Positions 1 to 64,000 of a stretch of DNA of 64,000 nt are shown here, in pieces. The notes under the pieces were generated by a model. The model was given only the letters and a program-made list of their open reading frames with translations, ran no database searches and was not told where the DNA came from. Position numbers and translations under genes: made by a program. Source of the stretch: Vicinamibacterales bacterium (GTDB taxonomy: Bacteria > Acidobacteriota > Vicinamibacteria > Vicinamibacterales > SCN-69-37). The DNA is taken from assembly GCA_030827135.1 (NCBI GenBank), contig JAURFE010000001.1, positions 1,062,368 through 1,126,367 on the forward strand, in the 5' to 3' direction. The first letter of the stretch is position 1. Each line of letters opens with the position of its first letter.

Positions 1-999
1 AGCGACGACGAGACCACATGGCTGCAGGAGCCGGCCCACGCCGCGGCCATGCAGACCATCGCGACACAACTCAAGCGGCCGACGGTCAGGCCCGACGCCA
101 ACCTGGACCTCGACCTCGCGCTTGACTCCATGGAGCGTGTGGAACTGCTGACCGCGCTCGAACGGCAACACGGCTGCCGTGTGCTGCCTGAAACGCGCAG
201 CACGATCTTCACGGCGCGACAGTTGGTGGACGCTGTGCTCGCGGCGGAACGGAACCCAGGGGCGTCAGCCCCGGGGCCCGACTCCATGTGGGAGTCCATC
301 CTCCATGAACCCATCGATCCCGAACTCGAACAGCAGTTGCGGCACACGCCGTTCCTGCGCACAGCCTTCTTCTTTGTCGTCGTCAGAACCATCGCCGGCG
401 TCGTGTACCTGCTGACGCGCGGACGCGCGACGGGACGGAGCCATCTGCCGGAGAAGGGGCCGTGCATCATCAGCCCGAACCACCAGTCGTATCTGGACGG
501 CTTTGTGATGCTTGGGGCCCTGCCGTTCGGCGTGTTGCGACAGGTCTTCGCTGTCGGCGCTGCGGAGTACTACCAGACCCCGTTCATGAAATGGGTCGCG
601 CGCGTGACCAACGTGATTCCCGTGGATGCGGATGCCAATCTCGAGCGCGCGATGAAGGCCGGGGCGGCCGGCCTGCGGCTCGGCAAGGTGTTGATGCTCT
701 TCCCTGAGGGAGAGAGGTCAATCGACGGGGAACTGAAGACCTTCAAAAAAGGCGCGGCCATCCTGTCCGCACACTGCAAGGCGCCCATCGTGCCCGTCGC
801 GCTGGACGGCCTGTTCGAGTTGTGGCCCCGCAGCCGTCCGTTCAACTGGCGCGGACTCCTGCCGTGGCGCGCCACGCCGGTGCGACTGGACGTCGGCGTC
901 TCACTCACCGTTGTGCCGGGGAAGTATGCTGAGGGGACGCAGGCGTTGCGTGACGCGGTCGCGCGCATGTTTGACGCTCTGCGACGGAGGTCCCGATGA
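1..999 (+). CDS. 3' part of an acyl carrier protein / PlsC acyltransferase multidomain protein
   Basis: The reading frame is open from base 1, so the gene starts before the window; the first ATG at 49 is probably internal. Counting from that ATG, an acyl-carrier domain carries the phosphopantetheine motif LDSMERVEL with Ser27. A PlsC-type glycerolipid acyltransferase domain follows, with NHQSYLDG (HX4D, His145-Asp150) and FPEGERS at 218-224. In the family such C-termini usually follow an AMP-binding acyl ligase, so the whole protein probably activates a fatty acid, loads it on its own carrier domain and transfers it to a lysolipid. The ligase part lies outside the window, so that step is inference. 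The stop codon overlaps the next start as ATGA, which suggests translational coupling. Confidence 0.85.
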
Positions 1000-2420
1000 G
1001 CAGCAGCCAGAGCGGCGCCAGCATGTTTGATTTCGTCAACCAGTACTTCGACCATGCCGCCCGCTGGAGTGACCACCCGCAAGGCCTGCTGGAGCAGATC
1101 AAAGCCTGCAACAGCGTCTACCGGTTCAGCTTTCCGTTCCGCCACGAAGACGGCACGATTGACGTGATTCGCGCCTGGCGCGTCGAACACAGCCATCACA
1201 AGCTGCCTACCAAGGGCGGCATTCGCTACGCGTCGCACGTGGACGAGGAGGAGGTGAAGGCGCTGGCGGCGCTGATGACGTACAAGTGCGCCATCGTGGA
1301 CGTGCCGTACGGCGGGGCCAAAGGCGCCGTCCAGATCGATCCGAAGAAGTACTCGGTGCCGCAGCTTGAGCGCATCACGCGGCGTTACACCCATGAACTC
1401 GTGAAGAAGAACTTCATCGGCCCCGGCATCGACGTGCCCGCCCCCGACTACGGCACGGGCGAACGCGAGATGGCGTGGATCGTGGACACCTACATGGCGC
1501 TGCACCCCGGATCGCTCGACGGCATGGGCTGCGTCACCGGCAAGCCCGTGACCCAGGGCGGCGTGCGCGGCCGGCGTGAAGCCACCGGACGCGGGCTGTA
1601 TTTTGCCGTGCGCGAAGCCGCGAGCTTCGCCGATGACATGGCGGCGCTCGGCCTCACGCCCGGTCTTGAAGGCAAACGTGTCGTCGTGCAGGGACTGGGC
1701 AACGTCGGCTACCACGTCGCCAGGTTCTGCCGCGAAGGCGGCGCGCGCGTCATCGCACTGGCGGAGTACGAGGGCGCGATCATGAACGCGGCCGGACTCG
1801 ATCCCGACGCCGTGGTCGCGCATCGCAAAGCCACCGGCTCCATCCTCGGATTCCCTGGCGCCACCGACATCAAGCACACGGCCGACGCGCTCGAACTCGA
1901 CTGCGACATCCTGATCCCCGCCGCGCTCGAAAACGTGCTGACCGGCGACAACGCCCAGCGCGTGAAGGCCAGGATCATCGTGGAAGGCGCCAACGGCCCG
2001 ACGACGCCGGAGGCGGAAGCGGTGTTTCGCGATCGCGGCATCATGGTGATTCCCGACCTGTACGCCAATGCCGGCGGCGTCACCGTGTCGTACTTCGAGT
2101 GGCTGAAGAACCTGTCGCACGTGCGGTTCGGCCGCATGAACAAGCGGCTGGAAGAACGCGATGAAGCCTCGTTTGTGCAGGCCCTCGAATCCCTGACCGG
2201 CAAGAGGCTGTCCGACGATCAGAAGCGGACCCTGGTGCACGGAGCCTCGGAGGAGGACATCGTCAACTCCGGGCTCGAGGAGACCATGATCGTGGCCTAC
2301 CACGCGATTCGCGACACCCTGAAGCGCAATCCGAAGCTGGGCGACCTGCGCGCCGCAGCGTTCCTCACCGCCATCGACAAGATCGCCGTGGCCTACAAGG
2401 AACTGGGAGTGTTCCCGTAA
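996..2420 (+). CDS. gdhA: Glu/Leu/Phe/Val dehydrogenase, probably glutamate dehydrogenase
   Basis: This 474-residue enzyme of the amino-acid dehydrogenase family interconverts glutamate and 2-oxoglutarate plus ammonia in the cytoplasm. The N-terminal substrate domain has the KGGIRY segment, the catalytic-type lysine in MTYK (Lys97) and the glycine-rich PYGGAKGA loop around 104-111. The C-terminal Rossmann domain has GLGNVG at 233-238. Length and both signatures fit hexameric glutamate dehydrogenases; cofactor preference (NAD or NADP) cannot be read with confidence. It overlaps the upstream acyltransferase by 4 bases and the downstream gene by one base (TAATG), so the three genes look like one transcript. 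Confidence 0.9.
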
Positions 2421-3262
2421 TGCATCAGCGCGGATGGGCGCGCATCGCACCACTGGTGGTCGTCTCGCTCTTGGTCGCCACCGTCGCCGAGGCGCAGGGC
2501 CCGCCCACGGGCTCTGTCGCCTCACTGCCGAAAGCCGAACTCGGCATCAAATACCGGCTGTCGGTGATGGTGTCGGGCGGGCTCGACCTGGACGTCTTCG
2601 GCGAGGTGGTGGTGCCCGGCGTGAGCTGCAATCCGGACGTGACGGAAGGCCCGACCTCCTGCCGCAACCAGACGAGGATTGTGCAGGCGGGCCGGGCGGC
2701 GCACTACCCGGATGTCTACGTGGCGGTGCCGAAACGTCTTCACGCCAGCGCCGGCTTCGGCATCTTCCAGAAGGACGAACTGATCGTACAGATCAGCAGG
2801 AACCGGAGCGTCGCCGAGCCGAGCATTCCGCTCGGCCAGGTGGTGTCCGGCGAAGGGTCACGGCCGCTCCGCGCCACATTCACCACCTACGAGGACTCCT
2901 CGGTCGAAGGCGGCTGGCGGCATTACCTGCGGGCGGTGGGTCGCAGCAAGTCGTACGTGCACCTGACCTACGGCCGCCGCAAGGTTGAAGCCATCACGGC
3001 GGACCTGTTCGCCGGCGGTAACGACGGCACGCTGGGCACCGTCCGCTTCTACGATGCCGCGACCCTGCGGACGGCGGCCATCGTGTTCGGCGTCACCTAT
3101 GAACGCTGGCACATGGGCGTGTTCCTCGAAGCGGGGGCCCGCTGGACGCAGCGCCTCGTCCGGCAGGACGCCGATCTGCGCCCGTTGGGCCTCGAGATGA
3201 TCAACGACACCGGCCCCCGCATCTTCATGCCGGCCAACGTGGGGATCATGGTCAGGTTCTGA
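2420..3262 (+). CDS. Exported protein of unknown function, probable outer-membrane beta-barrel
   Basis: I do not recognise the family. The 280-residue product begins with a positively charged stretch and a hydrophobic core ending in VAEAQG, a typical Sec signal peptide. The mature part has many alternating polar/hydrophobic stretches and ends in aromatic Phe (MVRF), as outer-membrane barrels do. Two cysteines (in VSCNPD and TSCRNQ) lie about 12 residues apart near position 75-90 and could form a disulfide. The start overlaps the stop of the glutamate dehydrogenase by one base, so it is co-translated with it, although no functional link is evident. Barrel topology is inference from the pattern and not from a recognised domain. 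Confidence 0.7.
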   Translation: MHQRGWARIAPLVVVSLLVATVAEAQGPPTGSVASLPKAELGIKYRLSVMVSGGLDLDVFGEVVVPGVSCNPDVTEGPTSCRNQTRIVQAGRAAHYPDVYVAVPKRLHASAGFGIFQKDELIVQISRNRSVAEPSIPLGQVVSGEGSRPLRATFTTYEDSSVEGGWRHYLRAVGRSKSYVHLTYGRRKVEAITADLFAGGNDGTLGTVRFYDAATLRTAAIVFGVTYERWHMGVFLEAGARWTQRLVRQDADLRPLGLEMINDTGPRIFMPANVGIMVRF

Positions 3263-3316
3263 GTTCCGGAGTGGCGGAGTTCCGGGGTTAGTCTGGAACT
3301 TCGGAACTTCGGCACT
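3263..3316. repeat. Post-stop short-word repeat tract
   Basis: Directly after the stop at 3262 come repeated words built on GTTCCGG and GGAACTTCGG, including two adjacent GAACTTCGG units near 3295-3312. The same vocabulary recurs after other genes in this window, at 25174-25207, 44052-44107 and 56720-56742. No gene is visible here. Confidence 0.6.
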
Positions 3317-3321
3317 GCGAA

Positions 3322-3513
3322 TCAGTCCTGCCGCAGCAAGCGCCGCGCGGCGATCTGAGCGTGGCGGCGCCGTCGTGTGAGCTCCGCGTACAGGTCCTTC
3401 TGCATCAGCCGGATGCGCGGGGGCGCAGGCCGGGGGGTGAACATCGCCGCCGTTTCGGGCCGATCCCCAATCAACACCAACTGCCGCGCCGCCGTGCCAT
3501 GAAATCGCTGCAT
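3322..3513 (-). CDS. Small basic hypothetical protein (63 aa)
   Basis: A short frame on the minus strand starts at the ATG at 3513, preceded by a good Shine-Dalgarno GGAGG five bases upstream. An earlier in-frame ATG at 3531 is less likely because the Shine-Dalgarno lies between the two. The product is rich in Arg, especially RRRRHAQIAARRLLRQ at the C-terminus, with a segment RLMQKDLYAELTRR that could be helical. I recognise no family. The ribosome site and the lack of any competing gene favour a real protein, but it could be fortuitous. Confidence 0.45.
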   Translation of the reverse strand: MQRFHGTAARQLVLIGDRPETAAMFTPRPAPPRIRLMQKDLYAELTRRRRHAQIAARRLLRQD

Positions 3514-3583
3514 GTCTGCCTCCACGACCACAGGCTAAGAGCGTGGTGTGACAGGGGGGGACACAGGTCATAATGGGCGGCCA

Positions 3584-3778
3584 ATGACCCGAACCCGGGA
3601 CATCACACGGCTGGAGGGATTCAGCGACGCGGTGTTCGGCTTCGCGCTGACGCTCCTCGCCGTGCAGGTCGAAACGCCGGTGGCGCTGGCCGACCTGCGC
3701 CACGCGGCGGGCAGGAACGGCTACAGGGGCGGCCGAGCGAAGCTCGCACTCAGCACCGGGCACAAGGCAGATGCGTAA
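3584..3778 (+). pseudogene. N-terminal remnant of a TMEM175-family (DUF1211) potassium channel
   Basis: Residues from ATG 3584 read MTRTRDITRLEGFSDAVFGF, followed by a hydrophobic stretch. This is the first transmembrane helix of bacterial TMEM175 channels with the RxxxFSD hallmark. The similarity stops after about 40 residues (near LRHA). The frame then runs into an unrelated basic tail and stops at 3778, whereas family members are about 200 residues with six helices. A -10-like CATAAT lies at 3569-3574, so the gene start looks genuine. The likeliest reading is a 3' deletion that joined the channel start to the WYL regulator gene, which begins inside the tail at 3771. Confidence 0.7.
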
Positions 3779-4748
3779 CGCAGAAGTTATCCGTCAGTGG
3801 CAGATTCTCAAACACGTCGAGTCGTCGCGCACGGGCGTGACCATTCACGATCTCTCGGAGCGCGCCGGCGTGACGACGCGCACGATTCGCCGGGATCTGC
3901 AGGCGCTGCAGGAAGCCGGCTTCGCGCTGTTTGACGAAGGCGAGGAACACGACACCAAGCGCTGGAAGCTCGACGCACAGCCGTTCCGCACCGTGCAGGA
4001 AGGCCTGGCCGTTGAGGACGTCGCGGCCCTGTTCCTGAGCCGATCAATCGTGGAAGCCCTGTCCGCCTGGCCCTTGGCGGACCAGCTGCGCACCGCGCTG
4101 ACCAAGATCGAAGGCGCGCTGAATCCCCGGATGCGGGAGTTCCTCTCCGCGCTGCCGCAGGTCATTTCGACCAAGGCCGCACCAAAGGCCGGCGCCGGCC
4201 GCGACATGGTGGACGTCACCCGGCGCTTGTTCGACGCGGTGCGCGAACGCCGGATGGTCGGCATGCGCTACTTCTCCGCCGCCAGCCGGCGCGCGAAGGC
4301 GTATGAGGTGCACCCCTATCGCATCGCGCTCGCACAAGGGGGCGTGTATCTCATCGCATGGGTGCCGCACTACGAGGAGTTCCGCACCTTTGCGGTCGAA
4401 CGGATTGAACGCCTGTCCGTGCAGGAAGCGACCTTCCGGCGCACGCGCGAGCTGCCGTCCGATGTCTTCGGATCGTCACTCGGCGTGTTTGCCTCCGAGC
4501 CCGAACACATTGAAGTCGACTTTGCCGCGCGCGTGGCACCGTACATCCGCGGCCGTGTGTGGCACGACTCCCAGCAGGTGGAGGAACTCCCCGACGGGCA
4601 TCTCCGCGTCACACTCCAGGTGTCCAACGACTGGGCGCTCCGCAGCTGGCTGCTCGGCTTCGGCGCCGACGCCCGCGCGATCAGCCCTCCGGCGCTCGTG
4701 AAGACGATGCGCGAGGAGCTGGCAAGAGCGGCGAGCCGGTACTCGTAG
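3771..4748 (+). CDS. WYL-domain transcriptional regulator
   Basis: The 325-residue protein has an N-terminal winged helix-turn-helix of the HTH_11/DeoR type (LSERAGVTTRTIRRDLQAL, residues about 24-42) followed by a WYL domain. The WYL core is HPYRIALAQGGVYLIAWVPH and FRTFAVERIERL, around residues 180-220. A WCX-like C-terminal part follows. WYL proteins bind DNA and sense nucleic acids or other ligands, often in DNA-damage or defence responses; the ligand here is unknown. The start overlaps the TMEM175 remnant by 8 bases. An AAGG element lies six bases upstream. No operon partner is visible, since the next gene is convergent. Confidence 0.85.
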   Translation: MRNAEVIRQWQILKHVESSRTGVTIHDLSERAGVTTRTIRRDLQALQEAGFALFDEGEEHDTKRWKLDAQPFRTVQEGLAVEDVAALFLSRSIVEALSAWPLADQLRTALTKIEGALNPRMREFLSALPQVISTKAAPKAGAGRDMVDVTRRLFDAVRERRMVGMRYFSAASRRAKAYEVHPYRIALAQGGVYLIAWVPHYEEFRTFAVERIERLSVQEATFRRTRELPSDVFGSSLGVFASEPEHIEVDFAARVAPYIRGRVWHDSQQVEELPDGHLRVTLQVSNDWALRSWLLGFGADARAISPPALVKTMREELARAASRYS

Positions 4749-4788
4749 GGCGCGGTAGTACGTAGGGCGCGGTAGTACGTAGGGCGCG
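4745..4788. repeat. 17-bp tandem repeat, 2.6 copies
   Basis: The unit GTAGGGCGCGGTAGTAC occurs at 4745-4761 and 4762-4778, with a partial third copy from 4779. The first copy contains the TAG stop of the WYL gene. The array runs into the inverted repeat described next. Confidence 0.85.
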
Positions 4789-4840
4789 CTGAACTTGAGC
4801 GCGCCAACTGGCCCGCTGCAGTTCAGCGGGCCCTACGTAC
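4775..4840. terminator. 21-bp inverted repeat between convergent genes
   Basis: The arms 4775-4795 and 4820-4840 are reverse complements with a single mismatch, separated by 24 bases that carry a second partial copy of the same words. A further truncated copy (GCGGGCCCTGCGTGC) follows at 4846-4860. The element sits exactly between the convergent WYL and S41-protease genes and could act as a two-way terminator, although there is no T-tract. It may also be a dispersed repeat family. Confidence 0.5.
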
Positions 4841-4862
4841 CGACAGCGGGCCCTGCGTGCCG

Positions 4863-7800
4863 CTATTCCACAATCCCCAGGCGCTGAAGCAGCGTGCGCA
4901 CCGCACGGAAGAGCTGTGTGTCCTCACCGGACGTCTGCCACTCCCCGAGCCGGCGCTCCACGGCCACATCCACGGGCCGCGGCGTGAGCTCCATGTCGGT
5001 GCCGTCCGCTGCCCGCACGCGCATCCTCGGCAGTCGCAGCGTGGACCCATCAAACAACGTCCGATTCCACGTGTAGATAATCCACCCGGCTGTGGGTTCG
5101 CCGACGATGGGGCCCAGCTTCAGCGTGCGATAGCCTTCCGCGAAGTCCTCGGCGTCCGACAGCGAGTGCTGGTTCGTCACGAGTACGGTGGGTGACTCCA
5201 GCGCGCGTTGTCCGAGCACGGTGCGCGCCGGCGACTCCGGCAGGCCGCGCAGCGACATGCGGAGGTAGGGCTGCCGCGCGAACACATCGAGCGCGTAGGC
5301 GTTCACGAACCCGCCATTGTTGTTGCGCAGATCAACCACCACACCATCACGTCCGTGGTTCTCCGCATCCAGATCCAGATGCAACTGTTCCAGCGCTCCG
5401 GCGCTCATGCTGATCATGTGGACATACCCAAGGCGCCCGCCGCTGACCTTGAGCACGTACTCGCGGTTGCGTTCCACCCACTGGCGATACACCAGCCCCT
5501 TCTCGGTCGCCTGGTCCACCGGTTTCACCACTACCTCGCGGGTCGGCCCCGTGGCGGCAGCGGAAACCGTCAGGGCCACGCGCCGATTCACCGTGTGCGC
5601 CAGCGCCGCGTCGAGATCGAAGCCGGCCCGCACCTCTTCCGCCTCGACACGCCGCACGTAGTCACCCGCGCTGACCGCGCGCGTCACGGCCGCCGGTCCG
5701 AGCGCGATGACTTCCGTCACCCGCAGTCGTCCCTGTGTCTCAAACTCGCGCCGATCAAAGCGGAGTCCCAGCTTACCGACAACGGGACCGCCGCCACCGC
5801 CTCCGGCAATGCCGAGGTGCGACGCGTTGAGATCGCCAATCATGAGACTGATGATTCGGCGCATCTCATCGGGAGTGGATGCGGCCTGCACACGCGGTCC
5901 GTACGTTTCGCGCGACGCCTCCCAGTTCACGCCGTGAAACTGCGGGTCGTAGAAATTGTCGCGCAGGAGCGTCCACGCTTCGCGGAACACCTCCATCTTG
6001 TCCTGCTCAAAATCCGACGTGAACTCCGCCGTCACCGCCAGCGGGCGCGACGCACGACTCTCCACCGTCGCAATCTGCACACGCCCACCCTCCAGGTAAT
6101 ACACCTCGCGACTGTCCGGACTGAACTGCGCATCCGCCTTCCCACCCGTCGTCGTCGTCAACTGCCGCGCGACCGGGCGTTCGGCCGCGAGTTCATCGAG
6201 CGAATAGGTGTAGAGGTTTGTCTGCCCGGCCACCGTCGCGGTGATCAACGCGAGTTTGCCGTCCGGACTCACCGCCACACGCTGCACGTCCATCCCCAGC
6301 GGCACAAACGACAGGCGCTGACGGATGTCGTCGAAGACGGGATCAACGGGGAGTTGGGTGGGGGTGGGTGAAGGTTGGGTGGGGGTGGGTGCCGTGCGGG
6401 GAGCCGGGTTCTGGGTGAACAGATCGCGGAAGAGATCTTCGCGGAACTTCGGCGTGCGGAGCGTGAGTTCAACCCGCGCAAGCTGGCCCAGTTCGGTGCG
6501 CTGACGGGTGTCGAAGAACACGGTGCGGCCATCGGGCGTCCAGGCGATGCTGTTGGCGTAGACATTCGAGAGGCTGCTGATGGGGCGCGGCGGTCCGCCG
6601 GGCGCGCCGAGCGGCACGAGCTGAACATTCGTAAACGACTTGGCACCGATGGCGAGCAGCGCGATCCAGCGGCCGCCGGGGCCCCACACCGGCGTCGGTG
6701 TATCGATCGCATCAGCGAACATGCCGGTCGCAAGGGTGCGGTCGCTCTTGTCGGCCAACGTCAGCACACGCAGTTCACGCCGATCCCGCAGATACGCGAT
6801 CTGGGCGCCGTCGGGTGAGAACACCGGAGAGATGTCGGTCGCAGTCCCGGTGGTCAGGCGTGTCTCCACGTTCGACGTGAAATCAAAGTGATAGAGATTC
6901 TGCGTGCCGCCACGCACGGCCACGTACACCAGTTGACGGCTGTCGGGAGCCCAGGCGGGCTGCGAGATCAGGCCCGCCGTCGTCGTGACCCGCGTGGCAT
7001 CACCGGGCTCCTTCGCGGAGGCGGCAAACAGCATGCCCCGCGCGACGAACGCCACCTTCCGGCCGTCGGGTGACAACGCGAGATCCGAAAACGCGTTTGT
7101 CTGGCGCACCCGCTGCGGCACGGGCGTGGACCGCGCTCCCCGGAATGAGACGGCCACCTGCCGGGTTGCCCCGCTCGCGGTGTCGTGTGTCCACAGGCCA
7201 AACGCACGCTCGAACGCAATCGTCCGCCCGTCGTCGGACAAGGTGGGAAACAACACACGACCGTCCGTGAACGACGTGAGGCGACGGCCTCGCGCCGCGT
7301 CGACGTCGGCGGTGGCACTTCCAGGCAACTCGCGCTGCCAGAGGTTCTCGGAACCGCCGCGATCAGAGACATAGTACAGCGCGCGGCCGTCGCGTCCCCA
7401 CATCGGCCAGACCTGCCGTGAATCGCGATCGCTCAACAGCGTGTAGGTGGCCGCGCCGGACAGGCCGGACAACAGCCACAACTCCGACTGGTCGATGTGG
7501 CTGCTCCCCCGCCTCCACCACTGCGCGCCGGCGATGCCGCGCGCGGCGAGCACGAGCGACTGCCCATCGGGAGACGGGGTCACGCCGAACTCATTGACGT
7601 AACGGTCCTCGCTGACCGGCATCGGGGTGCCGCCGGTGACGGGCACACGGAACACGTCGTTCATCGCGGCGATGTCTCGACCACTGGACGCAAAGTAGAG
7701 CCACGCCCCGTCGCGCGACCACGCCTCCAACGCCTCCACCCCGTCGTCGCTGGTGACGCGCCGGACGTCGCCGGTGGACAACGTCAGCACATAGATGTCG

Positions 7801-8090
7801 CCGCCTCCGCTGCGGGTGGACATGAACGCGAGGTGACGACCGTCCGGAGAATAGAGCGGACGCCGCTCGGTCGCGTCATGCGCGATCAGCAGGCGGGCGT
7901 CGCCGCCCCCGGAGGGCACGGTCCAGATGTCACCGCCGGACACGAACGCGATTTCCGATCCATCTGGAGAGATTCCCGGCTCGGCCGCTGAGTACGCCGG
8001 AGCCTGGGCCGAACCGCGGGCCGAAAGACAAAGAACACCGATCGCACCGACGACCAGGAACACGCTGACACGGGTATGCGTACGAACCAT
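4863..8090 (-). CDS. Exported tricorn-like S41 peptidase with TolB-type beta-propeller
   Basis: The chosen ATG at 8090 gives about 1075 residues starting MVRTHTRVSVFLVVGAIG, a clear signal peptide ending near RGSAQA. PD40/TolB propeller repeats follow (motifs such as ISPDGSEIAF, YSPDGRHLAF and LSPDGRKVAF) across roughly residues 30-640. A PDZ-like segment comes next, then a C-terminal S41 protease core (DGVVVDLRNNNGG; catalytic-type Ser978 in SLSDAEDF; VGEPTAGW). This is the tricorn arrangement, so it probably degrades peptides in the periplasm. A Thr/Pro linker (TPTQPSPTPTQ) near residue 570 is coded by a G-rich direct repeat at 6353-6391. A -10-like TAATCT lies 7 bases before the start, which supports this start over a longer frame beginning at 8144. 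Confidence 0.85.
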   Translation of the reverse strand: MVRTHTRVSVFLVVGAIGVLCLSARGSAQAPAYSAAEPGISPDGSEIAFVSGGDIWTVPSGGGDARLLIAHDATERRPLYSPDGRHLAFMSTRSGGGDIYVLTLSTGDVRRVTSDDGVEALEAWSRDGAWLYFASSGRDIAAMNDVFRVPVTGGTPMPVSEDRYVNEFGVTPSPDGQSLVLAARGIAGAQWWRRGSSHIDQSELWLLSGLSGAATYTLLSDRDSRQVWPMWGRDGRALYYVSDRGGSENLWQRELPGSATADVDAARGRRLTSFTDGRVLFPTLSDDGRTIAFERAFGLWTHDTASGATRQVAVSFRGARSTPVPQRVRQTNAFSDLALSPDGRKVAFVARGMLFAASAKEPGDATRVTTTAGLISQPAWAPDSRQLVYVAVRGGTQNLYHFDFTSNVETRLTTGTATDISPVFSPDGAQIAYLRDRRELRVLTLADKSDRTLATGMFADAIDTPTPVWGPGGRWIALLAIGAKSFTNVQLVPLGAPGGPPRPISSLSNVYANSIAWTPDGRTVFFDTRQRTELGQLARVELTLRTPKFREDLFRDLFTQNPAPRTAPTPTQPSPTPTQLPVDPVFDDIRQRLSFVPLGMDVQRVAVSPDGKLALITATVAGQTNLYTYSLDELAAERPVARQLTTTTGGKADAQFSPDSREVYYLEGGRVQIATVESRASRPLAVTAEFTSDFEQDKMEVFREAWTLLRDNFYDPQFHGVNWEASRETYGPRVQAASTPDEMRRIISLMIGDLNASHLGIAGGGGGGPVVGKLGLRFDRREFETQGRLRVTEVIALGPAAVTRAVSAGDYVRRVEAEEVRAGFDLDAALAHTVNRRVALTVSAAATGPTREVVVKPVDQATEKGLVYRQWVERNREYVLKVSGGRLGYVHMISMSAGALEQLHLDLDAENHGRDGVVVDLRNNNGGFVNAYALDVFARQPYLRMSLRGLPESPARTVLGQRALESPTVLVTNQHSLSDAEDFAEGYRTLKLGPIVGEPTAGWIIYTWNRTLFDGSTLRLPRMRVRAADGTDMELTPRPVDVAVERRLGEWQTSGEDTQLFRAVRTLLQRLGIVE

Positions 8091-8097
8091 GGTCGAG

Positions 8098-8103
8098 AGA
8101 TTA
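8098..8103 (-). promoter_or_regulatory. -10-like TAATCT, candidate leaderless start of the tricorn-like gene
   Basis: On the minus strand TAATCT is followed by exactly 7 bases and then the ATG at 8090. That spacing would put the transcription start on or next to the start codon. No clear -35 is seen. The claim rests on this pattern recurring at other genes in the window. Confidence 0.4.
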
Positions 8104-8179
8104 CCCGACTCAATCGTTCGTGATCGAACAGAATCACATCGCACAAACGTGTCGGCCGGACGCTCCGTCTAACCCGGTC

Positions 8180-10762
8180 ATGAGCCGGAAGATTCATCGC
8201 ACTGTCCACACCCTGATGCTCTTGACCTGCCTGTGTGCCCCGTCAGTCGCGGCAGCTGACGACCCGCCGCCACCAATGACGCGCACGCCCACTGCGGCGG
8301 CTGTCCACACCGGATCGGAAGCCACCGCGATGCAGATCGACGGCCATCTCACCGAGGCCGCCTGGGCGAAGGCGCCGGTCGTGACCGGATTCGTGCAGCG
8401 CACGCCGAGCGAGGGCACGGCCGCTTCACATCAGACGGAAGTCCGCATCCTCTTCGACTCGACGGCGCTGTACATCGCCGTGGATGCACTCGACCCGGAG
8501 CCCGACCAGGTGGTCGGCATCCTGACACGACGCGACGACGCGTCGCCGTCTGACTGGGTGTCGATTCTGCTCGATTCGTTTTACGACAAACGATCGGCCT
8601 ACGAGTTTGGTGTCAACGCCGCCGGCGTGAAGTACGACCATTACTAGTTCAACGACACCTCAAACGATCGTGGGTGGGATGCCGTGTGGGATGTCGCGGT
8701 CTCCCGCCACGCCGGTGGCTGGCGCGCCGAGTTCAGGATTCCGTTTTCGCAGCTGCGCTTCCGCCCGGCCGAGTCATCGGTCTTTGGGTTTGCGGCCTCT
8801 CGCACCGTCGCCCGCCTGAATGAGGTGTCGACCTGGCCCATCCTGCCGCGCAGCGCCAGCGGCTACGTGTCGTCGTTTGGAGACCTGACGGGGCTGGATG
8901 TGTCCGGCCGGCAGAAACGGTTTGAAATGATGCCGTACGCGCTCACCCAGACCATCACGGCGCCCGTGCGGCCCGGCGATCCATTGCGACGGTCCCCCAA
9001 CCCGGGCGGCACCATGGGTCTCGACCTCAAGTACTCGGTCGCACCAGGCCTGACACTCACCGGCACCATCAATCCGGACTTCGGCCAGGTGGAGGCGGAC
9101 CCAGCTGTCGTGGATCTGAGTGGTTTTGAGACGTTTCTTGCGGAGCGTCGACCGTTTTTTGTTGAGGGCTCCGGCACGTTCCGCTTTGATGTGGACTGCA
9201 ACAATGGCAATTGCACGGGACTCTTCTACTCCCGCCGCATCGGCCGCACCCCGCAGCGATCGGTCGGAGCTCCGCAGGGCGGCTTCGCCGACCAGCCCAC
9301 AAACACCACCATTCTCGGCGCGGCCAAACTCACCGGGCGCATCGGCAAGTACTCCATTGGTGCCCTTCACGCAGTGACCGGCCGTGAATACGCGCGCGTC
9401 GCCTCAGGTCCCACGCTGGGGATCACGGAGACGCCGGTTGAGCCCCTGTCCAACTACACGGTGCTCCGCGTGAACCGCGAGTTCGACAACCGGTCGCGGA
9501 TCGGCGTACTTGCGACGTCGACGCAGCGCCAGCTCACGCCCGAACTGGGCTTCCTCCCGTCGTCGGCCATCACGGGCGGCGTGGATGCGGATATCCGCAT
9601 CGGGCGGCGCTTCAGCATCAACGGGTTTGTCGCCGGCAGCACGGTGAACGGCAGCGCGGATGCCATCGCACGCATCCAGCGGAGCACGGTGCACAGCTTC
9701 CAGCGGCCGGATGCGACACATGTCGAATACGACCCGACGCGTACGTCGCTTGGCGGCCACGCGGGCCAGTTGTCGTTCAACAAGATCGCCGGACGCCGCA
9801 CCCGCTTCAACACCTATGTGACCTACAAGTCGACGGGCTTCGATATCAATGACGTGGGGTTCCACCAGCGCGCCGACGAGGTGGGTCAGGGGGCGTGGTT
9901 TCAGGTGCGCGATAACACGCCCGGCCGATATGTGCGGGACCTCAGCGTGAACGTCAACTTCTGGCAGGGCTGGAACATGGCCGGCGAGCGTCGCTACTGG
10001 GGCGGCAACGTCAACGCCCAATGGCTGTTCACCAACAACTGGTCGTTCGGCACGGGGCTCAACTACAACGGGCAGGGATTCTCCGACCGGCTGACCCGCG
10101 GCGGGCCCGGGGGCTATACCACTGCCGCGGTGAACCAGTGGGGCTTTCTGCAGAGCGACAATCGCAAGCCGCTGTTTGCGTCACTGAACTTCTTCTGGTT
10201 CAAGGACGGGCACGGCGCCTGGCAGCGGGACCTGTCGCCGACCGTCACGTTCCGGCCGTCCTCGGCGATTTCAGCCAGCCTCGGCGTCGGGTTCAACACG
10301 AACCACTCGCAGTCCCAATGGATCGCGAATCTGGCCGGCACCGACGGGCCGCGCTACGCGTTCGGCCGGCTGGACCAGACGACCCTGCGCCTGACGGCCC
10401 GCGTGAACTACACCATCACCCCCACCCTCTCGCTGCAGGTGTACGCCCAGCCCTTTCAGTCGGCGGGCGATTATTCGAACTTCAAGGAACTGGCCAACGG
10501 ACGGTCGAAGGCGTACGAGGGCCGGTACCGGCCAGTCGACTACCGGGGCAACCCCGACTTCAACGTCCGGTCCTTCCGGACGACGAACGTGCTCCGCTGG
10601 GAATATCGCCCGGGCTCCGCGCTGTTCGTGGTGTGGCAGCAGGGACGGGACCACTTCGTGCCGATGGGCGAATTCGACTTCAGCCGGGGCTTCGGCGACC
10701 TGTTCAACGCGCCGTCCACCAATACCTTCCTGCTGAAGTTCTCGCGCTGGATGAACTTTTGA
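8180..10762 (+). pseudogene. DUF5916 / CBM9-like outer-membrane protein interrupted by an in-frame amber codon
   Basis: The gene starts at ATG 8180 with a signal peptide (MSRKIHRTVHTLMLLTCLCA). It reads a CBM9-like N-terminal domain, then meets TAG at 8645-8647 (codon 156). It continues in the same frame without further damage to 10762, giving about 860 codons and a DUF5916 beta-barrel ending in aromatic Phe (SRWMNF). The flanking residues are AGVKYDHY before the stop and FNDTSNDRGWDAVWDVA after it. Family members as I recall them have an aromatic residue, often Trp, at this site, so a single G-to-A change (TGG to TAG) explains it. It may be a recent nonsense mutation, a base-call error or a readthrough site. 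The product would be surface-exposed, probably binding or transporting glycans or peptides. It is divergent from the tricorn-like gene. Confidence 0.75.
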
Positions 10763-10900
10763 GGAATCGGTAACCAGCAATCGGAAAGCGGAAATCGCTG
10801 TCGACAATCGAGGAATCGGCCCGATCTGACATCGCCTAACGCAGATCCCCCCGACCCCAGGCCCGGGGACCCCGGACCCGGACCCGGGACCCGTGGACCA
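10763..10900. repeat. Short-word repeat tract after the DUF5916 gene
   Basis: The 10-mer GAGGAATCGG occurs at 10761-10770 and again at 10810-10819, with partial copies between (AATCGGAAAGCGGAAATCG). From about 10849 the tract becomes iterated GGACCC/GGCCCC words. No coding region is visible. Confidence 0.6.
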
Positions 10901-10904
10901 CAGA

Positions 10905-10910
10905 TATAGT
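10905..10910 (+). promoter_or_regulatory. -10 element of the tRNA-Leu gene
   Basis: TATAGT ends 10 bases before the first base of the tRNA, a normal position for a -10 element that would give a short 5' leader removed by RNase P. No obvious TTGACA-like -35 is visible in the preceding GC-rich word tract. Confidence 0.5.
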
Positions 10911-10920
10911 GTGAAGGTCT

Positions 10921-11006
10921 GGGAGCGTGGCGAAACTGGCAGACGCGCAGGTCTTAGAAGCCTGTGGATCACATCCGTGTGGGTTCAAGTCCCTCCGCTC
11001 CCACCA
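10921..11006 (+). tRNA. tRNA-Leu (anticodon UAG)
   Basis: The acceptor stem is GGGAGCG at 10921-10927 paired with CGCTCCC at 10996-11002, followed by discriminator A and an encoded CCA (11004-11006). The anticodon stem CAGGT/GCCTG encloses loop CTTAGAA, giving anticodon TAG at 10955-10957, which reads CUN leucine codons. A long variable arm (about 14 bases after 10964) is typical of class II leucine tRNA. The T arm is GTGGG-TTCAAGT-CCCTC with one U-U mismatch. The gene lies 23 bases upstream of tig. Confidence 0.95.
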
Positions 11007-11015
11007 AATCCCCGA

Positions 11016-11021
11016 TAGAAT
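11016..11021 (+). promoter_or_regulatory. -10-like TAGAAT before tig
   Basis: TAGAAT is followed by 8 bases and then the ATG at 11030. This suggests that tig has its own, possibly leaderless, transcript apart from the tRNA, and it favours ATG 11030 over the in-frame ATG at 11024. Confidence 0.4.
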
Positions 11022-11029
11022 CGATGCAG

Positions 11030-12331
11030 ATGAAGACTGAACTGACCGAGGTCTCCGAGACCCAGAAGCACCTGACCTTTGAGGTGCCCTCCGACACCGT
11101 ATCCACCGAAATCCAGCGTGTCGCCCAGGACTACGGGCGCAAAGCCAGGGTCCCGGGCTTCCGCCAGGGAAAGGTGCCCACGACCGTCATCAAACAGCGG
11201 TACAAGGACCAGATTCTCTATGACGTGGCCAACGACCTGATCCCGCGTCTGGTGGACGAGGCCTTGCGCGAGCGGGGCCTGGAACCGGTCTCGACGCCGG
11301 ACATCAAGGATGTGGTCCTCGAAGAGGGCCAGCCGATGAAGTTCCTGGCCGCGTTTGAAACGGTGCCGCCCATTGACCCTGGCGACTACACGGGCATTTC
11401 GCTGAGCAAGCCGCCCGCCGTCCTTGAAGTCGGGGCCGTGGATGCCCTGCTCGAGCGTCTGCGCGAGCGTGCCGTGAAGTGGCACCCGGTGGACGACCGT
11501 CCCGCGGCCGCCGGCGATGCGGTGCTCATGGACTTGATCCGTCGCCCGCAGATTGTCCTGACGGATGCGCCGGCACCGGCCGCCGATGAGACTCCGATGC
11601 AGAACGTGTCCATCGAACTGGGCAACCCGGCGAATCCTCCGGGCTTTGACGAGCATCTGACTGGTGTGACGGCCAATCAGGAGCGCGACTTCACGGTGAC
11701 CTACCCGGCGGAGTACGAGCCGAAGGAACTGGCGGGGACAACCGTCGCCTATCACGCGACGATCAAGGGTGTGCGCCGGAAGGAACTGCCGGAACTCAAC
11801 GACGAGTTCGCGAAGACCGTCAGCGACGTCGAGACGCTGGAGGCGCTCAGGGACCGCATCAAACACGACCTGCAGCACGAAGCCGAACACGAGGCGGACC
11901 ACAAGGTGCGCCACGACCTGCTCCAGAACCTCGCGTCGCGGATGAAGGCTCCGGTGCCCGCGGCCCTGGTGGACCGCGAAATCGATCGTCGCCTCGAGGA
12001 ATTCGTGCGCCGCCTGATGGATCAGGGCATGGACCCGATGCAGGCCGGCATCGACTGGAAGGAGTTCCGGGAACGGCAGCAGGAGCCCTCCACGGAAACC
12101 GTGAAGAGCACGCTGGTGCTCGACGAAATCGCCCGCCGCGAGCAGCTCGACGCGAGCGACGAGGACGTCGCGAAGGAAATTGATCAGTTCGCGGAACGGT
12201 CGGGCCGGACGTCGGCCGCCGTGCGCGCGCGTCTCGAGAAAGAAGGCGGCGTCAGCCGCATCCACTCAGGCATCCGCCGTGAAAAGACGGTGAAGTGGCT
12301 GCTTGAGAAGGCCAACATTGTGAATGCGTAA
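11030..12331 (+). CDS. tig: Trigger factor, ribosome-associated chaperone and peptidyl-prolyl isomerase
   Basis: The product of about 433 residues begins MKTELTEVSETQKHLTFEV. The ribosome-binding N-terminal domain carries the conserved GFRQGKVP segment around residues 44-52, the trigger factor signature that docks at the peptide exit tunnel. The central FKBP-like PPIase domain spans roughly residues 150-240, and a long helical C-terminal chaperone domain follows (KSTLVLDEIARREQL). Length fits the family. It heads the tig-clpP-clpX-lon cluster, a widely conserved order linking folding of new chains with ATP-dependent proteolysis. ATG 11024 is an alternative start two codons upstream; neither has a strong Shine-Dalgarno. 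Confidence 0.95.
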   Translation: MKTELTEVSETQKHLTFEVPSDTVSTEIQRVAQDYGRKARVPGFRQGKVPTTVIKQRYKDQILYDVANDLIPRLVDEALRERGLEPVSTPDIKDVVLEEGQPMKFLAAFETVPPIDPGDYTGISLSKPPAVLEVGAVDALLERLRERAVKWHPVDDRPAAAGDAVLMDLIRRPQIVLTDAPAPAADETPMQNVSIELGNPANPPGFDEHLTGVTANQERDFTVTYPAEYEPKELAGTTVAYHATIKGVRRKELPELNDEFAKTVSDVETLEALRDRIKHDLQHEAEHEADHKVRHDLLQNLASRMKAPVPAALVDREIDRRLEEFVRRLMDQGMDPMQAGIDWKEFRERQQEPSTETVKSTLVLDEIARREQLDASDEDVAKEIDQFAERSGRTSAAVRARLEKEGGVSRIHSGIRREKTVKWLLEKANIVNA

Positions 12332-12364
12332 GCACACGAGCACCTGAGTACCCGAGCACCCATC
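12332..12364. repeat. Short-word spacer between tig and clpP
   Basis: The spacer consists of the words GAGCACC, GAGTACC and GAGCACC in tandem, with single bases between them. It lacks a clear Shine-Dalgarno for clpP. It is another example of the iterated short words that fill intergenic gaps in this window. Confidence 0.5.
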
Positions 12365-12967
12365 ATGAGTTCACCCCGCGCCCAACTGGTGCCGATGGTC
12401 GTCGAACAGACGAACCGCGGCGAACGTGCCTACGACATCTTTTCGCGTCTGCTGAAGGACAACATCATCTTCATCGGCACGGCGATCGACGACGCGATCG
12501 CCAATCTGGTCATTGCCCAGATGTTGTTCCTCGAAGCGGAGGATCCGGAGCGCGACATCCTGCTCTACGTGAACAGCCCCGGCGGGTCGATCACCGCCGG
12601 ACTTGCGATTTACGACACGATGCAGTTCATCAAGCCGGCCGTGCAGACATACTGCATCGGGCAGGCGGCGTCGATGGCGGCCGTCCTCCTGGCGGCCGGT
12701 GCCAAGGGCAAGCGGTTTTCGCTGCCCAACTCGCGCATCCTGATTCACCAGCCGTGGCTGTCTGGGCTGGCCGGCCAGGCGAGCGACATCGACATCCACG
12801 CCAGGGAAATTCTGCGCATGCGTGAGCGATTGAATGAAATCCTGGCGCACCACACCGGCCAGCCGCTGACGAAGATCCAGGACGATACCGATCGGGACTA
12901 CATCCTGGGCGCAAGTCAGGCGAAGGACTACGGTATTATCGATGACGTGCTTGATCGCCGGGTGTGA
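12365..12967 (+). CDS. clpP: ATP-dependent Clp protease proteolytic subunit ClpP
   Basis: This 200-residue serine peptidase forms the barrel that degrades substrates unfolded by ClpX. The catalytic triad is visible as Ser103 in GQAASMAA, His128 in RILIHQPW and Asp174 in QDDTDRD. The oligomer-lining [10 protein letters not shown] segment is at 70-79. The N-terminus ([20 protein letters not shown]) fits a short propeptide as in other ClpP. The gap from tig is 33 bases of GAGCACC/GAGTACC short words, with no promoter visible, so co-transcription with tig is likely. The clpX gene follows directly. Confidence 0.97.
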
Positions 12968-12998
12968 CGTGACCACCGCAGGGCACTAGAAGGGTTCC

Positions 12999-14243
<1,245 letters not shown>

Positions 14244-14246
14244 CGC

Positions 14247-16625
14247 ATGGATCAGTACGAGACCCTGCCTATCGTCCCTCTGCGGGACGTCGTCGTGTTC
14301 CCACACATGATGATGCCGTTCGTGATCGGACGGCCGTCGTCCACGCGCGCCCTTGAGCATGCGCTGGCGACCGACAAGAAGATTTTCCTCGCGGCGCAGC
14401 ACGACGCGTCGATCGATGACCCGCAGCCCGCGGACATTTACACGATGGGCTGTGTCGCCAATATCGTCCAGAGCCTGAAGTTGCCGGACGGCAACATCAA
14501 GGTGCTGGTCGAGGGGGTGGAGCGCGCGCGCGCGGTCGAATGGAAGGAAGACAAGGGCTTTTACCGCGTCACGATCAAGGTGATTCCGCGCAAAGCGGAA
14601 GCGCAGACGGACGCGGAAGGCGTGATGAGCCGCGTGGTGACGCTGTTCGAACAGTACGTGAAGCTGTCGAACACGCTGCAGTACGACGCCATGATTGCCG
14701 CGGTGCGGGTGGACGATCCGTCGCGGCTGGCCGATACGATCGCCGCACACCTGCAGGTCGGCGTGGAAGAAAAGCAGAACCTGCTTGAAATTGTGGCGCC
14801 GCTCGAGCGCCTGGGCCGCATTGTGGCCGTGCTCGAGGCCGAGGTGGACAAACTCCAGGTGGATCGCCGCATCCAGTCTCGCGTCAAGAAGCAGATGGAG
14901 AAGGCGCAGAAGGAGTACTACCTCAACGAGAAGATGAAGGCGATCCAGCGGGAACTGGGCCGCAAGGATGACAAGGGCAACGACGGCGACGATCTGAAGA
15001 AGAAGATCGCGCAGGCGAAGATGCCCAAGGAGATCGAGAAGAAGGCGGTCGACGAACTGAAGCGGCTCGAAGCGATGCCGCCGATGTCTGCCGAGGCCAC
15101 CGTCTCACGCAACTATCTCGACTGGCTGATCGCGGTCCCCTGGCACAAGAAGACCAAGGACTCGAAGGACCTCAAGGCCGCCGAAAAAATCCTCAATGAG
15201 GACCATTTCGGACTCGAGAAGATCAAGGAACGCATCATCGAATTCCTGGCCGTGCGTGTCCTGGTCAAGAAGCCGAAGGCGACAATCCTCACCCTGGCGG
15301 GGCCTCCCGGCGTCGGCAAGACGTCGCTGGCGCGGTCGATCGCCCGCGCGATGAACCGCAAGTTCGTGCGACTCTCCCTCGGCGGCGTGCGCGACGAAGC
15401 CGAGATTCGCGGCCATCGCCGCACCTATATCGGAGCGTTTCCCGGCCAGATCATCCAGATGATGAAGAAGGCCGGCACGATGAATCCGGTCTTCCTGCTC
15501 GACGAAGTCGACAAGATGTCGATGGACTTCCGCGGCGACCCGTCGGCGGCGCTCCTTGAAGTGCTCGACCCCGAGCAGAACAACACATTCGCCGATCATT
15601 ACCTCGACGTTGAGTACGACCTGTCGAACGTCATGTTCATCTGCACAGCCAACGTCCTGCACACCATCCCGCAGGCGCTGCGCGACCGCATGGAAGTGCT
15701 GCAGCTGGCGGGCTACACGGAGCAGGAGAAGATCCAGATCGGCAAGAAGTTCCTGGCGCCCAAGGCCGTCGAAGGTGCGGGGCTGACCGACAAGAACATC
15801 ACGTTCAAGGAAGAGGCCTTCCAGACGATCATCCAGCGTTACACCCGCGAAGCGGGCGTCCGTAACCTCGAACGCGAAATTGCCTCGATCTGCCGCAAGG
15901 TCGCCCGGAAGGTGGTGGTCGAAGGCGCGTCGTTCTCGCAGGAAATCGACAGCACACAGGTCACGGAGTACCTCGGCGTGCCGCGGTTCCGGCCATCCGT
16001 CGCTGAGGAGAAGAACGAAATCGGCATCGTCACGGGCCTCGCCTGGACGGAAGTGGGCGGCGAGATCCTCGTCACCGAGGCGACCCTCATGCCGGGACGC
16101 GGGAAGTTGACACTGACCGGCAAACTCGGCGACGTCATGCAGGAGTCGGCGCAGGCCGCCATGAGCTGGGTGCGATCGCGGGCGGCCGAACTGGGCATTC
16201 CGCCGGACTTCAACCGCCGCTCCGACATCCATGTGCATATCCCCGAGGGGGCGATTCCGAAGGACGGCCCCTCAGCAGGGATTACGCTGGCCACGGCCCT
16301 GGTCTCGGCCCTGACCAAGGTCCCGGCGCGCCGCGACGTGGCGATGACCGGTGAAATCACACTGCGCGGCAAGGTGCTGCCCATTGGCGGCGTGAAGGAA
16401 AAGCTGCTCGCCGCCCATCGCGCGGGCGTGACGACGATCCTCCTGCCGAAGGACAACGAGAAGGATCTGACCGACATCCCGAAGAACGTGCTCGACTCGA
16501 TGAGCGTGCATCTGGTCGAAACCATGGACGAAGTCCTCCGGACGGCGCTCGAGGGACCGCTGCCGGTGTTGCCCCCGACGCCAGAGTCGGACATTCAGGG
16601 GCCGGAACTGAGCACCCGGCACTGA
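14247..16625 (+). CDS. lon: Lon endopeptidase (ATP-dependent)
   Basis: This 792-residue cytoplasmic protease removes misfolded and regulatory proteins. The N-terminal LON substrate domain (starting [20 protein letters not shown]) is followed by a coiled-coil region. The AAA+ domain has Walker A GPPGVGKT at 352-359 and Walker [11 protein letters not shown]. The C-terminal S16 protease domain holds the dyad Ser676 (DGPSAGI) and Lys719 (GGVKEK). The start is 3 bases after the clpX stop, so the two are coupled. Length is normal for bacterial LonA. Confidence 0.97.
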
Positions 16626-16662
16626 CGCCGGGGGCCACCCGGCCTCCTTCCCCGCACTGCCT

Positions 16663-17943
16663 TTGACCCAACAACCGCCGTCGACAGCCCCCGTCATCGA
16701 ACTCGCCACGCTCAAGGACATGAGCGTGGCCGAGTTGACCAAGGTCGCGCAGGATCTCGAAATCGTGCACGCCACCGGTCTGCGCAAGCAGGATCTGATC
16801 TTCCAGATTCTGCGCGCGCGGGCCGAAAAGAGCGGCCTGCTCTTCTCGGAAGGCGTGCTCGAGATGTTGCCGGACGGGTACGGATTCCTCCGGGCACCCG
16901 ACTACAACTACCTGCCAGGGCCCGACGACGTCTACGTGTCGCAGTCACAGATTCGGCGTTTTGATCTGCAGACCGGGGACACCGTGTCGGGGCAGATCCG
17001 GACGCCGAAAGAAGGCGAGCGCTACTTCGCGCTGGTGAAGGTTGACGCGATCAACTTCGAGCCACCCGACCGGACCCGCCGCCGCGTCTTCTTCGAGAAC
17101 CTGACACCGCTCTACCCGGACCGCCGCATCAGGCTGGAGACCGCCGGTGACAACTACTCCGCACGTGTCATGGACCTGATGACGCCGCTCGGCAAGGGGC
17201 AGCGCGGGCTGATCGTGGCGCCCCCACGGACCGGCAAGACGATGTTGCTGCAGAATCTCGCGAACAGCATCACCACGAACCACCCCGAGGTCTACCTGAT
17301 CGTGTTGCTGATTGACGAACGGCCCGAGGAGGTGACCGATATGCAGCGCTCGGTGCGCGGCGAAGTCGTGTCCTCGACCTTTGATGAGGCCGCCCAGCGC
17401 CACGTGCAGGTCGCCGAGATGGTGATCGAGAAGTCCAAGCGCCTTGTGGAATACGGCAAGGACGTCGTCATTCTGCTGGACTCCATCACCCGCCTCGCGC
17501 GGGCCTACAACACCATCGTGCCGACATCGGGCCGGGTGTTGACGGGAGGCGTGGACAGCAACGCCCTGCAGCGCCCCAAGCGTTTCTTCGGCGCCGCCCG
17601 CAATATCGAAAACGGCGGATCCCTGACCATTGTCGCCACCGCCCTCGTCGACACGGGATCGAGGATGGACGACGTCATCTTCGAGGAGTTCAAGGGCACC
17701 GGCAACATGGAGATTCATCTCGATCGCAAGCTGGCCGACCGGCGGATCTTTCCGGCGATCGACATGCAGAAGAGCGGCACCCGCAAGGAGGAGCTGCTGC
17801 TGCCGAAGGAGGAGCTCAACCGCATCTGGGTGCTCCGCAAGGTCATCACCTCGCTCTCCCCGACCGAGTCGATGGAACTGATGTTGTCCCGGATGTCCAA
17901 GACCAAAGACAACGCCGAGTTCCTCGGCGCCATGGGTAAATAA
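16663..17943 (+). CDS. rho: Transcription termination factor Rho
   Basis: This 426-residue RNA-dependent helicase terminates transcription. The N-terminal Rho_N helix bundle ([18 protein letters not shown], then [11 protein letters not shown]) is followed by the cold-shock-like RNA-binding fold ([20 protein letters not shown]) and the RecA-type ATPase. The P-loop is PPRTGKT at 187-193 and the Q-loop region lies around 280-290. The start is TTG at 16663; an internal ATG at 16720 would cut into the Rho_N domain, so TTG is preferred. A GCCGGG hairpin at 16627-16643 lies in the leader. The REP palindrome at 17955-18007 begins 12 bases after the stop and can serve as its terminator. Confidence 0.96.
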
Positions 17944-17952
17944 CTCCCCTCC

Positions 17953-18603
17953 TCAAAAAAGACGTCGGGTGTCTTTTTCCTCGAAAAAGACACCCGACGT
18001 CTTTTTTCGTGGCCGGCCTCTGGGCTTGGCACTTGACGCCCTGACTGCCTCAACTTCCTCTGCCGGCTGATCAAGGTTGACCCGTTCAACCCAGTCGAGC
18101 GGTTCAGCGATAGGCCACTCGTGCAGTGGCACCGGGCCACCTCCGACGCAGCGCTGGGAGAGGCTGCCCCATGGCCAATCCTCAGCTCTGTCGACAAGTC
18201 CGGCCCGAAGGGCGTTCCGCTCGACGTACCGACACACGGCGTAGAAATGCTGCGCTGACTGAATCGGAAACGCCTTAAACCTTCCCTGGTACACGGCACC
18301 GAGGCCCGTTGTCTTCCGGCTGGCGTGCCAGCGTTTGCTGTGGGTCCCCAGCAGGTGTTTCATGAAGCTCGAAAGCTGCCCGTCCTCGATCGGCTGCACC
18401 ACCAGATGAAAGTGGTTGGGCATGATGCAGTAAGCCAATAGCCTCACGGGTACCTTGTCCAAGGCGCCCAAGACGCAGAACAGAAACGCCCGGTAATCGG
18501 CATCCTGTTCGAACAGCGCCAATCTCCGGGCACCACGGTTCAACACATGGAATGGCACTCCCGCCGTGCCGCGACCCATACGATAGGGCATGCTAGGGCG
18601 CAT
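17953..18603 (-). CDS. REP-associated tyrosine transposase (RAYT, IS200/Y1-type)
   Basis: The 216-residue protein has the single-strand transposase fold of the Y1 HUH family: GVPFHVLNRG near the N-terminus, the HUH metal site His64-Phe-His66 in MPNHFHLVV, and the likely nucleophile Tyr126 in CRYVERNALRAG. DWPWGSLS follows, as in other RAYTs. RAYTs are usually single-copy domesticated transposases that move REP palindromes. This gene lies between two such palindromes, 17955-18007 (which codes its C-terminus KKTSGVFFEEKDTRRLF) and 18625-18675 (22 bases before its start). A start four codons in (MPYRMG) is an alternative. Stop codon TGA uses the first A of the palindrome. Confidence 0.88.
   Translation of the reverse strand: MRPSMPYRMGRGTAGVPFHVLNRGARRLALFEQDADYRAFLFCVLGALDKVPVRLLAYCIMPNHFHLVVQPIEDGQLSSFMKHLLGTHSKRWHASRKTTGLGAVYQGRFKAFPIQSAQHFYAVCRYVERNALRAGLVDRAEDWPWGSLSQRCVGGGPVPLHEWPIAEPLDWVERVNLDQPAEEVEAVRASSAKPRGRPRKKTSGVFFEEKDTRRLF
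17955..18007. repeat. REP-type perfect palindrome, copy 1 (also a two-way terminator)
   Basis: Two 24-base arms (17955-17978 and 17984-18007) are exact reverse complements around the loop CCTCG. The core is GACGTCGGGTGTC, flanked by A6 on one side and T6 on the other. The structure therefore has the shape of an intrinsic terminator in both directions and lies just after the rho stop. On the minus strand it also codes the last 16 or so residues of the RAYT protein. Confidence 0.9.
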
Positions 18604-18624
18604 TCAAGATTCGCGCCGGTCTAC

Positions 18625-18675
18625 AAAAAGACGTCGGGTGTCTTTTTCCTCGAAAAAGACACCCGACGTCTTTTT
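18625..18675. repeat. REP-type perfect palindrome, copy 2
   Basis: Arms 18625-18647 and 18653-18675 are 23-base exact reverse complements around the same CCTCG loop, identical in core to copy 1. It lies between the divergent starts of the RAYT gene and the aas-like gene, 20 bases before the latter, and could insulate or attenuate transcription. Confidence 0.9.
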
Positions 18676-18695
18676 CGGGGTATCGTCCTTCCCAC

Positions 18696-21600
18696 GTGTC
18701 CTATCGGCAGACCCTCCAGTGCCCCGGCCTGCAGCCGTTTCTGTCGACGCAGTTCCTGGGGGCGTTCAACGACAACATCTTCAAGATGGTCGTCTCGTTC
18801 CTCGCGATGGACGCCCTGGGCGACGTTGAGGGCGTGACGCTCGTCGGCGCGGTGTTCATCGTGCCGTTTTTGCTGTTCTCCGGCTACGCCGGACATCTCG
18901 CGGATCGATACAGCAAACGCACAGTGCTTGTCTGGATGAAGTGGCTGGAGATCGCCGCCATGGCACTTGCCGTACCGGCGCTCCTCACCGGACACATCGG
19001 GCTGCTGCTGGCGGTGCTGTTCCTCATGGCCACGCAGTCGACCTTTTTCAGTCCGGCAAAATACGGCATCCTGCCGGAACTCCTCCCGGACATCGAGCTT
19101 TCGCGCGCAAACGGCTTGCTTGAAATGAGCACCTTCGTCGCGATCGTCGTTGGCACCTCGATCGGCGGCCTCGTTTTCACCGCGTTCCGCGACACCCCAC
19201 TTGTCATCGGCAGCGTGCTCGTCGGCCTCGCCATCCTCGGCACATGGACGAGCCTGCGCATTCCAGCGGTCCCGGTGGGCGGCACCGGGCGCACGCTGCA
19301 GTGGGCACCCTGGGGGGAGGTGCAGGCCGGGCTCCGGCGTCTCCTGTCGGATCGCACGCTGTGGATGACGGCCCTCGGCGCCTCGTTTTTCTGGTTCCTC
19401 GGCGCCCTGCTGCAGCTCGCACTGCTGCCGTATGCGACCTCCACACTCGGGGTGAACGCGGCCGCGGCCACACAGCTCTACACCGCGCTGGCCATCGGTA
19501 TCGGCGCCGGCAGCCTGCTGGCCGGACGTCTCAGCGGGAATCACATCGAGCTGGGCCTTGTGCCTCTGGGCTCACTCGGCATGGCGGTCTTCAGCCTCAC
19601 CCTCGCCGCGTCGTCCACCTCGTATTGGTGGTCGGCCGCCTCCCTGTTCGCGCTCGGCATCGCGGGAGGCTTCTTCGCGGTCCCGCTCAACGCACTGCTC
19701 CAGCATCGGCCCGAGGCTCACGAACGCGGGCGCATTCTTGCCACCGCCAACGTGATGCAGACGGTCGGCATCCTGCTCGCCTCAGCCGTGCTCTGGTTCT
19801 TCGGCACGCGGCTGGGCTGGACGATACCCGCCGTCTTCGCGGCTGCCGGCATCGTCACATTCATCGGCGGCGTGTACGTCCTGCTGACCCTGCCGGCGTT
19901 CTTCATCCGCTTCACGCTCTGGATGCTGACGCATACCGTGTACCGCATCAACGTGGTGGGGCGCGACCGCGTGCCGTACGACGGCCCGGCGCTCCTCATC
20001 TGCAACCACGCCTCGATGATCGATGGCGCGCTCGTAGGCGCAAGCGTCCACCGCTTCGTGCGTTTCATGATGCACGGGCCGTACTTCCACATCCCTGGCA
20101 TCCACTTCGTGATGCGGCGACTGCACGGCATCCCGATCACGGCCGGCGACAAGGCGGATGTCGAACGCGCCCTTCAGCGGGCCCGGCAGGAGCTGCGGGA
20201 CGGACACGTCGTCTGCATCTTCGTCGAGGGCGCCGTAAGCCGCACCGGCAACCTGCTCCCCTTCCGCCCCGGCTTCCAACGCATTCTCGAGGGCATCGAT
20301 GTTCCTGTGATTCCGGTGTACCTCGACCGCGTGTGGGGCAGCGTTTTCAGCTTCAAGCGCGGAAAGTTCTTCTGGAAGCGGCCGGAACGACTGCCGTATC
20401 CCGTGACTGTCGCGTTCGGCGCTCCGCTCCCCTCGACGCTCAGCATCCAGGACGCACGCCTGGCCATCAGCGAACTCGGCACCGAGGCGCTCAGGCATCG
20501 CATCGCGCCCACGGCGCAGCTCCAGACGGCGTTCATTCGCACAGCACGCCGACACTGGAGCCGGCTCGCTGTTGCCGATAGCACCGGCCAGACGCTGACC
20601 TATGGCCGCCTGCTCACGGGTGCACTCCTGTTGGGCCGCGTCATCAGGGCCCGCACCCACGGCCAGGCCCACGTCGGGCTTCTGCTGCCCTCTTCCGTCG
20701 GCGGCGCTGTCGCCAACATCGCGACGTTGATGGCCGGGCGCGTGCCGGTGAATCTCAACTTCACCAGCGGCGCCGACGGGATGGACCTGGCCAAACGCGC
20801 GGCGACCATTACGACCGTCATCACGTCACGGCGTTTCCTTGACAAGGCGGGCCTCGCCGCCACCCCCGACATGGTGTTCCTTGAAGACCTGCGGGACGAG
20901 ATCTCAGGTCTGCAGCGGCTGCTGGCACTCGTGCGTGCGCGCCTCACGCCTCAACGACTTCTGCGCGGCTCGGTCGGGAACGCGCACTGGTCCGCGTCCA
21001 GCCCCGCCGCCATCATCTTCTCGAGCGGCAGCACCGGTGTGCCCAAGGGCGTCGTGCTGACCCATGCCAACCTGCTCTCGAACGTGGAGTCGCTGACGCA
21101 GATCTTCCACATGCGACAGGACGACTGTTTTATCGGCGTCCTGCCTTTTTTCCATTCGTTTGGTCTCACCGGCACACTCTGGTTCCCGCTGCTGCAGGGA
21201 TGCGCCGTGGCGTATCACCCGAATCCGATGGACGCCAAGACCGTCGGCGAACTGGCGGAGACCTACAAGGGCAGCATGCTGATCAGCACGCCGACGTTCG
21301 CACAGAGTTACCTGCGGCGCTGCACCCGCGAGCAGTTCGCGCATCTGCGGTATGCCATTGTCGGCGCCGAGAAGCTGCGCGACCAGTTGGCGACGGCGTT
21401 CAGGGACACGTTTGGCATCGGCCTGCTGGAGGGCTACGGCTGCACGGAAATGGCGCCGGTCGTCGCCGCCAACGTGCCGGATGTCGAGACGGCTGGTCGC
21501 GTCCAGGTCGGCACCAAGGCGGGGTCCGTCGGACATCCCATCCCCGGCGTGGCCGCGAAGGTGGTCGATCCGGACACCGGAGAAGGTCCGCTGATCAATC

Positions 21601-22076
21601 GTGAAGGCCTGCTGCTGGTCAAGGGGCCCAACATGATGCGTGGCTATCTGCACGATCCCCAGCGCACGCAGGAGGTCATGCGCGATGGCTGGTATGTCAC
21701 CGGCGACATTGCCCGCATCGATGAGGACGGGTTCATCTTCATCACCGATCGCCTGTCGCGTTTCAGCAAGATCGGTGGCGAGATGGTGCCGCACATCAAG
21801 CTGGAAGACACGATTAACGATGTGCTCGGTGAACTCGCATCGGCTGTCACCGCCGTCCCCTGCGACGTGAAGGGGGAAAAGCTCATCGTGTTCTACACGA
21901 GACGCGATGTGCCTCCGGCGGAGTTGTGGGATCGGCTGATTGCCACATCCCTGCCACGACTGTGGATTCCCAAACGGGACGACCTCGTGCCGATTGAAGC
22001 CATCCCGACACTGGGCACCGGCAAGATCGACCTGCAGGCGCTGCGGACACTCGCGCGCGCGCGCGGCACGCACTGA
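18696..22076 (+). CDS. aas: MFS transporter / PlsC acyltransferase / acyl-ACP ligase fusion (Aas-LplT type)
   Basis: This 1126-residue three-part membrane protein recycles lysophospholipids. Residues about 1-415 are an MFS transporter of the LplT kind (FLGAFNDNIFKMVV, then twelve hydrophobic segments). PlsC follows with NHASMIDG (HX4D, His438-Asp443) and FVEGAVSRTG. The C-terminal AMP-binding ligase has SSGSTGVPKG at 776-785, GYGCTEMAP and the YVTGDIARID motif. In E. coli LplT and Aas are separate proteins; fusions of all three are known in other bacteria. The start is GTG at 18696; TATCGT nine bases upstream resembles a -10. It may supply acyl-lysolipid repair together with the carrier/acyltransferase protein at the left edge. 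Confidence 0.9.
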   Translation: MSYRQTLQCPGLQPFLSTQFLGAFNDNIFKMVVSFLAMDALGDVEGVTLVGAVFIVPFLLFSGYAGHLADRYSKRTVLVWMKWLEIAAMALAVPALLTGHIGLLLAVLFLMATQSTFFSPAKYGILPELLPDIELSRANGLLEMSTFVAIVVGTSIGGLVFTAFRDTPLVIGSVLVGLAILGTWTSLRIPAVPVGGTGRTLQWAPWGEVQAGLRRLLSDRTLWMTALGASFFWFLGALLQLALLPYATSTLGVNAAAATQLYTALAIGIGAGSLLAGRLSGNHIELGLVPLGSLGMAVFSLTLAASSTSYWWSAASLFALGIAGGFFAVPLNALLQHRPEAHERGRILATANVMQTVGILLASAVLWFFGTRLGWTIPAVFAAAGIVTFIGGVYVLLTLPAFFIRFTLWMLTHTVYRINVVGRDRVPYDGPALLICNHASMIDGALVGASVHRFVRFMMHGPYFHIPGIHFVMRRLHGIPITAGDKADVERALQRARQELRDGHVVCIFVEGAVSRTGNLLPFRPGFQRILEGIDVPVIPVYLDRVWGSVFSFKRGKFFWKRPERLPYPVTVAFGAPLPSTLSIQDARLAISELGTEALRHRIAPTAQLQTAFIRTARRHWSRLAVADSTGQTLTYGRLLTGALLLGRVIRARTHGQAHVGLLLPSSVGGAVANIATLMAGRVPVNLNFTSGADGMDLAKRAATITTVITSRRFLDKAGLAATPDMVFLEDLRDEISGLQRLLALVRARLTPQRLLRGSVGNAHWSASSPAAIIFSSGSTGVPKGVVLTHANLLSNVESLTQIFHMRQDDCFIGVLPFFHSFGLTGTLWFPLLQGCAVAYHPNPMDAKTVGELAETYKGSMLISTPTFAQSYLRRCTREQFAHLRYAIVGAEKLRDQLATAFRDTFGIGLLEGYGCTEMAPVVAANVPDVETAGRVQVGTKAGSVGHPIPGVAAKVVDPDTGEGPLINREGLLLVKGPNMMRGYLHDPQRTQEVMRDGWYVTGDIARIDEDGFIFITDRLSRFSKIGGEMVPHIKLEDTINDVLGELASAVTAVPCDVKGEKLIVFYTRRDVPPAELWDRLIATSLPRLWIPKRDDLVPIEAIPTLGTGKIDLQALRTLARARGTH

Positions 22077-22141
22077 CATCCCCGCGATCATCGTGGACAC
22101 TCGCCACACCCGCCCTGGCGTGCCTTCGAAGCCCCGCTGAG

Positions 22142-23719
22142 CTACTTGCGCGGCAAACGCTGATCGCGCATTGCGGCCTGGTACGCAAATACGGCGGCCA
22201 CGGTGGCCGTCTGCTTCATGTCCTCGGCCTGGACGCGGTCGTAGAAATCCATGTTCGAGTGGTGCGTGCGCGAGTTGTACTCGAGCCGCTCCTGTACGAA
22301 CTGGAACCCGGGCACACCCGTGCGGTCGATATTGGTGTGATCGGTGCTTGTGACCGAGCGTGGCCCGAGAATCTCGACGCCGAGGTCCTTGAGCGGCGCA
22401 ATCCACGCGCCGAAGATCGGGGCCACATGGGGATTGCTCTGCATCCAGATGCCACGGACCTTGCCGGTGCCATTGTCGATGTTGAAGTAGGCGGAGTGCT
22501 TCGCATGCTCTGGGCCGGGTTTATCCACCGTGCCGAGGTACTTCTCCGCGTAGGCCCGCGACCCGAGCAGGCCCTGTTCCTCAGCGCCCCAGAGCGCCAC
22601 CCGGATGGTCCGGCGGGGGCGCAGTCCGGCGGTCTTGATGATGCGCAGCACTTCCAGCATTGCGGCGCTTCCGGTCGCGTTGTCGGTGGCGCCAGTCGCC
22701 GCGTGCCAGGAATCGAAGTGGCCGCCAATCAACACGATTTCGTCAGCGAGATCCGTCCCCGGCAGTTCAGCAATGATGTTGAAGCCATTCTGGCGATCCG
22801 GAGTTTCCGGATGAAACGCGACATCGATGTTCAACTCGACGTTCACCGGCATGCCCTCATCGAGCACACGCACCATGCGGTTGTAATGTTCGACGGCGAG
22901 CGTCACCTGCGGCAGTCCCGTGCCCGCCTCGCCGGCCACACGTGATCCGCCGGCGCCAAGAAAGATCGTCCCGCCGTCCACACGCTGCGTCTGCCAGGAG
23001 AGGTCGCTGCCACCCGCGCTCATGTCGCTGTTCGAACCGCGATCAAACAACGCAACGACGCCTTCGGACTGGTAAAATTCGTTGACATTAAACGCAGGCG
23101 CGCCACCCCGACCGGCTGCGCCGGCGCGTCCGCCGGCCCCACCCGCACGCCCCGCAGGAGCAGTCGCCGGCGGCGTCAGCGCTTCTTCAATCTCCTTGTC
23201 GGTCATGCGGAGCACGATGCGCCCTTCGAGCATCCGCACTTCACGGGCGGGTTGCGTGAGCACGACCTTGCCGCGCAGTTTCCCACGCCACTGTTCCGCC
23301 TGCTCGGCATTGGTGATCAGTGGTCGCACGACCTCCGCTCTGACCATACCCTTCGTGCCGCTCGACCATGCCTTCGGGTAGCCGATCAGCGGCATCCCCT
23401 GCGCACCCACCATCGTCGCGTGGAAGTTGTTGAGCGACCAGCCGACGCCGAACGGAAACCGCTCCTTGCGCACGTTCTGCATGCCCCACGACTGCAGCGT
23501 CTTCACCACCCAGTCGCCCGCCTGTTCGATCCCCGGCGAGCCCTGCAGTCTCGGACCGTACACATCGGTCATGTAGAACAGGTGCTTCATGACCTGGGAG
23601 TTGTTGAGGCCTTCCTGGCGGATCTTCTGGATGGCGTCGAGGTCCACACGCTCCGCAGACTGCGCTGAGAGGGTAACGACAACCGAAAGGACCAGAAGAG
23701 TCGAGAGTGCGCGCTTCAT
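22142..23719 (-). CDS. Exported M28-family zinc peptidase
   Basis: From ATG 23719 the product of 525 residues begins MKRALSTLLVLSVVVTLSAQS, a signal peptide. The M28 core has the zinc ligands in GGHFDSWHAATGATDNATG and EEQGLLGS, with further ligands in YFNIDNGTG and STDHTN. A PA-like inserted region around residues 150-270 contains a Gly/Ala/Arg-rich insert (APAGRAGGAGGRAGAAGRGG) of the kind seen in other exported enzymes here. The likely role is periplasmic aminopeptidase or dipeptidase. The start at 23719 is preferred over ATG 23728 because TAACAT lies exactly 7 bases upstream and the signal peptide begins there. It is the 3' neighbour, in convergent orientation, of the aas-like gene. Confidence 0.87.
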   Translation of the reverse strand: MKRALSTLLVLSVVVTLSAQSAERVDLDAIQKIRQEGLNNSQVMKHLFYMTDVYGPRLQGSPGIEQAGDWVVKTLQSWGMQNVRKERFPFGVGWSLNNFHATMVGAQGMPLIGYPKAWSSGTKGMVRAEVVRPLITNAEQAEQWRGKLRGKVVLTQPAREVRMLEGRIVLRMTDKEIEEALTPPATAPAGRAGGAGGRAGAAGRGGAPAFNVNEFYQSEGVVALFDRGSNSDMSAGGSDLSWQTQRVDGGTIFLGAGGSRVAGEAGTGLPQVTLAVEHYNRMVRVLDEGMPVNVELNIDVAFHPETPDRQNGFNIIAELPGTDLADEIVLIGGHFDSWHAATGATDNATGSAAMLEVLRIIKTAGLRPRRTIRVALWGAEEQGLLGSRAYAEKYLGTVDKPGPEHAKHSAYFNIDNGTGKVRGIWMQSNPHVAPIFGAWIAPLKDLGVEILGPRSVTSTDHTNIDRTGVPGFQFVQERLEYNSRTHHSNMDFYDRVQAEDMKQTATVAAVFAYQAAMRDQRLPRK

Positions 23720-23805
23720 GCGCGCCATGTTACCCCTGAAAACGCGCGGGACGGTCGCCAGTCGGACCTGAAGGTCCGGCCACATTGGGTGGTGCCACGA
23801 CCTCG

Positions 23806-23811
23806 TACAAT
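23806..23811 (+). promoter_or_regulatory. -10-like TACAAT before the aldo/keto reductase
   Basis: TACAAT is followed by 6 bases and the ATG at 23818. A TTGGGT about 15 bases upstream (23785-23790) is a weak -35. The geometry suggests a leaderless or nearly leaderless message. Confidence 0.45.
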
Positions 23812-23817
23812 GACGCC

Positions 23818-24786
23818 ATGCACATGCGACCATTTGGCCGAACTGGGTTGACCGTGTCGGAGATGGGCTACGGCCTCTGGGGCATGGGGGGATGGACGGG
23901 GTCAGACGACGCCGAATCCATCGCGGCGCTGCATCGGAGCATCGACCTGGGCTGCACGTTCTTTGATACGGCGCTGGCCTACGGCGACGGCAAGAGTGAG
24001 CGACTGCTCGGTCAGGTCTTGCCGTCCCATCGCGACAAGCCGCTTGTCGTCGGGACCAAGGTGCCCCCGAAGAATGGAAAATGGCCCGCCAGGCCCGAGT
24101 ACGCCCTGAGTGACGTCTTCCCGGTCGACTGGGTCATTCAGTGCACCGAGACGAGTTTGAAGAACCTCGACGTCGAACGGCTCGACGTGCAGCAGCTCCA
24201 TGTGTGGACGGACGAGTGGGCCGAGCAGGACGAGTGGATGGAGGCGATCCAGACGCTGAAGAAATCCGGCAAGGTGCGGGCGTTCGGGATCTCGATCAAT
24301 CGCTGGGATCCGACGAACATCATCGATGCGCTTTGCACGGGTCTTGTGGACAGCGTGCAGGTCGTGCACAACATCTTCGACCAGCATCCCGAAGACATCC
24401 TCTTCCCGCTCTGCCAGGAGATGGGCGTGGCCATCATCGCGCGCGTCCCGCTGGACGAAGGCAGCCTCACCGGCACGTTGACCAAAGACACGCGCTGGCC
24501 CGAGGGAGATTTCCGCAACATCTACTTCCCGCCCGACAAACTGGCGGCAGCAGTGGACCGGGTCGAGCGCCTCAAGACCGAGGTGCCCGGCGGCATGACG
24601 TTGCCCGACATGGCCCTCCGCTTCATCCTGTCGCACCCGGCCGTGAGCACGGTCATTCCCGGCATGCGCAAGATCCGCCACGTTGAGGCCAACATGGCTT
24701 GCGGGGATGGCCAGGGCCTGCCGGCCGACCTCGTCTCCAGGCTCAGGCCGTACCGGTGGAACCGGGGCTATCCTGTTGAAAAATAG
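23818..24786 (+). CDS. Aldo/keto reductase
   Basis: The 322-residue protein from ATG 23818 starts MHMRPFGRTGLTVSEMGYG, the usual start of this family. It folds as a TIM barrel that reduces carbonyls with NADPH. The catalytic-type Tyr is in FDTALAYGDGKSE, with Asp in the same segment; the barrel continues with VGTKVPPKNG, an LDVQQLHVW strand and the C-terminal cofactor region STVIPGMRKIRHVEAN. Substrate cannot be deduced. It resembles predicted oxidoreductases of the general stress/YghZ-like group more than characterised sugar reductases. Upstream and downstream genes are unrelated. Confidence 0.88.
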   Translation: MHMRPFGRTGLTVSEMGYGLWGMGGWTGSDDAESIAALHRSIDLGCTFFDTALAYGDGKSERLLGQVLPSHRDKPLVVGTKVPPKNGKWPARPEYALSDVFPVDWVIQCTETSLKNLDVERLDVQQLHVWTDEWAEQDEWMEAIQTLKKSGKVRAFGISINRWDPTNIIDALCTGLVDSVQVVHNIFDQHPEDILFPLCQEMGVAIIARVPLDEGSLTGTLTKDTRWPEGDFRNIYFPPDKLAAAVDRVERLKTEVPGGMTLPDMALRFILSHPAVSTVIPGMRKIRHVEANMACGDGQGLPADLVSRLRPYRWNRGYPVEK

Positions 24787-24862
24787 ACCCTTATCTGGGC
24801 CAGAAGGCCGGAGTCCAGAGTGCAGGGGTTCGAGCAAGTTTCCTCCGAGGGAGTCGAGGGGC

Positions 24863-24868
24863 TATAAT
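24863..24868 (+). promoter_or_regulatory. Promoter -10 (TATAAT) of rpmE
   Basis: A perfect TATAAT lies 32 bases before the GTG start of rpmE, giving a leader of about 25 bases. That leader carries a good Shine-Dalgarno GGAG (24891-24894) six bases before the start. The -35 region is weak. Confidence 0.65.
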
Positions 24869-24900
24869 CGTGGTTTCGTTGTGGGAGCAAGGAGCTGACC

Positions 24901-25179
24901 GTGAAGGCTGGAATTCACCCCAAGTACACAGAGATTGACGTGCGATGCGCGTGCGGCGCCACCTGGAAGAGTTTTTCGACCAAGGATGAGCTGCACCTCG
25001 ACATCTGCAACAACTGCCACCCGTTCTACACGGGCCGCCAGAAGCTGATCGACACCGAAGGCCGCGTGGAACGCTTCACGAAGCGATTCGGTGTCCAGAC
25101 GACCGAAGGCCGCAAGGCGCAGACGGCCGCGAACAAGGCCGCCAAGTCGCCGAAGAAAAAGGCCGGCGCGTCGGCCTGA
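24901..25179 (+). CDS. rpmE: Large ribosomal subunit protein bL31
   Basis: The 92-residue protein starts at GTG 24901 with MKAGIHPKYTEIDVRCACGA. It has the zinc-type (C+) cysteines in RCACGA and ICNNCHPFYTG, then the bL31 signature FYTGRQKLIDTEGRVERF. The C-terminus is extended by a Lys/Ala-rich tail (about 20 residues, KAAKSPKKKAGASA), common in this phylum. It has its own TATAAT promoter, a Shine-Dalgarno and a strong terminator at 25224-25253, so it is a single-gene unit. Confidence 0.96.
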   Translation: MKAGIHPKYTEIDVRCACGATWKSFSTKDELHLDICNNCHPFYTGRQKLIDTEGRVERFTKRFGVQTTEGRKAQTAANKAAKSPKKKAGASA

Positions 25180-25207
25180 TCGAGGTTCCGAAGTTCCGGG
25201 GTCCTAA
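25174..25207. repeat. Dispersed repeat at the rpmE stop codon
   Basis: The 23 bases 25174-25196 span the rpmE TGA and are identical to the 23 bases that span the nrdJ stop on the opposite strand (56720-56742). The tract then continues as GTTCCGGGGTCC words. Confidence 0.7.
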
Positions 25208-26505
25208 TCGGACTCCAGCAATGGGGCGGCCGCAAGGCCGCCCTTTTGTTTTTCCTGCTCGAGTTTTTTCGCCAGCCGGCCCAACCGGTGATCGACCTCG
25301 GCCACTCGTCGCCCTGATGTCTGGCCGCGCACGACCTGCGCGTAGCGGTGCGCCGACGCCAGGTCGCCGGCGCGATGTTCATGATGAATTGCGAGAGCTT
25401 CGGCCGCGCGGCGTTCAATCGCGCTGAATGGTCGCTTCGCGCGATCGACGATTAGTTGCCACGCTTCCACCGCCCCATCGAACCGACGCGTGCGCCGACG
25501 GAGCAGCGCGAGGCGCTCAAGCGCCCGGGCGCGCAACTCCCGGTCGTCCGCCCCTGCTGACGCCAGAGCAAACGCTTCTTCGGCACGCCCGAGATCGCCC
25601 TGCCGTTCGTAGAGATGGCCCAGCCCGAGTTGTTCACACGCTTCACGGCACCATGTCGGCCCCTCTGACGCGAGTTGGAAGGCACGCGCGGTCACGGCCG
25701 CGAGCGAGATCAGGTCGAGGCGGTTGTGCTCGAGCACGCCGTCGATGATCGAGGGATCGCCGGTGCGGAGAAACTGGAAGTACCGCACGGGGATTTCGAA
25801 ACCCGGCACATCACCCACACGATGAAAACCCAGCACGGAGCGCTCGAGCGCCGTGAGGCTACAGCTGGTGTCGTCCTCGCGGCGGCTCCACAGCCGGCGT
25901 GCCGCCGGCAACATGTCGAAGTGCGGCAAGTCGTCGGTCGGGGTGGACTGCCGATGGAACGCCCATCGCGTTTCCATGAACGGCACGTCGAACGTCCGGC
26001 CGTTAAACGTCACCAGCAACGATGCGTCGTCCATCGCGCGCCCCAACGCGTCCAGCAATGGGCGCTCGCCCGCAGGACCGAGCATCAGCCACTGGCGCAC
26101 ACGGAATGCCTCGGCCTCAAACCATCCGCAGCCCACGAGGAATGCCACCGTGCCGGCGCCCCCGCTCAGGCCCGTGGTTTCGATGTCGAAGAACACCGTG
26201 CGCGACGCCCAATCGGATGTCGAGGCCAGCTTCGGATCAAAAAGCGCGAGCGGCGCATCCGGCGACAGACGGTACGACTCTACGGTGCGAGACCCGTGAT
26301 ACCGATCGGCGTCGTACACACGGTCCACAACCAGGCACGCCGAGCCCGCCTCGCCAAGCACCGTGCCCCCGAGCACGTCGGCAGACCGGGCAACAACGTC
26401 GGCGAACGTGAAGCCGCCTCCGGGGACCAGCAGATCCGGCTCGACCGTCAGTTCGCGCCTGTTCTCGCGGACGATCGCCCGGAGGCGCTCGGCGAGATTC
26501 TTCAC
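25204..26505 (-). CDS. mrfB: MrfB/YprB-like DEDD exonuclease with TPR-like C-terminus
   Basis: The 433-residue protein has an RNase H-fold exonuclease domain with the DEDD acidic residues in FFDIETTGL (near residue 106), VTFNGRTFDVPF and EHNRLDLISL. A helical repeat region follows (LGHLYERQGDLGRAEEAF) that looks like TPRs. This is the layout of B. subtilis YprB (MrfB), which with the helicase YprA (MrfA) repairs mitomycin C damage. Here it follows mrfA with a 4-base ATGA overlap, so the two are co-translated. Assignment rests on the domain pair and synteny. Confidence 0.85.
   Translation of the reverse strand: MKNLAERLRAIVRENRRELTVEPDLLVPGGGFTFADVVARSADVLGGTVLGEAGSACLVVDRVYDADRYHGSRTVESYRLSPDAPLALFDPKLASTSDWASRTVFFDIETTGLSGGAGTVAFLVGCGWFEAEAFRVRQWLMLGPAGERPLLDALGRAMDDASLLVTFNGRTFDVPFMETRWAFHRQSTPTDDLPHFDMLPAARRLWSRREDDTSCSLTALERSVLGFHRVGDVPGFEIPVRYFQFLRTGDPSIIDGVLEHNRLDLISLAAVTARAFQLASEGPTWCREACEQLGLGHLYERQGDLGRAEEAFALASAGADDRELRARALERLALLRRRTRRFDGAVEAWQLIVDRAKRPFSAIERRAAEALAIHHEHRAGDLASAHRYAQVVRGQTSGRRVAEVDHRLGRLAKKLEQEKQKGGLAAAPLLESD
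25224..25253 (+). terminator. Intrinsic terminator of rpmE inside the 3' end of mrfB
   Basis: GGGCGGCC (25224-25231), loop GCAA, GGCCGCCC (25236-25243), then TTTTGTTTTT. This is a textbook intrinsic terminator on the plus strand. It lies in the coding sequence of the convergent mrfB gene and encodes part of its KGGLAAAPLLE tail. Confidence 0.85.
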
Positions 26506-28922
26506 CGCAGCACCGCCAACAGGTGTGACGCGACGGCTTTCGCCAGCGGCCCGGTTGCACCCTCAGGGCCCACACACGACGGGCATCCCGACTGACACGG
26601 ACACCCTTCGATCAGCTCCTGCGTACGCGCCAGCAGATCCGCATGCATCTGGAACAACGGCTCACTGAACCCGATGCCACCGGGATAGTTGTCGTAAATG
26701 AAGATCGTCGGTGCGACGGTCGCCAGCGTCTTGGCTTCTTCCGCGCCGACACCGTCCACGGACAACCCCAGGTCGTGGGAGTCACACATCAGCAACAACG
26801 GCGCGACATTCCGCATCGCAAATGCGAGCCCCAACACGCCATCGCGCTTGTCGGCGCCGCCATAGGGCAACGCCTCCATTTTCTCCGCCGGAATCGTCAG
26901 CCAGTATGACGACGTGTGCATCTGTTGCTCGGGGAGATCCAGCTCCCCCGAACCAATGTTCTCGTTCGTGTAGAACTTGATCTTCTTGAAGCCGACAACA
27001 CGGGACACGACGTGCACTTCGCCGTGGTGTCTGGGCTCTGAGGAAATGACGTCGGGTGTCTTTTCCGGCGCGCCCTCATCGGAAAAGACACCCGACGTCA
27101 TTTCCTCCAGGATCGTCACCTTCGTGTAGTCAATCGCATCGGTGTAGTAGTCGCACTCGACGCTGCGGACAAAGGCCTTGCGGTTCTCGAAGTCGAGGCG
27201 TTCGACCTGGAACAGCTGGCCTTCGATGATGTAGATCGCCTTCTCGTGGAGCACCGACGGCGCGCTCGTAAAGTCGGTCTCGCCGATCACGCGTTCGCCG
27301 TGCGTCAGGTCCACGATGATGAAGTTGTCGGACGACACCGACCGCAGGCTCACCGCGTCGGCCGGATACGATTCGTGCGTCCACTGCCACTGGTCGCCGG
27401 CGAGCTGCACGAACTGCTCTTCACTCAGGATTTGAAGCATTTCCTGAACGTTGAGGGTGCCGAAGCGCTCGGTCGTGGTGAATGGCAGCTCAAACGCCGC
27501 ACACTTCACGTGTGCGAGCAGAATGTGCAGGTTGTCAGGGTTGACCAGCGCGTGCTCAGGCGACGCTTCAAAAAAGTAGTCGGGGTTGCGCGCCACGAAC
27601 TGGTCGATCGGCGCACTCGACGCCACCAGCACCGCCGCCGATCGGCCGGAGCGCCGACCGGCGCGGCCGGCACGTTGCCACGTCGCGGCAATCGTACCCG
27701 GGTAGCCGGCCATGACCGTCACGTCCAGCGCGCCAATGTCGATCCCGAGTTCCAGCGCACTCGTGGACACCACGCACCGCACGCTGCCCTCGCGCAATCC
27801 GCGTTCGATCTCGCGACGACGGAGCGGGAGGTAGCCGCCACGATAGCCACGCACGACCTCGGCCGCACCCGGGGGGCCTGCAAACGCGTCCTTCAAATAC
27901 GTCGTGAGAATTTCAGTCGAGAGCCGGCTCTGCGCGAACACGATGATCTGGAGTCCGCGCTTCAGAAATTCGATCGCGACCCGTCGGGTCTCCGCGAGGT
28001 AGGACCGTCGAATGCCAAGCTGTGCGTTCACGACCGGCGGATTCACGAAGATGAAGTACTTCTCACCGCGTGGCGCACCGCTCTGTTCCACAAGCTCAAA
28101 CGGCGCACCAACCAGCTTCTCGGCCAGGTCACGCGGATTGGCGATCGTCGCCGACGAACAGATGAACACCGGGTTCGATCCATAGTGCCGGCACACGCGG
28201 TGCAGGCGGCGAAGGATATTCGCCAGATGGCTGCCGAACACCCCGCGATAGGCGTGGAGTTCGTCGATGACGATGTACTTCAGATTCTCGAACAGCTTCG
28301 CCCAACGCGGATGGTGCGGCAGGATGCCCGAGTGCACCATGTCCGGATTGCTCAGAACGACGTGGGCGCGGCCACGAATCGCACGCCTCGCATCCTGCGG
28401 CGTGTCTCCGTCGTAGGTGAACACGCCGATTTCGCCGCCCCCCTCCACACCGAGCAACTCCGCCAGCTGATGGAGCTCTGCCAGTTGGTCCTGAGCCAGG
28501 GCTTTCGTCGGAAACAGATACAACGCGCGCGTGGACGAGTCCTTGAGGATCGCGTCCATCACCGGCACGTTGTAGCAGAGCGTCTTGCCGGAGGCGGTCG
28601 GTGTGACGGTCACCACGTTGCGGCCGGATGTCGCATGCGCAATCGCCTCGGCCTGGTGGGAGTACAACTGGTCGATCCCGCGTTTGCGCAGGGCCGCAAT
28701 CAAACGGTGGTCGAGTGTGTCTGGAAACGGCGCGTACCGCGCCTCGACCGGGTCCAGGCGCCGGACCGCAGTCACATGCGGGTCGTCATCGGCTCCCTGG
28801 AGGGCCTGCTCGTGCTCTGCGAGCATCCGGGACAGCGCCAGGGACAGCGACTCGTCCTTGCTCTTCGCGTCCACAAGCGCGGGCAGGACGGTCATAGGCA
28901 GGCGGCGCCGGTCGGATGACAT
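26502..28922 (-). CDS. mrfA: MrfA/YprA-like DEAD/DEAH helicase with DUF1998, carrying an in-frame REP insertion
   Basis: This 806-residue superfamily 2 helicase has Walker A-type TPTASGKT, motif II as DELH in VIDELHAYRG, motif III SSATIANP, motif VI QRAGRAGRRSG, and a C-terminal MZB/DUF1998 domain with four cysteines (CPCQSGCPSC) that bind metal. In B. subtilis this protein and MrfB act in nucleotide-excision-independent repair of mitomycin damage. Around residues 606-627 the sequence EEMTSGVFSDEGAPEKTPDV is coded by a perfect 26-bp-arm REP palindrome (27041-27106) that keeps the frame; it sits in a loop before HHGEVHVVSRVVG. A -10-like TACGAT lies 8 bases before the ATG. Confidence 0.88.
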   Translation of the reverse strand: MSSDRRRLPMTVLPALVDAKSKDESLSLALSRMLAEHEQALQGADDDPHVTAVRRLDPVEARYAPFPDTLDHRLIAALRKRGIDQLYSHQAEAIAHATSGRNVVTVTPTASGKTLCYNVPVMDAILKDSSTRALYLFPTKALAQDQLAELHQLAELLGVEGGGEIGVFTYDGDTPQDARRAIRGRAHVVLSNPDMVHSGILPHHPRWAKLFENLKYIVIDELHAYRGVFGSHLANILRRLHRVCRHYGSNPVFICSSATIANPRDLAEKLVGAPFELVEQSGAPRGEKYFIFVNPPVVNAQLGIRRSYLAETRRVAIEFLKRGLQIIVFAQSRLSTEILTTYLKDAFAGPPGAAEVVRGYRGGYLPLRRREIERGLREGSVRCVVSTSALELGIDIGALDVTVMAGYPGTIAATWQRAGRAGRRSGRSAAVLVASSAPIDQFVARNPDYFFEASPEHALVNPDNLHILLAHVKCAAFELPFTTTERFGTLNVQEMLQILSEEQFVQLAGDQWQWTHESYPADAVSLRSVSSDNFIIVDLTHGERVIGETDFTSAPSVLHEKAIYIIEGQLFQVERLDFENRKAFVRSVECDYYTDAIDYTKVTILEEMTSGVFSDEGAPEKTPDVISSEPRHHGEVHVVSRVVGFKKIKFYTNENIGSGELDLPEQQMHTSSYWLTIPAEKMEALPYGGADKRDGVLGLAFAMRNVAPLLLMCDSHDLGLSVDGVGAEEAKTLATVAPTIFIYDNYPGGIGFSEPLFQMHADLLARTQELIEGCPCQSGCPSCVGPEGATGPLAKAVASHLLAVLR
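27041..27106. repeat. REP-type perfect palindrome, copy 3, inside mrfA
   Basis: Arms 27041-27066 and 27081-27106 are 26-base exact reverse complements around a 14-base loop. The core GACGTCGGGTGTCTTTT matches copies 1 and 2, while the outer arm bases and the loop differ. It is 66 bases long (22 codons) and has no stop in the mrfA frame. Confidence 0.9.
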
Positions 28923-28975
28923 GAACGGGCATCGTACCAGTCCGCCGGAAGGCGATCAAGAAGCGAAACAAGGCG

Positions 28976-30355
28976 TTATTTTGTCGCGCGGCTGTTGGCG
29001 TACGCGGCGACGATGCCGCTGAGGCCGAGAAGGCCGATCACATTCGGGAAGACCTGGAGCCCGTTCATGAGGTCGCCCCAGGCCCACACCAGGTCGGGCT
29101 TGAGCACGGCGCCGATGGGGATCAACAGGCAATACACGTACCGGTAGGGCATGGTGACCGACCGGCCAAGGATGTATTCCAGGAACTGTTCGCCGTAGTA
29201 CGCCCAGCCAATGAGCGTGGTGTATCCGAAGAGGAACGCGCAGAACGCGACGACCCATCCGCCGACGGCGGGCACCGCCATGTTGAAGGCCGTGGCGACG
29301 GCCGCCGTGCTGGTGACGCCGGCCTCACCCGCCGCGCGCGCGGCGATCGAAGACTCCGCCACACCGCTGAGCAGAATCGCCATCGCGCTGATCGTGCCCG
29401 TCACAAACGAGACGATGAACACTTCCATCACCGCCTGCAGGCCCTGCTGTTCCGGCCGGTTCGACCGCGCCGTGCCGTATGCCACTGCGGCGGTCCCGTA
29501 GCCCGCCTCGTTGGCGTAGATGCCGCGCGCGATGCCGTACCGCATGGCAATAAAGAACCCGAAGCCAAGGCCCGACCGTCCCGGGGACGCAAACGCCTCA
29601 TCCACCACCATCGAAAGCACGTACGGCACGCGGTCGATGAACGTCAGGATGACCACCGCGCCGCCCACCAGATAGAGGCCCACCTTCAGCGGCGACAGTT
29701 TCTCCACCGCCCGGCCAATAGACTGGATGCCGCCGATGATGACGAGCCAGGTCAACACGGCCAGTACCAGACCGGTGAAGAACGCCGTGCGATTCACTTC
29801 ACCAAGCAGCGGCAGCAGCAGCGTGCCGCTCGGCCAGACATGCTGCACCGCGATGGCAATCGAGTTCGGCTGCGTGAACGGCGTGGTGGTCAATGCGGCA
29901 ATGCCCGCCACACACGCGTAGGTCCACGCCAGCGCCGGCGACTTGAGCCCATCGCGCAGGTAATACATGGGACCCGACCGCAGGTGATCTCCCTGCTGCT
30001 CCCGGAACTTCACGCCGAGCACGGCTTCCGAGAACTTCAGCGTCGTCGCGAAGAACCCGTACACCCAGATCCAGAACAGCGCGCCGGGCCCTCCGGAGAT
30101 GATGGCCGTCGCGACGCCGGCGATATTGCCGGTACCGATCGTCGCGGCCAGCGCCGTCATGAACGCCTGGAACGGCGACAACGCACCGGCGGCCCCCGCG
30201 GTCTGCCCCGCCAACATCTCCCTGACTGCCTCACGCAACCGCCGGATCTGCACGCCCCGGAAGCGGATCGTCAGAAACAAGCCCGTCCCCAGCAGAAGGG
30301 TGACGATGGGCGGCATGAAGAGCAGATCGGCAAGTCCCTGGATCGCGTCAGCCAT
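28976..30355 (-). CDS. AGCS-family sodium:alanine/glycine symporter
   Basis: This 459-residue inner-membrane protein has about ten to eleven hydrophobic segments and the family signatures ATIGTGNIAGVATAI and GGPGALFWIWVYGFF near residues 75-110, followed by FSEAVLGVKFR. Members import alanine or glycine with Na+ (DagA/AlsT type). It is 9 bases downstream of the SDR gene and has a GAGG Shine-Dalgarno, so it ends an operon that begins with the alpha/beta hydrolase at 32842. The mrfA gene starts 53 bases beyond its stop with its own promoter-like box. Confidence 0.92.
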   Translation of the reverse strand: MADAIQGLADLLFMPPIVTLLLGTGLFLTIRFRGVQIRRLREAVREMLAGQTAGAAGALSPFQAFMTALAATIGTGNIAGVATAIISGGPGALFWIWVYGFFATTLKFSEAVLGVKFREQQGDHLRSGPMYYLRDGLKSPALAWTYACVAGIAALTTTPFTQPNSIAIAVQHVWPSGTLLLPLLGEVNRTAFFTGLVLAVLTWLVIIGGIQSIGRAVEKLSPLKVGLYLVGGAVVILTFIDRVPYVLSMVVDEAFASPGRSGLGFGFFIAMRYGIARGIYANEAGYGTAAVAYGTARSNRPEQQGLQAVMEVFIVSFVTGTISAMAILLSGVAESSIAARAAGEAGVTSTAAVATAFNMAVPAVGGWVVAFCAFLFGYTTLIGWAYYGEQFLEYILGRSVTMPYRYVYCLLIPIGAVLKPDLVWAWGDLMNGLQVFPNVIGLLGLSGIVAAYANSRATK

Positions 30356-30364
30356 GGAGAATCC

Positions 30365-31144
30365 TCAGATGTTCGAACGTGACTGGCACCCGTCAACGGT
30401 GATGCACGCGCCGGAAATCCAGTTGGCGCGTGGTGACGCGAGGAAGGCGACCACGTCACCCACTTCGTGGTCGTGGCCAAACCGACCGAAGGGCAAATCC
30501 TGTTTGATGAACTGTGCGATGGCCACGGGGTCGGCCTGTTGCCGCTGGGCCCATGAGCCCCCCTCGAACAGAATCGAACCCGGCGCGACGCTGTTCACAC
30601 GGATGTTGTCCCTGGCCAGCTGCTGCGCCATGGCTTTCGCGAGGCTGATCTCCGCGGCTTTGACCGCGTTGTACGTCATCCGCCCACCGGACTCGCGTCC
30701 CCAGATGGAGGCGATCATCAGAATCACGCCGCCTCCCGTCCTGCGCATCTCGGGCACGGCCAGACGCGACAGACGTATGGCTGGAAACAGCGTCTGATCC
30801 AACGCGCTGGTCCACTCCTCGTCCGTCGTGGCTGCGATGTCCGTCCCGCCGGCCTTGCCCACGTTGTTCACGACGATGTCGAGGCGGCCGAAGGCGGCTA
30901 TTGTTTCGTTCACCAGTCGCGCTACGTCTTCGGACTTTGAGACGTCCGCCTGGACCGCCAGCACGGCGTCCTCGCGTCCGGCCAGCACGCGCAGCGTGGC
31001 GGCCGCTGCGGCCAGCGCCTCGGCACCACGCGCGCAGATGGCGACGCGCGCACCCTCGGCGACCAGCGCCCGCGCAGAGGCGAGTCCGAGGCCCTTGCTC
31101 GAACCGGTCACGATCGCGACTTTGTCACGCAGATGCAGGTCCAT
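30365..31144 (-). CDS. Short-chain dehydrogenase/reductase (FabG-like)
   Basis: The 259-residue protein has the SDR cofactor motif TGSSKGLG at residues 13-20, the NNVG stretch, catalytic Ser in MIASIWG and the YNAVK (Tyr-x3-Lys) dyad, and the C-terminal ITVDGC. It is a classical NAD(P)-dependent oxidoreductase; the NNVG in place of NNAG and the order of genes do not reveal the substrate. It is the third gene of the four-gene minus-strand operon that leads to the sodium:alanine symporter. TAGACA six bases before the ATG is a poor -10 match. Confidence 0.88.
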   Translation of the reverse strand: MDLHLRDKVAIVTGSSKGLGLASARALVAEGARVAICARGAEALAAAAATLRVLAGREDAVLAVQADVSKSEDVARLVNETIAAFGRLDIVVNNVGKAGGTDIAATTDEEWTSALDQTLFPAIRLSRLAVPEMRRTGGGVILMIASIWGRESGGRMTYNAVKAAEISLAKAMAQQLARDNIRVNSVAPGSILFEGGSWAQRQQADPVAIAQFIKQDLPFGRFGHDHEVGDVVAFLASPRANWISGACITVDGCQSRSNI

Positions 31145-31164
31145 GTGGGGTGTCTACTCCGATG

Positions 31165-32013
31165 TCATCGAGGCGGCGCGCCGCCGGTGAGATCGTTCAA
31201 GCGCCAGTCGTAGGCGCCGAACGTCATGGTGAATGTATTGAGCGCGAGGAATTCGCGCTCGCTCGGATACAGGTGCGGATAACTCATCGTCATCAGCGCG
31301 CGCTCGAGCGGGGAGCGATTCGCCCACATCTCGCCGCCTCTGGAAAAGCCCGCCACAAACTGCGCCTCACGCCAACTGAAAAGGGGGGTGACTTCGACAA
31401 CGCCGGTGGCGCGGTTGATGCGAAAGGTGTCCAGCCGCGCGACGAACTCCTTGACCGCCTCGTTCAGTTGAGTCTCAAGCTGTGCGGCCCGGTACGGCTC
31501 GCTGCGCAGGCGTCCGCTGCCCAACGCGCCGCGGCCGAGCGCCAGCAGCATGCGCGAGTCGCCGAAGCCGGCGATCACTGACTTCTCGATTTCTTCCAGC
31601 GTCAGGAGTTGCCCGGCCACGCGATGTTTGACCTTGTCAATGCCGCCGGCCACCTGGGCGATGCTCTCCGGGGGATACCCTGCGGCCTTGCCACGAATCG
31701 GATAGGCGTTGATCACCGTACGGAGCACGAGCGCGTTGTAGGCGTTGATCCAGAATGCCCGCTGTTCCTCAGATGACGCGTTCGACAGCCAGGCATCGGC
31801 CGACTCGATGGACGCGACAAAGCGGTCCAGATTCGCGCGCTCCGTCTTGAGCGCGGCGTAATAGACGAGACCGTCGCGGACGTACACATCGAGGATGCGA
31901 TCCAGCGGCGTGTAGGGATCCGCCTGCGCACGCAGGTGGGGAGTGTTCCCCATCGCTGCGACCACCAGAAGCCACGCTGTCAGTACCCGGCTCACCATGC
32001 GAGCCAACATCAT
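31165..32013 (-). CDS. Exported DUF547 protein
   Basis: The 282-residue product starts with a signal peptide (MVSRVLTAWLLVVAAMG) and contains the DUF547 hallmark FWINAYNALVLRTV around residues 90-105, followed by the conserved SVIAGFGDSRMLLALGRGALG-type region. DUF547 proteins are widespread, of unknown enzymatic role, and usually exported. The start could be the ATG at 32013 or the ATG at 31998, which begins the signal peptide. It follows the alpha/beta hydrolase by 16 bases and precedes the SDR gene by 20 bases. Confidence 0.85.
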   Translation of the reverse strand: MMLARMVSRVLTAWLLVVAAMGNTPHLRAQADPYTPLDRILDVYVRDGLVYYAALKTERANLDRFVASIESADAWLSNASSEEQRAFWINAYNALVLRTVINAYPIRGKAAGYPPESIAQVAGGIDKVKHRVAGQLLTLEEIEKSVIAGFGDSRMLLALGRGALGSGRLRSEPYRAAQLETQLNEAVKEFVARLDTFRINRATGVVEVTPLFSWREAQFVAGFSRGGEMWANRSPLERALMTMSYPHLYPSEREFLALNTFTMTFGAYDWRLNDLTGGAPPR

Positions 32014-32029
32014 AGGTCAGGCCGGACCG

Positions 32030-32842
32030 TCAGGTCCGGCTGAGAAACTCCGCGAGCGCCTGATTAAACGCCACGGGGGCTTCAAGGTTCGACAGATGCC
32101 CCACGTGCGGGATGACGACCCTGGTGGCCGCGGGCAGTGCGGCCACCATCGCGTCGCTGTCCGCGGGAGGCGTCAACACGTCCTCGTCACCACAGATCAC
32201 CAGTGCCGGGCACGCGAGACCGCTCAAGAACGGTGTTGAGTCGGGCCTGGTTTTCATGGCGCCGAGTGCCGAGGCGACGGCTTCGGGCGTGTTGCGCAGG
32301 ATGAGGGTACGCACGGCTTCGGTCAGATCCGGCTGCCCGCGCTGCGTCGTCGCGCCCAGCAGCTTCGGCAGCATCACATCCGCGATGGCCGCCACGCCCT
32401 CTGCCTGCACCCGGGCGATCATCGCGTCACGACCCGCCTGTCCCTCGGGCGTGTCGGCCGTGGCTTTGGTGTCAGCCAGCACGAGACCATCGAGCCGGCC
32501 GGCCGCCGCGCGCGCCACGGCCAGGGCGATGTATCCCCCCATCGACAATCCCCCGATCACCGCGCGATCCACATCCAGGTGATTCATCAGCTGCAGCACG
32601 TCCGCCGCATGGCTCGCCATCGTTGCGGTTTCAAGCCCGACGTCCTGGTAGGCCTGCCCCACACCACGGAATCCGCGCACGTCAGGCGCGACAAACCGCC
32701 AGCCCGGTGGGACGCGATGCAGCTGCGGCAGCCACTGATCGGCACTCAGGGGAAACGCATGCAGGAGGATACACGTCCGACCACTGCCCGCTTCGTGGTA
32801 CCGCACCGTACGGTCGAGCAGATGGGCGTATTGGGGACTCAT
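32030..32842 (-). CDS. Alpha/beta-hydrolase
   Basis: The 270-residue cytoplasmic protein has the alpha/beta-hydrolase oxyanion motif LLHAFPLS, the nucleophile elbow GLSMGG (Ser in the middle) around residues 99-104, an Asp in VICGDEDVLTP and the catalytic His in IPHVGHLSNLE. It resembles 3-oxoadipate enol-lactonase-like hydrolases, but substrate cannot be assigned. It is the first gene of the minus-strand operon with DUF547, SDR and AGCS. Its start is only 18 bases from the divergent FKBP gene, so the promoters must overlap. Confidence 0.87.
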   Translation of the reverse strand: MSPQYAHLLDRTVRYHEAGSGRTCILLHAFPLSADQWLPQLHRVPPGWRFVAPDVRGFRGVGQAYQDVGLETATMASHAADVLQLMNHLDVDRAVIGGLSMGGYIALAVARAAAGRLDGLVLADTKATADTPEGQAGRDAMIARVQAEGVAAIADVMLPKLLGATTQRGQPDLTEAVRTLILRNTPEAVASALGAMKTRPDSTPFLSGLACPALVICGDEDVLTPPADSDAMVAALPAATRVVIPHVGHLSNLEAPVAFNQALAEFLSRT

Positions 32843-32847
32843 CAGAC

Positions 32848-32853
32848 TACAAT
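32848..32853 (+). promoter_or_regulatory. -10-like TACAAT before the FKBP lipoprotein gene
   Basis: TACAAT followed by 7 bases and then ATG 32861. The box lies within the 18-base gap between two divergent start codons, so a leaderless transcript is the simplest way to express the plus-strand gene. Confidence 0.5.
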
Positions 32854-32860
32854 TGCATAC

Positions 32861-33334
32861 ATGATGCGCCGTGTCTGTATCGCTTTGCTCGTCGCTGTAT
32901 CCCTGGCGGGCTGTTCACAGGACTCAGAACCAGAGGAAACCATGCCCCCATCGAACAACGCGCCAGGCGCCATCCCTGCTCCGCCGGATGTCGCCGCGGC
33001 TCCCGCTGATGCACAGGTCACGGCGAGTGGCCTCGCGTCGAAGATCATCACACCAGGCACAGGCACCACCAAACCGAATGCCACGTCCCTGGTGCTCGTG
33101 CACTACTCGGGCTGGACGACCAACGGAGAAATGTTCGACAGTTCGGTGATGCGTGGCGCGCCCATCGACTTCCGGCTGAACCAGGTCATTCCCGGGTGGA
33201 CCGAGGGTGTGCAACTGATGGTCGTCGGCGAAAAGCGTCGATTCTGGATTCCGAGCAAACTTGCGTACGACGGCATGCCTGGCGCTCCACAGGGGATGCT
33301 CGTGTTCGACGTCGAATTGCTCGACTTCAAGTAA
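32861..33334 (+). CDS. FKBP-type peptidyl-prolyl isomerase, lipoprotein
   Basis: The 157-residue protein begins MMRRVCIALLVAVSLAGCS; the LAGC lipobox places Cys18 as the lipidated residue. After a Pro/Ala linker the FKBP domain is clear: VLVHYSGWTTNGEMFDSS, VIPGWTEGVQLMVVGEKRR, then the IPSKLAYDG and VFDVELLD strands. It probably helps proline isomerisation in the periplasm, anchored to a membrane. The earlier start of the same open frame at 32579 would run through the divergent gene and is rejected. The next gene starts 14 bases after its stop. Confidence 0.92.
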   Translation: MMRRVCIALLVAVSLAGCSQDSEPEETMPPSNNAPGAIPAPPDVAAAPADAQVTASGLASKIITPGTGTTKPNATSLVLVHYSGWTTNGEMFDSSVMRGAPIDFRLNQVIPGWTEGVQLMVVGEKRRFWIPSKLAYDGMPGAPQGMLVFDVELLDFK

Positions 33335-33347
33335 CCCGGACCTCGAG

Positions 33348-34424
33348 GTGAGATGGTTCGTCGGCGTGGCCGTCGCGCTGGGCGCGACGACGGTGCTGGG
33401 GTCGCCCGACGCGCAGGCGCCGGACGCCTACCTGCGGTCGACCATCGGTCTGTCTGCGGGCGAAGTGAATCGCCTCCAATCCGGCGCGGCGGTGGCCACG
33501 CTCCTCGATGGCCGCGACGGTCGTGAGGTGGTGACGTTCGGCGCCGTGCACATCGACCGGTCGCCCGGTGACGTGCTTACGTACCTCACTGAGGTCGCTG
33601 CGCTGCAGCAGGGTGACGCCGTGCAGCAACTGGGGCTCGTCGGAACCCCGCCCCGCCTTGACGACTTCGCGAGTTTCACGCTGTCGCCGCGCAGCGTGGC
33701 AAGCCTGCAGTCGTGTCGTATCGGCAGCTGCGAGCTCCAGTTGCCGGGGTGGGGCATCACCCGGTTCCGGCAGGAGGTTCCCTGGCGCACCACTGATGCC
33801 GAACCGCGCGCCCAGACCCTCATGCGCAGTGTCGCGCACGAGACCCTCTCCGCCTATCTGCGCGGGGGCCATGCGGCACTGGCGCCCTACGAGGATCGGC
33901 GCCCGTCGCACTCGCCGTCGGCGGAATATCGGGCGCTGCTGGAGTCAGATACATACCTCCCCGCCCCCCTCACCGCGCTTCGTCATGCCATCAACGGCTT
34001 TCCCCACCGGGCCGCCCTTGGTGTCCGCCATCAGTTCTTCTGGACCGTGGTGGACTTCGGAATGAAGCCGACCTTCCGGCTGAGCCACATGGCGGTCGCC
34101 TCAGGTCCGGCGATTCATGATCCGGCAGGACACGTCGTGGGCGCCGTCGTCACGCTGCAAATCCTGGCGACGCACTATTTCAGCTCCACGCTCGAATGGC
34201 ACTTCCTCGTGCGGGACGCGGCGACACCCTCAGGCACCTATCTCTACTATCTCTCGAGGTCGTCGTCGCCCGGGCTTGGTGGTTTCAAGGGACGGCTGCT
34301 GCGGCCCACCGTACGGAGTCGCGGACGAGACGCGATCGAGGCGTACCTGAATTTCTCAAAGCGATCCCTCGAGGACGACGCCGGCCGCTACCCCATCGCG
34401 TGTTCAAATTCGTCGCCGTGCTGA
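33348..34424 (+). CDS. Exported protein of unknown function
   Basis: I recognise no family. From the GTG at 33348 the product is 358 residues and starts VRWFVGVAVALGATTVLG, a signal peptide. The mature part is soluble-looking, with a motif-like stretch LQSCRIGSCELQLPGWG (two Cys five residues apart) and TYLYYLSRSSSPGLGGFKGRLL near the C-terminus. It follows the FKBP gene by 14 bases and so is likely co-transcribed. Its 3' end overlaps the convergent pilT-like gene by 37 bases. Confidence 0.7.
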   Translation: MRWFVGVAVALGATTVLGSPDAQAPDAYLRSTIGLSAGEVNRLQSGAAVATLLDGRDGREVVTFGAVHIDRSPGDVLTYLTEVAALQQGDAVQQLGLVGTPPRLDDFASFTLSPRSVASLQSCRIGSCELQLPGWGITRFRQEVPWRTTDAEPRAQTLMRSVAHETLSAYLRGGHAALAPYEDRRPSHSPSAEYRALLESDTYLPAPLTALRHAINGFPHRAALGVRHQFFWTVVDFGMKPTFRLSHMAVASGPAIHDPAGHVVGAVVTLQILATHYFSSTLEWHFLVRDAATPSGTYLYYLSRSSSPGLGGFKGRLLRPTVRSRGRDAIEAYLNFSKRSLEDDAGRYPIACSNSSPC

Positions 34425-35518
34425 GCGCGGACGATGGCGTCGGTGCGGTCGACGAGCCCGGCTTTGACGAGCCGTGCCAGGCACTCCTCCAGAGTGAACG
34501 ATCCGAACTTCCGCGAAATCGTGATCTCCTGATGCAGATGCTGCAGTGTGTTGCGCCGGATATGCTGCCGGGCTCCGTAGCCCACCAGCAACAACTGCGC
34601 GGCGGGCACACTGCCGCCACCAACACGCGGCAGCAGCGTCTGCACGTACACGGCCGAGAGTGACGCCGCGATTTCCTGCCGGATCGTCGGCTGCCGCTCC
34701 GCCGGAAACGAGTCGGTCAGACGCGCGATTGTGGACGACAGGTCGGTCGTATGCAGCGTGGAGAACACCAGATGCCCCGTCTCACCGGCCGCCAGCGCAA
34801 TCCGCATAGTCTCCGGATCCCGCATCTCGCCGATCACGATGATGTCGGGGGCCTGCCGGAGGGCGGACCTGAGCGCGGTGGGAAAGTCCGGTGCGTCGAT
34901 GCCGACCTCGATCTGTTGAATCACACTGCGCTGATTGGTGTGTTCGAACTCGATCGGATCTTCGATCGTGATGATGTGTTTGGCATCGCGGCGATTGATC
35001 TCCTCGATGAGAGCCGCCATCGTGGTGGTCTTACCTGATCCGGTGGCCCCGCCGATCAGCACAAGACCGCTGGTGATCCGCGTGAGGCCGTCGGCGCCAG
35101 GCGGCAGGTCGAGTGTCGCCAGGCGTGGTACGGATCGCGGCAGCATCCGGATGGCAGCGGCCGCCCGGGCGCGCTCGCGATGCAGGTTGACGCGGAACCG
35201 TCCGACGCCGGGGAGCCGGAGGGACGCGTCGGCAATTCCGGACTCGCGATACGCCCGCTGAGCGTGCCCGACCAGCTCCGGCAGCACGAGATGTTCGATG
35301 TCGTCGCCATCAAGGGATGCGGCCTCAAGGCGCACGACATGACCGTCAATACGGAACGCCGGCGGTTCCCCCGCCACCAGCAACAGGTCGCTGGCCTGCC
35401 GGTCCGCCATCAGGCGCAGGAGCCGCTCCAGGCCGGCGCCGGGGGCACGGATCACGCCCCGGCTGAGGGTTTCGAGCTCGTCGGCGAGCCGGTCGAGGTC
35501 GTCAATAGGATCGGACAT
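34388..35518 (-). CDS. pilT: PilT-like type IV pilus retraction ATPase
   Basis: The 376-residue protein has the secretion-ATPase layout: an N-terminal domain (ASDLLLVAGEPPAFRIDG), Walker A GATGSGKT at 157-164, the Asp box IITIEDPIEFEH, Walker B DIIVIGEMRDPET, and the His box GHLVFSTLHTTD, followed by the AIRNLI-like region (here LQHLHQEITISRKFG). PilT or PilU drives pilus retraction for twitching. No other pilus gene is in the window, so it is an orphan locus here. The N-terminus is somewhat longer than in PilT because of a coiled acidic lead. A TATTCT lies 9 bases before the ATG. Confidence 0.85.
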   Translation of the reverse strand: MSDPIDDLDRLADELETLSRGVIRAPGAGLERLLRLMADRQASDLLLVAGEPPAFRIDGHVVRLEAASLDGDDIEHLVLPELVGHAQRAYRESGIADASLRLPGVGRFRVNLHRERARAAAAIRMLPRSVPRLATLDLPPGADGLTRITSGLVLIGGATGSGKTTTMAALIEEINRRDAKHIITIEDPIEFEHTNQRSVIQQIEVGIDAPDFPTALRSALRQAPDIIVIGEMRDPETMRIALAAGETGHLVFSTLHTTDLSSTIARLTDSFPAERQPTIRQEIAASLSAVYVQTLLPRVGGGSVPAAQLLLVGYGARQHIRRNTLQHLHQEITISRKFGSFTLEECLARLVKAGLVDRTDAIVRAQHGDEFEHAMG

Positions 35519-35556
35519 GAAGTGTAAGAGAATAGCAGCCGCCGGAGGAGCGCCAG

Positions 35557-36234
35557 ATGTCCAGATTCATGAGCGCCGTATGTGCGGCCGTGGTTGTGTG
35601 TGCCGGGTCGACCGCACTGCCAGCCATGCAGCTTCAGACGCCGACGAACTGGAAATGGCGGACCGATTCGCCGGCCACCGTGCGCGACACCGACAAGGAC
35701 CTGGCGGCTGATCAGTGGTTCTACGTCGCCATGCCGCCGGGGTGGCACATCACGTCAAAGCCCGGCGTCGTGCTCTACAACCCGACACACACGGGCAGCG
35801 GCCTCTTCCGGCTGCAGTCACAGGCCTTCCTGTTTCCCGGGGACAGCACGGCCGAGTACGGCATTTTCATCGGCGGTCGCGATCTGGAACCGGGCTCGAC
35901 GACCCCGTCCTACACGGCCTTTGTGGCGCGCCGGGACGGTCGCATCGCCGTGTTGAAGCGCCAGGGGGAGACCACGACACCACTCGTGGATTGGAAGGCG
36001 AACGACGGCGCCGTGGCTCACCCAGGCGAGGGCACGGCCAGAAACATCTTCACCGTCGAGGTGCTGGACGCGGACGTCGTGTTCAGCATGAACGAGAAGG
36101 AAGTGGCGCGGCTGCCGAAGGCCCAGGTCACGACCGACGGCCTGTTCGGCCTGCGCGCTGGCGCGAACATGAACCTGCACGTCTCGACGTTCGACGCCAC
36201 CTACGTCCTGGCCCCGGTGCCCGTGAAGAAGTAG
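35557..36234 (+). CDS. Exported jelly-roll (LamG/DUF1080-like) protein
   Basis: The 225-residue protein starts at ATG 35557 with a good Shine-Dalgarno GGAGGA and a signal peptide (MSRFMSAVCAAVVVCAGSTA). The mature part has the beta-sandwich pattern of concanavalin-like folds: WFYVAMPPGWHITSKPGVVLY, YTAFVARRDGRIAVLKR, and FGLRAGANMNLHVSTFDATY at the end, as in 3-keto-disaccharide hydrolase-type domains. No catalytic residues can be pointed to. The next gene starts 1 base after its stop, so the two are one unit. Confidence 0.7.
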   Translation: MSRFMSAVCAAVVVCAGSTALPAMQLQTPTNWKWRTDSPATVRDTDKDLAADQWFYVAMPPGWHITSKPGVVLYNPTHTGSGLFRLQSQAFLFPGDSTAEYGIFIGGRDLEPGSTTPSYTAFVARRDGRIAVLKRQGETTTPLVDWKANDGAVAHPGEGTARNIFTVEVLDADVVFSMNEKEVARLPKAQVTTDGLFGLRAGANMNLHVSTFDATYVLAPVPVKK

Positions 36235-36235
36235 G

Positions 36236-37033
36236 ATGCCGCGCGTGGGTGGTGTACACCGGATCCTGACGACCGTCGCGCTGCTCTTCCCGCTGACATG
36301 GCTGTCGGGTGGGGCACAGGCCCCCACGGACACCCTCCGGGTGGTGAGCTACAACATCAAACACGGTCGAGGGAACGACAACGTGGTTGATCTCGCGCGG
36401 ACAGCCTCTGTGCTGCGCGCGCTGACGCCCGACATCGTTGGACTCCAGGAAGTGGACGACCTTGCGACCCGCAGCGGCGGCGTGCCGGAGGCCGAGCGGT
36501 TCGGACAGATGCTCGGCCTGCACCATGCGTTTGGCCGGTTCATGGACTTTCAGGGCGGCGCGTACGGCATGGCCGTCCTCACCCGCTACCCGATCATGGC
36601 CACGCAGTCGGTCCGGCTGCCCGACGGCAACGAACCGCGCGTGGCCCTGTCCGTCGAAGTGCAACTCCCCTCCGGACGTCGCCTCACCATCGTCAACGTG
36701 CACTTCGACTGGGTGCGGGACGACACGTTCCGGTTCGCCCAGGCGGAAGCATTGACGACACATCTCGACGCACTCACGACGCCGTATGTGCTGCTGGGTG
36801 ACTTCAACGATGTGCCTGAGTCACGCACGCTGGGGCTCTTCAGGTCGCGCACCCTGGAAGCGGTGAAGCCGTCGACCGACCGCTTCACGTTCTCGTCAAC
36901 GGAGCCGGAACGTGAAATCGATTTCATCTTCATGGCACCGGCGGCGTCGTGGCACGCGCGCGACGTCCGCGTGATCACCGAACCCGTGGCGTCCGACCAT
37001 CGCCCCGTGGTCGCGGTGCTCGAACTACGGTAA
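36236..37033 (+). CDS. Exported endonuclease/exonuclease/phosphatase-family protein
   Basis: The 265-residue protein has a signal peptide (ILTTVALLFPLTWLSGG) and all the EEP landmarks: VVSYNIKHG, GLQEVDDL (metal-binding Glu), NVHFDW, LLGDFNDVPES and the terminal SDHRPVVAVL. Such proteins cleave phosphodiesters or phosphomonoesters with Mg2+; nuclease versus sphingomyelinase or inositol phosphatase cannot be decided. It is co-transcribed with the jelly-roll gene and ends 9 bases inside the convergent penicillin acylase gene. Confidence 0.88.
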   Translation: MPRVGGVHRILTTVALLFPLTWLSGGAQAPTDTLRVVSYNIKHGRGNDNVVDLARTASVLRALTPDIVGLQEVDDLATRSGGVPEAERFGQMLGLHHAFGRFMDFQGGAYGMAVLTRYPIMATQSVRLPDGNEPRVALSVEVQLPSGRRLTIVNVHFDWVRDDTFRFAQAEALTTHLDALTTPYVLLGDFNDVPESRTLGLFRSRTLEAVKPSTDRFTFSSTEPEREIDFIFMAPAASWHARDVRVITEPVASDHRPVVAVLELR

Positions 37034-39178
37034 CCGGCCCGGCCGGTAGCGCACGACCACCTGTTGATCGACATCACGCGCGCTGAACGCCACACGTTTC
37101 AGTGCGCCACGCGCGAACATCGCCGCCTGATCGGCATGCCACGGCGAGCCGGGCTTCGCACTCTGTCCGTAGGCGAGCACGGAGTACGCGCGCGGTTCGG
37201 TTCCGAATTCCACGGCGAGCACCCATCCGTCGCCGGTGCTGGCGGCAAATTTTCCATCGGGCTGGCGCGTAAAGCCCAGCACGCGGAAACACCCAAGCGC
37301 GCCGGGACACCCGCCCACCGGCACATCCACAGTCCCCCGGCGCACGCGGTACACATCGCCCCAGGCGACATCGAGTGTGCCGTGCCTGCGCAGGGTCTCA
37401 TCGGCGGCCCACACCAGTGCCTCGACCGCGCGCGCCGGGTCTGCGATTCCGCGCGGGGTGCGCACGGGATCCGTTTCCTGCCATGGCGTGGCGAAGCGCT
37501 GGGCCTCGGTGCGACCCTGTGAATACCGCGACCACCAGATCTCGAACAACACCGCACCGCGGCTCTCAGCCGCCACGCTGTTGTTCCAGCGACGCAGCAC
37601 ACGCAACGCGTCGGCCGTGACGCCGGTGGGCCTGGAGGCGGCGACAGCCCGGACCAGATCTGGTTTCACCCGATCGGCCAGCAACATCCGGTAGTCATGC
37701 TTCAACCGCACCACGTCCTCCAGGGTCAGTTTGCGGTTGTTGTCGATGAGCTGAATGGCACGCTGGCTGCGCAAGCGAAGCGACGGCGGCTCGATGTTCT
37801 CGTACGCATTCACGAGATTCACCGGCGGCCGGGCGTTGGCAAAGTGGGGCGAATCGTTTTCGTTGTGGACGTACCCGCCGCCTGGATTCTTCGTCAGCGG
37901 CAGTGCGTCAAACGGAATCAACTGGGTCCAGACCTCACGCAGGCTCCGCACCGGAATCGCGCGGTCTCCGCCCATCGGGTGCGGCAGGTCCGGAAGGGAG
38001 GCATTCCACAAAGTGAGGATGTTGCCGGCCCGATCGGCGTAGGTGTAGTTCTGCGACACCAGCGCCCGCATGCGCATCACATCCATCCATTGCCCGAGCG
38101 TCTTCGCCCGCATCAGTCGCAGGAACTGTTCGCCTGCTCGAAACTCGCCATCTCCCGCGGTGCGCGCGATGTACACGGTGTCTGCGGTGCGATGGACGAC
38201 AGGGCCCAGCGGCGTCGTCCAGACATCACGTGTTTCGGGGACGAGCACTGAGCCATCGAGGTACTCCACCGTGCGCGTCGTCTTGGTCATCGGTAACGAC
38301 GCGCCGTCCAGCGTGTAGTGATCGGGCCGCGCAGGGTCGAGCTGCAGGGCGTAGAGCTCCGTCCGGTCACCGCTGTTGCTGTTGGTCGTGGACCAGCCGA
38401 GGTCTCGGTTAAAACCTCCGACCACACCGAGTGGGCCTCCGATCCGGAAGTCGCCGTAAAAATCGACGACGCCGGGCACGGTGAGGTGGGCCTCGTAGTA
38501 TCCGGCGTCCCATGCCAAGTGCGGATTCCGCAGAAGAATCGCCTTGCCCGACGTCGTGCGGCTCGGCGCAAACGCCCAGGCGTTCGAGCCTTCCTCGGGG
38601 TCCACCGAAGGTCCGGGGTCCAGGGTCCAGGGGTCGGATCCTGGGGTCCGGGGTCCTGCGTCCGCGAGTGCCTGAAGCACGCGGCGGACACGTGCGGCTG
38701 GGGGGCCGTCGCCAATGTGCAGCGTGGCGACGTCGTAGCCGGTGAAGTCCGACGGAATGTGTGCCGGGAACTCGTCACGGTGGAGCGTGATGTAGCGATT
38801 CACCCCTGCGGCGAAGCCGTCGTAGAGATCGCGCGTGTCGGGTTGAAGAAGGTGGAAGGTCTCGATCGCACGAGCCCGCTCCCGCAGCGCGGCAAAGTCG
38901 GCGTCCAGTGACGCGCGGCCGTTCACCTGCGCCGTCTGGCCGCGTGTGGCCCACAACCGCGCGGGCGTCACCTCCCCATAGTCCTCAGCCTGCAGCCAGC
39001 CCAGGGCGTAGCCGCCCGCCCGCAGATTCTCGGCGCGAATATGCGGCACACCGTGCGCGGTGCGGAGAATCTCCACGTGCCGCCACAGATCTTCCTGGGC
39101 CGTGCCTGGGGACCCGGTCACGGCAGTCACCAGACTCCAGCCGACCGCTCCGGCCACACACATCAGCAGTGTTTTCAT
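37025..39178 (-). CDS. Penicillin-acylase-family N-terminal nucleophile amidohydrolase
   Basis: The 717-residue precursor starts with a signal peptide (MKTLLMCVAGAVGWSLVTAV). The alpha chain starts HVEILRTAHGVPHIRAE, and a spacer leads to the autocatalytic Ser198 in DPEEGSNAWAF, which becomes the N-terminal nucleophile of the beta chain. SGKAILLRNPHL follows. The family cleaves amides such as acyl-homoserine lactones, beta-lactams or peptides. The spacer contains the segment GPRTPGSDPWTLDPGPSVD, coded by a GGGGTCC repeat tract (38597-38662) that looks like intergenic filler. The gene overlaps the GNAT gene by 4 bases at its start and belongs to the same transcript. Confidence 0.88.
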   Translation of the reverse strand: MKTLLMCVAGAVGWSLVTAVTGSPGTAQEDLWRHVEILRTAHGVPHIRAENLRAGGYALGWLQAEDYGEVTPARLWATRGQTAQVNGRASLDADFAALRERARAIETFHLLQPDTRDLYDGFAAGVNRYITLHRDEFPAHIPSDFTGYDVATLHIGDGPPAARVRRVLQALADAGPRTPGSDPWTLDPGPSVDPEEGSNAWAFAPSRTTSGKAILLRNPHLAWDAGYYEAHLTVPGVVDFYGDFRIGGPLGVVGGFNRDLGWSTTNSNSGDRTELYALQLDPARPDHYTLDGASLPMTKTTRTVEYLDGSVLVPETRDVWTTPLGPVVHRTADTVYIARTAGDGEFRAGEQFLRLMRAKTLGQWMDVMRMRALVSQNYTYADRAGNILTLWNASLPDLPHPMGGDRAIPVRSLREVWTQLIPFDALPLTKNPGGGYVHNENDSPHFANARPPVNLVNAYENIEPPSLRLRSQRAIQLIDNNRKLTLEDVVRLKHDYRMLLADRVKPDLVRAVAASRPTGVTADALRVLRRWNNSVAAESRGAVLFEIWWSRYSQGRTEAQRFATPWQETDPVRTPRGIADPARAVEALVWAADETLRRHGTLDVAWGDVYRVRRGTVDVPVGGCPGALGCFRVLGFTRQPDGKFAASTGDGWVLAVEFGTEPRAYSVLAYGQSAKPGSPWHADQAAMFARGALKRVAFSARDVDQQVVVRYRPGRLP
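38597..38662. repeat. GGGGTCC-type repeat tract inside the penicillin acylase gene
   Basis: Seven or so GGTCC-containing words occur in 66 bases (GGGGTCC, GGTCCGG, AGGGTCC, GGGGTCC and so on). They lie 10 bases upstream of the Ser198 codon and match the GC-rich word tracts seen in intergenic gaps. The frame is kept open. Confidence 0.75.
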
Positions 39179-39675
39179 TGGGGTGTCCGATACAACACGT
39201 GCGGAAGGCCGGCATGGAGGACGTCGCGGTCGTATTGCAGCCCGGCCTTCTCGAGCACATGCCGGGACGCGGCGTTGGTCGGCAGGGTCAGGGCGACCAT
39301 TGTCGAGAAACCGAAGCGATCCCGCCCGATTGACAGGCTGGCTGCCGCGATCTCCGTCGCGAACCCGCGGCCCCAGTACGCGGGCTCGAAGCTGTAGCCG
39401 ATCTCGACTTCGTCCGTGCCGTCCACATCAAGGTGCCGGAGCAGTCCGCGTCCCATGACGGGACCTGCAGGCTCAAGACGGAGCATCCACAAGCCGAAGC
39501 CGAACGTCGCCCAGTGCGCCAGATTCCGTTCCAGATACGCCATGGTCCACACGTCGTCGCGCACGCCGCCGAGCGTGGCCATGTGAAGGGGATCCGTGTG
39601 CATCCGGATCAGATCGGGAAGGTGCGTCGGCAGAAGGCGCTCCGCATGAAGGCGGGCGGTTCGAAACGCGTCCAT
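39175..39675 (-). CDS. GNAT-family N-acetyltransferase
   Basis: The 166-residue protein is of the RimJ/RimL acetyltransferase type: RTARLHAERLLPTHLPDL at the start, then IGYSFEPAYWGRGFATE (acetyl-CoA site, RGFATE in place of the classic QGxGxA), and TLPTNAASRHVLEKAGLQY near the end. It would acetylate a small amine or a protein N-terminus; the substrate is unknown. It overlaps the downstream penicillin acylase by 4 bases. Its start is 22 bases from the divergent gamma-glutamyltransferase-like gene, where TAGAATA could serve as a -10 on both strands. Confidence 0.87.
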   Translation of the reverse strand: MDAFRTARLHAERLLPTHLPDLIRMHTDPLHMATLGGVRDDVWTMAYLERNLAHWATFGFGLWMLRLEPAGPVMGRGLLRHLDVDGTDEVEIGYSFEPAYWGRGFATEIAAASLSIGRDRFGFSTMVALTLPTNAASRHVLEKAGLQYDRDVLHAGLPHVLYRTPQ

Positions 39676-39684
39676 GGTGGCGAC

Positions 39685-39690
39685 TAGAAT
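39685..39690 (+). promoter_or_regulatory. -10-like TAGAAT before the gamma-glutamyltransferase-like gene
   Basis: TAGAAT followed by 7 bases and the ATG at 39698. Read on the other strand the overlapping TATTCT lies 10 bases before the GNAT start. This supports ATG 39698 over the in-frame ATG at 39674. Confidence 0.5.
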
Positions 39691-39697
39691 ACCCGCG

Positions 39698-41401
39698 ATG
39701 CCTCACCTCCTCCGCAGCGGCCTTGTCACCGCGTTCCTGGCCCTCAGCGTGGCCGCCTGCGCGCCAGGCGTGGCCCGGGACCCGGCCAGGCGGCCGTTCC
39801 CGCCCACCAACATCACAAATCCTTCAGCCCAGACTGCTGAGTCGGCGGGCGGGGTGGTGGCGAGCGCCACGGTGGACGCGACGGCCGTGGGAGCGCAGGT
39901 GCTTGCTGCGGGGGGCAACGCCGTCGACGCCGCCGTGGCCACCGCGTTTGCGCTGGCCGTGACCGAACCGAGCATGTCCGGACTCGGTGGACGCGCCAGC
40001 ATCCTCCTGCGCGATCCGGACGGGACCATCACTGGGATCGACGGACTGAACCAGGTGCCGTCGATCTACAGGGAGAAGTCCGGTGTGCCGCTGCCGTATG
40101 AGCGCGCGGCGATCCCCGGCGTGCCCGCTGCGCTGGCGCATGCGCTTGAGACACACGGCACGTGGACGCTCGCGCGCGTGATGCAACCGGCGATTGATCT
40201 CGCCACCTACGGATTCGTGCTTGGCGCCGCGGAAGCCGAACGCTGGGCAGCGGCCCGTGAAGAATTGTCGAAGTTCGGTGCCGGCCTCGGAACGTATCTG
40301 AAGGCCGATGGCACACTGTGGCGCGCGGGTGATCGCGTCGCCAATCCCCTGCTCGCGCAGACCTTGCGCCGCCTGGCCGGTGATGGCGTCGCCTCGTTCT
40401 ACAGCGGCGCCATTGCTGATGCGATTGATGCGGACATGCGTGCAAGGGGCGCCTTCATTACCCGCGAAGAACTCGCTGGCTATCGTGCGCTGCCGTCGCT
40501 GGTGGTGCGCGGAACCTACCGCGGCCACAGCCTTGCGTCCAACTTCCGCCCGGCCGCCGGTCAGGCCGTCATTCAGGCGCTGCAGACACTCGAACACCTG
40601 CCGGTGCCCGCACGCGGCGATGACGCGCGCTGGGCGGCCGTGGTGGGACAGGCCATGCATTGGGCCCTCACGGACCGTTCGACGCGACAAGGGACCGAAG
40701 CGGAGAGCGCAGCGTTCCTCACATCGCCGGCACACGCCAGGGCACGTGCCGGTCGCGTGATGATTCCCGTTGGCAGCGGAGGTGGTGCCGCTGATCCGGA
40801 ACCCTTCCAGGGCGCAGGACTGCTCTTCCCGCCAGGCACACTCGTGACCGCCGAGACCGATCGCGAAGCCACCACACACTTGTCAGTGGCCGACAGAGAC
40901 GGCCGCGTGGTCGCACTGACGCAGTCGCTGGGACCCAGTATGGGCACGCGTCTCGTGGCGCCGGGTCTGGGTTTTCTGTTTGCGACGCGACTGGGCACCG
41001 CGCCCGGGACACGGCCGGCATCCACTGTGGCGCCAACGATCATGGTCTCCCCTGACGGCCGCACGGTGGTCGCACTGGGTGGCGCCGGCGACAATCGCAT
41101 CATTACAGCGGTCATTCAGGTGATCAGCCGCATGGTGGATCACAAGATGTCGCTGCCTGAGGCCATGCTCGCGCCCCGTGTGCATCCGGATGCTGAACGC
41201 ACGCTCCGCGTGGAGGAAGGCCCGGTAGCGCTGTGGTCCGCGGCAGATCGTGCCCGGTTCGCCACATGGGGTTTCACGCTCATCCCATCGCCGTCGGGGT
41301 TCTTCGGACGCGTCCACGCCGTCCGGATCAGCGGCGAGGCAGGGCCGGCACACGGCGTCGCCGAACCCCGTTGGACCGGCGCTGCAGCCGGGCCAAAATG
41401 A
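39698..41401 (+). CDS. Gamma-glutamyltransferase-family lipoprotein
   Basis: The 567-residue product begins MPHLLRSGLVTAFLALSVAAC; VAAC is a lipobox. The family region starts GGNAVDAAVATAFALAVTEPS with GLGG, and the autoprocessing Thr392 sits in REATTHLSVAD. QSLGPSMGTR and the GGAGDNR region follow. Gamma-glutamyltransferases cleave glutathione and related gamma-glutamyl peptides after self-cleavage into two chains. The classical substrate-binding Arg near the N-terminus is not obvious, so activity on glutathione is uncertain. Confidence 0.86.
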   Translation: MPHLLRSGLVTAFLALSVAACAPGVARDPARRPFPPTNITNPSAQTAESAGGVVASATVDATAVGAQVLAAGGNAVDAAVATAFALAVTEPSMSGLGGRASILLRDPDGTITGIDGLNQVPSIYREKSGVPLPYERAAIPGVPAALAHALETHGTWTLARVMQPAIDLATYGFVLGAAEAERWAAAREELSKFGAGLGTYLKADGTLWRAGDRVANPLLAQTLRRLAGDGVASFYSGAIADAIDADMRARGAFITREELAGYRALPSLVVRGTYRGHSLASNFRPAAGQAVIQALQTLEHLPVPARGDDARWAAVVGQAMHWALTDRSTRQGTEAESAAFLTSPAHARARAGRVMIPVGSGGGAADPEPFQGAGLLFPPGTLVTAETDREATTHLSVADRDGRVVALTQSLGPSMGTRLVAPGLGFLFATRLGTAPGTRPASTVAPTIMVSPDGRTVVALGGAGDNRIITAVIQVISRMVDHKMSLPEAMLAPRVHPDAERTLRVEEGPVALWSAADRARFATWGFTLIPSPSGFFGRVHAVRISGEAGPAHGVAEPRWTGAAAGPK

Positions 41402-41430
41402 CTTACACTTCGCGTGCCCCCAGGAGGTAC

Positions 41431-42087
41431 ATGCTCATCATGACCCGTCACGTTCTCCGGACGATGTGTGTCGGCGCCGTCCTCGTCGCAACGTTCACCG
41501 TCATCCCAATTCCCGCCGAGGCCCGGCAGTTGCCCGGCGACCCCCGCCCCAGGCCCGAACTGGTCCGTCAGCCGTACAGCAAAGCTGATGTCGAGTTCAT
41601 GCAGGGCATGATTCCCCATCACGCGCAGGCACTGGTCATGTGCGGCATGGCCAAACCGAACGGAGCCAACGCCCAGTTGCAGCTGCTGTGCGAACGCATG
41701 AGCATCAGCCAGAAGGATGAAATCGCAATGATGCGCACCTGGCTGCGTGACCGGGCCCAGACTGTACCCGCCCCTGACGCCACGCACATGACCATGGACC
41801 ATGGCGGCATGAAACACGACATGCTCATGCCCGGCATGTTGACCGACGACGAGCTCGCGGCACTGCGCAGGGCGCGTGGCAAGGAGTGGGATCGCCTGTT
41901 CCTCGTTGGGATGATCAAGCATCATCAGGGCGCCATCAACATGGTGGACGTCCTCTTCAAGTCGCATGGTGCGGCGCAGGATGACGACATCTATTTGTTT
42001 GCGTCGGACGTGTTTGCCGACCAGACGGCAGAAATTGAACGTATGGAGCTGATGCTCGCTTCCCTTGGAGGGGGACAGTCACAATGA
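41431..42087 (+). CDS. Exported DUF305 protein
   Basis: From ATG 41431 (or 41440) the product of about 218 residues starts MLIMTRHVLRTMCVGAVLVA, a signal peptide ending near AEARQ. A ferritin-like DUF305 domain follows with two His/Met-rich motifs: FMQGMIPHHAQALVMCGM and GMIKHHQGAINMVDV, separated by MTMDHGGMKHDMLMPG. These motifs suggest copper or other metal binding. An AGGAGG Shine-Dalgarno lies at 41422-41427, and a -10-like TACACT at 41404-41409, so this gene has a normal leader. Its stop overlaps the start of the LVIVD gene (ATGA). Confidence 0.85.
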   Translation: MLIMTRHVLRTMCVGAVLVATFTVIPIPAEARQLPGDPRPRPELVRQPYSKADVEFMQGMIPHHAQALVMCGMAKPNGANAQLQLLCERMSISQKDEIAMMRTWLRDRAQTVPAPDATHMTMDHGGMKHDMLMPGMLTDDELAALRRARGKEWDRLFLVGMIKHHQGAINMVDVLFKSHGAAQDDDIYLFASDVFADQTAEIERMELMLASLGGGQSQ

Positions 42088-44051
42088 GACAGACACGATT
42101 TACCACCCGATTCGCAACCACCGTTGCGGCCGGTGTTGTCGCCCTTGCGGGAGTGACGATGACGGCCACGGCGGTCACCGCCGCGCAGCAGGCGCCGCCG
42201 CCTCAGGCCGCCCAGCCGCCGGCCGGTGGCCGCGGCCAGGCTGCGCCGCCCCCCCCCGTGCCCGCGTTGCCGGCGACCATGCCGGCACCGGTGACGCCGA
42301 CAATCTCAGCCACCGCCCCGACGCCCGATGCGCGCGTCGGGCTGCGCGCCGGCTACTGGGATGCGGCCCAGGCCGCGTGGAACATGCGTTTGGTCTCGAA
42401 CACGCCGCCGCCCGAGGCCTACCGCGGTATCACCAGTTCCGACCTCGCGTTCACCGGCAAGTACGTTGTGCAGGGGAACTACCACGGCATTCTGTTCTGG
42501 GACGTGTCGAACCCGACCAGGCCGGTCCTGGTGAAGGACTACGTGTGCCCGGCATCGCAGAATGACGTGTCGGTGTACAAGCACCTGCTGTTTGTGTCGT
42601 CGGAAGGCACGGGCGCGCGTCTCGATTGCGGTACGCAGGGGGTGCCGGAGCCCGTGAGCAAGGAACGCATTCGCGGCATCCGGATCTTTGACATCTCGAC
42701 CATCTCGAATCCGAAGTACGTCGGCAACGTGCAGACGTGCCGCGGATCACACACGCACACGGTCGCCGAAGATCCCAACGACAAGGAAGCGGTCTACGTG
42801 TACATCTCCGGTTCGGCCGGTGTGCGCTCGGCCGAAGAACTGCCGGGCTGTGCGGACGGCAACATGGCGGAGAACCCCGAGACCTCACGGTTCCGAGTCG
42901 AGGTCATCCGTGTGCCGCTCGCGAATCCGGAGAAGGCTGCGGTCGTAAACTACGCGCGGATCTTCAACGACCTCGCTCCGCCTCCCCGCCGGGTTGAACC
43001 CGGTCGCGGTGGTGCCGCCACGCCGCCTCCCACCGGAGCCACACCTCCTCCCGCAGGCGTAACACCGCCGGCAGGTGCGACGCCTCCCGCAGCCGGCCGC
43101 GGCGGTCGCGCGGGCGGCCCGCCAACCGGTCCGAACCAGTGCCATGACATCACGACGTACCCGGAAGCCGGCCTGGCCGGTGGTGCCTGTGGCGGCTACG
43201 GCCTTTTGCTCGACATCCGGGAAGTGGCCCACCCCGTGCGTATGGACTTCGCCGGCGATCCGAACATGTCGTTCTGGCACTCGGCGACGTTCAACAATGA
43301 CGGGACGAAGGTGCTCTTCTCCGACGAGTGGGGCGGCGGTCGCGCTCCGCGGTGTCGCGCAGAAGATCGGCTGGAGTGGGGCGCCAACGCCCTCTTCACC
43401 GTCGAACGCGGCAAACTCGTGTTCCACAGCTACTACAAGATGCCGGCGCCGCAGACGGAGTGGGAAAACTGCGTGGCCCACAACGGATCGCTGATTCCGA
43501 TCCCCGGCCGCGACGTCATGGTGCAGGGCTTCTACCAGGGAGGCATCACGGTGTTCGACTGGACGGACATCAAGAAGCCAATCGAGATCGCCTACTTCGA
43601 TCGTGGTCCGCTTGAGGATGGCCGTCTGACCTCCGCCGGTTCGTGGTCGGTCTACTGGCACAACGGCTACATCTACAGCTCCGAGATCGCGCGCGGCCTC
43701 GACATCTACGAACTGGTGCAGACGCCGCACATCTCCCAGAACGAGATCGACGCCGCGAAGACGGTCGTTTTTGCCGAGGCGAACGCCCAGGAGCAGAAGA
43801 GGATCACCTGGCCGCCGAGTTTTGCGAAGGCGCGGGCCTTCCTCGACCAGCTCGAACGGTCGAACGGCATGTCCGCGCAGAACCTCTCGGCTGCGCGTGA
43901 GAGCCTCGCCGCCGCTGAGAAAGCAACCGGAGCCGCCCGTCGCTCGGCGCTCGAGCAACTGTCCACTCGCGTCAACAGCCAGGTCACGGGCTCGTCCGAT
44001 CAGGCCAAGATGAAAATGCTCGTGGACGCGCTGAACGAACTGGCGCGGTAA
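42084..44051 (+). CDS. Exported LVIVD-repeat beta-propeller-like protein
   Basis: The 655-residue protein has a signal peptide (MRQTRFTTRFATTVAAGVVALAG), a Pro/Ala-rich linker, then repeats of the LVIVD type such as ILFWDVSNPTRPVL, IRIFDISTISNPKYV, LLLDIREVAHPVRM and ITVFDWTDIKKPIEI. A Pro/Thr/Gly insert (residues about 310-350) interrupts the propeller, and a helical C-terminal stalk ends it. A conserved Cys pair (NQCHDITTYPEAG ... GGACGGYG) may form a disulfide. Coupled by ATGA to DUF305, a pairing seen in other phyla. The function is unknown; a metal-related surface assembly is conceivable. Confidence 0.8.
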   Translation: MRQTRFTTRFATTVAAGVVALAGVTMTATAVTAAQQAPPPQAAQPPAGGRGQAAPPPPVPALPATMPAPVTPTISATAPTPDARVGLRAGYWDAAQAAWNMRLVSNTPPPEAYRGITSSDLAFTGKYVVQGNYHGILFWDVSNPTRPVLVKDYVCPASQNDVSVYKHLLFVSSEGTGARLDCGTQGVPEPVSKERIRGIRIFDISTISNPKYVGNVQTCRGSHTHTVAEDPNDKEAVYVYISGSAGVRSAEELPGCADGNMAENPETSRFRVEVIRVPLANPEKAAVVNYARIFNDLAPPPRRVEPGRGGAATPPPTGATPPPAGVTPPAGATPPAAGRGGRAGGPPTGPNQCHDITTYPEAGLAGGACGGYGLLLDIREVAHPVRMDFAGDPNMSFWHSATFNNDGTKVLFSDEWGGGRAPRCRAEDRLEWGANALFTVERGKLVFHSYYKMPAPQTEWENCVAHNGSLIPIPGRDVMVQGFYQGGITVFDWTDIKKPIEIAYFDRGPLEDGRLTSAGSWSVYWHNGYIYSSEIARGLDIYELVQTPHISQNEIDAAKTVVFAEANAQEQKRITWPPSFAKARAFLDQLERSNGMSAQNLSAARESLAAAEKATGAARRSALEQLSTRVNSQVTGSSDQAKMKMLVDALNELAR

Positions 44052-44071
44052 CCGAGGTCCCGAGGTCCCGA

Positions 44072-44107
44072 AGGCCCGAGGTCCCGGAGTTCCGGGGCCT
44101 CGGGCCT
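44072..44107. terminator. 16-bp stem hairpin after the LVIVD gene
   Basis: Arms 44072-44087 and 44092-44107 pair with one G-T wobble around the loop AGTT. The stem is made of the GAGGTCCCG words of the repeat tract that starts right after the stop at 44051. It lies between convergent genes and may terminate both, although the following T run is weak. Confidence 0.6.
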
Positions 44108-44114
44108 TTCCTGT

Positions 44115-45161
44115 CTACCGAACGACAGCCGCGTCGGGCAACTTGCCCTGTGCGTCAACCACCTGCCGCGCCAGGTAATTCACCACCGTCGCATCGTCGC
44201 GCAACCGCGCGAGATAGGCACCCTGGAGCAACTGGACCCGGCGCTCGGTCAGCGCGGTCTTGATGCCGTCCTTGACCTGGGGATCGCTGAGCGAGCGCTG
44301 ACCGGGCTCAATGACACGCACGAGTGCGAGCAGCGTCGTGGTCGGCCCATTGGTGATCGTGTTGAGCTCGCCCGGCTTCATGCGCATGACGGCACTGCGC
44401 AGCTGCGGCGGCGCCTGATCGATCTGCGCCTGCCCCACCATGCCGAGGTCGCCGCCGTTCTGCGCCGATGCCGGATCCTCCGAGAAGTTGGCCGCGAGCG
44501 CCGCGAAGTTTTCGCCATCCTTCAGGCGCGCCGCGATCATCTCGAGTTTGCGCTGCGCCTCAAGCGGCGAACGCGCGTCGTCGTTCTGCTGATTGTTGAC
44601 CTGTGTCGGCACGGCCGACACCACGATCTGCGCCAGGTGATACTGCCGTTCGGGCACGTTGAACTGCGCCTGGTTCTTCTCGAAGTAGGCGGTCACCTCC
44701 TCGTCGGTGACGCTGACCTTGCCGGTGACATCCTGTTCGAGCACCTTGGCTTTGGTCAGTTCGCGCGACACGCCGGCCCGGAACTCCTCCGCCGTGGTCT
44801 TCCGCGCTTCAAGCTCCCTGGCGTAGTCCGCATCGCTCATGGTGCCGCGACGTTCGGCGATGGCCTTGTCGATCTCTTCGGCCGTCGGCACGATCTTCAA
44901 CTCCGTGGCCCGCGCGAGCAGCAGCGTTTCCGTGATGAGCTCATCCACCAGGCCGAGTTTCGCTCCGACCGCTTCTTCTTCCGAGGGGGTCGGCGCACCG
45001 GGGTCCAACATGCCCTGGTAATACTTGTCGACCTTGTCGCGCCTGATTTCGGTGCCGTTGACGACGGCCCACACATCGGGGGCGGGAGTGGCAGGCGTGG
45101 CGGACCCACAGGCGGTGGCAGTCAGCAGGAGCAGGGCGGCGGAAGCAGAGCGCATCAACAT
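44115..45161 (-). CDS. Parvulin-type peptidyl-prolyl isomerase lipoprotein (SurA/PrsA-like)
   Basis: From ATG 45161 the 348-residue product starts MLMRSASAALLLLTATACGS with lipobox TATAC. A SurA_N-like helical part (ELITETLLLARATELKIVPT) precedes the rotamase domain around residues 180-290, with the parvulin signatures QYHLAQIVVSA, ENFAALAANFSEDPAS and GGDLGMVGQAQIDQAPP. It should assist folding of exported proteins. The start is 37 bases from the divergent S9 peptidase, so the two promoters share one short gap; TACACT lies 9 bases before the ATG. Confidence 0.9.
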   Translation of the reverse strand: MLMRSASAALLLLTATACGSATPATPAPDVWAVVNGTEIRRDKVDKYYQGMLDPGAPTPSEEEAVGAKLGLVDELITETLLLARATELKIVPTAEEIDKAIAERRGTMSDADYARELEARKTTAEEFRAGVSRELTKAKVLEQDVTGKVSVTDEEVTAYFEKNQAQFNVPERQYHLAQIVVSAVPTQVNNQQNDDARSPLEAQRKLEMIAARLKDGENFAALAANFSEDPASAQNGGDLGMVGQAQIDQAPPQLRSAVMRMKPGELNTITNGPTTTLLALVRVIEPGQRSLSDPQVKDGIKTALTERRVQLLQGAYLARLRDDATVVNYLARQVVDAQGKLPDAAVVR

Positions 45162-45185
45162 GATTGAAGAAGTGTACAGGAGATG

Positions 45186-45191
45186 TAGTAT
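45186..45191 (+). promoter_or_regulatory. -10-like TAGTAT before the S9 peptidase
   Basis: TAGTAT followed by 7 bases and then ATG 45199, again in a short divergent gap. No Shine-Dalgarno is visible between the box and the start, as expected for a leaderless message. Confidence 0.45.
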
Positions 45192-45198
45192 TCCCCGC

Positions 45199-48177
45199 AT
45201 GACGCCAGCCCTCCGACTCCGCGTACTGTTGTTGACGGCCGTTCTTGTGGCGCCGACGGCATGGCCCTCGGCTCAGGGCCCGAAAGTGCTGGGGCCGGAC
45301 GACTACCCGAAGTGGCGAAGCCTCAGCGGCCAGACGATTTCCGGCGACGGCCAGTGGGTCTCGTACAGCCTGCAGTTTACGAACGTGCCGGAGGCAGACA
45401 TCAAGCCGGAACTTCGCCTGCTGAACCTGACCAGCAATCAGGAAGTGACCGTGCCCAATGCGACCGGTGGCACGTTCTCCGCTGATTCGAAGTGGCTGGC
45501 CTACATGGTCGACCCAGGCGGCGGGAGCCGGGGAGGACGCGGAGGACGAGGGGGCGGTGCCCCGGACGCGGCGCCTGCCGCCCAGCCACCTGCAGGTCAG
45601 GCGCCCGCGCAGGGTCGAGGCGCCGCGGCAGCACCTGCGGAACCGCGACGAGTCGAACTGCGGAATCTCGCGACAGGTGCGCTTCGGTCGTGGCAGGACA
45701 TTGCGAGCTTTGAGTTTGCGAACTCATCCACGCACCTCCTGCTTCGCCGGCGTCCGCCGCAGGCCGCCGGCGGCGCGGGTCGTGGCAGCGATGCGGGCGC
45801 GGCACCCGCCGCCGGTGCCCCGGCTGCTCCGGCCCCAGCCGCTCCGGCCCCACGCGGCGTGGACGTGATCGTGCACAACCTGGCGACCGGGCGGGACGTT
45901 CCGCTCGGGAGCGTCGGCGACAGCGCGTTCAACAGGGCCGGCGATCTTCTCGCCTACACGGTGGACGGCGCCGTGAAAGACGGCAACGGCTTGTTCGTGT
46001 TCGACCTTCGGGACGGACGCGTGACCACACTCGACAACGCGGCACTCCGGTACACGCGCCTGGCCTGGAATGACGTCGGCACCGGCCTCGCCGTCCTCAA
46101 GGGCGCCGACGTCGACAAGATGCGCGAGCGTCCGAACCAGCTGGCGATCTATCCGGACGTCCGCGCCGCGATGCACGACGAGGCCGGGCGGCCGGCACTC
46201 GTGCTCGACCCAGCCACGCAGAAGGACATCGCCGCCTACCCGGCCGACTGGGTGGTGAGCGATCGCGCCACCGTGTCGTGGAACGCCGACGGCACGCGAG
46301 TCTTCTTTGGGATCAAGCCCCAGGTGCCAATCGTGGAAGCCCGGCGTCGCAACGCTGATACCGAGCCGGATGTGGATGTCTGGCACACACGCGATGAACG
46401 GATCTACTCGCAGCAGATGGTGCGTGCCACGCAGGATCAGAACATCACCTATCGACAGGCGTACGACGTGGGACGACGGACGTTTGTGAAGCTGACTGAT
46501 GAAGGCATGCGCGACATTGAGCTCCCGGCCACTGGCCGATGGGCTGTGGGCCGCGATGCCAGCGGCTACGTCCACGACTACGAGCGGCCGGCAGCGGACT
46601 TCTACCGCGTGGACCTGACGACCGGTGCCCGCACGCTCATGTTCAAGGGCCAGCCGACCGGCAGTGGTGTCTTTGGTATCTCGCCGGACGGTCGCCACTT
46701 CCTCTACTGGAAGGATCAGCGCGTGCAGGCGTACGATCTCGACGAGGGGACGACGCGGACGCTGGGCGGACCGAAGGCGATCAGCTTCACCGACATGGAA
46801 TTTGATCGACCGGGCCCGCGGCCGTCTTATGGTGTTGCGGGCTACACCGCCGATGGCACCTCGGTTGTCATGCAGCATCGGTATGACCTGTGGGCGCTCC
46901 CGCTTGATGGATCCCCTGGGCGCAACCTGACCAACGGCGAAGGGACGAAGAACGAGATTCGCTTCCGGATCGTCCGGCCGGAACCGTTTGATCCAATCGC
47001 GGACTACGGCCCGGGCGGCATCGCCGCCGCGCGACAGAAGATCGACCTGGCCGCACCCATCACGTTGTCCGCCTACGGTGAGTGGACCAAACGCGCCGGG
47101 TTCTACCGGCTCGTGAATGGCACCCTGGCGCCAGTTGTCTACGAGGACGCGTCGTTCAGCATCCCCGCACGCGCCGCGAAGGCCGACACCTACCTGCTGA
47201 CTCGCCAGACCTTTGTGGAGTTTCCCGACCTGCGCGTTTCAGGTCCGAACTTCGGCGAGTCCAGGAAGATCTCCAACGCCAACCCGCAGCAGGCCGAATA
47301 CCTCTGGGGCAAGCGCGTGTTGTTCGACTACAAGAACAAGGACGGGATGCGTCTGCAGGGCATCCTCGCGCTGCCGGATGACTACACGCCCGGCGAAAAG
47401 CGTCCGATGATCGTCACGTTCTACGAGAAGAACTCGCAGAATATGCATCGCTACTCGGCACCGTCGTATCTGACCGGCATGGGCGCGTCGCCGATCGAAG
47501 CGGTCAGCCGCGGCTACATCACGATGATGCCGGACATCCACTTCCGCACCGGGTCGTCCCACAGCGACATGCTCGAGTGTGTGGAGGCAGCCGTGCGGAA
47601 GGTCATCGAACTCGGTTACGCCGATCCCGCGCGGGTCGGCGTGACCGGGCACAGCTACGGCGGCGAAGGTGCCGCCTTCATCGCCGGCCGCTCGAAGCTG
47701 TTCGCGGCCGTCGGCGTGGGCGCCGGCGTCACCGACCTGTATTCGGACTTCAATCAGAGCTGGGGCTGGTCGTATCAGGTGACCGGCGGCAGCGGCGCCA
47801 ATGGCCACGACTATTACCTCTTCGGTCAGGGCCGCTGGGGATTTGCGCCGTGGGACCAGCCTGAGGTGTATCGCTTCGAGTCTGCGATCTCGCACGTGAA
47901 GAACGTTGTGGCCCCTGTGCTTATCATGCACGGCACGGCTGACCCGACGGTCGGCTTCAGCGAAGGCATGAACTTCTACAACGCGCTTCGGTTCTTCAAC
48001 AAGAACGCCATCCTGCTCGCCTATCCAGGCGAGGGCCATGGCCTGCGCGGACTCGCAAACCGCCGGGACCTGACCGTCAGGTTCTTCGAGTTTTTCGACC
48101 ACTACCTGAAAGGCGCCGAGGCTGCCCCGTGGATTCGAGAGGGCGTGCCGTACCTGAAGAAGGCGGAGGGACGATGA
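45199..48177 (+). CDS. Exported S9-family serine peptidase
   Basis: The 992-residue product starts MTPALRLRVLLLTAVLVAPT, a signal peptide. A propeller-like region with PD40-type repeats (IFGISPDGRHFLYWKDQR-like) precedes the prolyl-oligopeptidase catalytic domain with Ser819 in TGHSYGGEG, Asp915 in HGTADPTVG and His947 in GEGHGLRG. Two Ala/Gly/Pro/Arg-rich inserts interrupt the N-terminal part (residues about 112-150 and 190-220). It probably releases dipeptides or digests oligopeptides in the periplasm. ATGA overlap with the amidohydrolase gene shows an operon that continues to the GMC dehydrogenase. Confidence 0.9.
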   Translation: MTPALRLRVLLLTAVLVAPTAWPSAQGPKVLGPDDYPKWRSLSGQTISGDGQWVSYSLQFTNVPEADIKPELRLLNLTSNQEVTVPNATGGTFSADSKWLAYMVDPGGGSRGGRGGRGGGAPDAAPAAQPPAGQAPAQGRGAAAAPAEPRRVELRNLATGALRSWQDIASFEFANSSTHLLLRRRPPQAAGGAGRGSDAGAAPAAGAPAAPAPAAPAPRGVDVIVHNLATGRDVPLGSVGDSAFNRAGDLLAYTVDGAVKDGNGLFVFDLRDGRVTTLDNAALRYTRLAWNDVGTGLAVLKGADVDKMRERPNQLAIYPDVRAAMHDEAGRPALVLDPATQKDIAAYPADWVVSDRATVSWNADGTRVFFGIKPQVPIVEARRRNADTEPDVDVWHTRDERIYSQQMVRATQDQNITYRQAYDVGRRTFVKLTDEGMRDIELPATGRWAVGRDASGYVHDYERPAADFYRVDLTTGARTLMFKGQPTGSGVFGISPDGRHFLYWKDQRVQAYDLDEGTTRTLGGPKAISFTDMEFDRPGPRPSYGVAGYTADGTSVVMQHRYDLWALPLDGSPGRNLTNGEGTKNEIRFRIVRPEPFDPIADYGPGGIAAARQKIDLAAPITLSAYGEWTKRAGFYRLVNGTLAPVVYEDASFSIPARAAKADTYLLTRQTFVEFPDLRVSGPNFGESRKISNANPQQAEYLWGKRVLFDYKNKDGMRLQGILALPDDYTPGEKRPMIVTFYEKNSQNMHRYSAPSYLTGMGASPIEAVSRGYITMMPDIHFRTGSSHSDMLECVEAAVRKVIELGYADPARVGVTGHSYGGEGAAFIAGRSKLFAAVGVGAGVTDLYSDFNQSWGWSYQVTGGSGANGHDYYLFGQGRWGFAPWDQPEVYRFESAISHVKNVVAPVLIMHGTADPTVGFSEGMNFYNALRFFNKNAILLAYPGEGHGLRGLANRRDLTVRFFEFFDHYLKGAEAAPWIREGVPYLKKAEGR

Positions 48178-49406
48178 CTCACGCCACGCTGACCTCCACG
48201 CTCACGATCGGGCTTGCGACGTGGCTGATGCTGCACGGCCTGGCCCAGGCTCCTGCGGCCCCGCAGGAGCGCATCACCATCCGCGCTGCCCGCGTCTTTG
48301 ACGGGGAGCGCCTCCTGCGCGGCCAGGTCGTCGAGATTGACGCGGGGCGCATCGTCTCGGTCGGCCCGCGCACCGGACCCGTGACCCACGACCTCGGCGA
48401 TGTCACCGTGCTGCCAGGCCTCATCGACGTACACACGCATATCGACTGGCACTTCGGGCCCGACGGACGCTACGGGAACCGGCCCGGCGCTCCGCGCGCG
48501 ACGCCCGAACAGCGCGACGCCGCCATCGCGGCCAACCTGAAGGCCACGCTTCTGGCGGGCTTCACCACGGTCCAGAACCTCGGTAATCGGTCCGACGCCG
48601 CAATTCGCGAAGCGGTGGCCGCCGGCACCCTTCCCGGCCCGCGCATCGTCACCTCGCTGGGCCAGTTGCAGCCGGGACAGCGCACACCCGACCAGTTGCG
48701 AGAAGCGGTGCGTACTCTCAAGACGGAAGGCGCCGACGTGGTGAAGACGTTTGCCTCGGGCAGCATCCGCACCGGCGGTGAACTCAGCACGACGCTCGAC
48801 CAACTCACCGCGATCTGTTCAGAGGCGCGCGCGCAGGGCCTCCGCGCCGTCGTCCATGCGCATGACGCGGCCTCGATCATCACGACCGTCAAAGCCGGCT
48901 GCCACCAGGTCGAACACGGCGTGTTTGCCGATGATGCCGCGATTGCGGCGATGAAGGCGGCAGACGTGTTTTTTGATCCGAATATCGGCCTGGTGCTGCA
49001 GAACTACATCGAGAACCGCGACAAGTTCATTGGCGTCGGCGGCTACACCGAGGAAGGGTTCGCGTTCATGGAGCGTGCGATTCCGACGCTCGGCCCCATC
49101 TTCAGGAAGGCGCTCGACGCCGGCGTGCGGATGCCGCTGGGCACCGACGCGGTGGCCGGCGCGCACGGGCAAAATGCACGCGAGGCGCTGGCGCGCGTGG
49201 CCGCCGGACAACGTCCGATTGACACCGTGATCAGCGCGACGGCACTGGCGGCCCAGTCGCTGGGTATGGGCGACAGGCTGGGCCGGATCGCGCCCGGCTA
49301 TCTTGCCGACATCATTGCCGTGTCCGGCAATCCCACTGAAGACATCACGGCGCTGCAGCGGATCACGTTCGTGGTGGCGCAGGGCCGGGTGGTGCCGAAG
49401 TCGTGA
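48174..49406 (+). CDS. Exported metal-dependent amidohydrolase
   Basis: From ATG 48174, preceded by GGAGG, the 410-residue protein starts with a signal peptide (TSTLTIGLATWLMLHGLAQA). The amidohydrolase superfamily metal ligands are visible: DVHTHIDW, Lys in VVKTFASGS (bridging), HAHD and HQVEHG, and Asp in LGTDAVAG. It resembles imidazolonepropionase-like or dipeptide-type amidohydrolases (prolidase group) often found with S9 peptidases. The exact substrate is unknown. It overlaps the S9 gene by 4 bases at the start and the GMC subunit gene by 4 at the end. Confidence 0.89.
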   Translation: MTHATLTSTLTIGLATWLMLHGLAQAPAAPQERITIRAARVFDGERLLRGQVVEIDAGRIVSVGPRTGPVTHDLGDVTVLPGLIDVHTHIDWHFGPDGRYGNRPGAPRATPEQRDAAIAANLKATLLAGFTTVQNLGNRSDAAIREAVAAGTLPGPRIVTSLGQLQPGQRTPDQLREAVRTLKTEGADVVKTFASGSIRTGGELSTTLDQLTAICSEARAQGLRAVVHAHDAASIITTVKAGCHQVEHGVFADDAAIAAMKAADVFFDPNIGLVLQNYIENRDKFIGVGGYTEEGFAFMERAIPTLGPIFRKALDAGVRMPLGTDAVAGAHGQNAREALARVAAGQRPIDTVISATALAAQSLGMGDRLGRIAPGYLADIIAVSGNPTEDITALQRITFVVAQGRVVPKS

Positions 49407-50002
49407 CCCGGCGTCTCTGGCTGCGGCTGGTGGGAACGGTCGCCGCGGCACTGCCGCTGTCATCGCTGCGGGTCTTCGCGTGGACGCGGGCGCAGTCTCC
49501 ACCGGCGCTGAGCGCCGCGACGCTTGGCGCCATCGCCGAGGTGGTGCTGCCGTCGGCGCTGACGGCAGAAGAGCGCGCCGAGGCGGTGACCGCGTTCGTC
49601 GAGTGGGTCAGGGGTTATCGCGAGGGAGCCGAGGCCGGCCACGGCTACGGCAACACGCGGCTGCGCCGGACCGGACCCTCGCCGGCTTCGGGGTATCCGG
49701 GTCAGCTGGCGGCGCTTGAGGCGGCGGCCACAGCCGAGGGCGCGGCGTCGCTCTCGGCCCTGGCGGTCGACGCGCGCCGACGGGTGATTGAAGCGGCCCT
49801 GACCACTCCGGCCCGCATCACCCAGTTGCCGTCGCAGCCCACTGGCGCCCATGTGGTCGCCGACTTCATGGGACAGTTCTTCCACGGCCAGGCGGGGTAC
49901 AACCTGGCGTACCGCGCGGCGATCAATCGTGAAGAATGCCGTGGCCTCGACGGCTCCGATGCACCACCGGCGCCGCTGCCCGCTCGAGGAGGCGGGCGCT
50001 GA
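49403..50002 (+). CDS. Gluconate 2-dehydrogenase subunit 3-like protein
   Basis: The 199-residue product begins at GTG 49403 (overlapping TGA of the previous gene) with a twin-arginine-like start MTRRLWLRLVGTVAAALPLS. It matches the small third subunit of membrane-bound GMC dehydrogenases, with LSAATLGAIAEVVLPSALTAEE and DFMGQFFHGQAGYNLAYR. Subunit 3 carries the Tat signal and takes the flavoprotein to the periplasm. The flavin subunit follows directly (TGATG overlap). No cytochrome c subunit is adjacent. Confidence 0.82.
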   Translation: MTRRLWLRLVGTVAAALPLSSLRVFAWTRAQSPPALSAATLGAIAEVVLPSALTAEERAEAVTAFVEWVRGYREGAEAGHGYGNTRLRRTGPSPASGYPGQLAALEAAATAEGAASLSALAVDARRRVIEAALTTPARITQLPSQPTGAHVVADFMGQFFHGQAGYNLAYRAAINREECRGLDGSDAPPAPLPARGGGR

Positions 50003-51582
50003 TGGCCGTCCACGAATCGGACATCTGCATCATCGGCGGAGGCATCACCGCGGCCATGGTCGCCGAGAAGGTCGCGGCCCTCCGTCCAAACCGCACCATA
50101 ATCGTCGTCGAGGCCGGCAGGTCGCTGTTCGACGTGGAGAATCGCGCCGAGTACCGGAGACGCAGCCTCGACTACGGCGAGAACCAGTGGCCCGGCGACT
50201 TCGTGGAAGACCAGGCTGCCGAGGGCATCATCTCGAGGACGATGGCGGTGGGCGGGTCGGCGTTGCACTGGGGCGGCGTGTGCAACAGGTTTTCTGAGGA
50301 GGACACCCGCTTAAAGTCCTTGTACGGCCTGGCGGTGGACTGGCCGATCGAGTGGAAGGAACTCGAACAGCTGTACTGCGAGGCCGAGCGCCGCATCGGT
50401 GTGTCGGGCGAGCCGGGCCCGTTCGCCGAGGACGCACGGTCGGAGCCGTATCCCATGCCGCCGATGCGGATGTCCCACAACCTCGTGCAACTCAAGGCGT
50501 GGGCCGAACAGAGTGGGCATCCGTTCTGGACAACGCCGCAGGCGAAGAACACGCGGCAGGGGTATGGGGGCCGGAGCATCTGCCTGCGCTGCAATACGTG
50601 CGAGATTTGCCCGACCGGCGCGAGGTACTCGCCAGACTACACGTTCCGGCAGCTGCTGGACACCAGGAAGATCCAGCTCCATGATCGCACCCTTGTGCGG
50701 CGGCTGGAATTGCAGGACGGCAGTGATCGCGTCGCCGTAGCGAGAGCGATCAGGCAGGATGGCACGGAGAGGCTCGAGGAGTACCGTGCGCGAACGTTCG
50801 TGCTGGCCGCCGGCTACACCTGGAGTCCGCACCTGCTGCTGCTTTCGGCCAACAGCCGTTTTCCCTCAGGACTCGCGAACAACTCCGACCATGTCGGCCG
50901 GTACATGACCGGGCACCTGGCGTATCAGACGACGATCGACACCAACCTCCGCATTTATCCCGGCATGAACGAGCAGCACAGTCTCATCTCGCGCAAGTTC
51001 TTCCGCTGCGAGACCGCTCGGCCGTTTGTGCGCCATGACCTGCGGGTCTGGGAAAGCGGCGGAGGCCGCACGCCTCGGTTGCGCGACGCCGAGGGCCGCC
51101 TGCTCCTGGGCGACGCGGTGCTCGACGAGTGGCGGACCCGCACGTCGCGTGGCACGGCCCGCGTGCGTGGATATTACGACGTGCATCCCGATCGCGAGAG
51201 CCGGCTCACGCTCAATCCGGCCGCGACCAATCGCTGGGGCGATCCGCTCCCGGTGGTGCGGCACCGGATCGACGCCGCCTCCCAGGCGCGAGAGGCGTCG
51301 GTGCGCGCGCACTTCGAGGCGCTCTTTGATCTGATGGCGCGCGCGGGCGACGGCCGACGCGGCAGCATCAGCGGCCTGTCGTATCAGGACCACCCTGCCG
51401 GCGGGTGCCGCATGGGTACCGACCCGGCCGTAAGCGTCGTGGATCCGAGCGGACGCACCCACGACCACGACAACCTCTTTGTGGTGGGGTCGCCGACGTT
51501 GCCCACGGGCGGCTGCACGAATGGAACCCTGACATTCGTGGCCCTCGCGCTCAAGTCAGCCGAGGCGATTGCCTCGTCGTAG
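50002..51582 (+). CDS. GMC-family flavin dehydrogenase (gluconate dehydrogenase-like large subunit)
   Basis: The 526-residue protein starts MAVHESDICIIGGGITAAM, an FAD Rossmann motif. Other GMC landmarks are VGGSALHWGGV, the Cys cluster SICLRCNTCEICPTGARYS, and the C-terminal HPAGGCRMGTDP followed by NLFVVGSPTLPTGGCTNGT. Oxidises a sugar or alcohol and passes electrons to a carrier. Start ATG 50002 overlaps the subunit-3 stop, with GAGGAGG upstream. As it lacks its own signal, export by the Tat signal of the partner is likely. The substrate is unknown. Confidence 0.87.
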   Translation: MAVHESDICIIGGGITAAMVAEKVAALRPNRTIIVVEAGRSLFDVENRAEYRRRSLDYGENQWPGDFVEDQAAEGIISRTMAVGGSALHWGGVCNRFSEEDTRLKSLYGLAVDWPIEWKELEQLYCEAERRIGVSGEPGPFAEDARSEPYPMPPMRMSHNLVQLKAWAEQSGHPFWTTPQAKNTRQGYGGRSICLRCNTCEICPTGARYSPDYTFRQLLDTRKIQLHDRTLVRRLELQDGSDRVAVARAIRQDGTERLEEYRARTFVLAAGYTWSPHLLLLSANSRFPSGLANNSDHVGRYMTGHLAYQTTIDTNLRIYPGMNEQHSLISRKFFRCETARPFVRHDLRVWESGGGRTPRLRDAEGRLLLGDAVLDEWRTRTSRGTARVRGYYDVHPDRESRLTLNPAATNRWGDPLPVVRHRIDAASQAREASVRAHFEALFDLMARAGDGRRGSISGLSYQDHPAGGCRMGTDPAVSVVDPSGRTHDHDNLFVVGSPTLPTGGCTNGTLTFVALALKSAEAIASS

Positions 51583-51627
51583 TGGCCGCCTGACACAGCG
51601 GCCCGCAGGGCCGCGAGGCACGGCCGG

Positions 51628-54600
51628 CTACTGACGGTTGGGGACATTGCCGACGGAGCAGCGCATGCGCCGCTCCGCCGCCACGATCGGCGCCGGCGGC
51701 GTCTGGGCGTCGAGCAGAATGTTGATCAAGCCGCGCAGGGGCTGCGCGAGGGGCACGAGGTAGCCGCCCGGGCGCTTCTCGACCGTGATGCCGTGCGCGG
51801 CAAGGCGATCGCCCACGGACGTCCACAACGCCTCGGGCAGTGTGCCGCTGTCGGTGAGTTTCGCCGAGTACTGCGCGTCCGTCAGAAAGTAGCCGCACGG
51901 GGGCGGCGTCAGCATCTGATCCGGTCCAGGCGTCGCGCCGGGCGGCGGCGTATCGCCGGGATGAGGCGCCGCAAACGCCGGCACGTCCCAGTCGCCGTGA
52001 AACACGATGGGCCCGGTGTTCGAACGCTGGAAGGCGATGCCGTCTTCAATCGCCTTCGCGATCGCCGGCCGATTCGCGCGATGGAACATCAGCGCCTGCC
52101 GGATCGACCACAACTGCGAGTACGCCTTGCGCCGCCGGTTCTCAGGAACGTTCCCCGCCTCAGCCGGGCGCGTGGGGCCGCCACCCGATCGCGCTTCCAC
52201 CAGCGTCGTCACCATGTTCTTGAGGCCGGTCACGCGGGTGAAGGTCTGCGCGCCGTCGATGCCGCGCGGTGGATACGGACACGGCCACCAGCCATCGGTG
52301 GCCCCGGCATCGTAGAAGCGCCCCTCCACGAGCCCGGCCTTGGACATGTCGTGCACCGACGTCGCGGTGTTGCTGTGCCTCGGCCACAACAGCGGCAGGT
52401 CGCAGGTTGTGGCGCTGCCGTATTCGTGACCATCGACCATCACTTCAGGCGTGTAGTCGCGCACGAACGCGGCAAACATCTGCGACTCCGGCTGCGTCAA
52501 CCGCGCGTGATCGCGATTGAGATCCTGCCCCGCCGAGTTGCCGCGCGTGTTGTTGGCCCGACCATCCGCGTTGAAGGACGGGACGATCAGCACGGTCGCG
52601 TGTGACAAAATGTCGATGATCGCCGGGTCATTCGAGAAAGCCAGTTCACGAATCATCATCAGGCACCCTTCGCGGCCCGACGGTTCATTGCCGTGGACGT
52701 TGCAGTTGGCACCCGCTGCGGGACCACTCGCAATCTCCGCCACGGTGCCCTTCGGCGCCGGATGCCCAATCACAAACAGGTTCATCGTCCTGCCCTGCGG
52801 CGTGGTGCCGAGCGGCACGACGCGCACACGTGGGCTGGCTGCGACGATGCGCTTCGTCCAGTCGATCTCCTCGTCGTAGGTGGTGTACTCGGCACCGTCG
52901 CGGGCCTCGAATCCGGTCCGGAACTCCGCCGGTCCAAACGGCGCCTGTGTCTGCGCACTGACGGGCTCGGACCATTCCTGCGGTACATCTCCGACCACCG
53001 CCCGCACGCGCCAGCGCAACGTACCGCCCGGCACAAAACCCGCGTCCGCAAACGACGGCGACTGCTGGCGCACCTGCCGATTCGGGCGCCAGATGCCGGT
53101 CACAAGACCCTCGCGCTCGATCTGATATTCGGTGGCACCTGCCACCGGTCGCCATGTCACTGTCACGTAGCCTTCACGGGGCACGACGGCCACGCTGTCC
53201 ACGCGGCCTCCCGGCTGCGCATGGCGCAGCACCGACACAGGAATCGAATTCTCGATCCGGGGCCGCTCAGGATCATCGGCGAGCATCCATAACGTCGCGA
53301 ATACCGTGCGCGACACAACTTCGATCTTCTTCGGGTCCAGATATTTCGCCTCGTCCGAGGGCAGGTGGTAGCGTCGATGCAGCCCCGTGTTCCAGCCGAT
53401 GGTGAGGATCCCTCGCTCCAGGAACGGACCGGCATCCGTGCGCGGGTAGAAGAATTCACTGTCCCATCGATCGTCCGCGCGATTGAGGGTCATGTTCAGA
53501 TAGTCGCGATTGACGCGTTCGATCAGGGCGTTGGCGCGGCTGCTCAACACGCCGGGACCAATCAGATACACCTCATTCGGTCCGGGTACGTCAGGCGATT
53601 GCTCGTCGGCGGTGCCGGGCGCACGAGTCGCACCGATCATGTCGATGTTGATATGCGCGACCACCGACGACAACGGCACCGGCGGATTGGCCACAAAGTG
53701 CCGGGTGCCCCACAGGCCGACTTCCTCACCGCTGTCCCACACAAAGATCATCGACCGCTTCGGCCGCGTCGTCTTCATCATCTGCTCAACGATCGACAAC
53801 ATGCCTGCGCTGCCGGACGCGTTGTCATCCGCCGAGTTGTAGATATCGTCGCCATCCACCGTTCGCGTGCCCACGGCACCATCGAGGTGGGCCATCACGG
53901 TGATGTGCTCATTGCGCAGCGCGGGATCCGAGCCTTCGATCTTCGCAACCACGTTATAGGGTCGATGGACGACTGTGGAGGAAGGGATGTTGAATGTGAT
54001 GCGCTTCGAGAGCGCGAAACTTGCAGGGTAGTCCTGGCTGTCGCCGCGCGCCACGATCTCGGCTGCCGTGAAACGCTCGCCCTGCATGAGCGCGTCCGTC
54101 GCCGCCCGTGACAGCAGCGCCGACGTCACCTGGGGGGCCGCGTAGGCTGACGGCACCCATGGATGTAATTCACGACGGACCAGGTTCTGTCCCTGCAGCT
54201 GCTGCCACCAGCCCGGCTGTGCGCTCGTCTGGGGAATCATGACGACTGCGACGGCCCCGCGGCGGGCTGCCTCCGTTGTGATGTTGGTTGCGCCGACCGT
54301 CACGCGTCCGAACTGCTGAATCGTGACGTCCTTCGGCATCGCACGGGGGCCGTGTGTCAGCACGACCTTGCCGCGCACGTCCACGCCGGCATACGGATCG
54401 ATGCCTTTGTCGGGAATCACCCACCCGTGGCCGACGTACACCACGGGCCATGTGCCGCTCAACGGTTCTCCTGAGAACGAGCGCAGTACAAACCCCTCGT
54501 CCAGGCGTAACGCCACGTCGTTGATGGTGACGGTGGCGGTGCCGGCGTCCACCCGCGCTTCGTGCATCTCGTACGTCTGCACGTAGGTGCCCGTGTCGCC

Positions 54601-54837
54601 CGCCGGCGTGACGCCGGCGGCCTTCAGGCGACTGATGATGTAGTCGGCGGCCTTGTCGAAGCCAGGCGACGGCGTCGCGCGCCCGCGAAGGTCGTCGGAC
54701 GACAGGAAGGCCAGATCGCGCTCGAGTTGTGCCGCCGTGATGCCGTCGGCGGCGCGGCGGACCGCCTGCGGCATGACCTCGGCCTGTCCCGCCTGCACCA
54801 GCAACAACAACGCCATGAGCCACACGGATGTCTGCAT
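51628..54837 (-). CDS. Exported M28 aminopeptidase - Fn3 - M14 carboxypeptidase fusion
   Basis: From ATG 54837 the product has about 1069 residues and a signal peptide MQTSVWLMALLLLVQAG. The first half is an M28 domain with VMAHLDGAVGTR, SADDNASG, WDSGEEVGLWG and a His in HLPSDEAKY as zinc ligands. Next comes a fibronectin-III-like module (VTVTWRPVAGATEYQIERE). Then an M14 domain has NVHGNEPSGREG (His and Glu zinc ligands), NSAGQDLNRDHARL, VDGHEYGS and LVEARSGG. This joins an aminopeptidase and a carboxypeptidase in one chain, so peptides could be trimmed from both ends. TATGAT lies 7 bases before the start. Confidence 0.88.
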   Translation of the reverse strand: MQTSVWLMALLLLVQAGQAEVMPQAVRRAADGITAAQLERDLAFLSSDDLRGRATPSPGFDKAADYIISRLKAAGVTPAGDTGTYVQTYEMHEARVDAGTATVTINDVALRLDEGFVLRSFSGEPLSGTWPVVYVGHGWVIPDKGIDPYAGVDVRGKVVLTHGPRAMPKDVTIQQFGRVTVGATNITTEAARRGAVAVVMIPQTSAQPGWWQQLQGQNLVRRELHPWVPSAYAAPQVTSALLSRAATDALMQGERFTAAEIVARGDSQDYPASFALSKRITFNIPSSTVVHRPYNVVAKIEGSDPALRNEHITVMAHLDGAVGTRTVDGDDIYNSADDNASGSAGMLSIVEQMMKTTRPKRSMIFVWDSGEEVGLWGTRHFVANPPVPLSSVVAHINIDMIGATRAPGTADEQSPDVPGPNEVYLIGPGVLSSRANALIERVNRDYLNMTLNRADDRWDSEFFYPRTDAGPFLERGILTIGWNTGLHRRYHLPSDEAKYLDPKKIEVVSRTVFATLWMLADDPERPRIENSIPVSVLRHAQPGGRVDSVAVVPREGYVTVTWRPVAGATEYQIEREGLVTGIWRPNRQVRQQSPSFADAGFVPGGTLRWRVRAVVGDVPQEWSEPVSAQTQAPFGPAEFRTGFEARDGAEYTTYDEEIDWTKRIVAASPRVRVVPLGTTPQGRTMNLFVIGHPAPKGTVAEIASGPAAGANCNVHGNEPSGREGCLMMIRELAFSNDPAIIDILSHATVLIVPSFNADGRANNTRGNSAGQDLNRDHARLTQPESQMFAAFVRDYTPEVMVDGHEYGSATTCDLPLLWPRHSNTATSVHDMSKAGLVEGRFYDAGATDGWWPCPYPPRGIDGAQTFTRVTGLKNMVTTLVEARSGGGPTRPAEAGNVPENRRRKAYSQLWSIRQALMFHRANRPAIAKAIEDGIAFQRSNTGPIVFHGDWDVPAFAAPHPGDTPPPGATPGPDQMLTPPPCGYFLTDAQYSAKLTDSGTLPEALWTSVGDRLAAHGITVEKRPGGYLVPLAQPLRGLINILLDAQTPPAPIVAAERRMRCSVGNVPNRQ

Positions 54838-54844
54838 GGGCAGA

Positions 54845-54850
54845 ATCATA
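54845..54850 (-). promoter_or_regulatory. -10-like TATGAT before the M28-M14 gene
   Basis: TATGAT then 7 bases and ATG 54837. The longer frame from 54957 would have no signal peptide at its end, and the box lies inside its first codons, so the shorter start is favoured. Confidence 0.5.
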
Positions 54851-54985
54851 TGCGAGGGCCCCAGGGCCGCAGACCTGCGTCGGACGGAAGAATCACGATC
54901 TGCCACCCAAGGTTCGCTTGCGCGCCTGCGCCGTGCCCGCTTCCACCACTGACGCAAAATCGCGCGGGATGCGCGACACTATGCT

Positions 54986-56116
54986 GTGCGCATTTTGCTC
55001 GATTACCGACCGGCGCTGAGCCATCGAACCGGCGTCGGTGAATACGTGCACGAACTGGCGACCGCCCTGCTGGCCCGAGGGGACACGCCGGATGTCCTGA
55101 CCCTGTTTTCGTCGTCGTGGCGCGACCGGATCGACCGGGCGGCGGTACCGGGGGCGGTCCTGGCCGACCAACGCGTGCCCGTCCGCCTCCTGAATTACGC
55201 GTGGCATCGCTGGCAATGGCCGCCGGTGGAACTGGTGACCGGGCGCGCGTTTGACGTGGTGCATGCCGCCCATCCGATCCGGCTGCCGAGCCGAAATGCT
55301 GCGCAGGTGGTGACGGTCCACGACCTGGATTTTCTCCGGCACCCGGAGCGGACGCACGCCGAAATCCGGCGCGACTATCCGACCCTGGCGCCGGACCACA
55401 TCCGTGGCGCCGATGCCGTCATCGCCGTCTCGGCCGCCACCGCGGCGGACATCGAAACCCTCACCGGGAGGCCCGCATCCCGCGTGGTGGTGGTGACGCA
55501 TGGACGTCCGTCGTGGCCGAAGCGCGTAAACGAACCGGCAGACGGTGTGCTGCTGTTTTTCGGCACCCTTGAACCACGAAAGAACGTGGCCGGGCTTCTG
55601 GACGCGTACGCACTCCTGCTGGCGCGTCGCGATGCCGCTGGACTCTCCACGCCTCGGTTGGTGCTGGCCGGCGGACACGGGCCCGGTGCGGAGGCCCTGG
55701 TGGCCCGGGCCACCCACCGGGACCTGCGCGGGCGTGTCGATGTGCTCGGGTATGTCGACCGGGATCTGCGACTCGAGACTTATCGCTCCGCGCTGGCAGT
55801 GGTCATGCCTTCGCATACCGAGGGCTTCGGGTTGCCCGCTCTCGAAGCGATGACCGTGGGTGTGCCGGTCGTGTCCGCCAACGCCGGGGCGCTTCCGGAA
55901 GTGCTCGGCGGAGCGGGCCTGCTCTGTGACGCCACCGACCCGGCCGCGCTCGGCGCGGCCCTCGAAACCATCGTGACTGACCGGTCACTCCGCGACCGCC
56001 TGCGCGAAGCCGGCTGGCGTCGTGCACAGGACTTCTCGTGGCGTGAGACGGCGGCACGCACCCGCGAAGCGTGGATGCTCGCGCACGAGGCGTTCCTCAC
56101 ACGCCAGCGGACGTAA
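54986..56116 (+). CDS. GT4-family glycosyltransferase
   Basis: The 376-residue protein begins MRILLDYRPALSHRTGVGEY at a GTG start. It shows the GT-B fold with the N-terminal GVGEYVHEL-type loop and the C-terminal sugar-nucleotide domain: FFGTLEPRKNVAGLLDA, LVLAGGHGPGAEAL, the EX7E-type motif in PSHTEGFGLPALEAM, and VPVVSANAGALPEVLGGAG. Such enzymes add hexoses to lipid or polysaccharide precursors. A methyltransferase remnant lies convergent at its 3' end, possibly a former partner in the same sugar pathway. Confidence 0.87.
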   Translation: MRILLDYRPALSHRTGVGEYVHELATALLARGDTPDVLTLFSSSWRDRIDRAAVPGAVLADQRVPVRLLNYAWHRWQWPPVELVTGRAFDVVHAAHPIRLPSRNAAQVVTVHDLDFLRHPERTHAEIRRDYPTLAPDHIRGADAVIAVSAATAADIETLTGRPASRVVVVTHGRPSWPKRVNEPADGVLLFFGTLEPRKNVAGLLDAYALLLARRDAAGLSTPRLVLAGGHGPGAEALVARATHRDLRGRVDVLGYVDRDLRLETYRSALAVVMPSHTEGFGLPALEAMTVGVPVVSANAGALPEVLGGAGLLCDATDPAALGAALETIVTDRSLRDRLREAGWRRAQDFSWRETAARTREAWMLAHEAFLTRQRT

Positions 56117-56125
56117 TGGACGCCC

Positions 56126-56586
56126 TCACAGCCGCCTCGTCGCGACAAACGCGTAGTTCTGGCAGACGTGCGACAGCGGAATCGCCAGCAGGCGGCGTAC
56201 CGCTCGACGTGTTCGCATTCCAGACCAGCGGACTCACAGAGGTGCCGGGTCGCCGCTTCGTCGTACCGGAACGCATGATGATGTGCCGCAGAGAAGAGGC
56301 CCGTCAGCGCCTCGATCCAACTGAACCGGTTCGGGAAGTGAAAACAGACGAACCGCCCACCAACGGTGAGGATCCGCGCAATCTCCCTGAGGCTGGCCTC
56401 CTCGGTGCCGCCGGTCTCACGAACGTGCTCGAGCGTGCCGACCGAGACGACCGCGTCAAACGATCCATCCGCAAACGGCAGGACGGTTGGCGTGTGCGGG
56501 CTGTCCAGCGACAGTCGATACGTGTCGCCGAGATGCGGCTGCAGACCAAAAGCCTCGAAGGCAAACCCCTCGGCTGCCGTTGAAGC
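56126..56586 (-). pseudogene. Broken class I SAM-dependent methyltransferase
   Basis: A minus-strand frame reads GFAFEAFGLQPHLGDTYRLS and then LPFADGSFDAVVSVGTLEHV, a methyltransferase core. LREIARILTVGGRFVCFHFP follows. There is no start codon in that frame (it meets TAG at 56587) and the SAM-binding GxGxG part is missing, so the 5' end is lost. Near 56198 the frame breaks; one base less or more (a lost C in TACCGCC) restores a tail RRLLAIPLSHVCQNYAFVAT ending at TGA 56126. Both faults point to decay, not to a working gene. Confidence 0.75.
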
Positions 56587-56652
56587 CTACCCAGTTCCTC
56601 GAAAATGGCATCAAGCTCGGCCGGTGTCACCATGGGGTGCCACGCTTCTCGG

Positions 56653-56685
56653 AAAAAGGGGCGGAAGGATTGCTCCCTCCGCCCC
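56653..56685 (-). terminator. Intrinsic terminator of nrdJ
   Basis: On the minus strand a 12-bp stem (GGGGCGGAGGGA and TCCTTCCGCCCC, one wobble) with loop GCAA is followed by TTTTT. It lies about 50 bases after the nrdJ stop, past the dispersed repeat at 56720-56742. Confidence 0.85.
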
Positions 56686-56719
56686 TGAAATCGGCAGCCT
56701 GCAGTGCAGGCCGCCCTGC

Positions 56720-56742
56720 GAACTTCGGAACCTCGATCAGGC
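56720..56742 (-). repeat. Dispersed 23-base repeat at the nrdJ stop codon
   Basis: These bases, read on the minus strand, are identical to 25174-25196 at the rpmE stop and include the TGA in both. The two genes are unrelated, so the match is a repeat and not homology of the products. Confidence 0.75.
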
Positions 56743-59541
56743 GCAGCCGCTCGTCGTGCCGCAGTTGGCGCACTTGTAGCAGGAGCCCGAGCGCACCATG
56801 ATCGAGCCGCAGGTCGAGCAGGGTGGTGCGTCGGACTGGTTCTGCATGGCCGCGAACTTGGAGCCCGCCGGGGCCGCCTGCTCGGCCACCTTCGGTGCCG
56901 CGGCCAGTGCCGCGACGTCGAGGGTCAGCTGCTCCGGCGTAGTCACCGTCTCGGGCACGTTGACGCCCGCCTGGTACTGCGCTTCGGGCGACAGGAACTT
57001 CGCGGCCATCCATCGGAAGATGTAGTCGACAATCGACTTGGCGAAGCGCACGTCGGGGTTCTTCGTCATGCCCGCGGGTTCGAAGCGGACGTGGCTGAAC
57101 TTGTCGACCAGATCCTGCAGCGGCACGCCGTACTGGAGCGCGTAGCTGATGGCCTGTGCGAAGGCGTCGGCAAAGCCCGAAATTGTCGAGCCCTCCTTGG
57201 CCATCGTGAGGAACAGTTCGCCGGGCATGCCGTCTTCGTAGAGCCCGACGGTGATGTAGCCTTCGTGTCCGGCGATGTCGAACTTGTGCGTGATCGACCG
57301 GCGCTCGTCGGGCAGCTTGTGGCGGGCCGGCATCGGCGCCGCTTCGGTGGCCTGTTCGAGCACGCCCGCGCGCTGGATCGCCGCCTTCGAGGTGTTGAGC
57401 GGCTGCGTGCGCTTGGAGCCGTCGCGGTAGATCGAGACGGCCTTTGCGCCGATGCGCCATGAGTCGATGTAGGCCTGCTCGATGTCCTCGACCGTCGCTT
57501 CGCGCGGCACGTTGACCGTCTTGCTGATGGCGCCCGAGATGAACGGCTGCACGGCGCCCATCATCTTGATGTGGCCCATGTAGTGAATCGACCGCGTCCC
57601 CTTCATCGCCTTGAACGCGCAGTCGAACACCGCGAGGTGAGCGTCCTTCAGGTGCGGCGCGCCTTCGATGGTCTCCTGATCGTCGATGTGCGCCAGGATG
57701 TCGGTCACCTGCGCCTGCGTGTAGCCCAGTTTGGTGAGCGCCATCGGGACGGTCCCGTTGACGATCTTCATCATGCCGCCGCCGACGAGCTTCTTGTACT
57801 TGACGAGCGCGATGTCCGGCTCCACGCCGGTCGTATCGCAGTCCATCATGAAGCCGATCGTGCCGGTCGGCGCGAGCACCGTGGCCTGCGCGTTGCGGTA
57901 GCCGTGCGCTTCGCCCAGTTCCACACATTCGTCCCAGATTTCCCTGGCCTTGTTGAACATCGGCTTGGGTACATGGGTCTTGTCGATGTCCTTGAGGGCC
58001 GCGCGGTGCTTCTTCATGACGCGCAGCATGGGTTCGCGGTTCTTCTCGTAGCCGGGGAACGGACCGCCGTGGTCACGCGCCACGCGCGCGCTCTGCGCGT
58101 ACGCCGCGCCGTGCATGATCGCCGTGATGGCGGCCGCGTAGTCGCGACCGGCATCGCTGTCGTAGGGCAGCCCGCGCGACATGAGCAACGCGCCCAGATT
58201 CGCGTAGCCGAGGCCGAGCGGACGATACGCGTGGCTGTTGCGGGCGATCGCCGCCGTCGGATAGCTGGAGTTGTCGACCAGAATTTCCTGCGCCGTAATG
58301 AAGGTCTTGCAGGCGGCTTCGAATCCGTCGACGTCAAACTCGCCGTCCTCGTCCACAAACTTCATGAGGTTGATGGACGCCAGGTTGCACGCCGAGTCGT
58401 CAAGGAACATGTACTCCGAGCACGGGTTGCTCGCATTGATGCGGGCCGTGTTCGGGCACGTGTGCCAGTCGTTGACCGTCGTGTCGTACTGCATGCCGGG
58501 GTCGCCGCACACCCAGGTGCCTTCGGCAATCTGCCGCATGAGATCACGCGCCTTGTACGTGTCGACGATTTCACCGGTCGTCACCGACCGCGTGTGCCAC
58601 TCGCCATCGTCGAGCACCGCGCGCATGAATTCGTCGGTGACACGCACGGAGTTGTTCGAGTTCTGGAAGAAGACCGAGCCGTACGCGACGCCCGTGAAGG
58701 AGCCGTCGTAGCCGGCGTCAATCAACGCCCAGGCCTTTTTCTCCTCCTCGACCTTGCAGTTGATGAATTCCTCGATGTCGGGATGCTCCGCGTTGAGGAT
58801 CACCATCTTCGCCGCACGACGGGTCTTGCCGCCCGACTTGATGACGCCGGCAAATGCGTCAAACCCCTTCATGAACGAGACGGGCCCTGAGGCCGTGCCG
58901 CCGCCGGCCAGCACTTCCCGCGACGACCGGATCGCCGAGAGATTCGAGCCCGTGCCCGACCCGAACTTGAACAACATGCCTTCGGTCTTCGCCAGACCGA
59001 GGATCGACTCCATCGTGTCCTGGACCGCGTTGATGAAACACGCGGAGCACTGCGGCGCCTTCTCGAACCCGCAGTTGAACCACACCGGGCTGTTGAACGA
59101 GCCCTTCTGATACACCAGCAGATGCTTGAGATCGTCGCTGAAGGCCTGGAGATCGTCTTCCGAGGCAAAATAGCCCTGTTCACGCGCCCACCGGGTGATC
59201 GTGTCCACGACACGGCCGACCAGCTGCTTCACCGAGCGCTCACGCTCCGGCGCGCCGATCAGGCCGCGGAAGTACTTCGACACCACAATGTTGGTGGCCT
59301 GTTGCGACCAGGCTTTCGGAAACTCGACGTCCCGCTGCTCGAACACGACTTCGCCGCGTTCATTCGTAATGATGGCCGAGCGCAACTCCCACTCAACCTC
59401 CTCAAACGGGTCCACGCCATCACGCGTGAAGTAGCGTTCGAACTCGAGTCCAGTCACAGACGCGCCCGGACCAAAAGTCCGCCCCGTCTCTCGGTTCGTC
59501 GTCTCCCCCACCGTGGTTCCTACGTTCTGGACTGTCTGCAT
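56737..59541 (-). CDS. nrdJ: Adenosylcobalamin-dependent (class II) ribonucleoside-diphosphate reductase
   Basis: This 934-residue enzyme makes deoxyribonucleotides using B12. It contains an N-terminal short domain (YFTRDGVDPFEEVEWELRS), the ribonucleotide reductase barrel with NPCSEYMFLDDSACNLASIN (active-site Cys and Glu region), ATVLAPTGTIGFMMDCDTTG and GSGTGSNLSAIRSS, and a C-terminal zinc ribbon PPCSTCGSIMVRSGSCYKCA. The long insert and C-terminal ribbon fit the NrdJ family. A Shine-Dalgarno AAAGG lies about nine bases before the ATG. Upstream is a 443-base gap with structured elements, and the gene has its own terminator. No nrdR or nrdAB is in the window. Confidence 0.94.
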   Translation of the reverse strand: MQTVQNVGTTVGETTNRETGRTFGPGASVTGLEFERYFTRDGVDPFEEVEWELRSAIITNERGEVVFEQRDVEFPKAWSQQATNIVVSKYFRGLIGAPERERSVKQLVGRVVDTITRWAREQGYFASEDDLQAFSDDLKHLLVYQKGSFNSPVWFNCGFEKAPQCSACFINAVQDTMESILGLAKTEGMLFKFGSGTGSNLSAIRSSREVLAGGGTASGPVSFMKGFDAFAGVIKSGGKTRRAAKMVILNAEHPDIEEFINCKVEEEKKAWALIDAGYDGSFTGVAYGSVFFQNSNNSVRVTDEFMRAVLDDGEWHTRSVTTGEIVDTYKARDLMRQIAEGTWVCGDPGMQYDTTVNDWHTCPNTARINASNPCSEYMFLDDSACNLASINLMKFVDEDGEFDVDGFEAACKTFITAQEILVDNSSYPTAAIARNSHAYRPLGLGYANLGALLMSRGLPYDSDAGRDYAAAITAIMHGAAYAQSARVARDHGGPFPGYEKNREPMLRVMKKHRAALKDIDKTHVPKPMFNKAREIWDECVELGEAHGYRNAQATVLAPTGTIGFMMDCDTTGVEPDIALVKYKKLVGGGMMKIVNGTVPMALTKLGYTQAQVTDILAHIDDQETIEGAPHLKDAHLAVFDCAFKAMKGTRSIHYMGHIKMMGAVQPFISGAISKTVNVPREATVEDIEQAYIDSWRIGAKAVSIYRDGSKRTQPLNTSKAAIQRAGVLEQATEAAPMPARHKLPDERRSITHKFDIAGHEGYITVGLYEDGMPGELFLTMAKEGSTISGFADAFAQAISYALQYGVPLQDLVDKFSHVRFEPAGMTKNPDVRFAKSIVDYIFRWMAAKFLSPEAQYQAGVNVPETVTTPEQLTLDVAALAAAPKVAEQAAPAGSKFAAMQNQSDAPPCSTCGSIMVRSGSCYKCANCGTTSGCA

Positions 59542-59843
59542 CTCTGATGACCTTTACCTTTCGTACACAGCACCGCATCGGCCCCGGATACGGTCCTTGT
59601 TCCCGCCAAGACCCTTCACACTGCGACAACGGCAACAGGGCCCTCCTCCCGTCTCTCCGGGTCCAGACCCGAAGAGGAGGAGGCAGAAGTCACGGCCAAG
59701 GCGCTGGGAAGCCTTGGTTCGGCTGTTGCGATGCCGGGGAACGAATATGCGCCCGCGCTCAAGTGAAGTCAAGGCAGAACCCACGACATATGGTGGATCT
59801 ATCGGCCCAGGACCCCGACATCTTGAGAACACCCCTGTCAGTA

Positions 59844-59885
59844 CTGCCGTTTTTTCACCTGCCCTATTTTTCACTGCCGTTACAC
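59844..59885. repeat. Three imperfect direct repeats (CTGCC..TTTTTCAC)
   Basis: Units 59844-59858, 59859-59874 and the shorter 59874-59885 share CTGCC(G/C)TNTTTTTCAC-like sequence. On the minus strand they appear as GTGAAAAA runs, so they could serve as UP-like or repressor sites for nrdJ or for the divergent CPBP gene. Confidence 0.55.
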
Positions 59886-59971
59886 CTCGTCACTGGTTGA
59901 ACGGACTTGATGGACAGAAGGCGAAGATATCACGAAACTAACATGCCGGTTCGCCGGTGCACCGGTGCACC

Positions 59972-59977
59972 CATAAT
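59972..59977 (+). promoter_or_regulatory. -10-like CATAAT before the CPBP protease gene
   Basis: CATAAT then 7 bases and ATG 59985. The alternative in-frame ATG at 59976 lies inside this box, so 59985 is preferred. Confidence 0.45.
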
Positions 59978-59984
59978 GAACGGA

Positions 59985-60737
59985 ATGTCTGACGAGACTC
60001 CCGCCCCCCCTGTCTCGCCGATCCTCCCTCCGCGCCTCCTGACGTTCCTTCAAATCGTCGCCGTGTCGGGCTTCCCGACCCAGCTCGTGCTGGCCACCGT
60101 GCTCATCCTGGGCGTCGGCTTGGCCCCCTACTCCGAGACCGGCCTGTCACTCCAGTTCATCGCCATCGTCAGCTTCCTGGACACCGCACTGGTGGCCCTG
60201 CTGATCCTGCTGTTCCTGCGGCTGAGCGGAGAGTCATCCCATCAGGTGTTTTTTGGCGGAAAGCCGTTTTTCCCGGAGTTCTGGCGGGGCCTGCTGTTTG
60301 TGCCGCTCGTGTTTGTCGCCCTGACGGGCCTGGTTGCCGGCCTGCGCTACATTGCCCCGTGGCTCCAGACGGTGCCTGAGAACCCCCTGGCGGCCTTCAT
60401 GCGCGATCCGTTCGATGCGGCCATCTTCGCCGTTGTGGTGATGCTGGCCGGCGGCGTTCGCGAAGAGCTGCAGCGGGGATTTATCCTGCATCGATCGGCG
60501 CAGCACTTTGGCAGCGCATGGACCGGCAACCTGGCCTTCGGACTGGTCTTTGGCGCGCTGCACATCGACCAGGGGCTCGACGTCGCACTCGCGATCGGCC
60601 TGATGGGGATCGGCTGGGGCGCGGCCTTCATCACGCGCCGATCGCTCGTGGCCGGCATGACCAACCACGCCGGCTTCAACGGCGCAATGGTTCTCCAGCA
60701 GGTCCTCGCCTCGTCATTGGCGATGCCCGTCAAATAA
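59985..60737 (+). CDS. CPBP-family intramembrane metalloprotease
   Basis: From ATG 59985 the 250-residue protein begins MSDETPAPPVSPILPPRLLT and has about six hydrophobic segments. CPBP (Abi/CaaX-like) motifs are visible: the EExxR-type site in GGVREELQRGFILHR, the second motif as LVFGALHIDQGLD, and a third His/Asn in MTNHAGFNGAM. These proteases act within membranes; in bacteria they process signalling peptides or bacteriocins, but substrates are rarely known. It is divergent from nrdJ, and convergent with the SurA-like gene whose end lies 6 bases beyond its stop. Confidence 0.87.
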   Translation: MSDETPAPPVSPILPPRLLTFLQIVAVSGFPTQLVLATVLILGVGLAPYSETGLSLQFIAIVSFLDTALVALLILLFLRLSGESSHQVFFGGKPFFPEFWRGLLFVPLVFVALTGLVAGLRYIAPWLQTVPENPLAAFMRDPFDAAIFAVVVMLAGGVREELQRGFILHRSAQHFGSAWTGNLAFGLVFGALHIDQGLDVALAIGLMGIGWGAAFITRRSLVAGMTNHAGFNGAMVLQQVLASSLAMPVK

Positions 60738-60743
60738 CGGCGG

Positions 60744-61235
60744 TCACCTGCGAGGGTGCCGATACACGATTTCGGCGCGCACGCGGAGACTTTCGATCCA
60801 GAGCCGAATCGCCGACTCGCGACGGTCATCGTCGAGCGCGGCGAATCGCTGCTGCAGATACGCTTCGCGCCGCAGTTCGTCGGCGATCCATCGATCCAGA
60901 AAGGTGGCGCTCACACCGGCCAGCATGAACAGTCTGGCCGGATCGTGGTCGCCATGCGCACGCGCCCACTGTGACCGTCGCGCCGCGATCTCCTCCGCCG
61001 GCGGATCCGGCACCTGAAACCGCCGCATCTCCGCCAGCACCAGCCGCCGGTCGACCAGGGCCTGCACGATCTCCTCATCGGTCGTCCCCGCAGGCAGGAG
61101 CTTCAGCACCCGCGCCGCGCGGACATCCGACAGCGTCACCATGTCGCCGTTGACGACCACCAGAATGCGATCAAGCGTGGCCGGGACCTGCGTGGCCCCC
61201 GCGAGGAGACACACAAGCGCAACCGTAGCCGTCAT
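60744..61235 (-). CDS. SurA N-terminal-domain-like exported chaperone without a parvulin domain
   Basis: From ATG 61235 (overlapping the Omp85 stop as ATGA) the product is only 163 residues. It begins MTATVALVCLLAGATQVPAT, a signal peptide. It then has the SurA_N pattern LDRILVVVNGDMVTLSDVRAARVLKLLP and a helical stretch EEIVQALVDRRLVLAEMRRF, ending in helix RLWIESLRVRAEIVYRHPRR. SurA has one or two PPIase domains after this part; here there is none, yet the gene is intact. Coupling to an outer-membrane assembly protein suggests an escort role for barrel proteins. Length beyond 61235 in the same frame is antisense noise. Confidence 0.75.
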   Translation of the reverse strand: MTATVALVCLLAGATQVPATLDRILVVVNGDMVTLSDVRAARVLKLLPAGTTDEEIVQALVDRRLVLAEMRRFQVPDPPAEEIAARRSQWARAHGDHDPARLFMLAGVSATFLDRWIADELRREAYLQQRFAALDDDRRESAIRLWIESLRVRAEIVYRHPRR

Positions 61236-64000
61236 CAGAACACCTCTCCAATGCTCAGGTGGAACTCCCACCCGCGTTCGCGCTTGCCGCTGAAAAACCG
61301 CCGATCGAACTTGAATCCGACGTCCAGCCGGAGCGGACCGAGCGGCGAGCGGTACCGGATGCCGACACCCGCAGCACCGCGCAGGTCGCCCAGCGATATG
61401 TCGCCGGCCCGCGCGAACACGTTGCCGCCGTCGACAAACCCGACCACGGCGATACTGGGCCACAACTGCGTGCGCACTTCCCCGTTGAGCACGACCACGC
61501 CGTTGCCACCACTCGACAGCCCTTTCTCACCACTGATCACGCCGGGCACCCCGAGGCGATCCTGCTGAAACCCGCGCACGGTGGTACTGCCCCCGGCAAA
61601 GAAGCGGCGGCCGGCCGGCAGGTCGGCCACGATCTCCGTCGCGCCGCCAATGCCGGGGATGACCACCTCACGCGAGAAGCCGCGCGCGAGGCCGACCTGC
61701 ATGCGGCCCCCGATCACCACGCGGTTGATCCGGGTCAGGCGGCGGAAGCCCAGAGCCTGCGCAAACACCTTGACGAAGCCGACTTCCGACCCCAGCGACC
61801 GCGCCGCCACTTCCCCGTCGATGCTCATCAGCCCGCCGGCGGTCGGGTCGAGCAAGTCGTCGCGGCGATCCCAGACCAGCCCTCCGGAGACCGTCGACAG
61901 GCGAATCTGCGGGAACAGGCGGTCGATCAGCGGCTGGTCCTCCTCGGGAATTCGCGTGTCATACAACTCGGTGGAGTCGAGGGCATACCGGCCGAACACG
62001 CTGGTGTGCGCCGAGGGCCGGTGCAGCGCCTCGGCATTCGCCGACCGGCGCACGAACGTGAACGACGTGCGGATGGCGCGTTCGGCCGTGGCGCTCAGGA
62101 CCGAGTCAATCCTCGAACCGAACGCCCGCGGTGAACGATAGCTGCCGGTCACGCGATATTCGCTGAACTCGATGCCACGGCCGTCCCTGGCGGGGTCGCC
62201 GGGATCCGTGCGCGACCCAAGGCTGACGCGCGTAAACACTGTGGCCGATCGATTCCCGCCAAACAGATTGCGGCGGCCCAATTCGAGGAATCCGCGCGGC
62301 GCGAACCGGATGGCGTCTTCTTCACCGCCGCCCACCGCCGTGCGCAGCCGCCGGCCGAACTCCAGACCGCCGCCGTAGCCGATCGTGGTGGCCGGCGCTT
62401 CCTCCACCTGGACGATGACATCCACGTGGCCGTCAGCCCGGCCCTCGTTCGCCGCCGTGATGCTGATGCGCCGGAAGATCGCCAGATCCGCCAGACGGCG
62501 CTGACTCTCAAGACGCGCCGCCTGGCCGAACGGCGCCGCCGGCCGCAGCACCACCTCCGCGAGAATGGTCTCCGTGCTGACGCGCCGGTTCCCGACCACG
62601 ATCAGATGGTCGACGATCGTCTGAGCGCCCTCGTGGATCTCGTAGACGATGGTGAACGGCGCTTCACCGGCCTGTCGCGCGTCGACCACGACCGACTGGA
62701 ACCCGCGATCCAGATACAACTGCTGAATGGCCTGACGATCATCGCGCACCTGCGCGGCCTGCAGCGGCTGCCCGGCCACCGACCGGATGACACGCCGCAC
62801 CTCGGCCTCCGGGATCTGCCCCGCGCCGACGATCGACACCCGCGACACCAGCCGCAGCGGTCCTTCGACAATCTCCACCCGCAGCGCCACCCGCCCCTCG
62901 CCACCAGGCAGGGCGTCGGCCGTGTATTCCGCCGTCGCATCGAACCCCGCAAATGCATACGCGCCCAGCAGCGCGCCGAGGCGCGCCTCCACGTCGGTTT
63001 CCACGAACCACGCGCCCTCGCGCAACTGGAGGATCGTCCTGATGTCGGACTCGCTGAAGTGGCGGTGGCCGGTCACTACGAGCGACGCCAGTTGATACCG
63101 CAGACCGCGCCGAATCGTGAAGGTCACCACCATGCGCGCGCCGCCGGGGTCCTCCACCCGCTCATGCACCACGTCGGCGCGCCAGTAGCCGTCCCGCTGC
63201 AGCGCCTGCCGGATGCGGAATGCCGAGTCCTCCAGCAGGTCGTCGTCGGCCGAGTTCTCGCGACGAATCGGAATCCACTCGTCCTGGCCGCCAGCGGGCA
63301 GGGGATCGCCGACGACCACGATCTCGACGATGGGGCCCGTGTCAATCGTGACGGTGACATCCACGAAGTCGTTTTCGGCCGGCGTCGCAAAGTGGCTGGC
63401 GGACGCCTCGTAGTACCGCATACCGCGCAGCCGTTCGGCGACGCCGCGCAGGGCGACCTCGGTGGCGAGACGCCGGTAGGCCGCCCCTCGAATCAGCCCG
63501 AGGCTGGTCGTGACGTCGGCCGCCGGCAACGGGTGGGTGCCCGTCACGAGGACCCGCCCGATGCGCAGCCGCGGCCCGGCCTCCACCGTAAGCACCAGCG
63601 TCGAGCGATGCACCTCGTGCGTCTGTTCCAGGGACGGCACCACCGACGGGCGCGAGTACCCCTCGTCAACAAGCATCCGCGTCACTGTCTCGCGGGCCGC
63701 ATCGAGGCGCGCGGCCGACGGGCGGCCGCCAAACTGTTCGAGCACCCCGCGCTCAAGCGTGCGGCGATCCAGGCCGAGGCTGCCGCGGAATTCGATGCGG
63801 TCGATGGGGTGCAGGGGCGTCAACGCAAACACCAACCGGACACCGTCAGGTCCCGGCTGCGCCGTCACGGCCACATCCTCGAACTGCCCCAGGTTGAACA
63901 GATGCGCCACACTTTCCCGCACCAGTTCAAACTGCAGCAGATCGCCGACACGCACTTCAAGCAACCCGCGCAGGGTCTCGGTCGTGTCGGCCCGCCCCTC
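61235..64000 (-). CDS. Omp85-family outer-membrane assembly protein (BamA/TamA-like), 5' end beyond window
   Basis: The frame is open to the last base of the window; the codon at 63964 (TTG) is only the first possible start inside it, so at least 921 codons are present and the N-terminus is missing. Several POTRA-type repeats are visible (LVLTVEAGPRLRIGRVLVTG, MVVTFTIRRGLRYQLASLVV, TIVYEIHEGAQTIVDHLIVV). The C-terminal beta-barrel has the GxRF-type strand GVGIRYRSPLGPLRLDVGF. It ends in an aromatic FGEVF-like strand, the usual barrel signal. Members insert or secrete outer-membrane proteins. The SurA-like gene follows with ATGA overlap. Confidence 0.9.
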   Translation of the reverse strand, partial: EGRADTTETLRGLLEVRVGDLLQFELVRESVAHLFNLGQFEDVAVTAQPGPDGVRLVFALTPLHPIDRIEFRGSLGLDRRTLERGVLEQFGGRPSAARLDAARETVTRMLVDEGYSRPSVVPSLEQTHEVHRSTLVLTVEAGPRLRIGRVLVTGTHPLPAADVTTSLGLIRGAAYRRLATEVALRGVAERLRGMRYYEASASHFATPAENDFVDVTVTIDTGPIVEIVVVGDPLPAGGQDEWIPIRRENSADDDLLEDSAFRIRQALQRDGYWRADVVHERVEDPGGARMVVTFTIRRGLRYQLASLVVTGHRHFSESDIRTILQLREGAWFVETDVEARLGALLGAYAFAGFDATAEYTADALPGGEGRVALRVEIVEGPLRLVSRVSIVGAGQIPEAEVRRVIRSVAGQPLQAAQVRDDRQAIQQLYLDRGFQSVVVDARQAGEAPFTIVYEIHEGAQTIVDHLIVVGNRRVSTETILAEVVLRPAAPFGQAARLESQRRLADLAIFRRISITAANEGRADGHVDVIVQVEEAPATTIGYGGGLEFGRRLRTAVGGGEEDAIRFAPRGFLELGRRNLFGGNRSATVFTRVSLGSRTDPGDPARDGRGIEFSEYRVTGSYRSPRAFGSRIDSVLSATAERAIRTSFTFVRRSANAEALHRPSAHTSVFGRYALDSTELYDTRIPEEDQPLIDRLFPQIRLSTVSGGLVWDRRDDLLDPTAGGLMSIDGEVAARSLGSEVGFVKVFAQALGFRRLTRINRVVIGGRMQVGLARGFSREVVIPGIGGATEIVADLPAGRRFFAGGSTTVRGFQQDRLGVPGVISGEKGLSSGGNGVVVLNGEVRTQLWPSIAVVGFVDGGNVFARAGDISLGDLRGAAGVGIRYRSPLGPLRLDVGFKFDRRFFSGKRERGWEFHLSIGEVF

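Follow-up and report, generated by a model that had tools for sequence, protein, structure and literature searches.

A transposase gene between its own palindromes beside rho: a probable source unit of a REPIN-RAYT-like system with copies read in frame within genes

REPIN-RAYT systems, or REPtrons, consist of a single-copy Y1 transposase gene bracketed by a palindrome that is dispersed through the genome as inverted pairs (Bertels and Rainey 2011, PMC3116915; Nunvar 2013, PMC3686654). The sequence of the palindrome changes along with that of the RAYT, different palindromes can occupy orthologous RAYT sites (an 'orthoswitch'), palindrome abundance follows the cognate RAYT, and the copies are mostly extragenic, with only 14 of ~1067 16-mers overlapping genes in P. 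fluorescens SBW25. In the orthoswitch model the old palindromes stay and decay, and that they may be partly replaced is mentioned as a remark only. In TIRtrons, or TIRYT (Di Nocera 2013, PMC3733652), RAYT-like genes, some of them from Acidobacteria, lie between long repeats. Some of these repeats are self-complementary, they can extend over the 3' end of the gene, and their families are of moderate size. Rickettsia and a few other bacteria are known to have palindromes that are translated as part of genes. The Rickettsia palindromic elements (RPE) and other intragenic REPs (PMC10969869; PMC3733652) include in-frame palindromes in housekeeping genes, among them uvr and dnaE/dnaE2, which yield peptides of some tens of residues, and the CGTC repeats (including RPE-4 and RPE-6) have been reported without a transposase. 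The rho-aas locus described here is probably, as judged from sequence, the source unit of a REPIN-RAYT-like system with the spread and turnover proposed below.

The window, the 64 kb stretch of DNA that was analysed, holds the following features.

16663 to 17943, plus strand: rho, transcription termination factor (TIGR00767, 712.8 bits), the upstream neighbour
17953 to 18603, minus strand: RAYT-type Y1 (HUH) transposase of 216 aa, with matches to Pfam Y1_Tnp, REP_Tyr_transpos and 4er8
17955 to 18007, no strand: palindrome copy 1, an inverted half-unit pair with 25-bp arms and A6/T6 ends
18625 to 18675, no strand: palindrome copy 2, located 5' of the RAYT gene, with 24-bp arms
18696 to 22076, plus strand: acyl-ACP--phospholipid O-acyltransferase (aas; MFS, acyltransferase and AMP-binding), the downstream neighbour
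26502 to 28895, minus strand: HRQ1/MrfA-like DEAD helicase (Pfam DEAD, Helicase_C, MZB, WHD_HRQ1), host of the third copy
27040 to 27107, no strand: third palindrome copy, with 28-bp arms and a 12-nt loop, coding EEMTSGVFSDEGAPEKTPDVISSE in frame in the helicase gene

The arms of copy 1 (17955-17979 and 17983-18007) are 25 nt long and 100% complementary around a CTC loop, and those of copy 2 (18625-18648 and 18652-18675) are 24 nt long around the same loop; the 51-nt cores of the two are 100% identical, with A5/T5 ends in copy 2 versus A6/T6 in copy 1. The palindromes are perfect in their arms only, the 3-nt loop not being self-complementary. Three perfect inverted repeats with arms of at least 12 are present in the whole window, all of one family, against a mean of 0.33 in simple shuffles of it, which excludes a chance origin.

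The transposase gene lies between rho and aas on the strand opposite to both, and 11 nt separate the end of the rho stop at 17943 from the start of copy 1. Its product matches Pfam Y1_Tnp above the cut-off (2e-10), scores below the 80-bit cut-off of NCBIfam REP_Tyr_transpos (NF047646; 1.2e-19, 70.6 bits), resembles TnpA-REP 4er8 (E 3e-5) and displays HFH and YVERN motifs by eye; a genome search recovered a single copy of this RAYT clade. The reading frame runs through all of copy 1 to a TGA just behind it, the last 17 codons lying within the palindrome (minus strand), and the C-terminus reads ...KKTSGVFFEEKDTRRLF. A preliminary description of this DNA had already proposed palindromes identical in core and loop around a Y1 transposase, one of them coding the end of the protein, and both points hold. 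A scan of the 15-30 kb part of the window against Rfam gave no match. Elsewhere in the genome, a second rho gene (G000:C11:57490-58164, L107; counterparts in G003-G006) is ~83% identical to the window rho over the C-terminal half and has no palindrome behind it. A further RAYT-like match (G000:C33:2808-3284, L084) is distant (37%), lies within a longer open frame without bracketing palindromes and is perhaps a degenerate copy.

Beyond the window, a census of the stretches fetched around matches recovered ~44 copies of the palindrome family in the window genome (G000; G001-G013 denote related genomes), including the two beside rho. The unit spans ~47-60 nt and is built from two inverted half-units. 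The genome has 16 exact matches to the half-unit AAAGACACCCGACGTCTTT and 66 with up to three changes, mostly arranged as inverted pairs, whereas a reversed control gave 0. Many copies are present in G001, G002 and G006, which belong to the same genus; the other genomes have few or none, and G003, a genome without a window-type RAYT, has none. The earlier assignment to mobile DNA is supported more widely than it had been stated, by a dispersed family and a cognate transposase. In G002, a contig ends in a long, nearly perfect inverted repeat (C119:3487-3584, L065), which is probably an assembly artefact.

Palindrome and transposase are closely associated. All 10 of 10 close RAYT homologues lie between two matched palindromes. 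Each has a palindrome of its own, whose sequence varies between RAYTs with CGGG as the usual core. Half-copies of the G004 palindrome number 80 in G004 versus 0-4 in the other genomes, and the palindrome of a G008 and a G013 RAYT was found only in G008 and G013; both of these families, counted genome-wide, are thus abundant only where their RAYT exists. The exception is G001, rich in the window's family, where no RAYT of the clade was found; the rho locus was not found there either, and the region may be missing from its assembly. Because of this association, and of the known biochemistry of TnpA-REP, we infer that each RAYT spreads its own palindrome. Further families were also encountered. 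A third, AACGACCTCNGAGGTCGTT, occupies 57 places in G006 and 20 in G002 and is read in frame in hosts such as helicase and UvrC orthologues; no transposase was identified for it. A fourth, GGGTGTCGATCTGTGGAAA, is present in G001, G005 and G006 (L073, L075, L082), and in G001 it forms part of the coding sequence of both UvrC and MetH. The same three genomes have another RAYT clade, more distant than the first, whose partner may be a GGGGACGGGTGT-like motif that lies close to it.

The architecture agrees with REPIN-RAYT systems in its single-copy Y1 transposase bracketed by a dispersed inverted-pair palindrome, in the joint change of RAYT and palindrome, including different palindromes at orthologous RAYT sites, and, G001 excepted, in abundance following the cognate RAYT. 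A reading as canonical GTAG or CGTC REPs was rejected. The half-units of G000 and G004 lack, by eye, the unpaired GTAG/GTGG foot of the GTAG type. CGTC-type REPs carry an unpaired CGTC tag at one end of an 8-9 bp stem and have no transposase, whereas here CGTC lies within the arms of the window's family, is absent from the G004 half-unit, and a transposase gene is bracketed. As in TIRtrons, the bracketing repeats are self-complementary, form a family and may overlap the 3' end of the gene; the GGGGWSAS of some TIRs is, however, absent by eye from the palindromes bracketing these RAYTs.

A marked departure from REPIN-RAYT systems is that about half of the copies reside in genes. Genes were called with a simple hexamer-based finder, which had been trained on the fetched stretches, rather than taken from curated annotation. 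By these calls, 23 of 44 copies in G000 lie entirely within genes and 5 others straddle a gene end, and 22 of 41 elements in G004 lie entirely within genes; coding DNA makes up ~94% of the stretches, so genes are hit below the random rate, yet often. Hosts in G000 include MetH, UvrC, TrmFO, NagA, DnaE2, the helicase, HpnE (twice), YgfZ, LpxK, a heptosyltransferase, PbpC and the linker of a MeaB-MCE fusion; eight of the hosts were checked against Pfam, and the other names are putative. Many copies are read in frame within essential enzymes. The in-gene copies are in-frame loop insertions of roughly 7-30 aa. Orthologue alignments display loop peptides added at the element sites, and the solved TrmFO 3g5q is without exactly the stretch coded by the element.

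No frame of the window lineage's consensus element contains a stop codon, and copies can therefore enter genes and be translated. Although all frames are open, 15 of 21 in-gene cases in G000 use the KTSGVFF frame; G006 and G001 favour the same phase, and G004 favours its MSSEAIS frame. The bias amounts to 15/21, 17/22, 9/10 and 9/13 in the four genomes (p 4e-4 to 9e-3 each), the counts from related genomes not being fully independent. Among the few copies sampled of the stop-containing palindromes of other RAYTs, in G008 and G013, none was wholly inside a gene. The RAYT tail itself reads copy 1 in the favoured frame, and RAYT homologues end before the palindrome, at its edge, or read another frame; a conserved functional tail was accordingly rejected. 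The tail looks incidental, the homologues without it suggest that it is dispensable, and it can be regarded as one more in-frame copy of the coding palindrome. The protein-coding role proposed earlier is borne out at the sequence level, with copy 1 being among many copies in frame in host genes. These traits recall Rickettsia, where in-frame insertion into genes of known function, uvr and dnaE2 included, and a preferred frame are likewise found, but the coding palindrome here also brackets a transposase gene.

The sister genome G004 carries another RAYT at the same rho site and another palindrome family. The RAYTs directly behind rho in G000 and G004 are 54% identical, against 93.9% for the concatenated host proteins, and the RAYT and host trees are discordant, the G000 RAYT grouping with those of G006 and G002. 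In 10 of 10 tested host genes the same loop carries G004's own palindrome. When all fetched copies are compared, 23 of 41 elements in G004 lie at the place of one in G000, where random placement would give 0.08. As the G000 family is also found in five of the shared loops in G001 or G002, G004 is probably the derived state. In HpnE the borders, GGAAATGA...TCATTTCC, are common to both families, and UvrC of G004 resembles a hybrid element; complete old arms around a new element were found at none of the G004 sites.

Nesting was detected in G006, where a G000-type element sits at the centre of another family's palindrome (C43:10668-10836, L353), with similar cases at at least two more places (C28:58505-58640, L316; C2:2460-2570, L363). 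The outer arms of the nested palindromes are GGGGACGGGTGTCGATCTGTGGAAAA, and the inner element is from a different family. An initial flank-complementarity profile of all copies rose only mildly above shuffles next to the core; with the A/T border skipped and the extension scored, outer-flank complementarity over 136 copies was above all 500 shuffles, an excess due to the few nested cases, and direct nesting concerns few copies only. These data suggest in-place turnover by insertion into hairpin tips. The shared sites are observed; tip insertion with later loss of the old arms is what we infer, and it would explain nesting, hybrids and shared sites alike. That RAYT exchange led to site-for-site overwriting of the whole coding-palindrome population via old hairpin tips is a tentative reading, which we hold with slightly less than even confidence.

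In-place turnover has to be weighed against its main rival, in which each family independently hit a limited pool of tolerant sites in loops and at gene ends. The shared loops vary in both length and sequence, also in G003 and G005, where these families are missing from them, and many hosts take the insertion in loops between conserved blocks, congruent with such a pool. On the other hand, with equal chances for every site, sharing at 23 of 41 sites would need a pool of only ~78 per genome, a figure that strongly unequal sites would relax, and the shared borders in HpnE, the hybrid in UvrC and the presence of the G000 family at five of these places in G001 or G002 speak against independent hits, which we judge rather unlikely. 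An origin without any RAYT was considered as well, in which replication slippage or template switching at inverted repeats formed the palindromes and the transposase landed between two of them. Palindromes promote template switching in general, and some flanks do extend the inverted repeat. Yet the palindrome matches the bracketed RAYT in every one of the ten homologues, the counted families are concentrated where their RAYT is, and G003, without the window-type RAYT, has zero copies, which leaves this origin very improbable and RAYT-driven spread as the preferred reading.

Copy 1 could also be chiefly a (bidirectional) intrinsic terminator of rho, to which mobile and coding roles were added. 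Both strands score in a terminator scan, each with a stable hairpin directly followed by a T-run, and the RNA fold is strong (-43.1 kcal/mol, z -10.8), in line with the preliminary description, which had ascribed terminator form in both directions to this copy. Intergenic copies lie behind gene ends, 48 being convergent or co-directional versus 3 divergent, and pooled over three genomes the T-runs are slightly longer in intergenic than in coding copies (4.1 vs 3.2 T, p 0.02). However, coding and intergenic copies do not differ in T-runs in G000 itself (p 0.73), and T-run length is a weak sign of terminator selection. Translated genes, among them metH and LPS genes, contain this hairpin too, with comparable T-runs. 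Purifying selection would equally leave copies behind gene ends, where REPs in general are reported to lie (PMC3733652). Nor is the terminator form conserved behind rho in the relatives: the G004 palindrome there has no T-run directly behind the stem and supplies the TGA stop of rho, the G006 palindrome has T4, and in G003 rho lies ~58 nt from aas with no hairpin between. G004 palindromes at gene ends, such as L190:7312-7352 and also the one at rho, share 13-14 nt with the gene and provide its TGA stop. The expectation that relatives without a RAYT beside rho would lack the palindrome there held in G003 but not in G013, which has a different palindrome after rho and its own RAYTs elsewhere, nor apparently in G005 (C42, L096), whose 119-nt rho-aas interval contains AGTCGGCGAGTCTTTTTCGATAAAGAAAA, possibly a palindrome decayed after loss of the unit. 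A terminator function of copy 1 for rho is thus possible by form, not rho-specific and not conserved, and as its chief role it is unlikely. From the triple role claimed at the outset, mobile DNA is supported and the coding of the protein tail is supported at the sequence level, while the terminator of rho was not established.

Aggregated into a mechanism, the preferred reading is that a single-copy Y1 (HUH) transposase, whose gene has a copy of its target palindrome on either side, would act on single-stranded hairpins and so spread the palindrome through the genome. The stop-free palindrome would enter genes and be translated as loop insertions, the copies kept being those in frame and mostly in one frame. 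Copies at gene ends follow the stop codon closely or provide it themselves, and some may act as terminators. New copies would sometimes land at the centre of existing palindromes, probably at hairpin tips, and when a lineage gains a different RAYT and palindrome, the new palindromes would take over the old places.

REPIN-RAYT pairs, orthoswitches, TIRtrons, REPs inside genes and the coding palindromes of Rickettsia are already published. In the literature searched, no paper joins RAYT with Rickettsia palindromic elements, site-for-site palindrome replacement is not described, and neither in-frame insertion nor site replacement is described for TIR families. Within that literature, three points are new: coding palindromes with a matching RAYT in a genus that has several parallel families, a measured preference for one frame although none is closed by stops, and the replacement of palindromes at orthologous sites once the RAYT had been exchanged. 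Such replacement departs from the published picture, in which old REPs decay in place, as the new palindromes here occupy the old sites. With coding palindromes, a matching transposase, parallel families and sister genomes in different states, the movement of coding palindromes, the tolerance of one frame and the displacement between families are testable now. If the overwriting is true, the same enzyme loops would carry successive generations of selfish peptides.
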